A stretch of 64,000 bases of DNA from Nitratifractor salsuginis DSM 16511 (lineage in GTDB: Bacteria > Campylobacterota > Campylobacteria > Campylobacterales > Sulfurovaceae): NCBI RefSeq assembly GCF_000186245.1, contig NC_014935.1, positions 1,488,001-1,552,000 on the forward strand. The letters are read 5' to 3'. The notes beneath the pieces were generated by a model. That model made no database searches, was not told the origin of the DNA, and worked only from the letters and a program-made list of their open reading frames with translations. Each line of letters begins with the position of its first letter. Positions within the stretch are counted from its first letter, which is position 1. The position numbers and the translations under genes were made by a program. Shown here piece after piece: positions 1-64,000 of the stretch.

Positions 1-124
1 TACCCAGAGCTTTGGTTTTACCGTCCTGGCCGTGGCATCCGGCACACTTGGCGAACAGAGCGGCACCATCGGCTGCCATCAGTGCAGCACCGGCAACGAT
101 CATGGACAATGCAATTTTCTTCAT
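1..124 (-). CDS. Cytochrome c, class I (C-terminal part outside window)
   Basis: The ATG at 124 opens a secretion signal (Lys-Lys followed by a hydrophobic stretch ending in Ala residues) and then a CxxCH haem-binding motif (C-A-G-C-H) at about residues 30-34. The gene runs off the left edge, so only about 41 residues are visible. A small periplasmic cytochrome c (c553-like) is the best reading: a soluble single-haem electron carrier. It lies behind the two-component system and the second small cytochrome on the same strand, but an 84-bp gap separates it from the latter and it may have its own promoter. Confidence 0.8.
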   Translation of the reverse strand, partial: MKKIALSMIVAGAALMAADGAALFAKCAGCHGQDGKTKALG

Positions 125-208
125 GTTGACTCCTTGTGTTTAATTACAACGGTAATTGTAGCAGAAAAATTGTGAAGTTATTGTGTAATGGAGGTAATGC
201 TTCACCGT

Positions 209-547
209 TTAACGGAGCCGACCGATCACTTTGTAGCGCTCCCAGTACTCATCCAGAGCCTCTTCGAGCTCACGATCGGACAGGGTGCTTGGGGGCATCA
301 GCCGATGGTTTTTGAAATACTCTTCTCCCATGACCGACGTCTCTTTGGAAGGGTGGCGGAGGAAATATTTGAGTCCCGCCTTCATATTGTGCTCCCCGCT
401 GTAGATCAGGAGGGCATTCATAAAGGTCTTGCGCAGGGAGACCCCTTCTTTACGGTGGCAGGGGACACAGTTGCGATCGAAGCTTCCCGCCGAGAGCATC
501 CCGCTGAGTCCAAGCACTAGCACCAGAGTGAACCGCCATCTATTCAC
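209..547 (-). CDS. Small secreted monohaem c-type cytochrome
   Basis: 112 residues with an N-terminal signal peptide and one CxxCH site (C-V-P-C-H) at about residues 27-31, followed by a stretch rich in Met and His (including N-H-R-L-M-P-P) that could supply the distal haem ligand. The start overlaps the end of the histidine kinase gene by 8 bases, so it is probably translated in the same operon as that sensor pair. A role as periplasmic electron carrier or as partner of the kinase is inference. Its specific family was not recognised. Confidence 0.8.
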   Translation of the reverse strand: MNRWRFTLVLVLGLSGMLSAGSFDRNCVPCHRKEGVSLRKTFMNALLIYSGEHNMKAGLKYFLRHPSKETSVMGEEYFKNHRLMPPSTLSDRELEEALDEYWERYKVIGRLR

Positions 548-1709
548 GATTGGCCTCCCATCGCAAGATCACTTCCGTCCCCTTACCCTTTTGTGAATGT
601 ACTTCGATCTTCCAGCCGTAATGATCGACGATCCCTTTGACGATATCGAGCCCCAGGCCGAAGCCCCCCTCAGTGTCGTTGAAACGCCGGTAGCGCTCGA
701 AGATCTGCTCGACCTCCTCCGGCTCCATCCCCCCGCCCGTATCGGCGACCCTCAACTCTCCGGGCGTGAGAGAGACTTGGAGCGTGCCTCCCCGGCGGTT
801 GTATTTCACGGCATTGGAGAGGAGATTGTCGAGGACCCGTGCCAGCAGTCGTCGATCGGCCCGGATCGTGACGGGTTGGATATGGCTTTCGAGCTTCAGG
901 TTTTTCGAACGCAGCAGCAGATCGAAATAGTCCAGGCGCTCTCCAAGCAGCCGATCCAGATCGAGATTTTCATCCCGGGTGGGGCGATGGCGCTCCAGGG
1001 TCACGAATTTCAGATCCTCATAGAGGGTCGAGACGGTGCGCGCCGCCACCCCGATACGCTCCAGGCGTCGCCGATCCTCCGGGGGCATCGAGGCGGCATC
1101 GATCATCTCGATATTGGCCAGGATCGAAGAGAGGGGGGTATTGAGCTCGTGGGTGGTATCGTGGATAAAATCGTCCAAAAGCCGGATCGACTGGCGCATA
1201 GGCCGCACAAAAAGACGGGCCAGATAATACCCCAGCAGCGCCAAGACCAATCCCAAAACGGCACCGGTGAGAAGAATGCGTCGCCAAACCCCGTTCATCC
1301 ACGAGTGATCCCTGGGCACTTCGATGAAGAGGTATTTAGCCCCCAGATAGTAGAGGTCGAGGACTTTGACATAGTGGATCACATCCCCGACGGTGTAGAT
1401 ATCTCCCAGGAAATCGACGTGAGGGTTGCGCAGCGTGGAGAAGATCCTGACATGCTCCAGGTCGTAGATGGCGCTTCGGAAACGCTCGTCCCTTGGATAG
1501 CGGTTTTCTTTCGGAAAATGTTCATGGAGGCGTCTGAGCCGGTGGATCTGCTCCGTGGCGTACTCCATCATCCGGCTTTTGGTCCGCAGAAGCATCAGCT
1601 GCTCTTGATTGCGGTAATAGAGGGTGCTTCCCAGTACAAAAAGTCCGAACATCAGGAGGCTGTAGAGAAAAAGAAAACGCCGAAGGCTCTTGCGTTCACT
1701 CCGCAGCAC
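540..1709 (-). CDS. Two-component sensor histidine kinase
   Basis: 389 residues. Two membrane segments (about 11-30 and 144-167) flank a periplasmic sensor region of roughly 110 residues. A HisKA dimerisation domain follows with the H-box H-E-L-N-T-P, phospho-accepting His187, then an HATPase_c domain with the N-box (D-N-L-L-S-N-A-V-K-Y-N) and glycine-rich G1/G2 boxes (D-T-G-G-G, G-F-G-L-G-L). The start overlaps the response regulator stop region by 14 bases. It autophosphorylates and presumably passes phosphate to that regulator. The signal is unknown; the following cytochrome hints at a redox or respiratory cue, which is inference. Confidence 0.92.
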   Translation of the reverse strand: MLRSERKSLRRFLFLYSLLMFGLFVLGSTLYYRNQEQLMLLRTKSRMMEYATEQIHRLRRLHEHFPKENRYPRDERFRSAIYDLEHVRIFSTLRNPHVDFLGDIYTVGDVIHYVKVLDLYYLGAKYLFIEVPRDHSWMNGVWRRILLTGAVLGLVLALLGYYLARLFVRPMRQSIRLLDDFIHDTTHELNTPLSSILANIEMIDAASMPPEDRRRLERIGVAARTVSTLYEDLKFVTLERHRPTRDENLDLDRLLGERLDYFDLLLRSKNLKLESHIQPVTIRADRRLLARVLDNLLSNAVKYNRRGGTLQVSLTPGELRVADTGGGMEPEEVEQIFERYRRFNDTEGGFGLGLDIVKGIVDHYGWKIEVHSQKGKGTEVILRWEANRE

Positions 1710-2376
1710 GATAGAGATACCCCTGTTTTTTGAGGCTGACGATCCGTTCTTTGCCGATGCGTTTACGCAGGTTTTTGATGTAGGTTCTCAGAGCGCTGTC
1801 GCTGGGGTTCTCCCCATAATCCCAAAGCCGCTCATAAATCCGTTCATGGGAGAGCACTTCCCCGGGATGGGTGACGAAAAGCTCCAATAGGCGGGCCTCT
1901 TTGCGCCCCAGCAGCTCCTCTTCACCCCCGGAGCCGAAAAGCCGTCCCGAAGCGGGATCGTATTCCCAGCCGTTCCCCAGAGAGATCCTTGAAGAGGCGG
2001 GGTGTTTTACGCGGCGCTGCAGAAGGGTCTCGATCCGAATTTTGAGCTCTTTGAGTTCAAAAGGTTTGCGCAGATAGTCGTCGGCACCGCTGCGGAAGCC
2101 CTCTTCCAGGTCCTCCACACTCCGGCGTGCCGTGATGAAGATCGCCGGTGTCTCCGTCCCCTGCTCTCTGGCCTCTTTGAGAAAATCGAATCCGTTGACC
2201 CCCGGCGTGTTGACATCCAGCAGCAGCAGGTCGAAGGATTGTTCATAGAGGCGGTCCTGGGCCTCTTCGCCGTCATAGGCCGGGACAACCTCGTATCCGG
2301 CACTCTCCAGATAATCACAAAGCGTTGCACTCAAATTGGCGTCATCTTCCAATACCAGAAGTTTTTTTGATGCCAT
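1696..2376 (-). CDS. OmpR/PhoB-family response regulator
   Basis: 226 residues: an N-terminal receiver domain with acidic pair E10-D11-D12, phospho-acceptor Asp54 (L-L-L-L-D) and conserved Lys104 (R-K-P-F), followed by a C-terminal winged-helix DNA-binding domain (about 130-226) ending in the usual R-T-Y-I-K-N-L-R-K-R-I recognition-helix region. First gene of the regulator-kinase-cytochrome operon; it overlaps the kinase start. A transcription factor whose regulon cannot be read from here, though its own operon and the adjacent cytochrome are natural candidates. Confidence 0.93.
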   Translation of the reverse strand: MASKKLLVLEDDANLSATLCDYLESAGYEVVPAYDGEEAQDRLYEQSFDLLLLDVNTPGVNGFDFLKEAREQGTETPAIFITARRSVEDLEEGFRSGADDYLRKPFELKELKIRIETLLQRRVKHPASSRISLGNGWEYDPASGRLFGSGGEEELLGRKEARLLELFVTHPGEVLSHERIYERLWDYGENPSDSALRTYIKNLRKRIGKERIVSLKKQGYLYRAAE

Positions 2377-2473
2377 TGGCGCCCTTTAGGGGGAGGTTTG
2401 AGAGATTGTAGCATATTCTCTCAGGGAGAAAAAGCCTCAAATTCCGCCAAATCTTTGTGCCTCTTGAGAAGAA

Positions 2474-2515
2474 ATCTCAATGCTCAACGCTCAGCTCTCA
2501 GCGCTAAGCGCTAAG
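2474..2515. repeat. Six in-register degenerate heptamers
   Basis: Read on the plus strand in steps of exactly 7: ATCTCAA, TGCTCAA, CGCTCAG, CTCTCAG, CGCTAAG, CGCTAAG. The last copies overlap the end of the thioredoxin gene; its TAG stop is part of the array (CTTAGCG on the minus strand). One of several 7-bp-period arrays in this window. Confidence 0.8.
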
Positions 2516-2942
2516 CACGGCTGCGGATCCACTGGATGATCTGATCGGCTCCAAGCGCACCGCTAATGCGGTCCACTTCCCGGCCGTTTTTGAAAAGGAT
2601 CATCGTGGGGATTCCCCGGATACCGAACTGGGCGCTCACCTGGGGATTCTCCTCGGTATTGACTTTGACGAACTGGGCCTGCAGCGGCATCTTGGCCGCC
2701 GCCTCGGCAAAGGCCGGGGCCATCATACGGCAGGGACCGCACCAAGGCGCCCAGAAATCGACGACGACCGGCAGATCACTTTTCTCCAGAATATATTGAA
2801 AAGTCTGCGCATCGGCTTCGATCGGCTTGTTGTCCAAAAGCGACTGTTTGCAGTAACCGCAGTTGGCTTTGTTGTAATGATCTTTTTTTGGAAGTCTGTT
2901 GACTTTAAGGCAATGGGGGCATACGACTTGAATGGTAGACAT
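2511..2942 (-). CDS. trxC: Thioredoxin 2 (zinc-finger thioredoxin)
   Basis: 143 residues from the chosen start. An N-terminal zinc ribbon (C-P-H-C about residue 8, C-G-Y-C about residue 29) precedes a thioredoxin fold with the redox motif W-C-G-P-C and the cis-proline loop G-I-P-T. This architecture is that of TrxC. Two adjacent ATGs exist; the second (2942) sits 5 bases behind AAGGAG, so it is preferred, and the longer open frame to 2987 lacks support. It reduces cytosolic disulfides. The last codons and stop lie inside a heptamer array. Confidence 0.9.
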   Translation of the reverse strand: MSTIQVVCPHCLKVNRLPKKDHYNKANCGYCKQSLLDNKPIEADAQTFQYILEKSDLPVVVDFWAPWCGPCRMMAPAFAEAAAKMPLQAQFVKVNTEENPQVSAQFGIRGIPTMILFKNGREVDRISGALGADQIIQWIRSRA

Positions 2943-3042
2943 CATTTCTCCTTGAGGTCGGATCCGGACGAATCCGTTTTTTTTCAAATTATAACGATCC
3001 GACAGCCCGGAGAAATCTACCTAGGTTGCATTGGAGAAAAGT

Positions 3043-6000
3043 TTAGCTTGCCTTCTGCAATTGTTCCCTGATTTCCTCGGCAAAGCGGGGAACGTGGATC
3101 GTCTCCGCACAGTTATAGGGCAATTTCTCTCCGTCGTTCACCAGGATATAGGGTTCGACCCCGGCCTCTACCAGGGTTTCGATCAGCAGACATTCGGAAT
3201 CGTCCGGATCGAGGTTGGCACTGTCGATGAGAATGTAACGGTATCGCTTTCGATCCATCGCCTCGATAAGATCGTTTTCATCGCTCACCCCTTCGACGCT
3301 GAACCCCTGCTTCTGCAAGATCCGCTCATAGATCTTTTCGAGGATCGGAGAACGGACATAGAGCAAGACGTCTACCTCTTTCCCTTTTTCCCGAGGCTCT
3401 TGGCTAGGAGTCTCCTCTATGACAGCCGTTTCACTCTCCGCCACCTTTTCCTGCGTCGTAGCCGCTTCTTCTCTCTGCTCGGTACGCTTGGTCTGGTGGG
3501 CGGCCTCGCGCTCAATACCCTTACCCTTTTCGGATTTCTCGGGCGCAGACGGGTGCTTGGGCTTTTCCTGATAATAGAGGCTGATGATCTGTTTCAGTTC
3601 GGGAATGTTGATCGGCTTGGGGATATAATTGTCCAGTCCAGCTTCGAGATATCGTTCCCGATCTCCCGTCAGCGCGTTGGCAGTCAGCGCGACAATGGGG
3701 ATATGAGGCAGATGATTCACCTGCTCATAGTGCAGGATCTCCCGCGTCGCTTCGATCCCGTTCATTACCGGCATCTGGATATCCATAAAGATCAGATCGT
3801 AGTCATTCTGCTTCCGTAGTTCAAACGCCTCTTTTCCGTTAGAAGCCAGGGTGACATCGGCACCGAATTGCTCCAGAGTCGTCCGGATCAATTTCTGGTT
3901 GATCGGATTGTCCTCGGCGACCAGGATCTTGAGATCTTTGAAGCCCTCTTCCTCCTCCTTCTGAGGTGCGGCTGCCTGGGGCCTGGGCTGTTTTTTCCAC
4001 TCCAAGGCACTCTCGATAGCACGAACCGTCTTATGATAGTTCAGAGGCTTGTAAATGATTTTGCTAACCCGATCACGGACGGATTCCGCCGCTTTTTTAA
4101 GAATACCAGTCGTAATCAGGACCACACGGGTATCCAGATCCAGAAATTTATTCAATTCTTCACCACGACGGGCGTACTGATGCTCAATAAAGAGAGCGTC
4201 GGGCAACTCTTCTGCCGGCAGGGCGAAGAGCTCTGAATAGGAGAGCATCCTGAAATCGATACCCAGGAATTCCGCATAGCGCTGGAGATTGCGCATTGTA
4301 ACCCGTTCCTTGACTGTTTCAGGGAGAACGGCTGCTGCACTGACACCGTGGAAATCAGGAATCTCTTTCGCCTGATCCGGTCCTTTGGGGAGTGTCAGCG
4401 TAAAGAAGAAGGTCGATCCCTTGCCCGGTTCACTCTCGATATCGAGCTTGCCTCCCATCTTTTCGACCAGTTTGCTGGAGATGGCAAGCCCCAGACCGGT
4501 TCCGCCGTATTTCCGGCTGGTCCCTGCGTCTGCCTGGGAAAAGGCGCCAAAGATCTTCGCCTTCTGCTCTTCGGTAATCCCGATTCCCGTATCGCGCACC
4601 GCGAAATAGATCGTCGCGTCTTTGTCGGTTTCGTTGGTCTTTTCGATGAGAACTTCGACATCTCCATTGGAATTGGTGAATTTGATCGCGTTGCTCACCA
4701 GGTTGACGATGACCTGGGAAATTTTGGTCGGATCTCCGACCAGGGTCTTGGGGATGCTGGGATCGACAAACAATCCAAAGTCGATATTCTTTTCGGCAGC
4801 CTTGGCCCCGTAGGATTCGACAGCATCCTCGAATTTCTCGATGGCATTGAACGCGATCTGCTCCAACTCGATCTTGTCGGCATTGATCTTGGAGAGGTCC
4901 AGAATATCGTTCACGATACTCAACAGGTTGTCCGAACTGTTTTCGATCACCGAGATGAACTCCTGCTGATCAGGGCTCAACGGCGTATTCTTCAGCAGCT
5001 GAGTAAAGCCGACGATACCGTTGAGCGGGGTGCGGATCTCGTGAGACATATTGGCCAGGAAGAGGTCTTTGGCTTTGTTCGCCTCGACGATGGTCTCTCC
5101 CAAAAATTTGTAGATCGCAGCAAGATCCCGACTTGCGACGATGCGCTGCAGCTCTCTCTTTTTCTGCGGATCAAGCTCGAACTGAATGTTTTTGAGTGTT
5201 TCGTCGAGTAGGCGGGACTCTTTGGTGACATTATAGAAAATCACCGCGAGGATCATCAGCAGAATAAGGAAGAAGACAGCCGCAATCGCATATTGGATCA
5301 TCCGGCTCTTTTCGGTCTCCAGCCGGGTATTGATCCGCTCAGTAGCCAATTTGTAAATGTTGCTGCTGGCCAGGGCCAATTTGTTGAGCCGCTTGTCGGT
5401 TGCCGCCGTCCAGTTTTTGGCATCGAGGGGGTATTTTCCGTCATTGATCCCGTAAAGAAGCTTCTCGCGTTTAGGATTGATCTCTTCGGCAAACAGGAGC
5501 GGCTGCAGAGTATTCAGAAGTTTGTTACGAAGCTCGGCATCCTTGATCTCTGCCAAAAGAGGAAGGGCATCGATGGAGATCAGACGATCCCAGGTCTTCA
5601 GATCCTCTCTGCTCATCTTGCGTCCCGTGATGATCTTGTAGAGCAGATAATCCCGTTCCAGATCCTCTGTGGCATAGACGGAGCTCAACTGCGCCCCCAG
5701 GACAAAGGAGGATTTCAAAGAGGGTTCCACGAAACTTGCGGCGACTTTTTGATAAGCCGACACAACCGGTCTGAAAATCCTCTGTTCGAACTCATTGGCC
5801 AGGATGTCCCCATATTCCTGGGAGAGAGCATCCACTCTTGACCGTACTGACCGTATCTCCGAAGCGATGGTACCGAGCGTCCGAATATATCGATCGGAGT
5901 TTCCGAACTGTTTGGCATCCGCTTTCAACGTCTCCAGGAGCTGATCGACTTTGACCCGTACCTTTTTGAGCTCTGAGAGTGTGGTCTTGTCCTTCCGGGC

Positions 6001-6207
6001 CAGATAGACACTGCTCAGCATACGCTCACGGCTCAATGCCTGAATGAACGTATCTCCATTTTCGATCGAGTGGACCTGCTTGGCAACAGTTTGATCTTTA
6101 TGATATTTGAGATAGCTCTGATAGGCATACCAACCCAATCCTCCGATCAAAAGGACAAGCAGAAAAAGGATGATGGAAAAAATACTCTTTTGAAATCGTT
6201 TATTCAT
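3043..6207 (-). CDS. NIT-domain hybrid histidine kinase with several receiver domains
   Basis: 1054 residues. One membrane segment (about 10-28) and another (about 305-325) enclose a periplasmic all-helical region resembling the NIT (nitrate/nitrite-sensing) domain, with E-R-M-L-S-S near residues 61-66. HisKA follows with H389 (S-H-E-I-R-T-P), then HATPase_c ([24 protein letters not shown]). Next comes a degenerate receiver-like segment (about 640-760), a complete receiver (L-V-A-E-D-N ... F-M-D-I-Q-M-P, K-P-I-N), a charged linker rich in Glu/Lys, and a final receiver-like domain with altered acidic residues. Last gene of the operon with three PilJ-like proteins (gap 14 bp). No output domain: it may signal through a separate regulator. 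Nitrate sensing is inference from the NIT assignment. Confidence 0.85.
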
Positions 6208-6221
6208 TGATCCGTCCGCCT

Positions 6222-6983
6222 TTACTGATTTTTACGATGATAGAGTACAAAGTGATTACTCAATGTCTCCAACTGATCGGTAGAAAGCACCAAAAGGTTG
6301 GAGACAAACAATTGGTCAAGACGCTTGTATAAAGATTTACTGACTTCCCAAAAACGACCGAGCGCTTCGCGCTGTTTGAGTAACTCAAGAGGATAAGAGT
6401 ACTGATCGATAATTTTGAGATCCTTTTCCAGGGCGCCGAGCGCCTCTTGCATCTGCCGACGATTGATCTCCGTCCCCAGGCCGATCCCCAGAGCCAGATA
6501 ATATTTGGCACTCCGCTCCGCCAGGAATTCCATATTTTTACTGATCATCAGCATCTTTTCACTCTCGCTGAATTTATAGGCATGGGCTTTGGCGATGGAG
6601 TTGGCCCCTTCCAACAGAGTCTCACTGTAATCCAACATCAGCGAAGCGTCTTTTTTGTTGGGCTTTTTCTGCAAGAGCTCTTCGATCTGGTCCTTGCTGT
6701 AAGTGAGGAATTCCAAAATGTTTTTCGTATCTTCATCATTGGTCGTCAAAGAGATGGTCCGAATGTTCTCCACCAATTTATCGAGATCCTTGCGCAGAAT
6801 CTCTTCGATTTCAACCTTTTTGGGGTTGGCATAGAGATAGAGATAGTTCCGTGTGAGGTGTTGGCTCAGGTATCGGATATTCTCCGTCGCCTCCAGGACA
6901 TTGACCTCTGCTCGGGTGGAAGCCGAGAGCAGATTGGGCAGCAGTCCCAATAACAGTGCGCAGATCAACAGGAGTTTTTTCAT
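6222..6983 (-). CDS. Secreted PilJ/NarX-like helical protein, degenerate copy
   Basis: 253 residues with a signal peptide (about 1-21) and otherwise predicted helical. It aligns by eye with the two upstream neighbours: two P-box-like stretches occupy the same places ([10 protein letters not shown] about 39-48 and L-A-E-R-S-A-K-Y-Y about 153-161), but the core R-M-L motif present in both neighbours is lost. It lacks membrane segments and kinase domains, so it should be a free periplasmic or lipid-independent protein. It sits directly before the hybrid kinase (14-bp gap). Likely a diverged paralog that has lost ligand contacts and may act as a partner to the others; that is inference. Confidence 0.75.
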
Positions 6984-6998
6984 CAGGCTTTCCCTCGC

Positions 6999-7817
6999 TT
7001 ATTTGTTCTCATAGAGTTTCACATAGAGCCGTGTCACATCGTCCATCTTTTTCGTGATCTCATCCGTCGTGGTAAAGACGATGAAGGGCAAGCCTCCCTT
7101 CTCGATATTCAGATAGAACTTGTAAACGATCTTCCACAGTTTGTCGACCTGTGCCAGTTTTTGATTGATGCTGGCGGTATTGTCTTTGTTGTTCATCAGG
7201 AATTTGAGATTTTTGTCAAACTCTTTAACGGCCGCATTCATCTGGTCCACGGTATTTTTGTCTTTGATCCCTGCCTGATAAGCGATATAGTATTTGGCGA
7301 TCCGTTGGGCCAGCATACGTTCTTTACCGGATCTCGCTATGACCTTGGACTCTTTGATGTTCGCCAGTTTCTTGATGGAATCGACCACATATTGACTCCC
7401 CTCCAACATCGATTCACTGAGGTCCAGGACCAATTGGGCATTGTCAAGGTTAAACGGCTTCTTGACGATCCCCTCCAATTCGTCCAAACTCATATTGACA
7501 AAGGCAAGTAGGTTCTTGATCTCGGGATCGTTGATCATTTCATTTAATTTTGCCTGGTTGGCTTTGAACTCTTTGAGGGATTCTTTGAGTTGCTTGTCTG
7601 CTTTGGAGACAGCGATCTTCATTCCCCGATAGAGGTAATCCTTGGCGATGCGCTGAGAGAGCATCCGCTGCTTACCAGCGACATTAATCAACTCAATGGC
7701 ATCCTTTTTGACCAGAGCATTGACTTTCTGCTCCCCACCTTCCACGGCGTTTAAACCATTACCGGCAAAAATCATGACTCCTAGCGCCAAAACCGCATAC
7801 CTGAACAACTTTTTCAT
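6999..7817 (-). CDS. Secreted tandem PilJ/NarX-like sensor-domain protein
   Basis: 272 residues: a signal peptide (about 1-24) then two similar all-helical halves. Each begins with a P-box-like motif of the PilJ/NarX family: G-K-Q-R-M-L-S-Q-R-I-A-K-D-Y in the first half (about 48-61) and G-K-E-R-M-L-A-Q-R-I-A-K-Y-Y in the second. In NarX and NarQ this helix binds nitrate at the dimer interface through its Arg; in this family Arg-Met-Leu is the conserved core. There is no transmembrane segment after the signal and no signalling domain, so it is a stand-alone periplasmic sensor-domain protein. Second gene of the operon (gaps 21 and 15 bp). Confidence 0.82.
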   Translation of the reverse strand: MKKLFRYAVLALGVMIFAGNGLNAVEGGEQKVNALVKKDAIELINVAGKQRMLSQRIAKDYLYRGMKIAVSKADKQLKESLKEFKANQAKLNEMINDPEIKNLLAFVNMSLDELEGIVKKPFNLDNAQLVLDLSESMLEGSQYVVDSIKKLANIKESKVIARSGKERMLAQRIAKYYIAYQAGIKDKNTVDQMNAAVKEFDKNLKFLMNNKDNTASINQKLAQVDKLWKIVYKFYLNIEKGGLPFIVFTTTDEITKKMDDVTRLYVKLYENK

Positions 7818-7838
7818 TCCACTCTCCTTTTGAGTTGC

Positions 7839-8618
7839 TTATTTCACTTTTTGAGCCGCATAGAGGCCGGTCACTGTGTTCATATCCTTCAAGATATCGT
7901 TGGACTTCTTGTAAATCAACGAGGGAATGAAACGGTTCTGTGACTTGTTCATAACCTGGAAAAACATAAAATTTTTCTTGACACGATCCAACAATTGATT
8001 GATCTGGTCAGTGTTAAGATCCGATTTTCTAAGACGCTCCAGGGAATCCCCGAAAAGTTTCATCGCCGCATCCATCTTCTCTTTGAATTTCGGATCATTA
8101 ATGCCCCAGACTTTGAGCATATAGAGTGCCGCCATCCGCTGAGAGAGCATCCGCTGACGGCCGGAGATATTGATAATCTCTCCGGACTCTTTGCCCGTCT
8201 GTTTCGCGAAGAGCTTAGTAGTATGGTCAGCTGCTTTGAGCAACTGGTCCAATTTCTCCTGCAACTCCGTCGCCTTCTCTTTGGTGGGAGGCTCGGCGAG
8301 CATTTTTTTGATCGGTTCCCAAAGCTTTCGTTGCTCTTCAAGGCTCTTTTTGGTCTCTTCGTCCTTGGCAAAAGCGGTCAATCCCTGAAGATGATCCTCA
8401 AAAGTCTCCATTACCTTTTTCAAATCCTCTTTGGGGTTGCCAAAGGTATCTCCGATACCGATCATAGTGTAATCTTTGAGCATCCGCTGAGTGAGCATCC
8501 GCTGCCGGCCCGCTTCATTGACTGCCTGGGCGAGACTTTTGATCTCGATGGCACATCCCATACTCGTAAATAAACCAAGGCTCACCACGAGGAAAAGGAG
8601 TTTTCTCATCCGCTTCAT
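7839..8618 (-). CDS. Secreted tandem PilJ/NarX-like sensor-domain protein, first in operon
   Basis: 259 residues with an N-terminal signal (about 1-23; a Cys near the cleavage region, S-M-G-C-A, could make it a lipoprotein). Two P-box-like motifs: G-R-Q-R-M-L-T-Q-R-M-L-K-D-Y (about 37-50) and G-R-Q-R-M-L-S-Q-R-M-A (about 152-162). AAGGAG precedes the ATG by 7 bases. It is a paralog of the next two genes and opens the operon, which is led by a predicted cyclic-di-GMP riboswitch. Function beyond sensing of a small anion is unknown. Confidence 0.82.
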   Translation of the reverse strand: MKRMRKLLFLVVSLGLFTSMGCAIEIKSLAQAVNEAGRQRMLTQRMLKDYTMIGIGDTFGNPKEDLKKVMETFEDHLQGLTAFAKDEETKKSLEEQRKLWEPIKKMLAEPPTKEKATELQEKLDQLLKAADHTTKLFAKQTGKESGEIINISGRQRMLSQRMAALYMLKVWGINDPKFKEKMDAAMKLFGDSLERLRKSDLNTDQINQLLDRVKKNFMFFQVMNKSQNRFIPSLIYKKSNDILKDMNTVTGLYAAQKVK

Positions 8619-8663
8619 ATTTCTTCTCCTTATTAATCAATCAGTATAAGACTGACTTAATAG

Positions 8664-8669
8664 ATTGTA
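8664..8669 (-). promoter_or_regulatory. Possible second promoter downstream of the riboswitch
   Basis: On the minus strand TACAAT is preceded by TG one base upstream, an extended -10 form. A transcript from here would start near 8656, downstream of the predicted riboswitch, and would escape its control. Weak evidence: sequence match only. Confidence 0.35.
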
Positions 8670-8794
8670 TCATGAATCAGGTTTAAAACTCGCAGTAAAA
8701 TGGGGACAGGAACAGAGAACGATACAGAGGATATCCCACAATTTCTCTTACCTTAGATATATAAGGCAGAGGGCAAAAGTGGAAAATTCTTTCT

Positions 8795-8866
8795 GGCAAC
8801 CTGGCGATCTAAGACACTCTCCTTAGACCCATGGCTTTCCGTCCCCGTCTCACGGCGGGTTTGGCC
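8795..8866 (-). promoter_or_regulatory. GEMM-I (cyclic-di-GMP-I) riboswitch-like leader
   Basis: Read on the minus strand, the leader contains the GEMM-I blocks in order. First is GGC(C)AAACC, then a hairpin CCCGCC/GACGGG closed by a GTGA (GNRA) tetraloop. Next is GACGGAAAGCC (consensus GACGCAAAGCC), then ATGGGTCTAAG pairing with CTTAGATCGCC across a loop, and finally AGGTTGCC, which closes on the first block. Two deviations from consensus are visible: one extra C in the first block, and G for C in the GACGCAAAG box. The G-type first block fits cyclic-di-GMP better than the A-type of cGAMP variants (inference). Downstream, ATCTAAG (8752-8758) is a perfect complement of the 3' strand of the second helix (8807-8813), a plausible switching strand. 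It lies about 175 bases ahead of the first PilJ-like gene on the same strand. Confidence 0.75.
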
Positions 8867-8884
8867 TTAACATCGAAACAGCCT

Positions 8885-8890
8885 ATTCTA
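8885..8890 (-). promoter_or_regulatory. -10 box for the riboswitch-PilJ operon
   Basis: TAGAAT on the minus strand lies in an AT-rich stretch. Transcription would begin near 8878, about ten bases before the first conserved block of the predicted riboswitch, which is where such leaders normally start. No -35 is obvious, as is usual for sigma-70 promoters of Campylobacterota. Confidence 0.5.
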
Positions 8891-8982
8891 CATATTTTAT
8901 TTTAAATCTAATTGAGTGATGGGGGTACACCACAACTCATCCAGAACGGCCAAATTCAATATCCGTAAAAGGGGGAGCTAGG

Positions 8983-8988
8983 TATAAT
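8983..8988 (+). promoter_or_regulatory. -10 box for aspC
   Basis: Perfect TATAAT 30 bases before the aspartate aminotransferase ATG, leaving a leader of about 23 bases that contains a weak AAAGG ribosome-binding site. Confidence 0.55.
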
Positions 8989-9018
8989 TGTATCAAACCA
9001 TCAGGTCGAAAGGTATCT

Positions 9019-10206
9019 ATGTCCGCATCATCACGTTTTTCCCGTAGGATTGAATCGCTTTCCCCGTCAATGACCATTGCCGTCTCCACCCTGGCCCGCG
9101 AACTCAAGGCCCAGGGCAAAGACATCCTCAGTTTCTCCGCCGGAGAACCCGATTTCGACACCCCCGAACGCATCAAGGAGGCGGCGATCGACGCCATCCG
9201 CCAGGGCCATACCAAATACACTTCCGTGGCCGGGATCCCCGAGCTCCTGGATGCCATCAGTGAAAAATTCCGCCGTGAGAACAGGCTTGAGTATGCCAGA
9301 GAGCACCTCCTGGTCAGCAACGGGGCCAAGCAGTCCCTCTTCAATCTGACTCAAGCCCTGATCGACGAAGGAGACGAGGTGATCATCCCCGCCCCCTACT
9401 GGGTCACCTATCCCGAACTGGTCAGCTATGCCGGCGGCAAACCCGTCATCATCGACACCGACGACCGCAGCGGCTTCAAAATCACCCCGGATCAACTCGA
9501 AGCGGCCATAACCCCCCGCACCAAGATGCTGATCCTCACCTCCCCCTCCAATCCCACCGGCTCCGTTTATGACGGGAAAGAGCTCGAAGCACTGGGAAAA
9601 GTCCTCGAGGGAACCCCTGTTACCGTCGTCAGCGACGAAATGTACGAGAAACTGGTCTTCGACGGGACGGAGTTCGTCGCCACAGCCTCCATCAGCGAAG
9701 ACCTCTACCGACGGACCGTCACCGTCAACGGCCTGAGCAAATCGGTCGCGATGACCGGCTGGCGGATGGGCTATCTGGCCACGCCCGATACCGAGCTGGT
9801 CAAAAAGATGATTTCGCTGCAATCGCAAAGCACCTCCAACATCAACACCATCACCCAATACGCCTCCATCCCTCCTCTGCTGGGAGAGGTGGATGACGAG
9901 ATCGAAACAATGCGCCAGGCATTCGAAGCGCGTATGCACGAAGCGGTGGAACTCTTCAACGCCATCGACGGCATCAGCGTTCTGCGCCCCAAGGGGGCCT
10001 TCTACCTCTTCGTGAATATCAAAGATCTGGGCATCGACTCGATGACCTTCAGCCAGGAGCTTCTGAAAAAGTACGGTGTGGCGGTCGTTCCCGGTATCGG
10101 TTTCGGCAGCGAAGGTTATTTCCGCTTCTCCTATGCCGCCGATATCGTAACCATTCGCGAAGGGGTAAGACGGATCGAGAAATTCGTCAAAGAGTTGAGA
10201 AGCTGA
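9019..10206 (+). CDS. aspC: Aspartate aminotransferase (class I, PLP-dependent)
   Basis: 395 residues, the usual length of prokaryotic subgroup I-gamma aspartate aminotransferases. Visible signature residues: the glycine-rich G-A-K-Q-S-L, P-Y-W-V (substrate/PLP stacking), S-P-S-N-P-T-G (Asn of the PLP ring contact), D-E-M-Y, the Schiff-base Lys241 in S-K-S-V-A-M-T-G-W-R, and F-R-F-S-Y-A near the C-terminus carrying the carboxylate-binding Arg. It moves the amino group between aspartate and 2-oxoglutarate in the cytosol. Monocistronic, with its own promoter; the next gene is convergent. Confidence 0.93.
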   Translation: MSASSRFSRRIESLSPSMTIAVSTLARELKAQGKDILSFSAGEPDFDTPERIKEAAIDAIRQGHTKYTSVAGIPELLDAISEKFRRENRLEYAREHLLVSNGAKQSLFNLTQALIDEGDEVIIPAPYWVTYPELVSYAGGKPVIIDTDDRSGFKITPDQLEAAITPRTKMLILTSPSNPTGSVYDGKELEALGKVLEGTPVTVVSDEMYEKLVFDGTEFVATASISEDLYRRTVTVNGLSKSVAMTGWRMGYLATPDTELVKKMISLQSQSTSNINTITQYASIPPLLGEVDDEIETMRQAFEARMHEAVELFNAIDGISVLRPKGAFYLFVNIKDLGIDSMTFSQELLKKYGVAVVPGIGFGSEGYFRFSYAADIVTIREGVRRIEKFVKELRS

Positions 10207-10228
10207 GTCTTTTTAAACCGGTTCCTTT

Positions 10229-10696
10229 TCAGGAAAACCAGCTCCGCACCGCCGCGGAGAAGTAATAACTCCCCAAGCCCACGACCAATCCCCAGACGAT
10301 CGAAGCGAAGAAATTCAAAACAACGAACTTTTTGAAATCGTATCGACTCAGCCCCATAACGATGGGCACCAGGGTTTTGACCCCGTAGATGTATTTTTGC
10401 AGGAAAACGGCCATCCAGCCGTATTTGCGCATCAAAAGATTGGTATAGGCGATCTTCCGCCGGTGCTTTCTCAGATATTTGAGCACCTCTTTTTTGTTGG
10501 TCTGAGCGAGATAGAAGAGAAAGGTATCCCCGAGGAAGTTGGCGACGGTCGCCACGGCGATCGAAAGGGTGATATCCATCTTTCCCAGAGCTGAGAGGAT
10601 TCCCGCCCCGGCCAGAGCCACCATCCCTCCGCCGAAAGAGTAAAACGCAAGAATGATATAGCCGTAAATGGCTAAATTATGAAGAATATCTTCCAA
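10229..10696 (-). CDS. DedA/SNARE-associated-like inner membrane protein (short)
   Basis: 155 residues, hydrophobic, with about four membrane segments. The segment around F-L-G-D-T-F-L-F-Y-L-A and the later K-Y-G-W-M-A-V-F-L-Q-K-Y-I-Y-G-V-K-T-L-V-P matches the two halves of the DedA family core (G-D-x-x-x-Y and F-x-R-x-x-P-G-x-R), though the second Arg-rich motif is altered (Q-K-Y-I-Y-G-V-K). DedA proteins work in lipid carrier recycling and membrane homeostasis. The start used is TTG without a clear ribosome-binding site, so the N-terminus is uncertain. 15 bp behind a beta-barrel gene on the same strand. Confidence 0.7.
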   Translation of the reverse strand: MEDILHNLAIYGYIILAFYSFGGGMVALAGAGILSALGKMDITLSIAVATVANFLGDTFLFYLAQTNKKEVLKYLRKHRRKIAYTNLLMRKYGWMAVFLQKYIYGVKTLVPIVMGLSRYDFKKFVVLNFFASIVWGLVVGLGSYYFSAAVRSWFS

Positions 10697-10711
10697 AACG
10701 ACGGCCGGGGT

Positions 10712-11230
10712 CTATTGACCGAAGCTGTATTTGATACCGATGGAGGTCACGAGGCTGCTCTCGTCGCCGCTGTAAAGGTATTTCCCTTCGCCAAAGAGTG
10801 CGAAATCCCCGCGTAACTGGTACTCGACCCCTCCGCCGATCGCGGCGAACAGGCCGTCATCCGTTCCGTGAAGGTTGTGGGTGAAGAATTGCGCTCCCAC
10901 ACCCAGCAGAGCGTAGGGGGTCATTTCACTGGCGTTGTCGGCATACCAGAGGGCATTGACCCCCCAGCGATAGACGGCACTGTCTCCACCGCCTACATAA
11001 TCCTGGTTGAATTGATAATCAAAGGAGGCCTGGATTGCACCCACTTCCCAGAAATTGATTGTGGAAAAATTATAGTTGTAGCGAAGTCCCCAGCCCCAGC
11101 CATCCTTCAGATACATATCGTCATCGTTGAAGGAGTAGTTGCCGACGGCCTCCACCGAATGGGTATAGAGATCGTGATCCGCCGCCTGCAGGCTCCAGAC
11201 GGCACAAAGTGCGAGCAGGATCTTTTTCAT
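10712..11230 (-). CDS. Outer-membrane beta-barrel protein
   Basis: 172 residues: a signal peptide (cleavage after A-A near residue 17), then alternating aromatic/hydrophobic strands typical of an eight-stranded barrel (OmpA/Opa-like), ending in S-I-G-I-K-Y-S-F-G-Q, with a near-C-terminal Phe as BAM recognition signal. Function unknown. Its own promoter must lie in 11231-11305, between it and the lepB stop on the same strand. Confidence 0.75.
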   Translation of the reverse strand: MKKILLALCAVWSLQAADHDLYTHSVEAVGNYSFNDDDMYLKDGWGWGLRYNYNFSTINFWEVGAIQASFDYQFNQDYVGGGDSAVYRWGVNALWYADNASEMTPYALLGVGAQFFTHNLHGTDDGLFAAIGGGVEYQLRGDFALFGEGKYLYSGDESSLVTSIGIKYSFGQ

Positions 11231-11305
11231 TTTTTATCCTTCTATTACGGTTTACAACCGTTGAATCGTCAGAAGCGAGTATAACAGAAAAAGCATTAAT
11301 AGTAA

Positions 11306-12010
11306 TTAATATTTTTGGCGGATCACATTGGGGTGTTTCGGGTCGAAATGGCGGATGGAAGCCATCTCTTCGAGGCTCCGAGGGCGTTGCCAAATCCAAA
11401 AGACCCGGTAATAGATATAGTCATAGGGCACCGGCCCGAAGAAGCGGCTGTCGGTAGAATTGTCTCGGTAATCCCCCATAAAGAAATAGCGGTGGGGCGG
11501 AATAATCGTCGGCGGATAGTCAATCAACTCCTTTGGCCCCACCACCGTGGGGTCGTGACGGACATTGAAAAAGTGCTGATAGGGGTTAAGCAGCCACAGC
11601 GATCCTTCACTGCGGACCAAAGGCAGACGGTAGCGGGCAGCGAAAGCCCGGGTTTTGGCAGGATCGGCTCCGATTTGCAGATAGAAATTCTTGTTTTTCT
11701 CCATCACTCTATCTCCCGGCAGAGCAACACAGCGCTTGAGGTAGAGCCGACGGTCGAGGGGATGCCGGAAGGCCAGCAGATCCCCCCGGTGAATCCCCTC
11801 CTCCCGATCCCAGAGGTGCTGATCGATATAAAAACCCCAGGAGGGGATATGAAAACCCGCCGTCAGATTCTCCACCCAGACCAGATCCCCATCCATCAGC
11901 GTATCGTTCATACTGATATCGCTGACCCGGTAGAGGCGGACAAAAGAACCCAAGAAGAGAAAAAGGATCATCAAGACCATAACGAGTTTGAGACTTCGAC
12001 GCCAATACAT
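11306..12010 (-). CDS. lepB: Signal peptidase I
   Basis: 234 residues. An N-terminal membrane anchor (about 8-24), catalytic Ser33 in S-D-I-S-M-N-D-T-L and catalytic Lys92 in L-K-R-C-V-A-L-P-G-D, then the box-D/E region F-M-G-D-Y-R-D-N-S-T-D-S-R-F-F-G. It removes signal peptides from exported proteins at the periplasmic face of the inner membrane. The box with Ser33 has Asn-Asp where most LepB proteins have Glu/Lys-Pro, a minor oddity. The frame ends at TAA near 11306; GGAAATG precedes the start. Confidence 0.9.
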   Translation of the reverse strand: MYWRRSLKLVMVLMILFLFLGSFVRLYRVSDISMNDTLMDGDLVWVENLTAGFHIPSWGFYIDQHLWDREEGIHRGDLLAFRHPLDRRLYLKRCVALPGDRVMEKNKNFYLQIGADPAKTRAFAARYRLPLVRSEGSLWLLNPYQHFFNVRHDPTVVGPKELIDYPPTIIPPHRYFFMGDYRDNSTDSRFFGPVPYDYIYYRVFWIWQRPRSLEEMASIRHFDPKHPNVIRQKY

Positions 12011-12074
12011 TCCATTTCCTTAGAACTCATTTTTCTTACTCCAGCATTCAGTAATCCAACAATTTGTGATGGAA

Positions 12075-12158
12075 CTTTCACTCGATGGCGACAAAGGAGC
12101 ACCCAACCCCGCAGGGGCACCGTAGGTGTCTGCGACTGCCAGAGCTATCGAGTGAAAG
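12075..12158 (+). repeat. 84-nt structured element, copy 1
   Basis: A 12-nt arm CTTTCACTCGAT at the 5' end is perfectly complementary to ATCGAGTGAAAG at the 3' end, closing a multibranch structure with inner hairpins CCCC-GCA-GGGG and CACC-GTA-GGTG. A second copy of exactly the same length is at 43361-43444 (78 of 84 bases identical by eye). Substitutions between copies are confined to loops or are C-to-T changes that keep plus-strand RNA pairing. It sits between lepB (divergent) and the carboxynorspermidine synthase promoter. Family not recognised. Confidence 0.8.
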
Positions 12159-12211
12159 CGCCGCTTGGAATGAGAATAATGCTTGCCGGTTTAATACGAA
12201 TAAAGCTCTGA

Positions 12212-12217
12212 TATAAT
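12212..12217 (+). promoter_or_regulatory. -10 box for carboxynorspermidine synthase
   Basis: TATAAT 28 bases before the ATG and downstream of the 84-nt element, so transcripts from here do not carry that element. AAAAGGGG provides the ribosome-binding site. Confidence 0.55.
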
Positions 12218-12245
12218 CACATAATTTTCATCAAAAGGGGAAACG

Positions 12246-13463
12246 ATGTCTCACAAAACTCTCATCATCGGCGCCGGGGGCGTCGGAAACGTCGTCGCGT
12301 TCAAGTGTGCCATGAATGCCGATACCTTCGGTGAAATCACCCTCGCCAGCCGGACCAAATCCAAGTGTGACGCCATCGCCGAAAACGTCAAAGCCAGGAC
12401 CGGCGTCACCATCAAAACCGACCAGGTCAATGCCGACCATAAAGAGGAGGTGATCGACCTCATCCGCAAAACCGATGCCGAGATCGTCATCAATGTCGCC
12501 CTGCCCTACCAGGACCTCACCATTATGGACGCCTGCGTCGCCACCGGCACCGACTACCTCGACACCGCCAATTATGAACACCCCGATACCGCCAAATTCG
12601 AATACAAGGAGCAGTGGGCCCGGGATGACGCCTTCCGCAAAGCAGGGATCATGGGGCTTCTGGGCAGCGGTTTCGACCCCGGAGTCACCAACGTTTTCGT
12701 CGCCTACGCCCTCAAACACTACTTCGACCAGATCAAAACTATCGACATCCTCGACTGCAACGCCGGAGACCACGGCTACCCCTTCGCCACCAACTTCAAC
12801 CCCGAGATCAACATCCGCGAAGTCAACTCCAAGGGCCGCTACTGGGAAAAGGGCGAGTGGAAAGAGACCGAACCGATGGAGATCAAAATGGTCTGGGATT
12901 ACCCCGAAGTCGGCCCCAAAGACAGCTACCTCCTCTACCACGAAGAGGAGGAGTCCCTGGTCAAAAACATCCCCGGCCTGGAGCGGATCCGCTTCTGGAT
13001 GACCTTCGGTGAAAGCTACCTGACCCACCTGAAGGTGCTGGACAATGTGGGCCTCACCCGCATCGACCCCATCGAGGTGGACGGTTGCGAAGTGATCCCC
13101 CTGCATGTGCTCAAAGCCCTGCTCCCCGATCCCGCCAGCCTCGGGCCCCGCACCAAAGGCAAGACCAATATCGGCGTCGTCGTCCACGGCATCAAGGACA
13201 GCAAAGAGAAGACCATCTACATTTACCAGGTCAAAGACCACCAGGATTGCTACGCAGAAGTGCTCAGCCAGGGGGTCAGCTACACCACGGGCGTGCCGGC
13301 GATGATCGGAGCGAAACTGATGCTTCAGAAGGTCTGGTATGAAGAGGGGGTCCACAATATGGAAGAGTTCGATCCCGACCCCTTTATGGAGGAACTCAAC
13401 AGGCAGGGGCTTCCCTGGAACGTGATAGATCTGGAGAGTCCCGAAGCTTTGAAAATCGACTGA
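12246..13463 (+). CDS. Carboxynorspermidine synthase (saccharopine dehydrogenase family)
   Basis: 405 residues. The N-terminal Rossmann motif (L-I-I-G-A-G-G-V-G-N-V-V, residues 5-16) and the saccharopine-dehydrogenase fold (D-Y-L-D-T-A, L-G-S-G-F-D-P-G-V) match the LYS1-like enzyme that reductively condenses aspartate semialdehyde with putrescine or diaminopropane to carboxy(nor)spermidine using NADPH. This is the alternative spermidine route of Campylobacterota and vibrios. The decarboxylase partner is not adjacent; the LysA-like gene at 47006 belongs to a different cluster and does not look like it. Saccharopine dehydrogenase proper is the alternative, less likely in this lineage. Confidence 0.85.
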   Translation: MSHKTLIIGAGGVGNVVAFKCAMNADTFGEITLASRTKSKCDAIAENVKARTGVTIKTDQVNADHKEEVIDLIRKTDAEIVINVALPYQDLTIMDACVATGTDYLDTANYEHPDTAKFEYKEQWARDDAFRKAGIMGLLGSGFDPGVTNVFVAYALKHYFDQIKTIDILDCNAGDHGYPFATNFNPEINIREVNSKGRYWEKGEWKETEPMEIKMVWDYPEVGPKDSYLLYHEEEESLVKNIPGLERIRFWMTFGESYLTHLKVLDNVGLTRIDPIEVDGCEVIPLHVLKALLPDPASLGPRTKGKTNIGVVVHGIKDSKEKTIYIYQVKDHQDCYAEVLSQGVSYTTGVPAMIGAKLMLQKVWYEEGVHNMEEFDPDPFMEELNRQGLPWNVIDLESPEALKID

Positions 13464-13476
13464 AGAGGGATTAGGT

Positions 13477-13482
13477 TATAAT
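13477..13482 (+). promoter_or_regulatory. -10 box for beta-barrel gene
   Basis: TATAAT 35 bases before the ATG of the following outer-membrane protein gene, with AAAGGGAA as ribosome-binding site. Confidence 0.5.
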
Positions 13483-13516
13483 CAAATGAGTCAAAGACCT
13501 CCTTGAAAGGGAATCA

Positions 13517-14434
13517 ATGAAAAAGCTCGGGAAAATCGGCCTCTTCCTTGCCCTGGCATCCGCCACATCTTTGAGTGCAGGATCTACCGCCGATCACTAC
13601 CGCCACCTGGTCGGGTCCGGCATCTTTACGTCCAATAACCTCTATCTCCAGACCGGCTGGTATGACCTGGGCAGCGACGGCACGGGGGACAAGCCCGACC
13701 TGAGCAATGCCAATTTCGTCGGCAGTTACTATTTCGGCCAACTGGGCGATACCTGGCGCCCCTTTGTCACCGGAGGATTCGGTTTCACGGACATCGAGCA
13801 GGATCACGTCAATCTGGGCAGCGGGGATCTGGGTGATGTCGAACTCGACTCCACCTACCTCAAACTGGGCGGCGGCATCAACTACAACCCCACAGCCAAC
13901 TTAAGCCTGGCACTGGGTGCGACCGGCCTCTGGATGCATAGCGACGGAGACTACAACGGCAACAATGCCGACTTGAGAGCCTATTTCGGCAAAGACAGCG
14001 ACACATCGCTCTACGATCTCTACGGCAGCGCCAACTACCATATGGAGATCAACGGTTTCAAACCCTATGCCGAACTCACCCTTCACTATCTGAATATCGA
14101 CTATGACTTCGACCTCTCTTCCACCAGCGGCTGGAACGGCGATCTGGCCGTCGGAACCTATACCCCCACCCTCACCACCTGGATGGATCTGCCGGTGCGG
14201 GCCCGTTTTTATGTCTCGGCAAGCTTTCTCGACAACGATCTTTCCGACGTCACCGGATTTGACCACGCCTACCATGCCGGCGCCGGCTTGCTCTGGAAGG
14301 TGGGACCGATGATCCACCTCTTCGACGACGCCTTCAAAGATACGGAACTCTCCTTCAATCTTCAGGGAACGACCGGTGATAATGACCTAAAGGGTTGGAA
14401 AGCAAGTGTCGGCTTTATGATCGCCAAGTTTTAA
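13517..14434 (+). CDS. Outer-membrane beta-barrel protein (YfaZ-like)
   Basis: 305 residues: a signal peptide (cleavage after S-L-S-A near residue 21), then alternating beta-strands with many Gly, Asp, Asn and aromatic residues (for example L-Y-L-Q-T-G-W-Y-D-L-G-S-D, F-V-G-S-Y-Y-F-G-Q) and a C-terminal Phe (I-A-K-F), the BAM signal. Probably a 12- to 14-stranded porin-like barrel. Substrate unknown. Confidence 0.75.
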   Translation: MKKLGKIGLFLALASATSLSAGSTADHYRHLVGSGIFTSNNLYLQTGWYDLGSDGTGDKPDLSNANFVGSYYFGQLGDTWRPFVTGGFGFTDIEQDHVNLGSGDLGDVELDSTYLKLGGGINYNPTANLSLALGATGLWMHSDGDYNGNNADLRAYFGKDSDTSLYDLYGSANYHMEINGFKPYAELTLHYLNIDYDFDLSSTSGWNGDLAVGTYTPTLTTWMDLPVRARFYVSASFLDNDLSDVTGFDHAYHAGAGLLWKVGPMIHLFDDAFKDTELSFNLQGTTGDNDLKGWKASVGFMIAKF

Positions 14435-14456
14435 TCCTCAAAAGCTACAGCGAGAG

Positions 14457-15389
14457 ATGATGAACGATCTTCCCGATTTCTCCGCTGCACCGCTTCATCA
14501 GATTCTCGATTATTTCGACAACGATTCCAAAAACGAAACTCCGATAAACTTTCTCATCGCCGATCCGGATCTCTGCCGGGGATACTACGCTGGAGAGAGA
14601 ATCGACCGTAACGGGCAAAAGCTTATTTGCCGCTCCTGGAAAGCCTGGGTCGACCTCGCTTCCCATTTGGGATACAGACTCCTCACCCCCGAACGCTACG
14701 ACAAAACCCGCTTACGCTTGACCTTCGAATCCGTCACCAGGGAGCGGAGTTTTCACACCGACAACGAGAGTGACAAATACTCATCCCGTTCTCCCTTCGC
14801 CCGCATTCACAAAAACGAAGAGTCCGCCTACTATCTCCCCTACTTCCAGGCCTTGAAGCGTCTGGAAATTTTTCACCGCCCCCGGATCCTCGCCCTGGGC
14901 GTCAACCGGGGAGACGAACTCGAACCGATCCTCCGGTTCAATCCCGAAGCGAAAGTCACAGGCATCGATCTCGATGCCGACGCACTCGCGCTGGCCCAAA
15001 AGCGTTTCGGCCCGGCCCTCACTACCCACTGTCTGGACCTCAATCGCCTCGAAGAGCTCGATCTGGGGCGCTATGAGCTCATCCTCTCCATCGGCACCCT
15101 CCAGAGCCCCGGCATCGACATGAAACCGTTGATGATGGAGCTGGTGCAAAAGCATCTGACTCAAAAGGGAGCCCTGCTTCTTGGCTGGCCCAATGCCCGC
15201 TGGATCGACGGGGAGTTGCTCTACGGCGCCCGGCCCAAAAACTACCCCTTCAGCGAACTCTCCCTGGTCATCAAGGATCTCTTCTGGATCAAAAAGTATC
15301 TCCAGCAGCACAAATACCGCGTCGTGATCACCGGTCGGGAGTATCTCTTCCTGGAAGCGACAAAAATCGGTTTGAGTAGAAAAGCTTAA
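14457..15389 (+). CDS. SAM-dependent class I methyltransferase
   Basis: 310 residues. A Rossmann methyltransferase core starts near residue 142 with I-L-A-L-G-V-N-R-G-D-E-L (motif I variant), followed by V-T-G-I-D-L-D-A-D-A-L (acidic residue binding the SAM ribose) and a post-motif S-I-G-T-L-Q-S. The N-terminal 130 residues are not recognised. The substrate is unknown. It starts 22 bp after the beta-barrel gene and probably shares its transcript. Confidence 0.8.
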   Translation: MMNDLPDFSAAPLHQILDYFDNDSKNETPINFLIADPDLCRGYYAGERIDRNGQKLICRSWKAWVDLASHLGYRLLTPERYDKTRLRLTFESVTRERSFHTDNESDKYSSRSPFARIHKNEESAYYLPYFQALKRLEIFHRPRILALGVNRGDELEPILRFNPEAKVTGIDLDADALALAQKRFGPALTTHCLDLNRLEELDLGRYELILSIGTLQSPGIDMKPLMMELVQKHLTQKGALLLGWPNARWIDGELLYGARPKNYPFSELSLVIKDLFWIKKYLQQHKYRVVITGREYLFLEATKIGLSRKA

Positions 15390-15460
15390 CGGTTCCCAAC
15401 TCAATCTTTTGCTAAACTTCCAGAGAAGTTTTCTAATCATAATCTTAAGAAGGAGTTATC

Positions 15461-15667
15461 ATGGCTATCAATGCAAAAAAGATGCGAAAGTTTTGCCGTC
15501 CTTTCCGAATCGTTCTGGGATTGGCACTCATCGGTGCAGGATACTACACGGGAATCAAATGGTTCTATCTGGGGGTCATCCCCCTCATCGCGGGAATCAT
15601 AGGGATCTGCCCCGCCTGTGTCATCACGGGCCAGTGCACCATCCTCGGCAAGGATAAAGAGCAGTGA
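15461..15667 (+). CDS. DUF2892-family small membrane protein
   Basis: 68 residues, AAGGAG 7 bases before ATG. Two hydrophobic segments (about 17-32 and 35-49) around a G-I-K-W-F-Y-L-G-V-I-P-L turn and ending with C-P-A-C-V-I. This is the YgaP C-terminal transmembrane (DUF2892) pattern, found alone or fused to rhodanese. Role unknown, often linked to sulfur metabolism. Its stop overlaps the start of the haem-binding gene (GTGA), so the two are translationally coupled. Confidence 0.78.
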   Translation: MAINAKKMRKFCRPFRIVLGLALIGAGYYTGIKWFYLGVIPLIAGIIGICPACVITGQCTILGKDKEQ

Positions 15668-16110
15668 AGACCCTCAAGGTCTTTCTGGGGTGGCTCATCG
15701 CCGGATTGCTGCTGATCCAGTTCATCCAGATCAAGGTTCCCGAACCGCCCAAAGCCAAACCCGGCGACGAAATCAAAGCCCCCAAAGAGATCATGGCTCT
15801 GTTGAAACGCTCCTGCTACGACTGCCACTCCAATCACACCGATTGGCCCTGGTACAGCCATATCTCCCCCGTCTCCCTGGAGGTCAAATCCCATGTCAAA
15901 GAGGGAAGAGCCTGGCTCAACTTCTCCATCTGGAACCAATATTCCGAGGAGAAAAAGCAGAAACTCTATAAAGACATCGCCAAGTCCATCGACTGGCAAA
16001 TGCCTCCGGAAGATTATCTGTGGATGCACGATGAAGCCAAACTCACTCCCCAGGAGCGGCAAATGATCAAAAAGTGGGCCCTCTCCCACGTCAAAGAGGA
16101 CGAGGAGTAG
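15664..16110 (+). CDS. Membrane-anchored haem-binding (Haem_bd) protein
   Basis: 148 residues beginning at a GTG that overlaps the previous stop. An N-terminal membrane anchor (about 5-22) then a Pro/Lys linker and a CxxCH haem site (C51, C54, H55: C-Y-D-C-H-S-N), W-P-W-Y, and a later W-Q-M-P-P-E-D-Y whose Met may be the distal ligand. This is the Haem_bd family of periplasmic cytochromes. It may be an electron carrier or peroxidase-type accessory; specific role unknown. Confidence 0.82.
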   Translation: MKTLKVFLGWLIAGLLLIQFIQIKVPEPPKAKPGDEIKAPKEIMALLKRSCYDCHSNHTDWPWYSHISPVSLEVKSHVKEGRAWLNFSIWNQYSEEKKQKLYKDIAKSIDWQMPPEDYLWMHDEAKLTPQERQMIKKWALSHVKEDEE

Positions 16111-16116
16111 GGGGTA

Positions 16117-16183
16117 CAACCGAGCAACCGAGTAACCGAGTAATGAGTAACCGAGTTACTAGTAACTAGTAACTAGTAACTAG
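16117..16183 (+). repeat. 8/7-bp tandem array of stop-codon-containing units
   Basis: Units in order: CAACCGAG twice, TAACCGAG, TAATGAG, TAACCGAG, TTACTAG, then TAACTAG three times. It begins 6 bases after the stop of the haem-binding gene. In the gene's sense the units from TAACCGAG onward contain TAA, TAG or TGA. Confidence 0.85.
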
Positions 16184-16200
16184 TAATTTTTATCCGCTGC

Positions 16201-16393
<193 letters not shown>

Positions 16394-16437
16394 TAATAAA
16401 TCTGACAAAAATTATCCCATTTAACGGAAATTTATGT

Positions 16438-16443
16438 TATACT
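16438..16443 (+). promoter_or_regulatory. -10 box for superoxide reductase
   Basis: TATACT 32 bases before the ATG; AAAAGGAG lies 6 bases before the start. The heptamer array lies just upstream. Confidence 0.5.
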
Positions 16444-16474
16444 TCTTGACATAAATCAAGAAAAAGGAGCTAAT

Positions 16475-16861
16475 ATGCCCAAGATCAACCGTTATGTCGA
16501 CATCTCCACTATCGACAGAGAAGCCAAAAAAGACTACATCGATCGCCACTCTCCCTTCGTTCACTGCGAAAGCACCGCCAAAAAAGGTGAGCCGTTTAAA
16601 GTCAAAGTAAAGATGGGAAACGAGTATTGCCATCCCGATGATTTCGACCACTACATCGCCTATGTTCAGCTCTGGGACGGAGAAACCCTCCTGGCTCAGA
16701 CCAACTGGCAGCCCGGCGCCATGGGCAACCAGTGCGCCCATGCCGAAGTCGATTTCTACATCGTCCCCCAGAAGAGCAAGCTTAAGCTCACCGCAATGAG
16801 CTACTGCACCAAGCATGGCCTCTGGGAAAGCGATCCCGTAGAAGTCACCGTCGAAGACTAA
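16475..16861 (+). CDS. Superoxide reductase (neelaredoxin / class II desulfoferrodoxin)
   Basis: 128 residues, lacking the N-terminal desulforedoxin iron site of class I. The candidate Fe(His4Cys) ligands are visible: His in R-H-S-P-F-V-H, His residues in C-H-P-D-D-F-D-H-Y, and the C-terminal C-x-x-H-G (S-Y-C-T-K-H-G-L-W). The usual E-K-H-x-P entrance loop reads D-R-H-S-P, so the Glu/Lys gate is changed. It reduces superoxide to peroxide in the cytosol. Monocistronic with its own promoter and a terminator-like hairpin after the stop. Confidence 0.88.
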   Translation: MPKINRYVDISTIDREAKKDYIDRHSPFVHCESTAKKGEPFKVKVKMGNEYCHPDDFDHYIAYVQLWDGETLLAQTNWQPGAMGNQCAHAEVDFYIVPQKSKLKLTAMSYCTKHGLWESDPVEVTVED

Positions 16862-16865
16862 AGCA

Positions 16866-16881
16866 CGGGGCTTTCGCCCCG
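16866..16881 (+). terminator. Terminator-like hairpin after superoxide reductase
   Basis: Stem CGGGGC / GCCCCG around TTTC, 4 bases after the TAA. The following sequence (CTAGTCATTGTTATT) is only moderately T-rich. Confidence 0.5.
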
Positions 16882-16965
16882 CTAGTCATTGTTATTAAAC
16901 GTTGTAGATTAACCGTTCACCAATTAATTCATATATCCGTCAATCCACTCAATCCAAAATCTCCC

Positions 16966-17038
16966 ATTCTCAATTCTCCATTTTCAATTCTCAATTAATC
17001 TTCCATCTACCCACTATCTCTCTACCCACTACCCACTC
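16966..17038. repeat. Degenerate 7-bp-period array
   Basis: In register: ATTCTCA, ATTCTCC, ATTTTCA, ATTCTCA, ATTAATC, TTCCATC, TACCCAC, then TATCTCTC (8), TACCCAC twice. It occupies the gap between superoxide reductase and the glycosylase promoter. Units differ but the 7-bp step is kept. Confidence 0.75.
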
Positions 17039-17060
17039 ATTCCCCATTAATCTTCTATGC

Positions 17061-17066
17061 TACAAT
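17061..17066 (+). promoter_or_regulatory. Extended -10 box, possibly giving a leaderless mRNA
   Basis: TGCTACAAT is a full extended -10 (TG-N-TACAAT). Its expected start point, about 7 bases downstream, is at or next to the ATG at 17074, and no ribosome-binding site precedes that ATG. Confidence 0.5.
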
Positions 17067-17073
17067 CACTCCC

Positions 17074-17742
17074 ATGAGACGATTACACAATGCTTTGCAA
17101 CTCAAACAGCTCGCCCTCCTCAAGCAGATGGGCTATCGCTATACCGATGTCAAACCCTCCGACCTCGACCCCGAACCGGCTCAGCTCCCTGATGATCTGG
17201 AGGAGCTTCGCCGCCTGGTGGAGCAGTGCCATCTCTGCGATCTGGCCAAGAGCCGGCACAAGGTAGTCTTCGGCGAAGGTGATCCCCACGCCCGGCTGAT
17301 GTTCGTAGGCGAAGGCCCCGGTGCGACCGAGGATCAGACCGGACGCCCCTTTGTCGGACGGGCCGGAGAGCTGCTGACCAGGATGATCGAAAATGTCCTG
17401 CATCTCAGGCGCGAAGAGGTTTACATCGCCAATATCGTTAAATGCCGTCCACCGGGCAACCGGGTCCCCACCCCCACCGAAGCTTTCACCTGCCGTCCCT
17501 ATCTGCTCAAGCAGATCGAGATCATCCGTCCCAGGATCATCATGACCCTCGGCGCCACCGCCTACCGCTACCTCACCAACGACGAAACGCCGATCAGCCG
17601 TGTCCGGGGGCATATCATCCAAAGCGATCATTACACATTGGTCCCTACTTTCCATCCCAGTTATCTGCTGCGTAATCCTTCGGCCAAAAAGCAGGCGTGG
17701 GAAGATCTTTTGAAGGTCAAAGCGCTTCTGGAGAAAAAGTAG
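17074..17742 (+). CDS. Uracil-DNA glycosylase, family 4/5 (Fe-S)
   Basis: 222 residues. Four cysteines with the family-4 spacing (C52, C55, C124, C140) should bind a 4Fe-4S cluster. Motif 1 is G-E-G-P-G-A-T-E-D, followed by G-R-P-F-V-G-R-A-G; the late motif H-P-S-Y-L-L-R (after T-F) is the DNA-contacting loop. It removes uracil from DNA, first step of base excision repair. The first 40 residues precede the usual family start, so an internal start is possible, but the extended -10 box supports this one. Confidence 0.9.
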   Translation: MRRLHNALQLKQLALLKQMGYRYTDVKPSDLDPEPAQLPDDLEELRRLVEQCHLCDLAKSRHKVVFGEGDPHARLMFVGEGPGATEDQTGRPFVGRAGELLTRMIENVLHLRREEVYIANIVKCRPPGNRVPTPTEAFTCRPYLLKQIEIIRPRIIMTLGATAYRYLTNDETPISRVRGHIIQSDHYTLVPTFHPSYLLRNPSAKKQAWEDLLKVKALLEKK

Positions 17743-17764
17743 GATTTATCTCATATCGGGATAG

Positions 17765-18889
17765 TCAGGCCCTCTGGGTATATCTCTCGATCCTTCGCAC
17801 CCACTTCCAAAAGAGCCGGTCGGGGTGGATCCTCGGATCGAGGGGGGTGCCCGTCGTAATGTGCTCGGCCAAGCGCTTGGCCATCAAAGGGGCGAAGACA
17901 AAACCCCGTCCGCCCAGACCGTTGAAGATACTCAGGTTGGGCAGATACCGCAGCGGAGCCTTGGCCCCCCGGGTGATGGCGGGGTACTCGGCCAGCATCG
18001 CCGGCACGTCGACCACCGGGCCGACCAGAGGAAAGTGGTCCCGGCTCGTAGAGCGCATCCCGCAGAAAGTTTCGATGAGCCGGAAATCCGAAGTGTCGGT
18101 GATTTGGGCCGCTTTGGCTTCCAGGCTCGCCAGCGGACGGCCGTCACAGGCCATACAGGGGTTCGGATGCTTCACGTGGGTCGCCCCCAGCTTGATGCGG
18201 CCTCTGCGAGTGGAAGAGAGGGAGAAATCCTTATGCAGGCTGATGGGAAACTCCCGCCTGGTGGCATAATCCCCCCGGCTGCCCCAGAGCCCTTTGATCC
18301 CCATATAGCGAAGGTCCAGCAGTTCGCTCTCATACCCTGTCGCCAGGACCACGTGCTCCGCCTTTATCTTGCGGGCCGCACTGATGATATGCCAAAGCCC
18401 CTCCCGGTACTCCAGCGCCTCTACATCCATTTGCTCCAACCTAAGCTCCCGGACGACGGCCCGACAGAGCTCCGGGGCATCGGCATCCCCCGCCTCGGGG
18501 AAATAGAAGCCTCCCGGCACGTTGTGCAACCCGACCGCTTCGGCTTTGGCATGATCCCAACGCTCATAGGGGCGGTAGTTGAAAGGTTCGTAGAGTTTGA
18601 AACGCTCCTCATCCTCGGGGTTTTTGGGAATACGCAAGACCCCGTCACCATGAAAATGCTCAGCGAAGCGTTCCCGATAGAAAAAGTGGGCGAAAGCGAA
18701 GGCTTCGTTGGTAAGCTCCTGCAGCGGACCGCCCTTGCCGATCTTGGGGGAGATGAAGGCCCCCGCCGCCCCGCTACCCCCCGAAGCCGGCACATCGCTG
18801 CGGTCGATGAGCAGCACCTCCTCTCCCGCCTCCCGGAGGAAATAGGCCGCCATTATCCCCGCAATCCCGGCGCCGATGACGCAAATCAT
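17765..18889 (-). CDS. FAD-dependent oxidoreductase (DAO family, MnmC C-domain-like)
   Basis: 374 residues. The ADP-binding motif V-I-G-A-G-I-A-G-I-M-A-A-Y opens the protein at residue 3. The glycine-rich loop S-G-G-S-G-A-A-G-A-F, the G-M-R-S-T-S-R-D-H-F-P-L-V-G segment and the C-terminal N-G-L-G-G-R-G-F-V-F-A-P-L-M-A resemble the oxidase half of MnmC, which converts cmnm5s2U34 to nm5s2U34 in tRNA. Here the methyltransferase half is absent, as in several lineages; a D-amino-acid or glycine oxidase is the alternative. The start codon is 2 bases behind a perfect hairpin holding its ribosome-binding site. Confidence 0.8.
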   Translation of the reverse strand: MICVIGAGIAGIMAAYFLREAGEEVLLIDRSDVPASGGSGAAGAFISPKIGKGGPLQELTNEAFAFAHFFYRERFAEHFHGDGVLRIPKNPEDEERFKLYEPFNYRPYERWDHAKAEAVGLHNVPGGFYFPEAGDADAPELCRAVVRELRLEQMDVEALEYREGLWHIISAARKIKAEHVVLATGYESELLDLRYMGIKGLWGSRGDYATRREFPISLHKDFSLSSTRRGRIKLGATHVKHPNPCMACDGRPLASLEAKAAQITDTSDFRLIETFCGMRSTSRDHFPLVGPVVDVPAMLAEYPAITRGAKAPLRYLPNLSIFNGLGGRGFVFAPLMAKRLAEHITTGTPLDPRIHPDRLFWKWVRRIERYTQRA

Positions 18890-18891
18890 AA

Positions 18892-18911
18892 CGCGATCCT
18901 TGAGGATCGCG
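18892..18911 (-). promoter_or_regulatory. Hairpin covering the ribosome-binding site of the FAD oxidoreductase
   Basis: On the minus strand CGCGATCC-TCAA-GGATCGCG is a perfect 8-bp stem with a tetraloop, ending 2 bases before the ATG. The only Shine-Dalgarno-like sequence (AAGGA) lies in the loop and 3' strand, so folding should block initiation. A translational switch is inference. Confidence 0.55.
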
Positions 18912-18917
18912 AATTAT

Positions 18918-18943
18918 GGATTTTGGATTTTGGATTTTGGATT
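18918..18943. repeat. Heptamer array (GGATTTT) x 3.7
   Basis: Three perfect copies of GGATTTT plus GGATT. It lies immediately upstream of the oxidoreductase leader hairpin. Confidence 0.85.
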
Positions 18944-18978
18944 AAGAAAAATAGAGTAAGAGAATAATCAATTCTTAA

Positions 18979-19002
18979 CACGCAGCACGTAGCACGTAGC
19001 AC
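18979..19002. repeat. Heptamer array (CACGTAG) x 3.4
   Basis: CACGCAG, CACGTAG, CACGTAG, CAC in register. Different unit from the neighbouring GGATTTT array but the same 7-bp period. Confidence 0.8.
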
Positions 19003-19037
19003 AATAAAACCCAATGACCCAAAAACTTGCGACTTGA

Positions 19038-19050
19038 GGGGCGAAGCCCC
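19038..19050 (-). terminator. Terminator-like hairpin after the phosphatase-like gene
   Basis: GGGGC-TTC-GCCCC on the minus strand, 20 bases past the stop of the 19070-19549 gene; a short T-run (GTTTTTGG) follows after a further 11 bases. The stem is flanked by the related sequences GTCGCAAGTAC and AAGTCGCAAGT. Confidence 0.4.
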
Positions 19051-19069
19051 GTACTTGCGACGTGCGACT

Positions 19070-19549
19070 TTAAATATATTGATAGACATATTTCTCCAGG
19101 GCCTCATCGAGGAAGGCTTGCCAGGTTTCATCGGGTTGCCAGACGAGATGGAGACGGGCTCTCGCTTCGGAGATAGGCATAGAGCGGTCGATGATATTGT
19201 AGAGGAACATCAGGGCACTTACCCGCTTGTTCTGCGCACAGTGGAGCCAGACCTTTCGGGGATAGAGGGCATTGAGCAAGTCCCGCAAAAGTTCATAATC
19301 TTCAAAAGTGGGAGCAGAGAAGTCCACCGGCAAATGGAGGTAGTTCATTCCCTGTGCAGCGACCAACGTGTCTTCATCGGGCAGGCTGACGCTGTCTCGG
19401 GATGTGCCCAGATCGATGACGGTGTGAAATCCCAAAGCCGCCATCCGGGCGAAATCCTCTTTGCTTGGCAAGGCGGAAGTCATCAGATGCTCGTGGATGA
19501 ACTGCTGTGCTCCCGCCTCGATCATCCCTTCGTTTTCTCTCTCCTCCAC
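19070..19549 (-). CDS. Protein-tyrosine-phosphatase-like protein with short P-loop
   Basis: 159 residues from a GTG preceded by GGAG five bases upstream. An N-terminal segment ends in T-S-A-L-P-S-K-E-D-F, typical of the small PTP-like/DUF442 group; H-L-P-V-D-F follows, then the loop H-C-A-Q-N-K-R-V-S. Cys to Arg spacing is CX4R, one residue short of the canonical CX5R, so phosphatase activity is uncertain; I believe some members of this bacterial group share the short loop. It follows hslU by 20 bp and ends the rplI-hslV-hslU operon. Role unknown. Confidence 0.7.
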   Translation of the reverse strand: MEERENEGMIEAGAQQFIHEHLMTSALPSKEDFARMAALGFHTVIDLGTSRDSVSLPDEDTLVAAQGMNYLHLPVDFSAPTFEDYELLRDLLNALYPRKVWLHCAQNKRVSALMFLYNIIDRSMPISEARARLHLVWQPDETWQAFLDEALEKYVYQYI

Positions 19550-19569
19550 CCGTTCTCCATTCTCAATAA

Positions 19570-20907
19570 TCAGAGGATGTATCGCGTCGTATCCTCGTTC
19601 TCGACCAGCTCTTCGAGCTTGCTCTCCACGTGGGCTACGTCGATGACGATGGTTTCGCCCTTGCGCTTGTCGGCTTCGAAACTCAGATCCTCCAGGATCC
19701 GCTCCATCACCGTATGGAGGCGGCGGGCGCCGATATCTTCGGTCTTCTCGTTGGCCAGGGCGGAGTAGCGGGCGATCGCTCTCAAAGCGGACTCTTCGAA
19801 CTCCAGCGTCACTCCCTCCACCGCCATCAGGGCCTTGTACTGCTTGATCAGAGAGTTTTTGGGCTCGGTCAGGATGCGGTAGAGGGCCTCCTCGTCCAGG
19901 CTGCTCAGCTCCACCCGTAGGGGGAAACGCCCCTGCAGCTCGGGAATCAGGTCGCTGGGCTTGCTCAGATGAAAAGCACCCGCGGCGATGAAGAGGATGT
20001 GGTCGGTATTGACCGGGCCGATCTTGGTCGTCACGGTCGAACCCTCCACGATGGGCAGAAGATCGCGCTGGACCCCCTCTTTGCTGGGGTCCTGGCGGCC
20101 GGTCACGTTGGAAGGAACGGCGATCTTGTCGATCTCGTCGAGGAAGACGATGCCGCCCTGCTCCACCTTTTCGATCGCCTTGGCTTTGAGTTTCTCCTCA
20201 TCCAGCAGCTCCTGACTCGCCTCCGCTTCGAGGATCTTCCGGGCCTCCTTGACGGTCACCTCTTTCTTTTGCCCTTTTTTGCCCAGGCCGCCGAGCACTT
20301 TGAGGATCGACTCCTGGACATTGGCCATCTCTGGCGGGACATTGCCGCCGCTCAGATCGACGCCCGGAGGGGGCATCTCCACTTCGATCTTGAGATGATC
20401 CAGCTCACCCCGCTCCAGCCTCGCCTGCATCCGGGCGAAGGAGGCTTCATACTCCTGGCGCTTCTGCTCACTGGCACCGGCAGGCAGCGGCGGCAGGAGC
20501 TTTTCGATGATCTTGTTCTCCACATAGGCTTCGATCTTCTCTTTGTTGCGCTCATTCTCCTCTTCGCGCACCAGTTGCAGCGCCGTGACGGTCAGATCGC
20601 GGATGATCGACTCCACATCCCGGCCAACGAAGCCCACCTCGGTGAACTTGCTCGCTTCGACCTTGATGAAAGGGAGCTTCATCATCCTTGCCAGGCGGCG
20701 GGAGATCTCCGTCTTTCCCACCCCGGTGCTTCCGATCATCAGGATATTTTTGGGCACCACGTCCCGCTGCATCTCTTCGTCGAGCTGCATCCGGCGCCAG
20801 CGGTTGCGCAGGGCGATGGCGATGGTCTTTTTGGCTTCCTGCTGGCCGATCACGTATCGGTCGAGATACTCGACGATCTCTTGGGGGGTCATAATCGGTT
20901 CACTCAC
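19570..20907 (-). CDS. hslU: ATP-dependent protease ATPase subunit HslU
   Basis: 445 residues from the GTG at 20907 (440 from the ATG at 20892); HslU is normally about 440. The N-terminal P[14 protein letters not shown], Walker A G-S-T-G-V-G-K-T, the intermediate domain (about 110-230, Pro/Gly-rich), Walker [11 protein letters not shown], sensor and the C-terminal Y-I-L tail that docks into HslV are all present. It unfolds substrates for HslV in the cytosol. The GTG overlaps the hslV stop and has GGAG upstream in hslV, suggesting translational coupling. An open frame extends further upstream only because it overlaps hslV. Confidence 0.95.
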
Positions 20908-21440
20908 GGCTTCAACTCCAGGAGTTTGATGTTGGTGTTGGTGTAGATACAGAGCTCTCCGGCGATCTGCAGGCTCTCGCGCACCAGCGTGGCGGCATCG
21001 AGGTCGGTTTGGCGGTCGAGGGCCCTGGCGGCGGAGAGGGCGAAATTGCCGCCACTGCCGATGGCAGCGATCTTTCCGTCTTCGGGCTCGACCACGTCGC
21101 CGGTGCCGGAGAGGATGAAGATGTGCTCTTTGTTGAGCACCAGCATCATCGCTTCGAGTTGGCGCAGATGCTTGTCCTGGCGCCACTTTTTGGAGAACTC
21201 GATCACCGATTTGAGCAGGTCGCCCCGCTTTTCGTTGAGGATCCCTTCGAACATATCGAAAAGGGTGAAAGCGTCGGCAGTGCTGCCGGCGAAGCCCGCC
21301 AGGATCTTGTCGTGGTAGAGGGTGCGAATCTTGGTGGCGTTGCCCTTGAGGACGGTATTGCCGAAGGTCACCTGCCCGTCACCGCCGATGACGGCATGAT
21401 TTTCACCCCGGTAAGCCAGGATGGTGGTCGCCTCGAACAT
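20904..21440 (-). CDS. hslV: ATP-dependent protease peptidase subunit HslV
   Basis: 178 residues. The mature N-terminal threonine is T5 in [10 protein letters not shown], so a short propeptide is removed. [12 protein letters not shown] (Lys33 equivalent) and G-S-G-G-N-F-A-L are the proteasome-beta-like signatures. It forms the double-hexamer proteolytic chamber with HslU. It starts 5 bp after rplI and overlaps hslU by 4 bases. Confidence 0.95.
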
Positions 21441-21444
21441 CGGC

Positions 21445-21894
21445 TCAGCCCTCGACAGCGACGACGTCGACCTTGGCCGCGGCGTTGATCCCGTGTCCCA
21501 GTTTGATTTCGACGGTGTGCAGCCCTTCGGATTTGATGGGCTTTTTGAGATCGACCTTATGCTTGTCGATCTCGAAGCCCAGCTGTTCCTTGATCGCTTT
21601 GGCGATGTCGTTGTTGGTCACGGAGCCGCGGATGCCGATGGGGGCGGCAGGCTTCTCGATGCGGATTGTGCCCGCTTCGATCTTGGCCTTCTCGGCGGTG
21701 AGCCGCTCGATCTCTGCAGCCTCCTCGGCCGCTTTGCGCTCCTGCTCCGCCTTCCACTCTTCGACCACCTTGGGCGTGGCGATCTTGGCGTACCCCTTGG
21801 CTACCAGGAAGTTTTGTCCGTAGCCGTCTTTGACCTCTTTGATCTCTCCGGCTTTGCCGACGTTCTTTACATCTTTGATCAGTAATACTTTCAT
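21445..21894 (-). CDS. rplI: 50S ribosomal protein L9
   Basis: 149 residues. The N-terminal domain [16 protein letters not shown] and N-F-L-V-A-K-G-Y-A are diagnostic, then a long central helix rich in Glu/Lys/Ala and the C-terminal rRNA-binding domain. The ATG at 21894, 5 bases after AAGGAG, is chosen over an in-frame GTG two codons upstream. First gene of the hslVU operon, an arrangement common in Campylobacterota. Its leader holds a CGGCCC/GGGCCG stem (21911-21929) without a T-run. Confidence 0.95.
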
Positions 21895-21959
21895 CTTCAC
21901 TCCTTTGTTGCGGCCCTGATTGGGGGCCGGGTTCTTCTATGGGTGATATTCTATCCAAA

Positions 21960-22235
21960 TCAGAGCTCTTCGAACTCCAGATCCCAAAGGTATTCGCCGA
22001 AGTGCCGCTCCAGCACCCGCTCTACGCTCTGGCGGATCTGGGCCGACTGTCTTGCGTCGTGGGCCAGCCACGCCAGGGCGATATCGGCCTCTTTAGCGTA
22101 GCTTCCGCTGATATCCAGCACGGAAATGTTAAACGCTTTGAGCCGATCTTTTAGAGAATTAATGACGCTTCGACGCCCTTTGAGGGTGTGGACTTCGGGA
22201 AGTTCCAAATGGATGATCGCCTGGGCCAGGATCAT
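21960..22235 (-). CDS. DUF503 (YlxP-like) protein
   Basis: 91 residues from the ATG at 22235, which has GAGGAG upstream; the longer frame to 22274 lacks a site. It starts with an I-I-H-L-E-L-P strand, then L-K-G-R-R-S-V-I-N-S-L-K-D-R-L-K and S-V-L-D-I-S-G, the ferredoxin-like pattern of DUF503. YlxP is linked to ribosome and translation functions in Firmicutes; the exact role here is unknown. It lies upstream of rplI on the same strand. Confidence 0.8.
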   Translation of the reverse strand: MILAQAIIHLELPEVHTLKGRRSVINSLKDRLKAFNISVLDISGSYAKEADIALAWLAHDARQSAQIRQSVERVLERHFGEYLWDLEFEEL

Positions 22236-22349
22236 AGGAAACTCCTCATCAAAAGCGTTTTTATATCTTAGCACTTCTTCGGAGTGAAATCTGAGAGTAT
22301 GGAGGGTTTGGAAAAGATGCAGAAAGGGGAAAGAGTGGAGCGGGGAACC

Positions 22350-23615
22350 CTAGCGGGCGCTGCGGCGGCGTCCGGCGGAGGAGCGCCCGGCACTCTGACG
22401 GCCACGGCTGTTTCCCCGGCCGCGGTTGTTGCGGCCGTTCTGGATCGGTTCGGGGCGGATGGAGGGATCGACCTCGAAACCGGGTGTGGCGATCTTGGGG
22501 ATCTCCGCCTTGATGAAGCGCTCGATGTTACGCAGGAGCTGATGCTCATCGACACAGACCAGGGAGAGGGCTTCCCCTTCACTGCCGGCACGGCCCGTCC
22601 GGCCGATGCGGTGGACATAATCCTCCGCTACGTTGGGCAGCTCGAAGTTGACCACGTGGGGCAGCGCGGCGATGTCGATACCTCTGGCGGCGATATCGGT
22701 AGCCACCAGGACGCGTACCCGGTTCTCTTTGAAGCTTTTGAGGGCCTTCATCCGGGCGTTCTGGGTCTTGTTGCCGTGGATCGCCTCGGAGGGGATGCCG
22801 GCCTGGTCGAGCTGCTTGGAGAGTTTGTTGGCTCCGTGCTTGGTGCGGGTGAAAACCAGGACCTGTTTCCAGCCCTTCTCTTTGATCATCCGGATCAGCA
22901 GTTCCTGTTTGCGGTGGCGATCGACGTGGTGGACCTTTTGGCTCACCTGCTCGGCGGTGGTATTCTGCCGTGCCACTTCGATCAGGACCGGATCTTTGAG
23001 CATGCCTGCCGCCAGACGCTTGATCTCGGGGGAGAAAGTGGCCGAAAAGAGCAGGGTCTGACGCTCTTTGGGGGTCTGGGCGATGATCTTTTTGATATCG
23101 TGGATGAAGCCCATATCCAGCATACGGTCCGCTTCGTCCAGGATCAGGGTCTCCAGAGCGCTCAGGTCGATGGCGCGCTGATTGGCCAGATCGAGCAGGC
23201 GGCCCGGCGTGGCGATGACGATTTCGCAGCCGCGGGCGATGGCCCGCTTCTGGGGTTCGATGCCCACGCCGCCGTAGACGACGGTGGAGCGGATCTTGAG
23301 GTTTTTGCCGTAGGTGCGCACGCTCTCGGCTACCTGGGCCGCCAGCTCCCGGGTGGGGGTAAGCACCAGGGCCCGGACTTGACGGGCTTTCATCTGGCGG
23401 GGATTTTGGATCAAACGCTCCAGCAGCGGCAGGGTAAAGCCGGCGGTCTTGCCGGTACCGGTTTGGGCCGCCGCCAGGACGTCGTGCCCCTCCAGCACGG
23501 CGGGGATCGCCTGAGCCTGAATGGGGGTGGGGGTGGTGTAACCCTCGGCCGAAACGGCTTTGAGAATGGCAGGGTCGAGTCCGAGGGTGTCGAATGTAGT
23601 CGTGGTGTTGTTCAA
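22350..23615 (-). CDS. DEAD-box ATP-dependent RNA helicase (RhlE type)
   Basis: 421 residues. Q motif (P-T-P-I-Q), motif I A-Q-T-G-T-G-K-T, Ia P-T-R-E-L-A, Ib T-P-G-R-L, II D-E-A-D, III S-A-T, IV/V ([10 protein letters not shown]) and [10 protein letters not shown] are all present, followed by an Arg/Gly/Ser-rich C-terminal tail of about 35 residues. It unwinds RNA duplexes during ribosome assembly or mRNA decay. Monocistronic. Confidence 0.93.
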
Positions 23616-23834
23616 AAGTTACCTTATGGGTGGAGCCTGCAGATAGATTCTATGCTCGGTCCAGGCTCGAAAAAAAATTTGGGTGGATTCAGGAGATATT
23701 CAGAAGCTGTATAAGCGGGTAAATATATTCGTAAATCATCGCAGACCGATGAGCGATTGGTGACAGTATATCTGTTTCGGAGAGAAAAAGCCAGGATTCG
23801 TAGCAAAACGCCGAGAATCCCGGTCCGGGCCGGA

Positions 23835-26411
<2,577 letters not shown>

Positions 26412-26695
26412 TGTTTTTCCTCCTGTGTCTCTGGGCAGTGCCCGTTTCTTGTCTGTAACTATAGCCAAGAAGGCTCAAACCCTTTGCTACCTAGATTGCA
26501 TCCTAAAAAAAATTTGCTAGAAATTTTTCTTTTTAATATATGAGCTTTCAATGGACTCTAGAAGAGCCAAGACAAAACACAGAGGCATTTACTAAGAGAG
26601 TTTTCTATAAAATACAGGACTTTTAATCGGGGTTTACCTTCGGTGGTTATCATTGGAGCTCTTCAGAATCCATCATCATAAGGATATAAACAGTT
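26412..26695. promoter_or_regulatory. Divergent clpB / ctpA control region
   Basis: 284 bp, much more AT-rich than its surroundings. TATAAAAT (26606-26613) is a -10 candidate for ctpA, leaving a leader of about 75 bases. I looked for a CIRCE or HspR-type inverted repeat for clpB and saw none convincing; CTAG occurs near AAATTTTT runs on the clpB side. No gene is visible. Confidence 0.4.
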
Positions 26696-28051
26696 ATGTA
26701 CAAGAAAAATTTCAAAGCGATCTTCGCCGGATTCGGCCTCACCCTATTAGCCGCCCTGCTCTTCGCCGGACCGACACTTATGGCCAAAGGCTCTTCCGAC
26801 TCAACCCGTGAAAGCAAGCTTCAAGCCTACATCAAATTCACCCAGATCCTCAACCTCATCGAGAACCAGTATGTCGACGAGGTCAATACCACCGCACTCA
26901 TCAACAAAGCCCTCAAAGGGCTGATGCAGAATCTGGATGCCCACTCCGCCTTTATGACGGCCAAGGATTTCAAAGACCTCAATATCCAAACCAAAGGGGA
27001 ATTCGGCGGATTGGGAATCGTCGTGGGGATGCGCAACGGAGCGCTGACCGTTATCGCCCCCATCGACGGCACCCCCGCCGCCAAGGCCGGGGTCAAAGCC
27101 GGGGACATCATCCTCAAGATCGACGACAAAGCCACTCTGGGGATGAGTATCGACGAAGCGGTCAGCCTGATGCGGGGCAAACCCGGCACCCCCATCACCC
27201 TGACCCTGGTGCGCAAAGGCGAGCCCAAACCGATCAAGGTCAAGATCGTCCGGGACATCATCAAGATCAAATCGGTCAAACCCAAGGTGATCAAGCTGGG
27301 TAAAGAGGGAGAAGTCCTCTATCTCAAGATCAGCTCTTTCGACGCCCACGTAGTCGACGAAGTCAAAAAGGCGATCAAGGCGCACCCCCACGCCAAGGGC
27401 TACATCATCGACCTGCGCAACAACCCCGGCGGCCTGCTCGATCAGGCGGTCGGATTGCTCGATATGTTTATCGCCAAAGGGCCTCTTGTCAGTCAGAAAG
27501 GACGCAACAAAGAGGAGAACCAGGTTTACAAGGCCCACGCCAAGGGGACCGACACCAAGACCCCCATCGTGGTCCTGGTCAACGGCGGAAGCGCCAGTGC
27601 CAGCGAAATCGTCAGCGGAGCGCTGCAGGATGACCGCCGGGCCGTCATCGTCGGAGAAAAGACCTTCGGCAAGGGAAGCGTACAGGTCGTCGTCCCCGTC
27701 GGCAAGGAAGAGGGAGTCAAACTGACCGTCGCCCGCTACTACCTCCCCAGCGGCCGCACCATCCAAAACAAAGGGGTCACTCCGGACATCATCGTCCTCC
27801 CCGGCAAGGTCACGACGAAAAAAGAGGATGAGTTCAGCATCAAAGAAAAAGATCTCAAAAAGCACCTCAAAGCCGAGCTGCTCAAGATCGAAAAGCCCAA
27901 GGCCGAGAACAATGCCACCGCTTCGTCTGAGAACAATGCCAGCAAAGCGGACAAAAACCTGATCACCGACGAGAAGATCAACGAAGACCTCCAGCTCAAA
28001 ACGGCTGTCGATGTCCTCAAAGCCCTGATTCTCACCCACGGCAACAAGTAA
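26696..28051 (+). CDS. Carboxyl-terminal processing protease (S41, Ctp)
   Basis: 451 residues: an N-terminal signal or anchor (about 8-30), a PDZ domain (about 100-185, F-G-G-L-G-I-V-V), then the S41 domain with the nucleophile in G-G-S-A-S-A-S-E-I and the general-base Lys in [10 protein letters not shown] Lys/Glu/Asn-rich tail follows. It trims periplasmic proteins at their C-termini. It stands 17 bp upstream of purC and may be cotranscribed with the purine genes. Confidence 0.93.
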
Positions 28052-28068
28052 GTGAAAGGAAGCAAGCG

Positions 28069-28788
28069 ATGACCCCGAAAAAGACCAAACTCCTCTATGA
28101 AGGGAAGGCCAAGAAGATCTGGGAGACCGAAGATCCCGATCTGCTGATCTCCGAGTTCAAAGATTCCCTCACCGCCTTCAACGGCGAAAAGAAATCTGAA
28201 GAGGCGGGTAAGGGAGCTCTCAATAATAAAATCTCCGCCGAGCTCTTCGAATATCTCAACGAGAAGGGGATTCCCACCCATTTCGTGAAGCTCCTCGACG
28301 ATACCCATATGCTCCACAAGCGGGCCGAGGTGATCAAGATCGAAGTGATCGTCCGCAATATCGCAGCGGGAAGCCTCAGCCGCAACCTGGGCATCCCCGA
28401 AGGGACCGAACTCCCTTTCACCCTGGTGGAGTTCGACTACAAAAACGACGAGCTGGGCGACCCCAAGCTCAATGACCAGCATTGCCTGATCCTGAACCTG
28501 GTCCGAGAGCCTGCCGAGCTGGACTACATCCGCTATATGGCCCGCAAGATCAACCGCTTCCTCCAGGAGTTCTACCGGGAGTTGGATCTGAAACTGGTCG
28601 ATTTCAAACTGGAGTTCGGCCGGGACAAAAACGACAACATCATCCTCATCGATGAGCTCAGCCCCGACAATTTCCGCCTCTGGGACGCCCAAACCAACGA
28701 AAAGATGGACAAGGACCGTTTCCGTCAGGGTCTGGGCGGCCTGGCCGAAGCCTACGCCGAAGTCCTCAACCGCATCAAAAACCGCTAA
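28069..28788 (+). CDS. purC: Phosphoribosylaminoimidazole-succinocarboxamide synthase
   Basis: 239 residues. Y-E-G-K-A-K (ATP-binding start), [16 protein letters not shown] and [10 protein letters not shown] are SAICAR synthase signatures. It joins CAIR and aspartate in purine synthesis. It leads the purC-purS-purQ set (gaps 18 bp, then a 4-bp overlap). Confidence 0.96.
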
Positions 28789-28806
28789 ATCACGCAAGGA
28801 GAGAAT

Positions 28807-29049
28807 ATGAAAGCGATCATCAACGTCTATCTAAAAGAGGGAGTCTTGGATCCCCAGGGCAAAGCTGTCCATCACGCCCTGGGCTCTCTGGGCTTTAATA
28901 ATGTCAAAGAGGTCCGTATCGGCAAGCAGATCGTCCTGGAGCTCGACGAGACCGACCGGGAAAAAGCGATGAAGGAGCTCAAAGAGATGGCTGAAACCCT
29001 CCTGGCCAATACCGTCATCGAAGATTACGACATCGAGATCGCCGAATGA
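28807..29049 (+). CDS. purS: Phosphoribosylformylglycinamidine synthase, PurS subunit
   Basis: 80 residues. An N-terminal strand I-N-V-Y-L-K-E-G-V-L-D-P-Q-G, H-H-A-L-G-S-L-G-F, and K-Q-I-V-L-E-L-D are the PurS pattern. It bridges PurL and PurQ in the FGAM synthase complex. ATGA overlap with purQ. purL is not in the window. Confidence 0.95.
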   Translation: MKAIINVYLKEGVLDPQGKAVHHALGSLGFNNVKEVRIGKQIVLELDETDREKAMKELKEMAETLLANTVIEDYDIEIAE

Positions 29050-29729
29050 AAAAGCTCAACGTCTCCATTTTGCAGTTTCCCGGTACCAACTGCGAATACG
29101 ATACGGTCTATGCCTTCAAACGCCTGGGACACGACACGACCCTGGTTTGGCACAAGGAGGAGTCTCTTCCCGAAGCGACCGACCTGGTGGTCGTCCCCGG
29201 AGGCTTCAGCTACGGTGACTACCTCCGCGCCGGATCGATCGCCCGCTTCTCTCCGGTGATGAAAGCGGTCCAGGCCTATGCCGGCGAAGGCGGTCGGGTA
29301 CTGGGGATCTGCAACGGTTTTCAGATCCTCACCGAGGCCCACCTGCTTCCCGGGGCCCTCAAACGCAACGCCAACCTCCACTTCATCTCCAAATTCCAGC
29401 ATCTCAAAGTGGTATCGACCGACAACGCCTTTTTGAACCTTTGCGAAAAGGATGAGATCCTCAATATCCCCATCGCCCACGCTGACGGCAACTACTTCGT
29501 CGATGATGAAACCCTGGACGATATGGAGAAGAACGGGCAGATCCTTCTGCGCTACTGCGATGCCGAGGGTAATCCCACCGTCGTCAACGGTTCGGTGCGC
29601 CAGATCGCCGGCATCTGCAACAAAGAGAAGAACGTCTTCGGCCTGATGCCCCACCCCGAGCGGGCAATGGAGCATATCCTCGGCTCGGAGGACGGGAGCA
29701 AAATGCTGGAAGGCTTCGCCAATCGATGA
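29046..29729 (+). CDS. purQ: Phosphoribosylformylglycinamidine synthase, glutaminase subunit
   Basis: 227 residues, class I glutamine amidotransferase: P-G-T-N-C-E-Y-D start, V-P-G-G-F-S-Y-G-D-Y-L-R, nucleophile Cys in G-I-C-N-G-F-Q-I-L, and the His-Glu pair in M-P-H-P-E-R. It supplies ammonia to PurL. It overlaps both neighbours by 4 bases. Confidence 0.96.
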   Translation: MKKLNVSILQFPGTNCEYDTVYAFKRLGHDTTLVWHKEESLPEATDLVVVPGGFSYGDYLRAGSIARFSPVMKAVQAYAGEGGRVLGICNGFQILTEAHLLPGALKRNANLHFISKFQHLKVVSTDNAFLNLCEKDEILNIPIAHADGNYFVDDETLDDMEKNGQILLRYCDAEGNPTVVNGSVRQIAGICNKEKNVFGLMPHPERAMEHILGSEDGSKMLEGFANR

Positions 29730-30769
29730 AGCCCCTCCTGCTCGGTCTGCTCTTTTTCGTCACCCTGCTGACTCACGGAGCCGAGGCCCAGACCGAGTAT
29801 CGCTACAGTTACGTCCCCAAACAACTCTATGCCGGGCAAGTCTTTCCGGTGACGATTATGGCGACCGATGCGGAAACGACCCGGCCGCCCGAATTCCGTT
29901 TCGACCCCAAATCCTCCGCCAAACCCCTGGAGCTTTCTCCTCTGATTATGCAAAACGGCAAAGACCGTTTCTATACTTTCTATTTCAAGGCAGGCAGACA
30001 GGACTTCCACCTTCCGGCACTCACCATCGTCGATGAGAGCCGCACTTTTACCCTCCCCTCTTATGTCATCCCCGTCCAAACCCTACAGGCAGCTCCGGAG
30101 GATCGTTTCTGCGGCGTCATCGCTTCGGACTTCAAAATCCGCACTTCCCAGGTTTCGACCTTCGACGAGAAAAACAACCTGGTCTACCTGAGCATCGAAG
30201 CCCACGAAGCCAATCTGGAGGATATGGCGATCCCCGGAGTCGTGGAGGGAGGCATCGAAAAACTCAAACGAAAAGGCTCTTTGGTGAGTGGGGAATACTA
30301 TTTCGTTATTCCCGCTAATGTGGACCGCATCACCTTCAGTTACTACAACGCCATCAAACAGCAATTCGTCCCCCTCACCGTCTCCACCAGCTATCGGCAC
30401 AAAGAGGTGGCGGCCCAGGTCGACCTCAACCCCAAGGACAGCGGCTTCACCAAGCTCAAGAAATACGCACTCATCGCCCTGAGCCTCTTCTTTCTCGTGA
30501 TGTTCTTGATCTATCGGGATCGATTCTATCTGCTGCTGCTTATTTTCTCCGTCGCGGCACTGGTTTTAATCTTCATTCCCCTGAAGAAGATCTGCATCCG
30601 AGAGGGGGCACCCCTGTATATCCTGCCGGTCTCCACCTCCACCGTCGGGACCACCATCGAGCAGAGGACCAGGCTGCCGGTACTTCATCGGTACGGAAAC
30701 TATTACAAAGTCGAATACAAACACGGTATTACAGGATGGATCAAAAATGACGACCTTTGCAAAAATTAG
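29726..30769 (+). CDS. Membrane protein with periplasmic region and C-terminal SH3-like domain
   Basis: 347 residues. Signal peptide (about 1-20), a beta-rich region (about 22-245, with Y-V-P-K-Q-L-Y-A-G-Q reminiscent of BatD-type Ig modules), two adjacent membrane segments (about 248-288), then a C-terminal stretch (about 290-347; G-A-P-L-Y, Y-K-V-E-Y, G-I-T-G-W-I) typical of a bacterial SH3 domain. It overlaps purQ (ATGA) and plsC. Envelope role likely; exact function not recognised. Confidence 0.7.
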   Translation: MKPLLLGLLFFVTLLTHGAEAQTEYRYSYVPKQLYAGQVFPVTIMATDAETTRPPEFRFDPKSSAKPLELSPLIMQNGKDRFYTFYFKAGRQDFHLPALTIVDESRTFTLPSYVIPVQTLQAAPEDRFCGVIASDFKIRTSQVSTFDEKNNLVYLSIEAHEANLEDMAIPGVVEGGIEKLKRKGSLVSGEYYFVIPANVDRITFSYYNAIKQQFVPLTVSTSYRHKEVAAQVDLNPKDSGFTKLKKYALIALSLFFLVMFLIYRDRFYLLLLIFSVAALVLIFIPLKKICIREGAPLYILPVSTSTVGTTIEQRTRLPVLHRYGNYYKVEYKHGITGWIKNDDLCKN

Positions 30770-31457
30770 ATTTTACTGGGGGGCGTTTGTCATCTCGACG
30801 GTCGTCGGCCTGGGGATGATCCCCCTCATCCACCTCTTCCCGAAATACAAGGGTACGATTATGCACAAGCTCAACCGGGTGATCCTCTTCCTGATCGGTG
30901 CGAAGATCGAAAAGGTGGGAGAGCGGGACCCCCGGGCCAACCTCTTTTTGATGAACCATCAGGGGATCATCGACATCATCACGATGGAAGCGATCGAAAA
31001 CGTCCACTGGTGCTGGGTCGCCAAAAAAGAGCTCTTCGAAGTCCCCTGGTTCGGCAAACTCCTACAAAAAGGCGACATGGTCTCCGTGGACCGACAGAAC
31101 AAAGCGGGCCTGGTCAAGCTCTTCAAAGATGCCCAGGAATGCATCGAGCAGAAACACCGCGCCGTCGCCATCTTCCCCGAAGGAACCCGGGCCTCGGGCC
31201 AAAAACTCCTCCCTTTCAAACCCGGCCCCAAGTTCATCGCCCAGAAGCTGAAACTCGTCGTCCAGCCCGTCGTCATCATCGGCAGCAAATGGGTCCTCAA
31301 CGAACACAACCGCACCGCCCACAACGGCACCGTCAAAGTGATCTATCTCCCGGCGGTGGATGTCTCCAAAGCCCCAAAAGATTGGTATGAACAGATCCGG
31401 GATGAGATGCAAAAGGTCATCGACCGGGAATCGGAAGGGTATTCGATCGAACGCTAG
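30747..31457 (+). CDS. plsC: 1-acyl-sn-glycerol-3-phosphate acyltransferase
   Basis: 236 residues. N-terminal membrane segment (about 8-26), catalytic motif N-H-Q-G-I-I-D (HX4D), substrate motif F-P-E-G-T-R-A-S-G, and a later P-V-V-I-I-G motif. It acylates lysophosphatidate at the inner membrane. It overlaps the preceding gene by 23 bases in a different frame. Last gene before the AT-rich island. Confidence 0.92.
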   Translation: MTTFAKIRFYWGAFVISTVVGLGMIPLIHLFPKYKGTIMHKLNRVILFLIGAKIEKVGERDPRANLFLMNHQGIIDIITMEAIENVHWCWVAKKELFEVPWFGKLLQKGDMVSVDRQNKAGLVKLFKDAQECIEQKHRAVAIFPEGTRASGQKLLPFKPGPKFIAQKLKLVVQPVVIIGSKWVLNEHNRTAHNGTVKVIYLPAVDVSKAPKDWYEQIRDEMQKVIDRESEGYSIER

Positions 31458-31529
31458 AATATAATAAAATATATTATTCAGAAAAAACTTGAAATACTGG
31501 ATTTATATACATATTTTATTAGTTTTATG

Positions 31530-31540
31530 TATAATATAAT
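31530..31540 (+). promoter_or_regulatory. Overlapping -10 boxes for the hybrid kinase
   Basis: TATAATATAAT gives two overlapping TATAAT boxes 36-46 bases before the TTG start, in a very AT-rich leader. Confidence 0.45.
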
Positions 31541-31575
31541 TTCGAATTAAAGTATCTGAATCAAGAAGGATTACC

Positions 31576-33588
31576 TTGAGAAACGCGACAGCTTTAATCA
31601 ACGTACTTATAAAAGGGATGCAGGAAATCTCCAAAACTGAAGACCCTGTCGAAATAAACCAGATAATAAGAAATATATTATCTGAAATGTTTTTATCAGA
31701 TTATGTATCGTTTTTTATTGTGAATAAGGAAAAGAATACACTATATGAGATAGGAGATAAAACTATTGAAATTTCTATGAACAATCCCACTGGCCTGCTC
31801 GGTGTAAGCTATTTAACAAAGAAGCCTGGTCTTTATAATCATGTAAAGAGTGAAAAATATTTCCAGGAATCTATCGATAACCCTGAAAATTTTAAAATTA
31901 GATCTCAACTCGTATACCCAATCGTTGAGAATGACAATATTCTTGCGATTGTGAGGTTGTCACGCAGTATAAAAAACTCTCTATCTTATACAAAAAAAGA
32001 TCTGGATCTTCTTGAATCACTTTCCCCTTATTTAATCAAATTGGTATCCATTCTCTTGAATACAAAAAAGGGAGGTATTGAATATGAGGAATCCGAGATT
32101 GTTGATTTAATCAACGAAGCGGTTGAAGAAAAGGAGGAAAATTCCAATGGAGATTCCAAAGATATTTTAATGTTTTTGGCCAATACTATTCATGATATAA
32201 GAACACCGGCCAATAATCTTTCAGGTTTTTTGGAATTGATGGAAGAACATCTTGATAATAAAAAATTAATATCACTTTTGTCTGGAGCAAAAGAGAGCGC
32301 AGAATACATTAATACTTTAGTAGATGGAATCTTGGAACATTTACAATCAAAAAATGAAACTGAAAATACAAAAATATCAGAAATTATCACTTCAAAATAC
32401 CTTTCGGACATCTCAAACCTTTTTACTGCCAATATGACGGAAAAAGGCATCGACTATATTGTCTCTATTGATCCGAATATTCCTAAAGGGATTAGGATTT
32501 TTGACATAAAACTGAAAAGAATTTTAATAAATCTTATAGGGAATGCATACAAATTCACTCCTCCTGGAAAGAGTATAAAATTTGAAGTTACATTTGATAA
32601 AAGAATGAAACGTATGAAATTTACTATTGAAGATGAAGGTATCGGCATTCCAGAGGATAAACAACAGGAGATCTTTGAGGCTTTTAAACAAGCAGACGAA
32701 GATACGAAAATTCACTATGGAGGAACTGGACTAGGTCTGGCTATCAGTTCGAAATATGTCAAAGATTTAGGAGGAAGGCTCGAACTCAAGAGTCAAGTAG
32801 ATAGAGGCAGTATTTTCTATTTTGATATACCTATAGAGATCGCAAATTATGAACCTATTTATCCAAAATTCACAAACATTAATAAAAATATTTTATTATA
32901 TACAAACAACGCCGATGATCCAAATATTTATTACATATCAAAATTTTTGCAAGAATCAGGGATTCCTGATAATAAAATTACTATATCCGACAAGATAGCT
33001 ACAAACACTACTCATCTCATATGTTTTGAACATAAATTAAATGATGAGATTGTCTCTCTATCCAAAGAGAAAGAAATCAAACTTTTAATATTTGAAGAGA
33101 AATTATTGTCCGTTTCTTCTAAAGAAAAATTCAAAGATTTTACTATAATATCTAAAAATTCATACTATTATGACACTTTATATAGTTTCGTTTCGTCAAG
33201 GAAAAAACCGAAAGTGCTTATTATAGATGATAATAAAGTCAATATAAAATTGTTAGAATTTATGTTGGAGGGAATATACTGCGATCCAACATATGAAACA
33301 GATGCGGAGAATGCAATAAAGATGATGTACAATGCACTCAAAAAAGGGGAACCTTACGATATTGTTTTCATAGACCAAAATATGCCAAAAATAATAGGAT
33401 CAAAATTATTAAAATATTATAGAGAACTTGAGTCAAAACATACACATATAAAGCCAATATACTCTGTGTCCATTACAGGTGACATTACTTTGACAGAAGA
33501 GGAGAAGAATCTTTATAATTCATTTGTTAAAAAGCCATTTAAAATTATGGATATTAAAAAAATATTCTCCGAATATGAAAATTATTGA
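31576..33588 (+). CDS. Cytosolic hybrid histidine kinase (GAF-like, HisKA, HATPase, receiver)
   Basis: 670 residues from a TTG with AAGGA upstream. No membrane segments. A GAF-like sensor (about 20-165), HisKA with phospho-accepting His206 (T-I-H-D-I-R-T-P), HATPase_c ([22 protein letters not shown]), a degenerate receiver-like spacer (about 435-540), and a receiver with D551-D552, phospho-acceptor D600 (V-F-I-D-Q-N-M-P) and K-K-P-F. AT-rich codon use differs strongly from neighbours. Signal and target unknown; SixA, a phosphohistidine phosphatase, lies three genes downstream. Confidence 0.88.
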   Translation: MRNATALINVLIKGMQEISKTEDPVEINQIIRNILSEMFLSDYVSFFIVNKEKNTLYEIGDKTIEISMNNPTGLLGVSYLTKKPGLYNHVKSEKYFQESIDNPENFKIRSQLVYPIVENDNILAIVRLSRSIKNSLSYTKKDLDLLESLSPYLIKLVSILLNTKKGGIEYEESEIVDLINEAVEEKEENSNGDSKDILMFLANTIHDIRTPANNLSGFLELMEEHLDNKKLISLLSGAKESAEYINTLVDGILEHLQSKNETENTKISEIITSKYLSDISNLFTANMTEKGIDYIVSIDPNIPKGIRIFDIKLKRILINLIGNAYKFTPPGKSIKFEVTFDKRMKRMKFTIEDEGIGIPEDKQQEIFEAFKQADEDTKIHYGGTGLGLAISSKYVKDLGGRLELKSQVDRGSIFYFDIPIEIANYEPIYPKFTNINKNILLYTNNADDPNIYYISKFLQESGIPDNKITISDKIATNTTHLICFEHKLNDEIVSLSKEKEIKLLIFEEKLLSVSSKEKFKDFTIISKNSYYYDTLYSFVSSRKKPKVLIIDDNKVNIKLLEFMLEGIYCDPTYETDAENAIKMMYNALKKGEPYDIVFIDQNMPKIIGSKLLKYYRELESKHTHIKPIYSVSITGDITLTEEEKNLYNSFVKKPFKIMDIKKIFSEYENY

Positions 33589-33709
33589 GGCAGGAATAAT
33601 CTTAAATGACTTCTATAGCTTTATATAGTATAATATACTTTTCAAGCTATAATTCCAATTATAAATTATAATTAAACACAATTTTTACAATTCTACAGAA
33701 GGAGTTTTT

Positions 33710-34228
33710 GTGAGCACGACACCAACCGATATAGAGCATGAAGTCAAAAAGGTCGACATTATCGTTACGAAGGGTGATGCGGAAGGAAATATTACTTATG
33801 CTAATCCGATTTTTGTGAAGCTGTCAGGATATACTCAAGGTGAATTATTGGATAAACCTCACTCAATAGTAAGGCATCCGGATATGCCAAAAATCATCTT
33901 CAAATTTCTTTGGGACCAAATCAAGGCAGGGAAAGACGTTAAAGCCTTCGTAAAAAATCTCTCCAAAGATGGGGCTTACTACTGGGTCTATGCACATGTG
34001 AGAGTAGCCACCAATCCTGATGGATCTTTCAGGAATTATGTTTCTACAAGAAAGGCAGTATCCCCAAATGCCAGAACAGTAATTGAACCACTCTATAAAA
34101 AGCTTTTAGAGGCGGAAAAGGAAGGAGGTATGGAAGCCTCTGCCAAACTTCTCGAAGAATTTTTGGAAGAACAAGGTGCTTCATTTGATACATTTAATGA
34201 AGTGATGGATAAAATCCAAAATAGTTAA
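33710..34228 (+). CDS. PAS-domain protein (Aer/CetB-like)
   Basis: 172 residues from a GTG preceded by AAGGAG. A PAS domain (about 15-125) with N-I-T-Y-A-N-P-I-F, S-G-Y-T, R-H-P-D-M-P and Y-Y-W-V is of the Aer type that binds FAD in energy-taxis sensors such as Campylobacter CetB. A helical tail rich in Glu/Lys follows. No output domain, so it must act through a partner. Composition is AT-rich, as in the rest of the island. Confidence 0.82.
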   Translation: MSTTPTDIEHEVKKVDIIVTKGDAEGNITYANPIFVKLSGYTQGELLDKPHSIVRHPDMPKIIFKFLWDQIKAGKDVKAFVKNLSKDGAYYWVYAHVRVATNPDGSFRNYVSTRKAVSPNARTVIEPLYKKLLEAEKEGGMEASAKLLEEFLEEQGASFDTFNEVMDKIQNS

Positions 34229-34256
34229 TGCATAAATTTAAATAAAAGGATAAGAA

Positions 34257-34646
34257 ATGATTGAATTCGATCAAGCAATGAAACGACTCCGTTCCGTAAA
34301 CGGATATCTTGGTTCAGCCGTACTTAATTTCTCAGGGGAAACTTTGTACATGGATGAGGAAAATACGAATGTTGATATCGCATATTCCGCAAGTATTTTC
34401 AACGATGCCTTTAGAATGATTTCAGAATCCTCATTAGACGTCGGTTTTGCCGAGGCTTCTTTGGTTGAAGCGAGGACAGAGGACGGTCATGTCTTTTTGG
34501 TAAACTCTTCGGGGGATACTTCTGGAGATAACTTTTCCAAACTAACCACATTTGCTATTTTTAGAGATGACGGCAATGTTGCTCTTGCCAAAATGATTAT
34601 GGAAAAAGCGGTCAAAAATATGTCACAGGCCATGAAAGAACTTTAA
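34257..34646 (+). CDS. Roadblock/LC7-like small protein
   Basis: 129 residues. The order of elements (N-terminal helix, G-Y-L-G-S-A-V-L-N-F-S-G-E strand pair, helix, E-D-G-H-V-F-L-V strand, final helix) suits the roadblock/LC7 fold, which in bacteria usually partners small GTPases or signalling complexes. No GTPase gene is close. AAGGAT precedes the ATG. The fold assignment is by pattern only. Confidence 0.55.
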   Translation: MIEFDQAMKRLRSVNGYLGSAVLNFSGETLYMDEENTNVDIAYSASIFNDAFRMISESSLDVGFAEASLVEARTEDGHVFLVNSSGDTSGDNFSKLTTFAIFRDDGNVALAKMIMEKAVKNMSQAMKEL

Positions 34647-34689
34647 ACAATCTCAGTTGTTTAGAATCAAATGAAGCAAGGGATGTGAT

Positions 34690-35238
34690 ATAAAAACTTT
34701 ATATTTAATACGTCATGCAAAATCGGACTGGAGCGATGGAAAGCTAAGTGACTTTGAGAGAGGCTTGAAAAAAAGAGGTTTTAAAGACCTCAAAACGATC
34801 GGCTCATATATGTCGCTACAAAATATCAAACCGGATCTGATTCTCTCCAGCCCAGCGCTCAGGGCTCAAATAACAGCTGATTATCTTGCCGATAAAATCG
34901 GTTATTCGGGAAAAGTTCATTATATGAATGAACTATATAACACACGCCCTGAAACACTTTTGAATACATTGACACTTCAAGAAGACAACTATAATAAAAT
35001 TTTTATAGTCGGGCACAATCCTGCTTTGACTGAGTTGGCTAATTTTTTAGTCAAAGATAATATTGGAAAATTTCCGACCCTCGGTGTCTTAAAACTCCAT
35101 CTGAATATACAATCCTGGAACAACATTTCTGAGCAATGTGGAAATGTGGACTTTTTCATCTATCCCAAACAATTTAGATATTACATGCCTAAGCAGATCA
35201 GGACAACCCTTCCACGTGACAACATAAGCAAAGATTAA
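34690..35238 (+). CDS. sixA: Phosphohistidine phosphatase SixA, apparent ATA start
   Basis: 182 residues when started at the ATA at 34690. The N-terminus then reads (M)-K-T-L-Y-L-I-R-H-A-K-S-D-W, the SixA signature carrying the catalytic RHxK. The TTG at 34765 would remove that motif. No ATG, GTG or TTG occurs between the in-frame TGA at 34672 and the RHA motif, while AAGGG lies 7 bases before the ATA. G-H-N-P-A-L and S-S-P-A-L-R complete the family. In E. coli SixA dephosphorylates the ArcB phosphotransfer domain. The gene closes the AT-rich island. Confidence 0.75.
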   Translation: MKTLYLIRHAKSDWSDGKLSDFERGLKKRGFKDLKTIGSYMSLQNIKPDLILSSPALRAQITADYLADKIGYSGKVHYMNELYNTRPETLLNTLTLQEDNYNKIFIVGHNPALTELANFLVKDNIGKFPTLGVLKLHLNIQSWNNISEQCGNVDFFIYPKQFRYYMPKQIRTTLPRDNISKD

Positions 35239-35345
35239 TTTTTTATGACGAGATACGGCTTAAGAAAATAGAAAAAAATGGGCACAGTTTTGGGCACACT
35301 CGAAGATGGGAGCCTTTAAAATGCCCAATATACGGGGGCTAGATA

Positions 35346-35723
35346 GTGAAAATACGGATCTATTATGAGGATACGGACGCCGGCGGCATTGTCTATCACG
35401 CTAACTATCTGAAATACTGCGAACGTGCCCGAAGCGAAATCTTCTTTCAGCGGGGGATAATGCCCTATGGCGAAGAGGAGATCGGTTTTGTGGTGCGGAG
35501 AGTCGAAGCGGACTTTGTCGGGATGGCGAAGCTCGGGGATCTATTGGAGGTGCGTACCGATCTTTTGGAGGAGCGACACAGCAGTATCCTACTTGAACAG
35601 CAGATCTTTCGGGGAGAGGAGAGGATATTCTCGATGAAGGTACTGCTTGTCTATGTGGTAATGGGCCGACCACGACGCATTCCAGAACAACTCAAAGAGG
35701 TTATAGCGTCATTAGGCAGCTAG
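35346..35723 (+). CDS. ybgC: Acyl-CoA thioesterase YbgC family
   Basis: 125 residues from GTG. Hot-dog fold with the active site Y-Y-E-D-T-D-A-G-G-I-V-Y-H-A-N-Y-L-K-Y (catalytic Asp and the V-Y-H-A-N-Y motif), then R-A-R-S-E and F-V-V-R-R-V-E-A-D-F. It hydrolyses short or medium acyl-CoA; in many proteobacteria it sits with tol-pal, but here it does not. Convergent with comF; the two stops share the palindrome CTAG. Confidence 0.88.
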   Translation: MKIRIYYEDTDAGGIVYHANYLKYCERARSEIFFQRGIMPYGEEEIGFVVRRVEADFVGMAKLGDLLEVRTDLLEERHSSILLEQQIFRGEERIFSMKVLLVYVVMGRPRRIPEQLKEVIASLGS

Positions 35724-36298
35724 TTCTCCCTTGCATCAGCGATCGTTAGTGCGAAAAGTACATTGACCCCGCCGGCTGTAAGAACCTGCTTCGCTTCGGA
35801 AAGGGTCGAGCCGGTGGTGATGATATCGTCGAGGAGGATCACATCGACCCCTTTGGGGCCCGAATAGTGAAAATCCCTTGGGTTCTCCAGCCGGAAGCGT
35901 AGGCTCTTCCCGGCGTAGCGGACCCGGTTTTGGGCACGAAGTGCTCCATAGAGCGGACGGATCTTCTCTACGGCGACGGTATGAGCCATAGCCGCTGTAT
36001 GGGAGTATCCCCCCTGAGGCAGATCGTCCACGGGGAGGAGATGGGCTGGCGCCTCCAACCCCTCGGCAAAAGCCTGGAGGAATGGGCGTAGATACCTCCG
36101 GCCGAAGAAGCGATAGATCCGATATCCCAGGGCTTTGTGCTTACTCAGAAGCAGCTGATCGATATTCTGATAACGGAAAAAACTCACCACATCCATACTG
36201 CCGATCCTGCGTGTGGAGACCTTCGGGGCCAGCAGCGTTTCCCGACAGACAGGGCAGATCACATCACGACTCCAACCTCGACAACTGAGACAACGCAC
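35720..36298 (-). CDS. ComF-family phosphoribosyltransferase-like protein
   Basis: 192 residues. An N-terminal four-Cys zinc finger (C-L-S-C and C-P-V-C within the first 20 residues) and a C-terminal PRT domain with the PRPP loop V-I-L-L-D-D-I-I-T-T-G-S-T-L. ComF proteins act in DNA uptake in naturally competent bacteria. Single gene, divergent from the Nfu-like gene. Confidence 0.88.
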   Translation of the reverse strand: MRCLSCRGWSRDVICPVCRETLLAPKVSTRRIGSMDVVSFFRYQNIDQLLLSKHKALGYRIYRFFGRRYLRPFLQAFAEGLEAPAHLLPVDDLPQGGYSHTAAMAHTVAVEKIRPLYGALRAQNRVRYAGKSLRFRLENPRDFHYSGPKGVDVILLDDIITTGSTLSEAKQVLTAGGVNVLFALTIADAREN

Positions 36299-36365
36299 TT
36301 TTAGCTTCCTTTAAACATCTTTGGCTATATTCTGACAAAATTTATCAGATATAGGAGATTCTCCG

Positions 36366-36653
36366 ATGATGCCTTTCAGCGATGAAGACCTCTGTGTCGC
36401 TATCAAGAACTACCTTCCCTCCATCGAAGAGTATGTCAAATCCCATGAGGGAACCATGGGATTCCTGGGAGTCAAGAACGGAACGGCCTATGTGGAGCTC
36501 GGCGGCACCTGCAACGGCTGTTCTATGAGCGTTATGACTACCAAAATGGTGATCCAGAAAAAACTCAGAGAGCTGATCCACCCCGAGCTCAACGTGGAGA
36601 GTATCTTCCCCGACCAGAGGGATCAGCTCCCCTCCGACCTCGTCACCTGCTGA
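36366..36653 (+). CDS. NifU C-terminal-domain (Nfu-like) Fe-S scaffold protein
   Basis: 95 residues with the Nfu cysteine pair in G-G-T-C-N-G-C-S-M-S. It binds a transient 4Fe-4S cluster for delivery to apoproteins. AGGAGA precedes the ATG by 7 bases and TATATT (36326-36331) is a plausible -10. Its 3' end overlaps the convergent methyltransferase gene by 31 bases. Confidence 0.88.
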   Translation: MMPFSDEDLCVAIKNYLPSIEEYVKSHEGTMGFLGVKNGTAYVELGGTCNGCSMSVMTTKMVIQKKLRELIHPELNVESIFPDQRDQLPSDLVTC

Positions 36654-36985
36654 TCGTCGAAACGGTAGAGACGTTTCGCGAAATCCACGACGCGCCCCTC
36701 TCTGATCTCCACTCCCTCCTTTTCCAAAAGAGCAATCTTGGTCGCAACTCCTTCTCCGCCGCTGTAATTCCCGACCTTCCCGTCGGCACGGACGACACGA
36801 TGGCAGGGGACCTCGGGGGCGTAGGGATTGCGGCCCACGGCCGTTCCCACAGCCCGCACGGCCCGAGGCCGGCCCAGGTACTGCGCGATCGCTCCGTAGG
36901 TCGTCACAAAACCTTGGGGAATCCAACGTAAAGCTTCCCAGACTTCGCGCTGAAAAGGGGTTCCGTACTCTTCAATCTTTTTCAC
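36623..36985 (-). CDS. ogt: Methylated-DNA-protein cysteine methyltransferase
   Basis: 120 residues, only the C-terminal catalytic domain of the family (short form). F-Q-R-E-V-W-E-A-L, G-x-V-T-T-Y-G-A-I-A, R-A-V-G and the acceptor motif P-C-H-R-V-V are present. It repairs O6-alkylguanine by transferring the alkyl group to its Cys. It starts 9 bp past the CAP-domain gene on the same strand and overlaps the Nfu-like gene at its 3' end. Confidence 0.92.
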   Translation of the reverse strand: MKKIEEYGTPFQREVWEALRWIPQGFVTTYGAIAQYLGRPRAVRAVGTAVGRNPYAPEVPCHRVVRADGKVGNYSGGEGVATKIALLEKEGVEIREGRVVDFAKRLYRFDDQQVTRSEGS

Positions 36986-36994
36986 AAAAACCCC

Positions 36995-37939
36995 TTAGCC
37001 CCCTGTCGTGAATTGCCACCGTTTCTCGATCCTTTTATTGTCAGCCGTCCCGGTAAATACCGCAGTGTATCGCGTATGAGGCGCAAGGCGGCGCAATGGG
37101 ATCAAAGCAAACTCATAAGGGGAGAGTTTGTGATGGGGATCGTTCCGTGATGTGAGGATCTTGGAAGGAACCACTCTGCCCTTTCCGTCGAGAAGACGAA
37201 AACTCTTCATCCGAACCCGGCGGTAGCGGGCCGGGTTGAACTGCACCGTCACGGGATAGCCCGCGTGATAAATCCCCGGAATCGGGTCCGGTGTCTCCCG
37301 GATAAAGGTGCGCGGCACCCTCCGGGCTCCCGGCGGCGGCCAGAGGACCAGGGCGGGATTGCGACGTTCCACCTCCGCCAGGGCTTGCCGGAAAGGACCC
37401 AGCGGCAAGCCCTGCCCATTGGCGCAGACTCCGTAGACCTCCCGGCCTCCGCCTTTGGGATGCTCCCGGCAGAGTTTCGCCACCGCCGAAGAGGCCATAT
37501 CGTAGACATAGATCCGGCCCCGACGGTTGCCGTATTCACTGCTGCCCAGGCTGTCGATACGAAAATCGAGAAAAGCGAGCCGGTGGTAGAGGGTCGACAT
37601 CAATACCCCCACCGAATGGGTATAAGTGGAATCGCCGTAAGAGATATTCTCCACACCGGCCCGGGAGGGATACCCTGCCTGAACCATCCGGTCAAAAGGT
37701 GTGCGGCCGGTATAGTAGGCGGAGCCGGGACGTTCCAGATGCCCTTTGCGATGGAGGCGGCCCAGGTATTTGGCGTGATGGTAGGCCGAACGGGAGAGGG
37801 TATAATCATTTTTCAGAGGGATCATCCCCGCACTGCGCCGCAGGAGATTGACCGCTTTGGCCCCTCCCCGATCGAAGCCGAGCACCGGCAAAGAAAGCGA
37901 AAAGAGCAAAGAAATCGCAAGGAGATAGCGCATGGTCAC
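36995..37939 (-). CDS. Secreted CAP/SCP-domain protein
   Basis: 314 residues. Signal peptide (about 1-21), then a CAP domain: N-L-L-R-R-S-A-G, H-A-K-Y-L (first His), R-T-P-F-D-R-M-V-Q-A-G-Y, G-V-E-N-I-S-Y-G (central Glu) and Y-H-R-L-A-F-L-D. A C-terminal Ig-like module (about 215-314, P-H-T-R-Y-T-A-V-F-T-G) follows. CAP proteins of bacteria are extracytoplasmic, with unclear roles. It precedes the ogt gene by 9 bp. Confidence 0.8.
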   Translation of the reverse strand: MTMRYLLAISLLFSLSLPVLGFDRGGAKAVNLLRRSAGMIPLKNDYTLSRSAYHHAKYLGRLHRKGHLERPGSAYYTGRTPFDRMVQAGYPSRAGVENISYGDSTYTHSVGVLMSTLYHRLAFLDFRIDSLGSSEYGNRRGRIYVYDMASSAVAKLCREHPKGGGREVYGVCANGQGLPLGPFRQALAEVERRNPALVLWPPPGARRVPRTFIRETPDPIPGIYHAGYPVTVQFNPARYRRVRMKSFRLLDGKGRVVPSKILTSRNDPHHKLSPYEFALIPLRRLAPHTRYTAVFTGTADNKRIEKRWQFTTGG

Positions 37940-38016
37940 CTTTGAATATTCATAGAATTTAATACAGAAATTTTCCGTCTCTGCGATAGAATATCATAAA
38001 AATTCCGGGAGTCCCT

Positions 38017-38475
38017 ATGCGAAAGTATATAAAAACAGGCACTTTGATTGCCACGCTGTTACCGCTGATTCAGGGCTGTGCCCCTTCTCTGCCCCCCTGT
38101 TCCCCCGGCAGCCAAAGGGCCGGTCACCTCTGTGTCCAGGGCCACGACTTCGGACGCGTCGACGATCCGGCTCTGCGGCAGGGCATTCGGGACGGCTGCA
38201 AAACCGGCAGCGGAACCTTCCGAAAAGACTACCGTCTCTCCGCCTCTTCGCCAAACTATCGGGCGGGCTGGATAAAAGGACGCACCGTCTGCCGCCCTCA
38301 ACACTGGAGCGACGATCCCACCTACTCCTACCATCCCGTTCCACGTCAGCGTCGAAAGAGCTCTACCATCCGGACACCCGACCGGCCCCTTTTCGATGAG
38401 TCGCAGGAGCGGTCCACCCCTCAGCTCCGGCAGCACATCACCGACGACCCCGAGGTGATCCGCTACCCGGATTGA
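38017..38475 (+). CDS. Small lipoprotein of unknown function
   Basis: 152 residues with signal and lipobox L-I-Q-G-C (Cys21), followed by several Cys residues and an Arg/Ser/Pro-rich basic tail. The segment F-R-K-D-Y-R-L-S-A-S-S-P-N-Y-R-A-G-W resembles repeats found in small Campylobacterota lipoproteins, but I cannot name a family. GGGAG precedes the ATG. It ends 13 bp before the convergent queC. Confidence 0.6.
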   Translation: MRKYIKTGTLIATLLPLIQGCAPSLPPCSPGSQRAGHLCVQGHDFGRVDDPALRQGIRDGCKTGSGTFRKDYRLSASSPNYRAGWIKGRTVCRPQHWSDDPTYSYHPVPRQRRKSSTIRTPDRPLFDESQERSTPQLRQHITDDPEVIRYPD

Positions 38476-38488
38476 TCCCGGGGTATCG

Positions 38489-39166
38489 TTAATCGTTCTT
38501 TGATTCTGCGTAGCGAATGGGATCTTCCACCCCGGCCTGTTTGAACCCCTCCAGCCTCAGCCGGCAACTGTCGCAGACTCCGCAAGCCGCTTCCTCTTCT
38601 TTGTAGCAGCTCCAGGTGTGGGAGAGGTCGACCCCGATCTCCAGCGCCTTGGTGACGATCTCCGATTTGCGCAGATGGACCAGAGGCATTTTGATCGTGA
38701 TCTTCGTCTCCTCTTTGGTACCGAGGTTGATCGCCTTTTCCATCGCCCGGATATAACTCTCCCGGCAATCGGGGTATCCGCTGCTGTCCTCCTCGACAAC
38801 CCCGATGACGATCGCTTCGGCTCCATGCTTTTCGGCGATGGCCGCGGCGATGGAGAGGAAGATCCCGTTGCGAAAAGGGACATAGGTCACCGGCACCCCG
38901 GGCTCCAACCCCTCGGTAGGCACGTCGATCGAAGGATCGGTCAGAGCCGAAGCGCCGATCTGGGTAAAGAAGGGCAGATCGATCTCGTAGCGCTCCACCG
39001 CTTCCAGATCCTCAGCGAGCAGCCGGAAACACTCCAACTCTTTGCGCTCCGTGCGTTGTCCATAATTGAAATGCACGGCGATGATCTCATACCCTTCCCT
39101 CTTCGCCAGGGCGGCACTCACGGCGCTATCCATTCCGCCGGAGATAATGCAGACGGCTTTTTTCAC
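38489..39166 (-). CDS. queC: 7-cyano-7-deazaguanine synthase
   Basis: 225 residues. PP-loop S-G-G-M-D-S (residues 9-14), H-F-N-Y-G-Q-R, and the C-terminal zinc site (W-S-C-Y-K ... C-G-V-C-D-S-C). It makes preQ0 from CDG in queuosine biosynthesis, using ATP and ammonia. Single gene, divergent from ybeY. Confidence 0.95.
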   Translation of the reverse strand: MKKAVCIISGGMDSAVSAALAKREGYEIIAVHFNYGQRTERKELECFRLLAEDLEAVERYEIDLPFFTQIGASALTDPSIDVPTEGLEPGVPVTYVPFRNGIFLSIAAAIAEKHGAEAIVIGVVEEDSSGYPDCRESYIRAMEKAINLGTKEETKITIKMPLVHLRKSEIVTKALEIGVDLSHTWSCYKEEEAACGVCDSCRLRLEGFKQAGVEDPIRYAESKND

Positions 39167-39218
39167 ATCGTTTCCTTTATAAATTGTTCGCTATTGATTA
39201 TCGATAATGGAAAATTGA

Positions 39219-39246
39219 TTCAATCTTCAATCTACTCACTACCCAT
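39219..39246. repeat. Degenerate heptamer array
   Basis: TTCAATC, TTCAATC, TACTCAC, TACCCAT in register. It lies in the divergent queC/ybeY gap, overlapping the region just upstream of the ybeY promoter. Confidence 0.6.
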
Positions 39247-39279
39247 TCTCTTTCTATTATGATTTTACACTCTTTTGGG

Positions 39280-39285
39280 TAAAAT
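39280..39285 (+). promoter_or_regulatory. -10 box for ybeY, possible leaderless start
   Basis: TAAAAT ends 8 bases before the ybeY ATG, so transcription would start within a base or two of it. No ribosome-binding site is present. Confidence 0.4.
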
Positions 39286-39293
39286 CGGCCTCC

Positions 39294-39722
39294 ATGATTT
39301 TACTTGAAAACCAAACCGACACCGCCATCGAGACGGCGCATCTCGAACCCATTGCCAAAGCGTTGACCGATCGGGAGATCGAAGTGATCCTCACCGATGA
39401 TGCGACGATCAGGGAGCTCAACAGGGAGCATCGGGATAAAGACAAAGCCACCGATGTGCTCAGTTTCCCTCTGGAGGGGGATCTGCCCGGTCAGCCTCTG
39501 GGATCCCTGGTCATCTCCCTCGACCACGTAGTGCAAAAGGCCGGAGAGCTGGGCCACGCCCCCGAAGAGGAGCTTGCTTTGCTCTTCATCCACGGGCTAC
39601 TGCACCTGCTGGGCTATGACCACGAGACCGACCGCGGGGAGATGCGGGCCAAAGAGGCGGAGCTTATCCGCCGATTCGGACTCCCCGAGAGTCTCATCGT
39701 CCGAACCGAAGGAGGCGAATGA
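39294..39722 (+). CDS. ybeY: Endoribonuclease YbeY
   Basis: 142 residues. Zinc motif H-G-L-L-H-L-L-G-Y-D-H (HX3HX5H), preceded by T-D-V-L-S-F-P. It matures rRNA 3' ends and supports ribosome quality control. It overlaps the antiporter gene by 4 bases (ATGA). Confidence 0.95.
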   Translation: MILLENQTDTAIETAHLEPIAKALTDREIEVILTDDATIRELNREHRDKDKATDVLSFPLEGDLPGQPLGSLVISLDHVVQKAGELGHAPEEELALLFIHGLLHLLGYDHETDRGEMRAKEAELIRRFGLPESLIVRTEGGE

Positions 39723-40666
39723 TGGATTATCTGATCTTTGTCATTTCCCTCTCCGCCCTGATCTGGGGAGCCGATGTGCTTATCGCCCAGAGTGAGCGGA
39801 TCGCGCTGCGCTTCAATATCTCCGAATATGTGATCGGGGCCACCCTCATCGCCCTGGGGACCAGCCTGCCGGAGATGGCCGCCTCCATCGCCGCCAGCCT
39901 CGACCACAAACCGGAGCTGGCCGTCTCCAACGTCATCGGCTCGAATATACTCAATATCACCCTCGTCCTGGCCAGTGTCTTCCTCCTGGCCAAAAAGGTC
40001 GATCCCCACAGAGACTTCTTCGCCAAAGACAGCTCCTGGGCTCTCTTCCCGGTGCTGCTCTTCGTGGTGATGGCGATGGAGGGGGAGTTTACCCGCTTCG
40101 ACGGCGTGCTGCTGCTGCTTCTGATGGGGGCGTACCTTCTCTTTCTCAAAAACAACGGCAGCGAAGTGTTGACGCTGGAAGATGAGGAGATCGAAGAGAT
40201 CGAGCATGCTCCGTTCCGATGGCCCAAGGTGCTCCTCATGCTGGCACTGGGCTTTGTCCTGGTCATCGTGGGGGCCGAATTTACCGTCGAAAGCGCCTCG
40301 AGCATCGCCAAGAGCCTGGGAGTGAGTGAGTGGATCATCGGGATCGTCCTGGTTTCGATGGGAACTTCTATGCCCGAGCTCATCGTCTCCATCGTCGCCG
40401 CCGTCAAAGGCAAAGCCGATATGGCCATCGGAAACATCATCGGCTCCAATATGGCTAACATCACGATGGTCCTGGGCAGCGCCGCCCTCGTCAACGATCT
40501 GAAAGTCGACTTGCACCACTATCTCTTCGATATCGCCACGATGGTCGCCGCAACCCTGATGCTGGTCTTCATTACCGCCAACCGGATGTACTCCAAGCCC
40601 GCCGGCATCAGTCTGCTAGCCCTTTTGGCCCTCTTTCTCCATCATATCGCCGGACAGCTCGGCTGA
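39719..40666 (+). CDS. Calcium/sodium antiporter (YrbG family)
   Basis: 315 residues with about ten membrane segments arranged as two inverted halves. Each half has the alpha-repeat signature: G-A-T-L-I-A-L-G-T-S-L-P-E-M in the first and G-I-V-L-V-S-M-G-T-S-M-P-E-L in the second, with N-V-I-G-S-N-I and N-I-I-G-S-N-M following. It exchanges Na+ or K+ for Ca2+ at the inner membrane. Coupled to ybeY. Confidence 0.93.
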   Translation: MMDYLIFVISLSALIWGADVLIAQSERIALRFNISEYVIGATLIALGTSLPEMAASIAASLDHKPELAVSNVIGSNILNITLVLASVFLLAKKVDPHRDFFAKDSSWALFPVLLFVVMAMEGEFTRFDGVLLLLLMGAYLLFLKNNGSEVLTLEDEEIEEIEHAPFRWPKVLLMLALGFVLVIVGAEFTVESASSIAKSLGVSEWIIGIVLVSMGTSMPELIVSIVAAVKGKADMAIGNIIGSNMANITMVLGSAALVNDLKVDLHHYLFDIATMVAATLMLVFITANRMYSKPAGISLLALLALFLHHIAGQLG

Positions 40667-40688
40667 AGCCTCCCGGAAGCTGTTTGGA

Positions 40689-40694
40689 TATAAT
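40689..40694 (+). promoter_or_regulatory. -10 box for ychF
   Basis: TATAAT 35 bases before the ychF ATG, with AAAGGACA as ribosome-binding site. Confidence 0.5.
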
Positions 40695-40723
40695 TTCAAA
40701 AATTTTTTCAAAGGACAAGCACT

Positions 40724-41827
40724 ATGGGCTTAGGAATCGGACTGGTGGGGCTGCCCAATGTGGGCAAATCCACAACCTTCAACGCGCTGACCAAGGCGCA
40801 GAACGCCGAGAGCGCCAACTACCCTTTCTGTACCATCGAACCCAACAAAGCCGTCGTCCCGGTCCCCGACCCGCGTCTGGATGAGCTGGCCAGGATCGTC
40901 AACCCCGAGCGGATCCAGTACTCCACGCTGGATTTCGTGGACATCGCCGGGCTGGTCAAAGGGGCCAGCAAAGGCGAAGGGCTCGGGAACAAATTCCTCT
41001 CCAACATCCGTGAAACGGAGGTGATCCTCCAGATCGTCCGCTGTTTCGAAGATGAGAACATCACCCACGTCGAAGGCTCCATCGACCCCGTCCGGGATAT
41101 CGAGATCATCGAGACCGAACTGCTCCTGGCCGATATGGATGCCCTGGAAAAACGTATCGCCGCCCTGCAGCGCCGGGCAAAAGGAAACGACCGGGAAGCC
41201 AAAGCCCAGCTCGAAGTGGCCCAGAAACTTCTGGAACACCTCGAAAATGAGCAGCCCGTCTCCACCTTCGAAGATCAGGAGAACGACGCCTTCAAACAGC
41301 TGGTGCGGGATCTGCGTTTCCTGACGGCCAAAGAGATTATGTACGGCGCCAACGTCAACGAAGAGGGCCTCGCCGAAGACAACGAGTATGTCCAGGCCCT
41401 CAAAGCCTACGCCGCCGAGCGCAACCGCGAAGTGATCAAGCTCTGCGCCAAGATCGAAGAGGAGATGGTGGAGTTCGACGAGGAGGAGAAGCAGGAGATG
41501 CTCGAATCCCTGGGCGTCGAAGAGTCGGGCCTCGATCAGATCATCCGCAAGGGCTTCGAAAAACTGGGGCTGATGAGCTACTTCACCGCCGGGGTCAAAG
41601 AGGTCCGCGCCTGGACCATCAAACAGGGCACCACCGCCCCCAAAGCCGCCGCGGTGATCCACAACGACTTCGAAAAAGGCTTCATCCGCGCCGAAGTGAT
41701 CAGTTACGAAGATTTCGTCAAATACGGCGGAGAAGCGGGCGCCAAAGAGGCGGGCAAAATGCGCCTGGAGGGCAAGGATTATATCGTCCAGGACGGCGAT
41801 GTGATGCACTTCCGTTTCAATGTCTGA
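40724..41827 (+). CDS. ychF: Redox-regulated ATPase/GTPase YchF
   Basis: 367 residues. [15 protein letters not shown] (G1), the Obg-family [17 protein letters not shown] (G3), a coiled-coil arm (about 140-200), and the C-terminal TGS domain ([12 protein letters not shown]). YchF binds ribosomes and hydrolyses ATP. Its end overlaps the next lipoprotein gene by 8 bases. Confidence 0.96.
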
Positions 41828-42329
41828 TCCGATGAGCAAAAGAACGATGAAAAACGCCTCCTTGTTGACAGCCGTCCTGCTCGCCCTCTTTGCGATCAGC
41901 GGATGCAGCGGGGGCAAAGACCGGGGGGCTTTCCTAAAAGAGCACACCAGCGATTACAACATTACCGAGAGCGCCAAACGGATCACACAAGCCCTCGCAC
42001 CTATGAACTACCACCTTCTGCGCACCATCGACCACGAGGCGAGGGCCAAAGCGCTCAAATTCTATCTCAAACCTACCCTCACCCTGGAGCTCGACAACCC
42101 CAAGATCAGCGCCAAGCTCCTCGATTGCAACCCGACGATGGCCGTGGACCTTCCTCTGCGCATCGGCTTTTACAACGAGCTCAACGGCACCACCCATTTG
42201 GTCTACACCAACCCCGAATACTGGTCCCTCAAGCACAACATCAAAGACAAGACCTGCATTCAGCTCATCAACCTGCTGGCCCGCGACCTCGACAGTGCTT
42301 CCGATGCCATCAAAAAGAGTGCCAAATGA
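41820..42329 (+). CDS. Small lipoprotein of unknown function
   Basis: 169 residues from the first ATG; in-frame ATGs at 41832 and 41847 are also possible and no start has a clear ribosome-binding site. Lipobox A-I-S-G-C near residue 29. The mature part resembles DUF302/DUF3015-type small envelope proteins (strands [17 protein letters not shown]), but I cannot name it with confidence. Coupled to ychF and to the next gene (ATGA overlap). Confidence 0.6.
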
Positions 42330-42802
42330 AGCCGGGCCAGGTTCTCTACAAGATCAAAGAGGCCCTGCGCCTCGATCCGGAGACCATGCTGAAGATCTAT
42401 GCCCTCGAAGAGTACCCCATCGACGAAAAACGGCTCAAAGCGATCCTCAAAAAACCCTCCGCCAAGGGGCACGAGAATGCCAGCTATGAAGAATTGGGCG
42501 TCTTCCTCGACGGGCTGATCCGCCTGCGCCGAGGCGAAATCAAAAGTCCTCCTCCCGAGGATGCCGAGATCGAGCTCGACAACAACCTCATCCTCAAAAA
42601 ACTCCGCATCGCCCTGGAGCTCAAAGACCCCGATATGGAGGTGATCTTCGAATTGGGAGAACGCCCCCTGAGCCGCTCCAAGCTCCGGGATCTCTTCCGC
42701 TCACCCCAACACCCCAAATATCTCCTCTGCTCTGATGCTATGCTCAACGACTTTCTCCTGGGCCTGGAGGAGTTCTGGGCCGATATGCCTCCCGTTGCCT
42801 AA
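42326..42802 (+). CDS. DUF1456 (YehS-like) protein
   Basis: 158 residues from the ATG at 42326, which overlaps the previous stop (ATGA); a longer frame upstream is a shadow of the lipoprotein gene. Two repeats of the same 70-residue module: V-L-Y-K-I-K-E-A-L-R-L ... E-E-L-G-V-F-L-D-G-L-I in the first half and I-L-K-K-L-R-I-A-L-E-L ... L-N-D-F-L-L-G-L in the second, the DUF1456 signature. Function unknown; other members are cytosolic. Confidence 0.82.
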   Translation: MKPGQVLYKIKEALRLDPETMLKIYALEEYPIDEKRLKAILKKPSAKGHENASYEELGVFLDGLIRLRRGEIKSPPPEDAEIELDNNLILKKLRIALELKDPDMEVIFELGERPLSRSKLRDLFRSPQHPKYLLCSDAMLNDFLLGLEEFWADMPPVA

Positions 42803-42866
42803 AGGCCGTCGGCTGATCTTCAGGCTACTATGTCATAATTTCTCCATCAAAATTTCAAGGATAATT

Positions 42867-43247
42867 ATGGCACTCGAAAACCTCACCGCAGAAAACTTCA
42901 ACGAAAAAGTCAGCTCCGCTCCCATCGCGATCATCGACTTCTGGGCTCCCTGGTGCGGGCCCTGCAAATCTTTCGCTCCCATTTTCGAAAAAGTAGCCGC
43001 CGAGAACCCCGATATTCTCTTCGGTAAAGTCAACACCGAAGAGGAGCAGCAGATCGCCGCAGAGTTCCAGATCCGCTCCATCCCCACCATCATGGTCATC
43101 AAAGAGGGCGTCATCGTCTTCAACCAGGCCGGTATGCTCCCCGAAGAGGCCCTCAAAGACATCATCAAGCAGGTCCGCGAACTCGATATGGATATGGTCC
43201 GCGCCGAGATCGCCAAACAGCAGGAGCAGGAGGGCGGTGCCCAGTAA
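42867..43247 (+). CDS. Thioredoxin-like protein
   Basis: 126 residues from the ATG behind AAGGAT. Thioredoxin fold with active site W-C-G-P-C-K, cis-Pro in S-I-P-T, and a C-terminal extension of about 20 residues (M-D-M-V-R-A-E-I-A-K-Q-Q). The longer frame upstream is rejected. It is the second thioredoxin in the window, lacking the zinc finger of the 2511-2942 protein. Reductant for cytosolic enzymes. Confidence 0.9.
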   Translation: MALENLTAENFNEKVSSAPIAIIDFWAPWCGPCKSFAPIFEKVAAENPDILFGKVNTEEEQQIAAEFQIRSIPTIMVIKEGVIVFNQAGMLPEEALKDIIKQVRELDMDMVRAEIAKQQEQEGGAQ

Positions 43248-43360
43248 GGCCCCCTCTTCCCCCAATACTTTTCACACTCCTCTCTCCCACTCTTTTTCCC
43301 AAAAGCGATATCATTACACTATTACTTTGTTAACTACTATTGCAGTTACTCGCGCTTGAG

Positions 43361-43444
43361 CTTTCATTCGATGGCGACAAAGGAGCACTCAACCCCATCG
43401 GGGCACCGTAGGTGTTTGCGACTGCCAGAGCTATCGAGTGAAAG
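43361..43444 (+). repeat. 84-nt structured element, copy 2
   Basis: Same 84-nt length as the copy at 12075-12158. Terminal arms CTTTCATTCGAT and ATCGAGTGAAAG pair with one T-G wobble that is tolerated only in plus-strand RNA. Inner hairpins CCCC-ATC-GGGG and CACC-GTA-GGTG; loop triplets differ from copy 1 (GCA to ATC), stems do not. It lies in the 256-bp gap before panE, ending 59 bases before its start. Confidence 0.8.
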
Positions 43445-43503
43445 CGCAGTCCAAGGCGGGGATATTGTTTACATTTTAAAAACACTTTTAAGAAGGAAGA
43501 TCC

Positions 43504-44412
43504 GTGAAAATCATGATCCTGGGAGCCGGCGGCGTCGGCGGATATCTCGGAGCCCGATTCCTCCGCGCGGTGGAGCCTGATGTGACCCTGGTCGCACGGG
43601 GAGCCCACCTAGACAAAATCCGCCAAGAGGGGCTAACCATCCTCGAAGATACGGAGCGCTACACCGTCCATCCCGCCCATGCCACCGACGATCCCGAGGG
43701 GCTGGGCCTCTTCGACCTCATCCTCGTCACCCTCAAAGATACCGATCTTGATGATGGGCTGGAACGCATCCGAAACAATGTCGGCCCTCAAACTGTCATC
43801 CTTCCTCTGCTCAACGGCGTAGAGTATCGCCCGAGAATCCTCAAGCGCTATCCCCAGGCCGATGTCCTGGAGGGGTGTATCTACATCCTCTCCAACATCG
43901 TCGAACCCGGCGTGATCCGCAAAAAGGGAAAGATCTTCCGTCTCTGCTGGGGCAAGGAGGGCTTCGACCCTGCCGACTACCGCCCCATCGTCGAACTCTT
44001 CGATCGTGCCCTCCCCCGCCACAAACCTACCGCCGAGATCGCTTATGAACAGTGGAAAAAGTTCCTCTTCATCTCCCCGATGGCGGTCCTGACTTCCATC
44101 TACAAGGTTCCGATGGACCGTATCGCCCAGGAACACGCCGACGAGCTCAGAGAGTTGACGGAAGAGATCGCCGCTTTGGCACAGGCCAAAGGGGTTCCTC
44201 TCACCAGGCAGGATGTCGAAGCGACCCTCGAGCAGGCCGCCAAAGTCCTCCCCGGCGCCAAAACCTCCATGCAACTCGATATCGAACGGAACAAACCCGC
44301 CGAGATCGAAGCCCTGGCCGGTTATGTGGTCCGGGAGGGAGATCGCTTAGGGGTGAAAGTGCCGACGATGGAAAAGCTCTATCGGGCTCTGCGTCTTCGA
44401 ACCTCGGAATAA
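43504..44412 (+). CDS. panE: 2-dehydropantoate 2-reductase
   Basis: 302 residues from GTG with AAGGAAGA upstream. N-terminal NADPH motif I-L-G-A-G-G-V-G-G-Y-L-G, the catalytic Lys region (W-K-K-F-L-F-I-S-P), and the family motif S-M-Q-L-D-I-E-R-N-K-P-A-E-I-E-A-L-A-G. It reduces ketopantoate to pantoate in coenzyme A biosynthesis. Other members act on similar 2-oxoacids. Confidence 0.88.
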   Translation: MKIMILGAGGVGGYLGARFLRAVEPDVTLVARGAHLDKIRQEGLTILEDTERYTVHPAHATDDPEGLGLFDLILVTLKDTDLDDGLERIRNNVGPQTVILPLLNGVEYRPRILKRYPQADVLEGCIYILSNIVEPGVIRKKGKIFRLCWGKEGFDPADYRPIVELFDRALPRHKPTAEIAYEQWKKFLFISPMAVLTSIYKVPMDRIAQEHADELRELTEEIAALAQAKGVPLTRQDVEATLEQAAKVLPGAKTSMQLDIERNKPAEIEALAGYVVREGDRLGVKVPTMEKLYRALRLRTSE

Positions 44413-44429
44413 AAGTCGGAATATCGAAG

Positions 44430-44708
44430 ATGAATCTGATCGAGCGTCTGAGTCTCAAATTTCTCAAAGATTTTGTTCGTGGAGTCATGTCACGCTGCGG
44501 CATTGGCGATTCCGACCGCCACTGGGTCATCCATCTCTTCGACTATCTTTCCAAAGCACTGGTCATCTATTTCGCCACGCTTTTTTTGATCCTCTTCCTG
44601 CTCTTTGAGGGTATCCAACTGCCGATCACCGGATACGAACCCGCCGTCTTCGCGATCGGATACTTTCTCTTTCGTGTGATGGCCGATCTCTCCCGAAAAA
44701 AGTCGTGA
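44430..44708 (+). CDS. Small membrane protein of unknown function
   Basis: 92 residues from the ATG at 44430; the longer upstream frame is a shadow of panE. Two membrane segments (about 44-61 and 71-86) after an amphipathic N-terminus. No family recognised. It starts 17 bp after panE and probably shares its transcript. Confidence 0.6.
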   Translation: MNLIERLSLKFLKDFVRGVMSRCGIGDSDRHWVIHLFDYLSKALVIYFATLFLILFLLFEGIQLPITGYEPAVFAIGYFLFRVMADLSRKKS

Positions 44709-44813
44709 TAGCACATCCTCCCCTCTATCCTGACGCTTCCTAAAATAACTTTGAATAGTTTTTATTAAAAGTACTACGATAAAATTTCACTCGAACTTAT
44801 CCAGGAGATTTAA

Positions 44814-45677
44814 ATGCGTAAATTATCTATGATGTTACTCGGCTCACTCTCGCTCGCTTTCGCCGGGCCGAAAACGATGACCACGGTGCTGCCCTATGCG
44901 GGCTATATCGACTACAGCTCCGGATCCGACAAGAGCAGTGCCGTCGTCGGTGGCCTCTATGCCTCCATCTATCGTGCTCCAAACAAATTGGAATTGGCGG
45001 TGGAACATACCCGGATCAAATATCGCCACAACCTTCCCAACCTCAACCAGACTGACCTGACCGCCATCTATACCCGTTATCGCGGCTATCATTTGGCTTA
45101 CAAGATCGGGGCTCACTACATCGACAGCGACGACAAGGTGACCGACGGCGCTTTTACCGGGATTTTGGGAGTCAACTGGTACAACTACCTTCACTACAAT
45201 ATCGGGCTTGACGCTTACGCCACCCACTACCACAACGACGCTTCAGGCCGAACCTGGGACTCTATGAACGTTTGGCAATTCCGACCCTATGCCGGATACA
45301 ATTTCGGTACCTATGCCAGCACTATGGGAAGCTTCTATCTCGAAGCGGAGTACAACGGGATCTTCATCCCCGACGCCGGAGCCAAAGGCTACAACAGCAG
45401 TTACCACTCCGCCGGACTGAGTCTCTACCATTACAAAGGCAAATGGACCCATATGATCAAAGGCTGGGTGGGACAGAAAATCTACTCCGTCAACAATGGA
45501 GGCTTCACGGTCTACAACCTCGGAGAACTCTACAAAGGCGGCGTCAGCGCCAGCGTCAGCTATGCCATCCGTCCCAACACTTCCCTGAAGCTTCAGTACG
45601 AATACAGCCGATTCGAGCACCTGGGTAACAAAGCCCACAGCAACAGTATCGTGGCGATGGTCAGCCATACCTTCTGA
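44814..45677 (+). CDS. Outer-membrane beta-barrel protein
   Basis: 287 residues. Signal peptide (cleavage after L-A-F-A near residue 17), then alternating strands rich in Tyr, His and Gly, ending in M-V-S-H-T-F, the C-terminal Phe needed for barrel insertion. AGGAGA is 7 bases before the ATG and GATAAAAT upstream serves as -10. It precedes the PqqD/ATP-grasp gene set by 72 bp; whether it belongs to it is unknown. Confidence 0.72.
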   Translation: MRKLSMMLLGSLSLAFAGPKTMTTVLPYAGYIDYSSGSDKSSAVVGGLYASIYRAPNKLELAVEHTRIKYRHNLPNLNQTDLTAIYTRYRGYHLAYKIGAHYIDSDDKVTDGAFTGILGVNWYNYLHYNIGLDAYATHYHNDASGRTWDSMNVWQFRPYAGYNFGTYASTMGSFYLEAEYNGIFIPDAGAKGYNSSYHSAGLSLYHYKGKWTHMIKGWVGQKIYSVNNGGFTVYNLGELYKGGVSASVSYAIRPNTSLKLQYEYSRFEHLGNKAHSNSIVAMVSHTF

Positions 45678-45749
45678 TCTCCTGCTTTACCGGGTTGAAG
45701 GACGCTTCTGCCCGCACCTGATTCATCAACAATCCAAAGGACATCTTCC

Positions 45750-45986
45750 ATGCAACTCCAACATCTGGTTATCGACGAAAACGGAATGGCTTTCGACCCC
45801 ACGGTGGGGACCTCCTACCAACTGGGAGGCTCTGCCCAGGAGATCATCGATCTGCTCAAAGAGGGCAAAACGAAAAACGAGATCGTCGAGACCCTGGCTC
45901 AACGTCACGGAGCCGACCGCTCGGAGATCTATATCGACGTGAGCGATTTTCTGGCCAAACTCAGGATCTACGGATTGATCCGATGA
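45750..45986 (+). CDS. PqqD-like (RRE-type) peptide chaperone
   Basis: 78 residues. The PqqD fold is suggested by an N-terminal strand pair (L-V-I-D-E-N-G-M-A-F-D-P-T-V-G-T-S-Y-Q-L), G-S-A-Q-E-I-I-D-L-L-K-E-G-K-T-K-N-E-I and a final wing ending F-L-A-K-L-R-I-Y-G-L-I. In PQQ and other RiPP pathways such proteins bind a precursor leader peptide and present it to a modifying enzyme. Here the enzyme would be the ATP-grasp protein, whose ATG overlaps this stop by 4 bases. No precursor peptide gene was seen. Confidence 0.75.
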   Translation: MQLQHLVIDENGMAFDPTVGTSYQLGGSAQEIIDLLKEGKTKNEIVETLAQRHGADRSEIYIDVSDFLAKLRIYGLIR

Positions 45987-47005
45987 TCCGGACCGTGGCG
46001 CTCAGCGGCCTTAATGCCACGGACAATCCCGCCCCCGGTTACCCCATCGCCAAAAGCCTCAAAGGCGAAACCAGGCTCGTCGGCCTGAGCTACGACCCCA
46101 ACGAACCGGCGGATTATATGGACGATCTCTTCGAGCGGGTCTATCTGATGCCCTTTCCCACCCTGGGCTTCGACGAACTGCGCCCCCGCCTCGAAGAGAT
46201 CCGGCGCCGGGAGGCGATCGATATGGTCATCCCCAACCTGGATGCGGAACTCCCCCTCTATATCCGCTATCAAAAGGAGATCAATGCCTTGGGGATCCGG
46301 ACCTTTCTCCCGACCCTCGAGCATTTCGAGTTGCGGGATAAAAGCCGGCTCCCCAAACTCTCCGAAGCACTGGGAGTCCTCCACCCGCGAACGATGGAGC
46401 TCACTTCGGTCGATGACCTCATCCGGGCTTCCAAAGAGTTCTCTTTCCCCTTTATGATCAAAGGCAACTACTACAAAGCCTACAAGGTCTACAACCTGGA
46501 GAGCGCTCTGGACGCCTTTCACAAGATTTCGGCGGAGTGGGGCTTCCCCCTGCTCATCCAGGAGGTGGTCCAGGGCTCGGAGATCAATCTGGTGGGCCTG
46601 GGGGACGGCCAGGGTGAACTGGTCGGTGCCCTCTCGATGAAAAAACTCACCACCACGGAACTGGGCAAGATCTGGACCGGCGTGACCATCCACCACGACG
46701 GGCTGATGCAGACGGCGGAGCGTTTCGTCCGGGAGACCGGGTGGCGTGGGCCCTTCGAGCTGGAGTGCATCGCCGACGGAGAGCGCCTCTACATCATCGA
46801 GATCAATCCCCGTTTCCCCGCCTGGGTCTATTTCGCCACCGGCGTGGGGATCAATCTCCCCCAAATGATGGTCAGGCTGGCCCGGGGTGAAAAGGTCGAA
46901 CCCCGCCGGGAATTCCCCGACGGAAAGATGTATGTCCGCTATACCGAAGAGCTGATCACCGACTTTTCGGAATTTTCCAAACTGATGACGACAAAGGAAC
47001 GCTAA
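45983..47005 (+). CDS. ATP-grasp ligase
   Basis: 340 residues. An N-terminal Rossmann-like region (about 1-110), then an ATP-grasp core: F-P-F-M-I-K-G (ATP-binding Lys), L-L-I-Q-E-V-V-Q-G-S-E (hinge), G-P-F-E-L-E-C and I-I-E-I-N-P-R-F-P-A-W (metal-binding Glu/Asn). Such enzymes join a carboxylate, via acyl-phosphate, to an amine or thiol. Coupled to the PqqD-like gene (overlap) and to the decarboxylase (TAA then ATG with no gap). Substrate unknown. Confidence 0.82.
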   Translation: MIRTVALSGLNATDNPAPGYPIAKSLKGETRLVGLSYDPNEPADYMDDLFERVYLMPFPTLGFDELRPRLEEIRRREAIDMVIPNLDAELPLYIRYQKEINALGIRTFLPTLEHFELRDKSRLPKLSEALGVLHPRTMELTSVDDLIRASKEFSFPFMIKGNYYKAYKVYNLESALDAFHKISAEWGFPLLIQEVVQGSEINLVGLGDGQGELVGALSMKKLTTTELGKIWTGVTIHHDGLMQTAERFVRETGWRGPFELECIADGERLYIIEINPRFPAWVYFATGVGINLPQMMVRLARGEKVEPRREFPDGKMYVRYTEELITDFSEFSKLMTTKER

Positions 47006-48349
47006 ATGAGCTATCAAAAACCCACCATCAACAAAGTCGATTTCGCCATGATGAGCAAATACGGCTCCCCCCTCAAAAGCCAGAAGATCCGCAGCGAGAT
47101 CGCCGGGGTGGATGTCCGTGAACTGGTCCAAAACTACGGCAGTCCCCTCTTCGTATTCTCCCAGCAGGAGATCGAAGAGAAATACCACCGCCTGCACGAA
47201 GCTTTCAGCTCCCGCTACCCCGACGTGGTCTTCGGCTGGAGTTACAAGACCAATTACCTCAACGCCATCTGCAATCTTTACCATAAACTCGGAAGCATCG
47301 CCGAAGTGGTCAGCGAATTCGAGTACCAGAAAGCCCGTGCCCTGGGAATCGAGGGCAAGGATATCATCTTCAACGGACCCTACAAGCCCAAAGAGGCGCT
47401 GAAAGTCGCCGTCGAAGAGGGCGCCAAGATCCATATCGACCACCTCTTCGAAATCAACGACCTGGAAGAGATCGCCCGGGAGCTGGGGGTCAAGATCCCC
47501 GTGGCGATCCGGGTCAATATGGATACGGGGATCTACCCCCAGTGGAGCCGCTTCGGATTCAACTACGAATCGGGAGAAGCGATCGATGCCATCGAGAGGA
47601 TCCACAGCGGCGGCCTCCTGGAGCTGACGGGTCTGCATTCCCACATCGGGACCTTTATGCTCGACGCCAGTGCCTACGGCAAAGAGACCGCCAAGCTGAT
47701 GGATTTGAAACACCAGGCCGAAGAGCGTTTCGGTTACCGGATCGAATACATCGATATCGGCGGGGGTTTCGCCAGCAAAAACCGGCTCAAGGGAGTGTAC
47801 CAATCCCCCGACGTCATCGTCCCCACCCCCGACGATTACGCCCAGCAGATCACCGAAGCGATCTACACCCACAACAAGAGCGACACTCTGCCCCGGCTCT
47901 ACCTCGAGACCGGCCGTCACCTCATCGACGAAGCGGGCTACCTCTTGACGACGGTTCAAGCCTACAAGCGCTTCCCCGATGGAATGAAAGGGTACATCCT
48001 CGATGCCGGGGTCAATCTCCTCTACACCGCCACCTGGTACAACTTCAACTTCGAACTGGATCGGCGTTATGAGGGGCTCAACGAACCCTCCATGCTCAAC
48101 GGCCCTCTCTGTATGAACATCGATATCCTCAGCGAAAACATCATGCTTCCCCCTCTGGATCGCGGGACCGTCATCACCATCGGCCCGGTCGGCGCCTACA
48201 ATTACACCCAGTCGATGCAATTCATCCGCTACCGCCCGGCGGCTGTGCTCATCGACAAAGAGCGCAATGTCCATCTCATCAAAGAGCCCGACGATCTGGA
48301 GACGATCAACTACAAAGAGCGGATCCCCGACTATCTGAAGCGCTCCTGA
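47006..48349 (+). CDS. LysA-like PLP-dependent amino-acid decarboxylase
   Basis: 447 residues, fold-III PLP enzyme. PLP Lys in W-S-Y-K-T-N-Y, H-S-H-I-G-T (His stacking on PLP), I-G-G-G-F-A (phosphate loop), E-T-G-R-H-L (usually E-P-G-R), and the inter-subunit Cys in G-P-L-C-M-N-I-D-I-L. It resembles diaminopimelate decarboxylase but is longer at the N-terminus and altered in the substrate loop, and neither neighbour is a lysine gene. A related D-amino acid or diamino acid decarboxylase is likely. Housekeeping LysA and carboxynorspermidine decarboxylase were considered and are less fitting. Confidence 0.82.
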   Translation: MSYQKPTINKVDFAMMSKYGSPLKSQKIRSEIAGVDVRELVQNYGSPLFVFSQQEIEEKYHRLHEAFSSRYPDVVFGWSYKTNYLNAICNLYHKLGSIAEVVSEFEYQKARALGIEGKDIIFNGPYKPKEALKVAVEEGAKIHIDHLFEINDLEEIARELGVKIPVAIRVNMDTGIYPQWSRFGFNYESGEAIDAIERIHSGGLLELTGLHSHIGTFMLDASAYGKETAKLMDLKHQAEERFGYRIEYIDIGGGFASKNRLKGVYQSPDVIVPTPDDYAQQITEAIYTHNKSDTLPRLYLETGRHLIDEAGYLLTTVQAYKRFPDGMKGYILDAGVNLLYTATWYNFNFELDRRYEGLNEPSMLNGPLCMNIDILSENIMLPPLDRGTVITIGPVGAYNYTQSMQFIRYRPAAVLIDKERNVHLIKEPDDLETINYKERIPDYLKRS

Positions 48350-48355
48350 TTCATC

Positions 48356-50377
48356 ATGCAGAACCTGATCTCCCTGATCCTGCGCCCCTATGCGGCGATC
48401 CTTTTCCTCGAAAACCGCATCGCCGGCGCTCTTTTGCTGCTGCTGACCTTCGCGGAACCCACCGTAGGGATCAGCGGACTTTTCGCCCTGCTCTGCACCA
48501 TCGTTTTTGCGGAGTTCGCCGGATTGCGGCACACCTATCTCGAACACGGTTTCTATCTCTACAACTCCCTGCTGGTCGGTCTGGGGATCGGTTTTCTCTT
48601 CACCCCCTCGGTGATGAGTTTTCTTTTCATCTTTCTGTTGGCGGTGCTGACCTTTCTCAGCTCCTTCAGTATCAGCACCCTTTTCGCCCGCTGGCGCATT
48701 CCACCGCTCTCCCTCCCTTTCGCGCTGGTCACAGCCCTGGCCTATCTGGCGGCGATGAATTACAACGGGCTGCTCGCCCACTTTCATAACGGTCTGGCCC
48801 ATTACGCCTTCCTGGGTGACACTTCCCTGGGATCCTACCTCAGCTCGCTGGGGTCGATCTTTTTCCTCCCCAACCAGGCGGCGGGCCTGGTGATGGCTCT
48901 GATCCTGCTGGTGATCTCCCCGACCCTTTTTTCCCTCTCGCTGGCAGGATTCTATACGGGGGTGGCTACCCATGCTCTGCTCATCGGTTCCTGGAGTGCC
49001 GCCTATCACGATGTCTACGCCTTCAACTATATTCTGGTGGCAATGGCTCTGGGTGGAATCTTCCTCCTGCCCTTTTGGAGAAACTATATCTACGCCGGGA
49101 TCGCCGTGGCACTGAGTGTCATCTTCGCCGATGCGACGAAGATCTTTTTCAACTACTACTCCCTCCCTGTTTTCACCCTTCCCTTCAACGCCGTCGTCAT
49201 GGTCGTGCTCTTTTTGCTGGTGGTCGTCGGATACGAAGGGCTCAACAGCGCCATCAAAGCCACGCCGGAGGCTTCCCTGGCCTACTACCTGCAGACCCTC
49301 TTCCGCTTCGGGCCCAAGGTCCCCAACATCGCCCTCCCCTTCAGCGGCCGATGGAACGTCTATCAGGGATTTGACGGCGAATGGACCCACAAGGGCGCAT
49401 GGCGCTACGCCTACGACTTCATTGTCCTGAGAAACGGCTCCAGCTACCGGACTACCGGAGACTATCCCGAGGATTACCACTGCTTCGGCGAGAGTGTCCT
49501 CTCTCCGGTCAACGGCTATGTCGTCGCCCTCCTCTCCGATCTGCCCGACAACCCCATCGGCACCGTCGATCGGATCAACAACTGGGGCAACTACATCATC
49601 CTCCAGAGTCTCGACGGGCACTACATCGAAATCAGCCATCTGATGCAGCACTCGATCCTTCCCAAAGTCGGGGAGTATGTGCGCCTGGGACAGGTCATCG
49701 CCAAATGCGGGAACAGCGGCTACTCTCCCCAGCCCCATCTCCATATCCAGGTGCAGCGTACCGGGATCCTGGGCAGTGAGACCGTTCCCTTCCGCTTCGT
49801 CCTCTACCGTCAGGCATCCCGGATACTTTTTCACGCGCTTCCCCACACAGGTGAGGAGGTCGAAGCGCTCCTTCCGACCCAGAATATGCAGATGCAGTTC
49901 TCCTTCGTCCTCGACGAGCGTTTTGTCTACGAGCGTTTCGTGGAGGGGCAGCCCTCCGGCACGGTCCGCTGGCAGGTCGCGATGAACCATCTGGGAGAAT
50001 TCTATCTCAGTGACGGCGACAACCGGCTCTTTTTCTATACGGCGCCGACCTTTTTCTACTTCTATCATTACGAGGGGAATCCCGACAGTGAACTCGCCCA
50101 ACTCTTCAAACTGGCTCCCCGGATCCCCCTGAGTATGGTCTCCTCCGCCAGCTTCCGGGATGCCCTCCCCATCTACCTGCTCGAATCCCGCCTCAAACGG
50201 ATCTGGATTATGATGATCGCCTCTTTCCGGCCCGAATATTACCGTCGGGAATTCGACTATACGATGGAGCGATTCAGCCTCAACTCCGAATTCGGGCAAG
50301 TCACTTTCGCCGTCAACCAAAAAGGCTTCGATGAGATACGATACGGTAATATTTTGTTAAAAAAGCAGTGCGAATGA
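48356..50377 (+). CDS. Urea-transporter-like membrane domain fused to M23 peptidase
   Basis: 673 residues. About ten membrane segments fill residues 1-310, with two urea-transporter-like halves (Y-L-Y-N-S-L-L-V-G-L-G-I-G near 63-75; P-P-L-S-L-P-F-A-L-V-T in the first half, P-V-F-T-L-P-F-N-A-V-V in the second). A periplasmic LytM/M23 domain follows: T-H-K-G-A-W-R-Y-A-Y-D (HxG...D, about 345-354), S-P-V-N-G-Y-V-V, N-N-W-G-N-Y-I-I, Y-I-E-I-S-H-L, and P-H-L-H-I-Q (HxH, about 461). About 200 further residues are unassigned. The zinc ligands appear complete, so active peptidoglycan or peptide hydrolysis is possible. It follows the decarboxylase by 6 bp. Confidence 0.82.
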   Translation: MQNLISLILRPYAAILFLENRIAGALLLLLTFAEPTVGISGLFALLCTIVFAEFAGLRHTYLEHGFYLYNSLLVGLGIGFLFTPSVMSFLFIFLLAVLTFLSSFSISTLFARWRIPPLSLPFALVTALAYLAAMNYNGLLAHFHNGLAHYAFLGDTSLGSYLSSLGSIFFLPNQAAGLVMALILLVISPTLFSLSLAGFYTGVATHALLIGSWSAAYHDVYAFNYILVAMALGGIFLLPFWRNYIYAGIAVALSVIFADATKIFFNYYSLPVFTLPFNAVVMVVLFLLVVVGYEGLNSAIKATPEASLAYYLQTLFRFGPKVPNIALPFSGRWNVYQGFDGEWTHKGAWRYAYDFIVLRNGSSYRTTGDYPEDYHCFGESVLSPVNGYVVALLSDLPDNPIGTVDRINNWGNYIILQSLDGHYIEISHLMQHSILPKVGEYVRLGQVIAKCGNSGYSPQPHLHIQVQRTGILGSETVPFRFVLYRQASRILFHALPHTGEEVEALLPTQNMQMQFSFVLDERFVYERFVEGQPSGTVRWQVAMNHLGEFYLSDGDNRLFFYTAPTFFYFYHYEGNPDSELAQLFKLAPRIPLSMVSSASFRDALPIYLLESRLKRIWIMMIASFRPEYYRREFDYTMERFSLNSEFGQVTFAVNQKGFDEIRYGNILLKKQCE

Positions 50378-50940
50378 GACGATTGATCCCGATTCTTTTC
50401 CTTTTGAGTGTGCTTCTGTGGGGAGCTGCATCACCCGGGAACGAAGCGATCTCCCGGGCTTACCGAAACTCCTACACCCTCGAAAGCCAGGGGAAGTACC
50501 GCAAAGCCCTTGAAGTTTTTCAGCCCCTGGAGCCCACGCTGAAACATCAATACGGCTACAATCTTCGGATGGCCTGGCTCTACTCCCTGGCAGGCGACTA
50601 CAAGAAGGCAGTACGCTACTACACCAAGGCTTCACTCATCAAGCCCGACTCCTTCGAACCGCGCCTGGGACTCGCCAGAGTCTATCTCCCGCTGCACAAA
50701 CCCTCCCTCGCCGAGATCAACGCCAAAATCGTCCTGGAGAAAGATCCGCTGAACTATTATGCCAATCTCTACCTGGCTCGAACCCTCCTGGCACTTCATC
50801 AAAAAGATGCGGCCCGTCGCATCGTCAAACGGCTTTTGACCTACTATCCCAGTTCCCCGGAGTTTCTCCGCCTCTCTGCCCGCTTGACATCCAAGCCCAA
50901 AGCCGCGAAGCACCCGAAAATATCCCCGAAGAGCCGCTGA
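50374..50940 (+). CDS. Secreted TPR protein
   Basis: 188 residues from the ATG at 50374, which overlaps the previous stop (ATGA). Signal peptide (about 1-20) and tetratricopeptide-like helix pairs (Y-R-K-A-L-E-V-F, A-W-L-Y-S-L-A-G-D-Y-K-K-A-V-R-Y-Y-T-K-A, P-L-N-Y-Y-A-N-L-Y-L-A-R). A basic Lys/Pro tail ends it. Probably a periplasmic scaffold for the UT-M23 protein; that is inference from coupling. Confidence 0.75.
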   Translation: MRRLIPILFLLSVLLWGAASPGNEAISRAYRNSYTLESQGKYRKALEVFQPLEPTLKHQYGYNLRMAWLYSLAGDYKKAVRYYTKASLIKPDSFEPRLGLARVYLPLHKPSLAEINAKIVLEKDPLNYYANLYLARTLLALHQKDAARRIVKRLLTYYPSSPEFLRLSARLTSKPKAAKHPKISPKSR

Positions 50941-50967
50941 GCCTTAGCGCTTCCCACTCTGCCCGGC

Positions 50968-52752
50968 TCAGCTCCACTCGCTCAGCAAGTGTAAAAACTC
51001 TTCGCCGTAGCGCTCGAATTTCACTTCTCCGATTCCGTGAACCTCCAGCATCTCCTCCTGCGTTTGAGGGCGGTGGATCGAGAGTTCCCGCAAGGTTTTG
51101 TCGGAGAAGACCACATAGGGGGGCACTCCGTTTTCCGTAGCAATCTCTTTGCGGAGTTGGCGCAGGGCGTCGAAGAGCTCCCTGTCGTAATCGACCTCTT
51201 CTATAGGCTGGGGCTTGGGAGTTCGACGTTCCTTCTCCATACGCTCTTTGCGGATCAGGACCTCCCGCTCCCCTTTGAGGATCTGCGCACCGGTCTCGGT
51301 CAGGACCACCCCCTTGTGCTCGTTGAGGGCGATCCCTCCCAGCTCCAGCAGCCGGTCGGCCACACTGCTCCACTGCTTGCGGTCATACTCCTTGCCGATG
51401 CCGTAGACGGAGAGGGCTTCGTGTCCGTTCTCCAGAATCCTGCGGTCCCGGCTCCCCCGCAGCAGATCGATGAGATAGCCGGCGCCGAAGCGCTGCCCAC
51501 TCCGCCAGGCCGCCGCCAGGAACTTTCGCGCCGCCTCGGTGATCTCCAGACGCTCCACAGCCGGAGCCAGGCAATTGTCGCAACGCTCACCGCACTCGGG
51601 CAGAGTTTCACCGAAATAATCGGCCAGGGCTTTGTGGCGGCACGCTTCGCCGCTGACCAGCCGCCAGAGCTTCTCCAGCTTTGCGTAAGCGTGGGCCTTG
51701 TAGGGGGTCTCGGGGAGCTCATCGATGAAACGGCGCTGCATCAGCAGATCCTGCGCCCCAAAGAGCAGCAGCGTCTCCGCCTCCAACCCGTCCCGCCCCG
51801 CCCGGCCGATCTCCTGATAGTAGTTCTCCACACTCTTGGGCAGGCTCATATGGGCTACGTAGCGGATGTTGCTCTTGTCGATCCCCATCCCGAAAGCCAC
51901 CGTCGCTACCACCGTCTCGATCTTGTCGGCGACGAATTCCTCGTAGACCCGCCGGCGCTCCTCGGCGCTCAGCCCCGCGTGAAAAGTGGCGGCGGAGTAT
52001 CCCTTGGCCCGCAGATGATCCGCCAGGGATTCGGTCTGCTTCCTCGAAAGGGTATAGACGATCCCCGACTCTCCCTTGTGGGCCGAGAGCAGATCGAGCA
52101 GCTGAGCCCGGCCGTCTCCCACCCGGTGACGGGCACTGACGGTGAGATTCTCCCTGTAGAGACTTCCCCGCACCCGTACGGGATCTCTGAGCCCGAGTTG
52201 GGAAGCGATGTCGGCCTCCACCTCCCGGGTGGCCGTAGCGGTAAAGGCGGCGATGGGCACCTGGGGATAACGCTCCCGCAGCAGGGAGAGACGGCGGTAA
52301 TCCTCCCGAAATTCGTGCCCCCACTCACTCACGCAGTGAGCTTCATCGATGACGAAAAAGTTGATGGGAAGGGTGGAGAGAAGTTGGGAAAAGAAGTCAT
52401 TGTTCAGACGCTCCGGGGCTACATAGAGGAGCTTCAGCTCCCCCCGCCGCAGCCGACGCACCGTCTCCTGCTGCTCTTCGAAGCTCTGCATCGATCCCAG
52501 CATCGCCGCGGGGATCCCCATCTCCAGCAGCGCCGTGACTTGATCGTGCATTAGTGCTAGCAGCGGAGAGACGACGATGGTCACTCCCGGCATCATCAGC
52601 GTGGGCAGCTGATAGCAGAGCGACTTCCCGCCTCCCGTGGGCAGGATCATCAGCAGATCCCGCCTGGAGAGAATCGCATCCACCGCCTCCTCCTGCAAAG
52701 GACGGAACCCCTGATGACCGAAATGACGTTTGAGGATCTCAAGCTTGTTCAT
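50968..52752 (-). CDS. recQ: ATP-dependent DNA helicase RecQ
   Basis: 594 residues. Helicase motifs F-R-P-L-Q (0), L-P-T-G-G-G-K-S (I), D-E-A-H (II), T-A-T-A-T (III), Q-E-I-G-R-A-G-R-D (VI); the four-Cys zinc domain (C-R-H-K, C-G-E-R-C-D-N-C); winged helix; and a C-terminal HRDC domain. It unwinds DNA in recombination and replication-fork repair. Convergent with the TPR gene. Confidence 0.95.
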   Translation of the reverse strand: MNKLEILKRHFGHQGFRPLQEEAVDAILSRRDLLMILPTGGGKSLCYQLPTLMMPGVTIVVSPLLALMHDQVTALLEMGIPAAMLGSMQSFEEQQETVRRLRRGELKLLYVAPERLNNDFFSQLLSTLPINFFVIDEAHCVSEWGHEFREDYRRLSLLRERYPQVPIAAFTATATREVEADIASQLGLRDPVRVRGSLYRENLTVSARHRVGDGRAQLLDLLSAHKGESGIVYTLSRKQTESLADHLRAKGYSAATFHAGLSAEERRRVYEEFVADKIETVVATVAFGMGIDKSNIRYVAHMSLPKSVENYYQEIGRAGRDGLEAETLLLFGAQDLLMQRRFIDELPETPYKAHAYAKLEKLWRLVSGEACRHKALADYFGETLPECGERCDNCLAPAVERLEITEAARKFLAAAWRSGQRFGAGYLIDLLRGSRDRRILENGHEALSVYGIGKEYDRKQWSSVADRLLELGGIALNEHKGVVLTETGAQILKGEREVLIRKERMEKERRTPKPQPIEEVDYDRELFDALRQLRKEIATENGVPPYVVFSDKTLRELSIHRPQTQEEMLEVHGIGEVKFERYGEEFLHLLSEWS

Positions 52753-52834
52753 AGATGGAAGTGTAGCGGGATTTTTTCAGGAGAAAGAGGAAAATTTCCA
52801 AATGACAGGCGGGGGTGGTCATTAGATAATTGTA

Positions 52835-52851
52835 GCGTTGCGAAGCAACGC
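52835..52851 (-). terminator. Terminator-like hairpin after the Sel1 gene
   Basis: GCGTTGC-TTC-GCAACGC on the minus strand, a 7-bp stem with triloop, 38 bases beyond the Sel1 stop; no T-run follows, so function is uncertain. Confidence 0.35.
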
Positions 52852-52860
52852 ATACCGAAA

Positions 52861-52895
52861 CCATTCACCATTAATTATTCATCATTCATCACTCC
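52861..52895. repeat. Five in-register degenerate heptamers
   Basis: CCATTCA, CCATTAA, TTATTCA, TCATTCA, TCACTCC. The array overlaps the end of the Sel1-repeat gene and contains its TGA stop (sense unit GGAGTGA). Confidence 0.7.
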
Positions 52896-53683
52896 CCGTC
52901 ATTCGGTTTCCCCCGCTTTTTCCAATACCCCGCCTCGGGACTCCCCTCACGCTCCAACATCAGCCCATAGTTCCAGGCCCCCTCCCGGCTGCCGTTGATT
53001 GCCGATTCACGGTACCAGCGCTTCGCCAAGGTCGCGTTGCGCTCGACCCCTTCGCCCTGCTGATAGAGCCAGCCCAGGTGAAACTGCGCCGCGGCGTGGC
53101 CCAGTTTGGCGGCCTGCCGGTAATAATGAAATGCTTTGGAGAGGTCTTTGGGGACCCCTTTGCCCTTGTAGTAGTGATTGGCCAGGTTGTAGGCGGCTTT
53201 GGCGATCCCCTTGGCGGCGGCCCGCTCGTAATAGCCGCGGGCTTTGTCGAAATCCGGCGTGACCCCGTAGCCCCTGTCCCAGACCACCCCTAGGTTGTAA
53301 AGAGCATAGCCCTGCCCCTGGGCAGCCGCCTTTTCATACCAATGGCGTGCCTCTTCGAGATCCTTGTAGATCCCCTCCCCTTTGGAGAACATCACCCCCA
53401 TATCGTATTGGGCATCGGCATAACCCTGTTCTGCCGCTTTGCGGTACCACTCCACCGCCCGGTTTTTATCCATCAGCCGGATCGAACCCATATCGTAGAG
53501 CAGCCCCAGATAGAACTGCGCTCTGGCATCCCCCGCCCTGGCAGCCGGAAGCAGTAATTTATAGGAGCGGTCAAACTTTTTCGCCTTGAAAAGCCGAACC
53601 CCCTCATCCACCTGCCCCTTATCCACTCCGGCAGCCAAAAGCCAGACACTCAGAAAAAATCCCGCAATCAAATATTTTCTCAT
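52889..53683 (-). CDS. Secreted Sel1-repeat (SLR) protein
   Basis: 264 residues from the ATG at 53683; upstream extension to 53758 is low-complexity and rejected. Signal peptide (about 1-18), then at least five Sel1 repeats of about 36 residues (A-Q-F-Y-L-G-L-L-Y, A-V-E-W-Y-R-K-A-A, A-Q-Y-D-M-G-V-M-F, A-R-H-W-Y-E-K-A-A, and so on). SLR proteins scaffold protein complexes, often periplasmic. The last codons enter a heptamer array. Confidence 0.85.
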   Translation of the reverse strand: MRKYLIAGFFLSVWLLAAGVDKGQVDEGVRLFKAKKFDRSYKLLLPAARAGDARAQFYLGLLYDMGSIRLMDKNRAVEWYRKAAEQGYADAQYDMGVMFSKGEGIYKDLEEARHWYEKAAAQGQGYALYNLGVVWDRGYGVTPDFDKARGYYERAAAKGIAKAAYNLANHYYKGKGVPKDLSKAFHYYRQAAKLGHAAAQFHLGWLYQQGEGVERNATLAKRWYRESAINGSREGAWNYGLMLEREGSPEAGYWKKRGKPNDGE

Positions 53684-53733
53684 TATTAGCCCTGTAATTG
53701 GTGTACTGGTATATTGGTTATTGGAAAGATTCC

Positions 53734-53782
53734 TCAATCCAAAATCCAAAATTCTCAACGCTCAACGCTCAATTCTCAAACG
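53734..53782. repeat. Seven in-register heptamers crossing a gene end
   Basis: TCAATCC, AAAATCC, AAAATTC, TCAACGC, TCAACGC, TCAATTC, TCAAACG. The methyltransferase stop (TGA at 53762-53764 on the minus strand) lies inside (sense unit TTGAGCG), so the array encodes the last few residues of that protein. Confidence 0.8.
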
Positions 53783-54544
53783 GTACATAATGATCGCCCC
53801 CGCCGTCGCCACATTGAAACTCTTGATCCCCGGTTCCATCTCGATCTGCAGTACCGCGTCGCACTTTTCGAGCACTTCTTCGGGCACCCCCTCCTCCTCA
53901 TTACCCAAAATCAGCGCCCAGCGCTTCGGAACGGGCCCGAACCTCGCCAGAGGCACCGCTTCGGGTGTCGCTTCCGCCGCCAGGAGGGTATAGCCCAGCT
54001 CACGCAGTCGCTCCATCGTCTGCAAAATATCCTCATAGCAGTGGACCTTCAGGCGGGTCACGTGCCCGGTGCTCACCCGGATGGCCCGGCGTCCGTAGGG
54101 GTGGGGCCCGGAGCTCGGCACCACGTAGCCCCCGACACCCAGCGCCGCGGCGGAGCGGGCGATCGCCCCGACATTCTCCAGATTATTGAGCCGGGTGAGC
54201 ATCACCACCCGATCGGGCAACTCTTCCAGGGGGACATTGGTCGGGCGCTTCAGATGGGCCATCACGTTGTGATGGATGGAGTGACCGACGATTCGCTCCA
54301 GCAGCTCACGGGAGCCCAGATAGACCTTGGGAACCCCCGCCGCCTCGATCCGTTCACGCTCTTTTTCCAAATACTCCGGGGTGCAAAGCAAACTCTTGAA
54401 CTCCAACCCGCTCCCGAGCAGCTGCCCCACTACCCGCGGGGAGTCGGCGACGAAACTGCCGTCTTTGTCGAAAAGGTTGCCACGAAGGGTGGCATAGGGC
54501 CGCAATTCGGGTAATTCCAACGTCTCGAGTTCAATGATCTCCAA
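53762..54544 (-). CDS. SpoU/TrmH-family RNA 2'-O-methyltransferase
   Basis: 260 residues from a TTG with AGGAG six bases upstream. The SPOUT core carries N-N-L-E-N-V-G-A-I-A-R-S-A-A (motif 1), I-L-G-N-E-E-E-G-V (motif 2) and I-E-M-E-P-G-I-K-S-F-N-V-A-T-A-G-A-I (motif 3, knot). It methylates a ribose in rRNA or tRNA; which one is not clear. The C-terminus is formed by a heptamer array. Confidence 0.9.
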   Translation of the reverse strand: MEIIELETLELPELRPYATLRGNLFDKDGSFVADSPRVVGQLLGSGLEFKSLLCTPEYLEKERERIEAAGVPKVYLGSRELLERIVGHSIHHNVMAHLKRPTNVPLEELPDRVVMLTRLNNLENVGAIARSAAALGVGGYVVPSSGPHPYGRRAIRVSTGHVTRLKVHCYEDILQTMERLRELGYTLLAAEATPEAVPLARFGPVPKRWALILGNEEEGVPEEVLEKCDAVLQIEMEPGIKSFNVATAGAIIMYRLRIER

Positions 54545-54728
54545 AGCCGACTCCTGGGTTTTCTGAAATGGTAACCAAAAAATATCGCTTGCACATCCAT
54601 AAAGGAAAGATATGATTCGAATCTCTATTGCATCTATACAGACATACCGAAATATTTTTCAATGCGATACTTTCCAGTCTTGAGTCTGAGTATATTGGTA
54701 TATGAATGAGGGGGAAGAGCGCTGAGTT

Positions 54729-55169
54729 TTACTCAGCTGCGATCTTTTCAATATAGCGATCTGTAGTCTGCATTACGGCAAGTAATTTTTTGCCATATTC
54801 CAATACTTCATCAAAAACTTCGGTAAGCTCATCCTCGATATACTCGTGGACGATGGTATTGCGAATATCCTTCATCAATCGCAGCTCATCGACGCTTTCG
54901 ATGAGCCCCCGTTTATGCGCCCGATTGACGACATCGACCAAAGTTCCCTGAGCTTCGAATTCATAGGCATCGATGGTCCGAAAGATCTTTCGGACAAGGA
55001 AATCGATACTCCGGGCATACCGGCTGCAGAGAGTTTCAAACTTCCCGAACTCTTCGATGCTGTACTCGGCTTTAATCCCTATCGCACCACACTCATCCAA
55101 AGAGAGTTCCAGCCATCGCATCTGTTTTTGAAGCAGCTCCCGATCACGTAAAAGTTTCGTTCGTATCAT
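54729..55169 (-). CDS. HepT-like ribonuclease toxin
   Basis: 146 residues, all-helical HEPN fold. The active-site motif RX4HXY is visible as R-N-T-I-V-H-E-Y. HepT cleaves or is inactivated on tRNA-targeting by its MntA partner through tyrosine adenylylation. It overlaps the partner gene by 4 bases (ATGA). Confidence 0.85.
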   Translation of the reverse strand: MIRTKLLRDRELLQKQMRWLELSLDECGAIGIKAEYSIEEFGKFETLCSRYARSIDFLVRKIFRTIDAYEFEAQGTLVDVVNRAHKRGLIESVDELRLMKDIRNTIVHEYIEDELTEVFDEVLEYGKKLLAVMQTTDRYIEKIAAE

Positions 55170-55450
55170 AAAGGAACAGCCCCCTCTCTAGCAATGGTGA
55201 TAAAAGGATCGTCTACTTTTCCGTTATCCAGAACGATATCGATTTTCTGTTCTCCAAAATGTTTGCAAAATTCGATACGAAGCTTTCGAAGATCCTTTTT
55301 GCTCAGCCGCTTATCCACTACCAGCAGGTCGATATCCCCGCCCCGTTTCCTATCGTCTACCCTGCTGCCAAAAAGGTAGAGTTCCGCCTCTTTGGACATC
55401 TCGGCAAGAGTACGTTTCAGGAGCTTTCTCTCTTCTTTGGACAGTCTCAT
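55166..55450 (-). CDS. MntA-like minimal nucleotidyltransferase antitoxin
   Basis: 94 residues. G-S-R-V-D-D-R-K-R-G-G-D-I-D matches the GSX10DXD signature of MNT enzymes. In studied pairs it adenylylates the HepT tyrosine next to the catalytic site and so neutralises the toxin. First gene of the two. Confidence 0.87.
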   Translation of the reverse strand: MRLSKEERKLLKRTLAEMSKEAELYLFGSRVDDRKRGGDIDLLVVDKRLSKKDLRKLRIEFCKHFGEQKIDIVLDNGKVDDPFITIAREGAVPL

Positions 55451-55471
55451 ATTTGTATTGTAACATTTTGC

Positions 55472-56260
55472 TTATCGCGACGCTTGGCCCCCCACTCGCC
55501 GGAGCCGTCCCTTCCACGCCTTCCAAAACTGCCGGGCGGTGCGGCCGCTTCGGGAAGCCCGTTCCTGGGCGAAACGCAGGGCTTCTCGATGCAGGGCTTC
55601 CCGATCGATCTCCTCCCCTTTGAAGTAGTGATCCACCACAGCGAGATACTCTTCCTGATTCAAGGGGTAGAAAGCCAGCCAAAGGCCGAATCGATCCGCC
55701 AGGGAGATCTTCTCCTCTACCGAATCGGTGTAGTGAATTTCACCCTCTCGTATGATCGTAGCTTCATTTTCTCTCTGATACTCGGGGACGAGATGGCGGC
55801 GGTTGGAGGTGGCATAGACCAAGAGATTATCGGGCGAGGGTTCGATGGAACCTTCCATCGCGCTCTTGAGGTAGGTATAGATATTCTCCCCTTCACCGAA
55901 GGTCAAATCATCGAGAAAGAGGATGAAGCGCCAGGGCTCACCCCGGATCTCGTCGAGCACATCGGGGAGATGACGCAGATCCTCTTTGAAAAACTCGATC
56001 ACCCGCAACCCTCGGTCGGCATAGGCGTTGAGCAGGGCTTTGACCAGGGAGGATTTGCCCGTGCCCCGACTACCCCAGAGCAGGACGTTCTCCGCCTCTT
56101 CTCCCCGGAGGAAAGCCTCGGTATTCTCGATGAGGCGGCGTTTCTGCTCCCCAATCCCCACCAGCGCATCCAGAGTGATCGGATCGAGAGTATCTATGCC
56201 TTTGAGCCGTCCAAGAGAGGGACGGAAAACGGCTGCTTTTTTCCTCTGCCAATCGACCAT
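55472..56260 (-). CDS. DUF815-family AAA+ ATPase
   Basis: 262 residues from the ATG at 56260 behind AAAGGAAAG; the longer frame to 56284 lacks a site. Walker A G-S-R-G-T-G-K-S-S-L-V, Walker B F-I-L-F-L-D-D-L, sensor A-T-S-N-R-R-H-L-V-P. DUF815 ATPases are widespread and uncharacterised. It lies 21 bp upstream of the MntA-like gene on the same strand, which may be coincidence. Confidence 0.85.
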   Translation of the reverse strand: MVDWQRKKAAVFRPSLGRLKGIDTLDPITLDALVGIGEQKRRLIENTEAFLRGEEAENVLLWGSRGTGKSSLVKALLNAYADRGLRVIEFFKEDLRHLPDVLDEIRGEPWRFILFLDDLTFGEGENIYTYLKSAMEGSIEPSPDNLLVYATSNRRHLVPEYQRENEATIIREGEIHYTDSVEEKISLADRFGLWLAFYPLNQEEYLAVVDHYFKGEEIDREALHREALRFAQERASRSGRTARQFWKAWKGRLRRVGGQASR

Positions 56261-56354
56261 CGTCTTTCCTTTTACTGTGATCAAAAGAGTACACTCGATC
56301 TATATAGCTTATCGTAAATAAAATGGAGAAGAGAAAGAGGAGAATGTGTTTGGA

Positions 56355-56382
56355 AAGAAAAATAGAATGAGGCGTAAGCCTC
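56355..56382 (-). terminator. Rho-independent terminator after slyD
   Basis: On the minus strand GAGGC-TTAC-GCCTC followed by ATTCTATTTTTCTTT, 9 bases past the slyD stop. Good stem and T-run. Confidence 0.75.
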
Positions 56383-56391
56383 GGCGGGGAC

Positions 56392-56895
56392 TTAGTGGCC
56401 GCAGCCGCAGCTGCCGTCGGTACAACCGCCGCCGACTTGACCGGTCTGGGCTTCGGTATCGGTAGCGGGGCGCGCTTCGGTAACGGTGACGTCAAACTCC
56501 AGGTCTTTGCCTGCGAGGGGGTGGTTGAAGTCGATGGTGACGGTGTTGTCATCGAAATCGACGACGGTAACCTGAACGGTCTGGCCGTCTTCGCCCTGAC
56601 CGTAGAGTGCCATCCCTTTTTTCAGATCGATCCCTTCGAACTGTTCGCGGGGCAGGGTCTGCTTCGCTTCGGGATTGACTTCGCCGTAGGCTTCGGCGGC
56701 GGGGACGACGATCTTCTTGCTTTCGCCCTCTTTCATACCGACCAGTGCTTTCTCCAGACCGGGGATGATTTGCCCCTTGCCGGTGATGAACTCGAGAGGC
56801 TGTGCCCCCTTGTTGCTGTCGATGACGGTATCGGTACCGGCCTCTTTGACTTCGTACTCGATGCCGACGACGCTGTTTTCGTTTTCAATTGCCAT
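56392..56895 (-). CDS. slyD: FKBP-type peptidyl-prolyl isomerase SlyD
   Basis: 167 residues from the ATG at 56895 (AAGGAC upstream). FKBP domain (Y-E-V-K-E-A-G, G-K-G-Q-I-I-P-G-L-E-K-A-L-V-G-M), insert-in-flap domain (A-Y-G-E-V ... N-H-P-L-A-G-K-D-L), and a short C-terminal metal-binding tail with three Cys and His (C-T-D-G-S-C-G-C-G-H). It isomerises prolyl bonds, chaperones folding, and in many bacteria delivers nickel to hydrogenase. Confidence 0.93.
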   Translation of the reverse strand: MAIENENSVVGIEYEVKEAGTDTVIDSNKGAQPLEFITGKGQIIPGLEKALVGMKEGESKKIVVPAAEAYGEVNPEAKQTLPREQFEGIDLKKGMALYGQGEDGQTVQVTVVDFDDNTVTIDFNHPLAGKDLEFDVTVTEARPATDTEAQTGQVGGGCTDGSCGCGH

Positions 56896-56964
56896 AAAAA
56901 TGTCCTTTGTATAATTTTGCGTCATTGTAACCAAGCAAAGTTAACCGGAGCTTTCAACTCCGGT

Positions 56965-57753
56965 TTATTTAAGATGTTTTTTCGCCACACGGGCGCTGGG
57001 AGTCCCCGGATAGCCGTCGACGATCGCCTGGAAGAAGTTTCTGGCCTGGGCTTTGTCCCCGGTACGCTCCAGGGCGATACCGGTATGCAGCAGCAGCCGG
57101 TCCATATAGGCGGCGTTCTCATCGAGCTCGGCACTCTTTTGGTAGTAGCGGATCGCGTCGTCATTCTTGCCGGTACGGTAGGCGATCTCCCCCAGATAGA
57201 AGTTGACCGCCGCCGGTTTGTATTTGCGCCCGGCCAGGATGTCGAAACGCCGCTTGGCCTCGGCATAGCGTTTCTGGTTGATCAGCCTCACCCCGCGACT
57301 GAAGAGAGCCGAGGAGCCGGCCTTCAGGAGCGGATCTTTTTTGGAAGCGGCTGTTTGCGTTGTTTTGGCGGCTTGGGCTTTCTGCCCCGAAGAGCCGGTG
57401 GAGCTCTGAGCGGGCTTTCGGCGGGTCGTGCTTTGGCGCGCAGGGTTTTTCTCGAGGCGGGCCAATCGAGCTTCCAGTGAATCCAATCGCTTGGCAAGGA
57501 GTTGTTCACTTCCGTCACTCTTCGATTTCCTGGAGAGAAGGTTGATCTGCTGATTGAGGCTCGAAACCATACTGCGCAAACCGTCGACCTCCTCCTGGAG
57601 GCGGTTGACCTGCTGACGCAGGGAGAGAATCGTCTTTTTGTTCTGCGTAGCGAGGGAGCTGCCGCCGTATCCTCCTCCGTAGACGGAAGGTTCGGCCCAA
57701 AGCAGGGTCGCCCCCAACAACGCCAGGGTCAAAATCAGTGCCGAACGTTTCAC
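56965..57753 (-). CDS. cpoB: CpoB/YbgF-like TolB-associated TPR protein
   Basis: 262 residues from a GTG with GAGGAG upstream. Signal peptide (about 1-20), a trimerising coiled coil (about 40-95, repeated Leu/Gln heptads, L-R-Q-Q-V-N-R-L-Q-E-E-V), a Ser/Lys linker, and TPR repeats (about 150-260). CpoB links PBP1b and the Tol machine during division. 22 bp downstream of tolB; pal is missing from its usual place between them. Confidence 0.88.
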   Translation of the reverse strand: MKRSALILTLALLGATLLWAEPSVYGGGYGGSSLATQNKKTILSLRQQVNRLQEEVDGLRSMVSSLNQQINLLSRKSKSDGSEQLLAKRLDSLEARLARLEKNPARQSTTRRKPAQSSTGSSGQKAQAAKTTQTAASKKDPLLKAGSSALFSRGVRLINQKRYAEAKRRFDILAGRKYKPAAVNFYLGEIAYRTGKNDDAIRYYQKSAELDENAAYMDRLLLHTGIALERTGDKAQARNFFQAIVDGYPGTPSARVAKKHLK

Positions 57754-57775
57754 GATCTCACTCCTCAGTTAAAGT

Positions 57776-59020
57776 TTACCAGTCGATCGACTGGATGCGG
57801 TGCTCTCCCAGGGGGAAGAGGATGCTCAGATCGGTCTGCAGGCCGATGTAGCCGATGGAATTGCCCGCTTCGCTGCGCTTGATATAGAGCACGGTATTCC
57901 CGTCGTTGGAGAAGCGGGGGAACTGGTTGATCCCGCCGCTGGTCAGCGGCCGGGTATAGTCGCCGTCGGTCGTCGTCAGATAGAGGTTGAAAGCTTTGCC
58001 GAAACTGCTCTTCTCTTTGCTCGAATAGACCACTTTGTTGTCGAAGGCATCGCAGGAATCGTTGTTGCTTCCGTGGAAGACCAGTTGGGTGATGGGGCCG
58101 CCCGCGAGGGGTTTTTTGAAGATATTGGCATAGCCCAGTCGGTTGGAGACGAAGACCATACTCCGTTCCTTGTCGGCATATTTGCCTCCCACATCGATCC
58201 CGCTGTAGGTGGTGAGCTGACGTTTCTCGCCGGTGGCGACATTGTATTCGTAGATATCGGGTTGGCCGGAAGGGGCCATCGTCAGTAGCAGTCGCTTGCC
58301 GTCCCGGCTGACGTCGGAGCAGACCAACATCCCCTGGGAATCGAGGATCCGTGTCCGCTGCCCCGTCGTCAGATCGAGGCGATAGAGCGTAGGAAGTTTG
58401 CCGCTGTAGTCGGTGTAGTAGATCGTCCGCTGCTTCGCGTCGCCCCAGACGGGAAAGATATTGAGCCCGCCCCGGATGATCGGCTTGATGTAGGTGAAGG
58501 TGTAATCGGCCAGGACCACTTCGCTCTCCCGGCGGCCGGTGTAGCGGGCGAAAAGCACATAGCGGTTGAGCCAATCGACCGGCGTGAAGCCCATCGCGGC
58601 ATTCAGATCGGTCACCGCCCGGTGAATGAGGAAAGGATAGCGGGCCTGAGAGCCGATGCTGTATTTGCGCTCGAAGACCAGGGAAGAGTCTCCCCCTTTG
58701 AGGACTTTAACATCGAGGCTCACCCCATTGCCGGACTCACTGATGCGGTATTTAAGCAGATACTCCATCGCGCGCAGATCGGGGTTGAGGATCGGCCCGT
58801 TGAAGCTCCCGTCGTGGTAGAGGCCGTCGGGGCGATAGTGGCCCGTGATCTTCAGATCGGCCGTAAAGATCTCATAACTCTTCCGGCCCAGAGGCATCCC
58901 CGGGTCGGAGCTGTCTATGACGGCGATCTTGGCACGCTGATCCACATTCTTCTCGATCTTGAGCGTCGCATCCACGGCAAAAAGATAGCAGGAGAGCAGG
59001 AGCGTCAACAGAAGGCGCAT
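57776..59020 (-). CDS. tolB: Tol-Pal system periplasmic protein TolB
   Basis: 414 residues from the ATG at 59020 (AAGGA 6 bases upstream). Signal peptide (about 1-18), N-terminal alpha/beta domain (S-D-P-G-M-P-L-G-R-K-S-Y), then a six-bladed beta-propeller with repeats such as I-F-P-V-W-G-D-A, V-C-S-D-V-S-R-D-G-K-R and Q-F-P-R-F-S-N-D-G. It shuttles between Pal and TolA during constriction. tolQRA are not in the window. Confidence 0.92.
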   Translation of the reverse strand: MRLLLTLLLSCYLFAVDATLKIEKNVDQRAKIAVIDSSDPGMPLGRKSYEIFTADLKITGHYRPDGLYHDGSFNGPILNPDLRAMEYLLKYRISESGNGVSLDVKVLKGGDSSLVFERKYSIGSQARYPFLIHRAVTDLNAAMGFTPVDWLNRYVLFARYTGRRESEVVLADYTFTYIKPIIRGGLNIFPVWGDAKQRTIYYTDYSGKLPTLYRLDLTTGQRTRILDSQGMLVCSDVSRDGKRLLLTMAPSGQPDIYEYNVATGEKRQLTTYSGIDVGGKYADKERSMVFVSNRLGYANIFKKPLAGGPITQLVFHGSNNDSCDAFDNKVVYSSKEKSSFGKAFNLYLTTTDGDYTRPLTSGGINQFPRFSNDGNTVLYIKRSEAGNSIGYIGLQTDLSILFPLGEHRIQSIDW

Positions 59021-59160
59021 GGAGTTCCTTTCACCCATCGGTCATCGTATGATCCGGTTTTTCCTTTGATTGTATCGGAGAGGGACTGAAATGTATATTA
59101 AATAGTATGATTAAGGGGAATGCGTGGTTTTTTAAGCGATCGGGAAGAGCCCGCCCCGAC

Positions 59161-60621
<1,461 letters not shown>

Positions 60622-61971
60622 TTAGTGGCTGTAGTTGACCGCACGTTCCAGGCTGGCGGCACCGTCAAAAAGGGTCTTCTCGTCAAAGGCTTTGGCCAGC
60701 AGCTGCAATCCGACCGGCATCCCGGTTTCGCTGTCCTTCATAACGGGCAGGCTCAATCCGGGCAGGCCCACCAGGTTGACGGCGATGGTGTACATATCGC
60801 TCTTGTACATCTCCAGGGGATCGGCCAGGGCCCCCAGTTTGGGAGCGACGGAGGGGGCGACCGGCGAAAGGATCAAATCCGCCTCGGCGAAGATCTTGTT
60901 GAATTCGTCCCGGATCAGGTGGCGGACCTTCTGGGCTTTGAGGTAATAGGCGTCATAGTAGCCGGAGCTGAGGACGAAGTTGCCCAGCAAAATCCGGCGC
61001 TTGACCTCTTCGCCGAAGCCTTCACTGCGGGTGCGGAAGTAGAGATCCTCCAGGTTTTTCGGATCGTCGCAGCGGCGCCCGTAGCGCACCCCGTCGTAGC
61101 GGGCCAGGTTGGTCGCCGCTTCGGCGGTGGCGACGATGTAGTAGGTGGCGATGTCGTATTTGGTGTTGGAGAGCTCTTTGTGGACAATGGTATGCCCCTC
61201 GGCCTCCAGAGCCTTGAGCGCCTCTTCGTGGGCCCGCTGTACCGCCGGGGAAGCTTCGGCGACGTAGTTGTCGATCACCGCGATCGTGAGCTTGCGGTCG
61301 GGATCGATCTGCCCGTAGATCGGCTCTTTTTCAAACTCGGCGCTGGTGGAGTCCCTGGGATCGTGACCCTTGATAGCGTCGTAGAGAATCGCCGCATCCT
61401 CCACATTTTGGGTAATGGGCCCGATCTGGTCCAGGCTGGAGGCGTAGGCGCCCAATCCGTAGCGGCTCACCCGGCCGTAGGTAGGTTTGAAGCCCACCAC
61501 ACCGCAATAGGCGGCGGGCTGGCGGATGGAACCGCCGGTATCGCTCCCCAGGGCCGCGATGGCTTCGCCGGCTGCTACCGCCGCGGCGGAACCGCCCGAG
61601 GAGCCCCCGGGCACCCGGCTTGTATCGTGGGGGTTGAGGGTGGGGCCGTAGACGCTGCTCTCGGTCGTAGAACCCATAGCAAACTCGTCCATATTGGCCC
61701 GGCCGAAAGGGGCCATCCCCGCCGCCCGAAGATTCTCCACCACGGTCGCGTCATAGGGGGCCACATAGCCCTGGAGGATCTTCGAGGCGCAGGTGACATT
61801 CCACCCTTTGACCTGGATATTGTCTTTGAGGAGGATGGGAACCCCCTCCCCCGCTTCGTCAAAGGCGATGACGGCGTTGAGGCCACCACTTTCGGCCTTG
61901 CGCCGCAGCTCCTGTCGGATCTCCGCCAACTCCTGGGGTGATTTGATCAATGCTTCTTTGAGGGTTATCAC
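60622..61971 (-). CDS. gatA: Aspartyl/glutamyl-tRNA(Asn/Gln) amidotransferase subunit A
   Basis: 449 residues, amidase-signature family. The catalytic Lys (V-L-L-K-D-N-I), S-S-G-G-S (cis-Ser) and [10 protein letters not shown] (Ser nucleophile) are present, followed by [10 protein letters not shown]. It releases ammonia from glutamine for transamidation of Glu-tRNA(Gln) or Asp-tRNA(Asn). gatB and gatC are not adjacent. Confidence 0.95.
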
Positions 61972-62067
61972 GTGGCCGTCCTGCTCGGATAGATGTAGTC
62001 GCAGATTATAGCCAAAAAGAGGTTTGGGAGGGATTGAAAACGGTAGAAACGAGAACTTTTTGCCCTT

Positions 62068-62808
62068 TCAAAACCTCCCCGGACCGAAGAGCAGCGAAGC
62101 TGCCGGCTTCGCTGCTCTTTGCTGCGCCGGGGTGATATGCGGTGTGTGGCCACCGTAGCCGAAATCGACCAGCGACGGCGCGCCGGGAGAGCCGAAAGGT
62201 CCCGTTCGGACATATCCGAAAGGCACCTCATCACTCATGTAGACCACCCCACCCGTGGTCCTATCGATGATCTCAGCCACATCGATCACCTTTCCGCTCG
62301 GGAGGCGGATACCAGAGCGAAATCTAAGCACCGTATCGTGAACACACTTTGCCGTCGTTTGAATTTGTGCCGGGGTCAATCCGATGGAGAGGGGCTGCAT
62401 CCTCGTCAGATAGAGATCGATCAGGTCTTTGTCCACTTTTACAAGCACTCCCCCAATATTGAGGTAGGCAATCCTCGGATCGAGGGTCAAGAAGGTGAGT
62501 TTTCTGCCGAGAAGGATAAAGTTTTTGGGGACCTCGGCATACCAGATCTGAGATACAGGCATCCGGGTATTTTGAAACTCGATCCCATAAAGCCTTTTCC
62601 CATCCACGGGCTGCTCCCCAAGATAGAGGGCGAGGGTTCCGTCGTTGTATTTGGCCCAAGTGCCGGGTTTGAGGGCTTCAAAACTCTTTTTAACGATGCG
62701 GTTTTGCAGATCGTGAAGCTTCATCATGGTCTCCAGACATTGCTGATCATTCTGTACCGCAAAGAGTATCGACACCAAGCTCAGTAACCATAAGAGCACT
62801 CTTCTCAT
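62068..62808 (-). CDS. Secreted protein of unknown function
   Basis: 246 residues from the ATG at 62808, with AGGAGG six bases upstream (a second ATG two codons earlier sits too close). Signal peptide (about 1-18). No family recognised; the mature protein has mixed alpha/beta character with strands such as A-L-Y-L-G-E-Q-P and F-I-L-L-G-R-K-L, and a His/Pro/Gly-rich tail. 30 bp downstream of the lipoprotein gene on the same strand. Confidence 0.65.
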   Translation of the reverse strand: MRRVLLWLLSLVSILFAVQNDQQCLETMMKLHDLQNRIVKKSFEALKPGTWAKYNDGTLALYLGEQPVDGKRLYGIEFQNTRMPVSQIWYAEVPKNFILLGRKLTFLTLDPRIAYLNIGGVLVKVDKDLIDLYLTRMQPLSIGLTPAQIQTTAKCVHDTVLRFRSGIRLPSGKVIDVAEIIDRTTGGVVYMSDEVPFGYVRTGPFGSPGAPSLVDFGYGGHTPHITPAQQRAAKPAASLLFGPGRF

Positions 62809-62838
62809 CTCCATCCTCCTATCATTTCAATTTCCGTG

Positions 62839-63864
62839 CTATTTCAACACTTCGATCTTCGGGCACCCTTCTTCTGAAAAGTTGATCCGATTGCCGTTGG
62901 ATATAGCATACCAGCCCGGCACCCTTTTCCTTTTCGGACAAATCTTTTGCAAATGGCCCGCGCCGTCCTCTCTCACGAAACATTCGGGGATCACCTCTTC
63001 CTTTGGACAACCCTTCGGCAAGTAGTAGATACTCTTGCCTCCACGTGCGACGCGGCCGATCGCTTCGATATCGGCGGGACTGAGCCCCTGCAGATATTTC
63101 ACGTCTCTCAAACGCTTCAGAATAACCGGCAGCTTCAATCCCGGATCGACATAGATAGAGCGCGTCTCTTCACTATAGACATCCATATCGTGGTTCTCGG
63201 AAGGATCTTCCGGGAAGCGGGCTCCGGGGAGGACCCGGCCCAGAAGCTCATTGATACGATGAAGGCTCGCCTTGGCCTGCCCGGCCGAGGCGAATCCCCA
63301 TTTTTTACCGATGGCTTCCGTCTTTAGTACGAAACGCCAGGGCCTGGGCCAGCGCAGCTCCCACTTGATGAATTCGGGATCCTCGCAGCTTGCGTTGGAA
63401 TCCCGCTTGAGCTCCGTCTCTTTCAAAAGATCCCTGTCCATCTCCGGATCGAGGCAGCGCTCCTGACAGATCACCCTGGAATAGAATTCACGGTCAAGTC
63501 GCCGCTGCAGGCGATCATCTTCGGGATCGACCCCTTTATTTCGACACTCATCAAAACTCTCCCAAGTCTGGGCGCACTTTTTATTTTTGAACCAGGGACG
63601 CAGATCGACACTGCTTGTGATACTCACAACCTTCGAGGATTGGGATGCTTCTATCGCAATATGTGGAATCTTGTCGATCTGATCGATACGGATCATCCGT
63701 AAACCGAACTCCTTTCGAAGATTTTCTATCCAATCTCTGGGAGGCTGCTGAAGGGTGACTCCCTTTTTGTTGAGGAAAACACCTACGATTTCGGGGATCG
63801 GCACGCAGCCCAGAAGCCCTACGCTCATTCCCGCCAGGAGACAGAGGCTCACAAATGCTCTCAT
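62839..63864 (-). CDS. Lipoprotein of unknown function
   Basis: 341 residues from the ATG at 63864, which overlaps the stop of the upstream gene. Signal plus lipobox (V-G-L-L-G-C, Cys about 18). The mature part has many Cys residues (about 12), including C-Q-E-R-C-L, suggesting disulfides or metal. No family recognised. Between an OmpA-type gene and the unknown secreted protein, so an envelope role is probable. Confidence 0.65.
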   Translation of the reverse strand: MRAFVSLCLLAGMSVGLLGCVPIPEIVGVFLNKKGVTLQQPPRDWIENLRKEFGLRMIRIDQIDKIPHIAIEASQSSKVVSITSSVDLRPWFKNKKCAQTWESFDECRNKGVDPEDDRLQRRLDREFYSRVICQERCLDPEMDRDLLKETELKRDSNASCEDPEFIKWELRWPRPWRFVLKTEAIGKKWGFASAGQAKASLHRINELLGRVLPGARFPEDPSENHDMDVYSEETRSIYVDPGLKLPVILKRLRDVKYLQGLSPADIEAIGRVARGGKSIYYLPKGCPKEEVIPECFVREDGAGHLQKICPKRKRVPGWYAISNGNRINFSEEGCPKIEVLK

Positions 63865-64000
63865 CGAATCAACCGGATCTCTACCCGGCGGTTTTTGGCC
63901 CGGCCCTCTTCTGTGGCGTTGTCGGCGATGGGGTTGGCTTTGCCCTTCCCGACGATCTTGAAGAGTTTGGGATCGACCTTTCCGCAATCCATCAGATAAT
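63861..64000 (-). CDS. OmpA/Pal-type peptidoglycan-binding protein (C-terminal part)
   Basis: The last about 45 residues of a gene entering from the right edge. N-P-I-A-D-N-A-T-E-E-G-R-A-K-N-R-R-V-E-I is the OmpA C-terminal domain signature, with the conserved Asn, Arg and Arg that bind diaminopimelate. The rest lies outside. It overlaps the lipoprotein gene by 4 bases. It could be Pal, OmpA or MotB-like; not decidable here. Confidence 0.85.
   Translation of the reverse strand, partial: YLMDCGKVDPKLFKIVGKGKANPIADNATEEGRAKNRRVEIRLIR

Follow-up and report, generated by a model that had tools for sequence, protein, structure and literature searches.

A conserved gene cassette of Nitratifractor salsuginis combines a PqqD-type protein, an ATP-grasp ligase, a LysA-like decarboxylase and a urea-channel–M23 fusion, and may make and export an amino-acid conjugate

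The LysA-like decarboxylases FslC, SbnH, AcsE, MccE and BtrK, which act on conjugated amino acids, form a described sub-family. In butirosin biosynthesis, the ATP-grasp enzyme BtrJ reportedly attaches the side chain of an amino acid to a small protein. The LysA-like enzyme BtrK decarboxylates the glutamyl-carrier of this pathway, and the LysA-type domain of MccE decarboxylates the amino-acid group on a peptide conjugate in microcin C (PMC7857480).

In this study, we compared these systems with a locus of Nitratifractor salsuginis, whose genome is a single contig of 2,101,285 bp; the window (the whole stretch of DNA that was analysed) covers 64,000 nucleotides. The locus encodes an alanine-racemase-fold PLP decarboxylase, here called LysA2, that shares with FslC/FigC of rhizoferrin biosynthesis (7kh2; PMC7857480) both this fold and the R, Y, M and Y residues that touch the amide and the aliphatic stem; a partner enzyme is proposed to make the amide first, as in rhizoferrin. 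LysA2, however, has no citrate-binding residues, the ligase is of the ATP-grasp type rather than an NIS synthetase, and the cassette has no siderophore or MFS genes but carries a UT-M23 fusion, a TPR protein and a barrel. The route proposed here also resembles BtrJ/BtrI/BtrK, with ATP-grasp loading followed by LysA-like decarboxylation, whereas the small partner is PqqD-like instead of an acyl carrier protein, aminoglycoside genes are missing and an export block is added. The MccA/MccB-like part of microcin C has no counterpart in the cassette. RRE-guided RiPP systems, those of graspetides and lasso peptides among them, share the PqqD/RRE protein, and graspetides also an ATP-grasp enzyme, but the cassette locus has no precursor peptide and its ATP-grasp enzyme is CPSase/PylC-like; two graspetide and ATP-grasp surveys mention no such gene set, decarboxylase or UT-M23. 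The urea channel of Desulfovibrio vulgaris (3k3g/3me1) has the same fold as UT-M23 over about 300 residues, to which UT-M23 adds the M23 domain and a further C-terminal domain. All parts of the cassette come from known families, and its ligate-then-decarboxylate logic is already known from butirosin and rhizoferrin. In the open-licence literature, we did not find PqqD, ATP-grasp, decarboxylase and M23 joined, nor UT with M23, and we neither know of nor found there a described system with this composition.

A sequence-only reading had described five overlapping or abutting genes as one functional unit. The five ORFs were intact and all on the plus strand, and their coordinates, overlaps and gaps were exactly as that reading gave them; Pfam bore out its family assignments. 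The gene pqqD (45750..45986) encodes a 78-aa, RRE-like protein of the PqqD family that is predicted to present a substrate, and it overlaps by 4 bp the gene for a 340-aa, CPSase-like ATP-grasp ligase (45983..47005). lysA2 (47006..48349, 447 aa) follows at 0 bp and UT-M23 (48356..50377, 673 aa) after 6 bp. UT-M23 overlaps by 4 bp a TPR gene (50374..50940), whose 188-aa product has a hydrophobic N-terminal signal-like segment. The five-gene extent missed a sixth member, however, an outer-membrane beta-barrel gene (44814..45677, plus strand; 287 aa, 14 predicted strands, N-terminal signal peptide), the family of which lies beside the core in 62 of the 80 loci described below. The six genes, barrel included, form one cassette, and this unit is firm. 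An antisense open frame of 1450 aa (45968-50320, minus strand) spans the whole cassette, shows no gene signs and is probably a by-product of codon usage.

We scanned 84,980 species genomes for UT-M23, obtained 142 relatives and examined the best 80, with flanks of up to 10 kb where present. The results showed that pqqD, the ATP-grasp gene, lysA2 and UT-M23 were all present in 61 of these 80 named loci (the best 80 of 142 relatives), which span about eight phyla; most of the other 19 were interrupted at contig ends. Median gaps in the core order were -4, 1 and 3 bp over 81 complete loci, a set that counts some genomes twice and whose loci are not all distinct. The core gene order is not due to chance, since it recurs with the same tight gaps. 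The TPR family lay beside the core in 58 of the 80 loci and an OmpR-type regulator family in 25 loci. A UT-M23 search of 60 relatives gave seven other genomes with a full-length match; in each of them lysA2 and the ATP-grasp gene lay directly upstream, and the wider surroundings differed. To remove the bias of the UT-M23 bait, a second search was seeded on lysA2 alone. This gave 18 positive genomes among 397 Campylobacterota and 7 among 289 Verrucomicrobiota, and all four core genes were present in each of the 25 loci (18/18 and 7/7). Together, the core order, its tight gaps and the 25 complete loci strongly support the proposal of one functional unit; homologs are not scattered independently.

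lysA2 was not beside UT-M23 in L047 and L103, which have ample flank, and in several contig-end loci. Where UT-M23 lay apart from it, lysA2 was found elsewhere in all five genomes checked, within a pqqD-grasp-lysA2 block in four and interrupted by a contig end in the fifth. Split loci consist of two sub-blocks that stay in the genome, one with pqqD, the ATP-grasp gene and lysA2 together and one with UT-M23, sometimes accompanied by the TPR gene. The similarity matrices of lysA2 and UT-M23 co-vary (Spearman 0.92), and frameshifts or stops hit both genes together in two Campylobacterota copies (L147 and L148) whose genomes are otherwise complete.

In the lysA2 tree, most sequences cluster with others of their phylum (Campylobacterota, Aquificota, Ignavibacteriota, Calditrichota and Verrucomicrobiota, with further members from Planctomycetota, Thiotrichaceae and Cloacimonadota), so the set is probably ancient, with frequent loss. 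A Gemmatimonadetes bin likewise carries the cassette, and by this cassette a Nitratifractor MAG is among the closest relatives of the N. salsuginis genome. A few sequences are oddly placed and seem to come from mis-binned contigs. LysA2 of L084 (a Mariprofundaceae bin) is identical to the copy of a Sulfurimonas bin and probably lies on a mis-binned contig. Two other origins were considered and rejected: among the best plasmid matches there were only ordinary decarboxylases, about 30% identical, and for defence or phage origin PADLOC gave no match and PHROGs matched the M23 part only.

The PqqD protein matched Pfam PF05402 with 51.4 bits (cut-off 23.4). Its closest solved relative is TbiB1, a lasso-peptide RRE protein, and some distant copies pass the cut-off of the peptide-chaperone model TIGR04353. 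Membership in the HPr-rel-A system (TIGR04352/04353) was rejected, as none of six cassette genomes had an HprK-related kinase A that reached the cut-off. The ATP-grasp enzyme matched ATPgrasp_Ter (PF15632) with 38.6 bits (cut-off 29.1); its closest solved structure is 2pn1, a CPSase large chain, followed by PylC as a distant relative, and the motif IEINPRFPAW is conserved in the family. A second PqqD-family gene (L044:8035-8322; genome C1:740109-740306) has a stronger Pfam match, 69.7 bits, than the pqqD of the cassette; it lies upstream of a gene for an 804-aa protein, with no cassette gene adjacent.

LysA2 matched Orn_Arg_deC_N (PF02784, 105 bits) and PF00278 (40 bits), and its PLP lysine K81 is invariant; the two domains and this lysine place it among the group IV alanine-racemase-fold PLP decarboxylases. 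With the lysA model it scored 225.6 bits, below the cut-off of 297.9, whereas a separate true LysA of the same genome scored 529.5 bits; with the FslC model it scored 216.7 bits against a 500-bit cut-off. True LysA reads GPICESGD where LysA2 reads GPLCMNID (residues 366-373), and the CES(S/G)D substrate motif of LysA is absent from LysA2. CMNID was found in 67 of 67 LysA2 sequences and in four divergent copies, so that the substrate Glu of diaminopimelate (DAP) decarboxylase is Met in every copy, and M370, I372 and Q402 are invariant in the 67 sequences. The closest solved structure is the N-citrylornithine decarboxylase 7kh2 (236.6 bits), then an archaeal DAP decarboxylase, with BtrK further down. 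In FigC, R290, Y331, M355 and Y383 contact the stem and amide, and H357, R387 and N389 contact citrate (PMC7857480). The comparison showed that FigC K63, R290, T327, Y331, M355 and Y383 map to K81, R304, T341, Y345, M370 and Y398 of LysA2, whereas the three citrate contacts are replaced by I372, Q402 and M404. Judged by these residues, LysA2 is neither DAP- nor citrate-specific; its predicted substrate is an amino acid held in an amide linkage. PLP decarboxylases require a free alpha-amino group, so the partner in such a conjugate would be joined through the side chain. A product of the diamine or unusual-amine type would agree with these decarboxylase data, though in the form of an amide-linked conjugate and not as free DAP or lysine chemistry.

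UT-M23 is a fusion of a urea-channel fold (about residues 1-318), an M23 metallopeptidase (about 330-480) and a beta-rich C-terminal domain of unassigned kind (about 480-673). It matched Pfam UT with 227 bits and Peptidase_M23 with 39 bits, its AF2 model was confident (pLDDT 90.9), and Foldseek matched it to the Desulfovibrio UT (TMt about 0.8) and to M23 enzymes, indicating that both the domain and the fold of a UT urea channel are present. The position aligned with E187 of the Desulfovibrio UT (dvUT) is not acidic in UT-M23. The zinc ligands and catalytic His of M23 (H...D...HxH; H345, D354, H428, H461 and H463) are invariant, divergent copies included; C451, close to the active site, is invariant too. 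In UT proteins the two termini lie on the same side of the membrane, as established for UT-B. We predict, with moderate confidence, that the M23 domain faces the cytoplasm, because UT-M23 has an even number of membrane crossings, lacks a signal peptide and carries an average of 7.0 K+R in the loops of the M23 side against 2.7 on the opposite side (43 sequences). The earlier idea that M23 processes the cell wall is doubtful under this predicted topology. Should this topology hold, the cassette would have an M23 peptidase that works in the cytoplasm.

The AF2 model of the barrel (pLDDT 92.7) has 14 strands, and its best PDB folds are OmpG, CymA and other porins; the barrel is predicted to be the outer-membrane channel of the system. 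The TPR protein matched TPR_19 (PF14559) with 58.6 bits and is predicted to be the periplasmic partner of the barrel. In Verrucomicrobiota the barrel is fused to an N-terminal TPR part, which ties the two proteins together. In L056 and L075, the barrel is duplicated in tandem: two genes of its family lie on the opposite strand, next to the TPR gene and cassette.

We tentatively propose that the cassette makes a small, decarboxylated conjugate of an amino acid and exports it, a reading to which we give somewhat under an even chance. In the order of reactions that we infer, the PqqD-type protein would present a peptide or other acyl partner, and the ATP-grasp enzyme would join an amino acid to it via the side chain, so that its alpha-amino and alpha-carboxyl groups both stay free. 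LysA2, with PLP on K81, would then decarboxylate the conjugate, as FslC/FigC do with N-citrylornithine, BtrK with the glutamyl-carrier and MccE with modified microcin C. At the cytoplasmic side of the UT channel, the zinc-dependent M23 domain may free or trim the conjugate. The product would leave through the UT pore, be accompanied across the periplasm by the TPR protein and exit by the 14-strand barrel. Two observations count against this reading: the cassette has no conserved precursor or carrier gene, and TPR and barrel genes are missing near the three most divergent Verrucomicrobiota copies. It is possible, with slightly more reserve, that about eight outer-membrane phyla hold an undescribed natural-product or signal pathway whose output is a new class of secreted, amide-linked amines. 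A PqqD-type protein, an ATP-grasp ligase and a conjugate decarboxylase would make the amine, and an M23 domain that faces the cytoplasm and is fused to an exporter of the urea-channel type would cut it.

Peptide or protein modification of a RiPP-like or scaffold-peptide type would use many of the same parts: the RRE would bind a peptide encoded elsewhere, the ATP-grasp enzyme would add an amino acid, LysA2 would decarboxylate it and M23 would be the leader peptidase, with export of the mature peptide or of a released end group. The lasso-peptide relative of PqqD and the TIGR04353 matches of its distant copies favour this explanation, and a cytoplasmic metallopeptidase would suit it. The RiPP-like precursor peptide or carrier gene that it brings to mind did not appear, however: no conserved small ORF was found within 800 bp of the cassettes, where the recurring ones were shadow ORFs of flanking genes. 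Radical SAM, YcaO and cyclase genes were all absent, and a peptide would not fit through the narrow UT pore; we regard this explanation as doubtful. A role in the envelope or in peptidoglycan modification is unlikely. In such a role, LysA2 and the ATP-grasp enzyme would make a diamine-type group that decorates murein or its precursors, murein would be trimmed by M23, and the TPR protein and barrel would belong to the envelope. Murein is the usual target of M23 domains and the zinc site here is intact, the phyla that carry the cassette have an outer membrane, and the cadaverine-linked murein of Selenomonas and Veillonella offers a precedent; but M23 is predicted to lie on the cytoplasmic side, Mur-ligase-like and murein-binding domains are absent, and the cassette is sporadic, as its 18 carriers among 397 Campylobacterota show.

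The strong UT match and clear channel fold could also point to uptake, with UT and the barrel importing urea or a small amide for use by the enzymes. The cassette has no urease or urea carboxylase, the position aligned with E187 is non-acidic and the most conserved member of the cassette is LysA2, which together make uptake very improbable. That LysA2 is an ordinary DAP decarboxylase in a lysine operon is hardly credible: its match to the lysA model is the point in favour, but for this genome the true LysA encoded elsewhere contradicts it, as it does the idea of a sole DAP decarboxylase, and the substrate Glu is replaced in every copy. Among six distant lysA2-bearing MAGs, four (G425, G428, G433 and G434, bins that may be incomplete) had no LysA over cut-off, and in these LysA2 may have a DAP role or another lysine route may exist.

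Under the conjugate reading, the locus would show a new use for the urea-channel fold. That a fixed set of enzymes and channels is kept in about eight phyla, with many vent and sulfur bacteria among the carriers, suggests a product worth making and seemingly unnamed. The names that family look-up gives to the cassette genes, 'diaminopimelate decarboxylase', 'carbamoyl phosphate synthase-like' and 'urea transporter', are probably misleading. None of the parts is too large to be studied directly in vitro.

The OmpR-type regulator family is often found in or near Campylobacterota cassettes (L046:12573-13181 and its relatives, L059, L065 and L090-L094), and at some loci it occurs with a PAS-like sensor; dedicated regulation is possible. 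In the window itself, a regulator at 1696-2376 (minus strand) matches the model of this family with 138 bits and lies far from the cassette. The three most divergent Verrucomicrobiota copies (L168, L169 and L170) have the four-gene core without TPR and barrel genes nearby, and their neighbours are instead FHA-type and kinase-type proteins, among others (Pfam check in L168).
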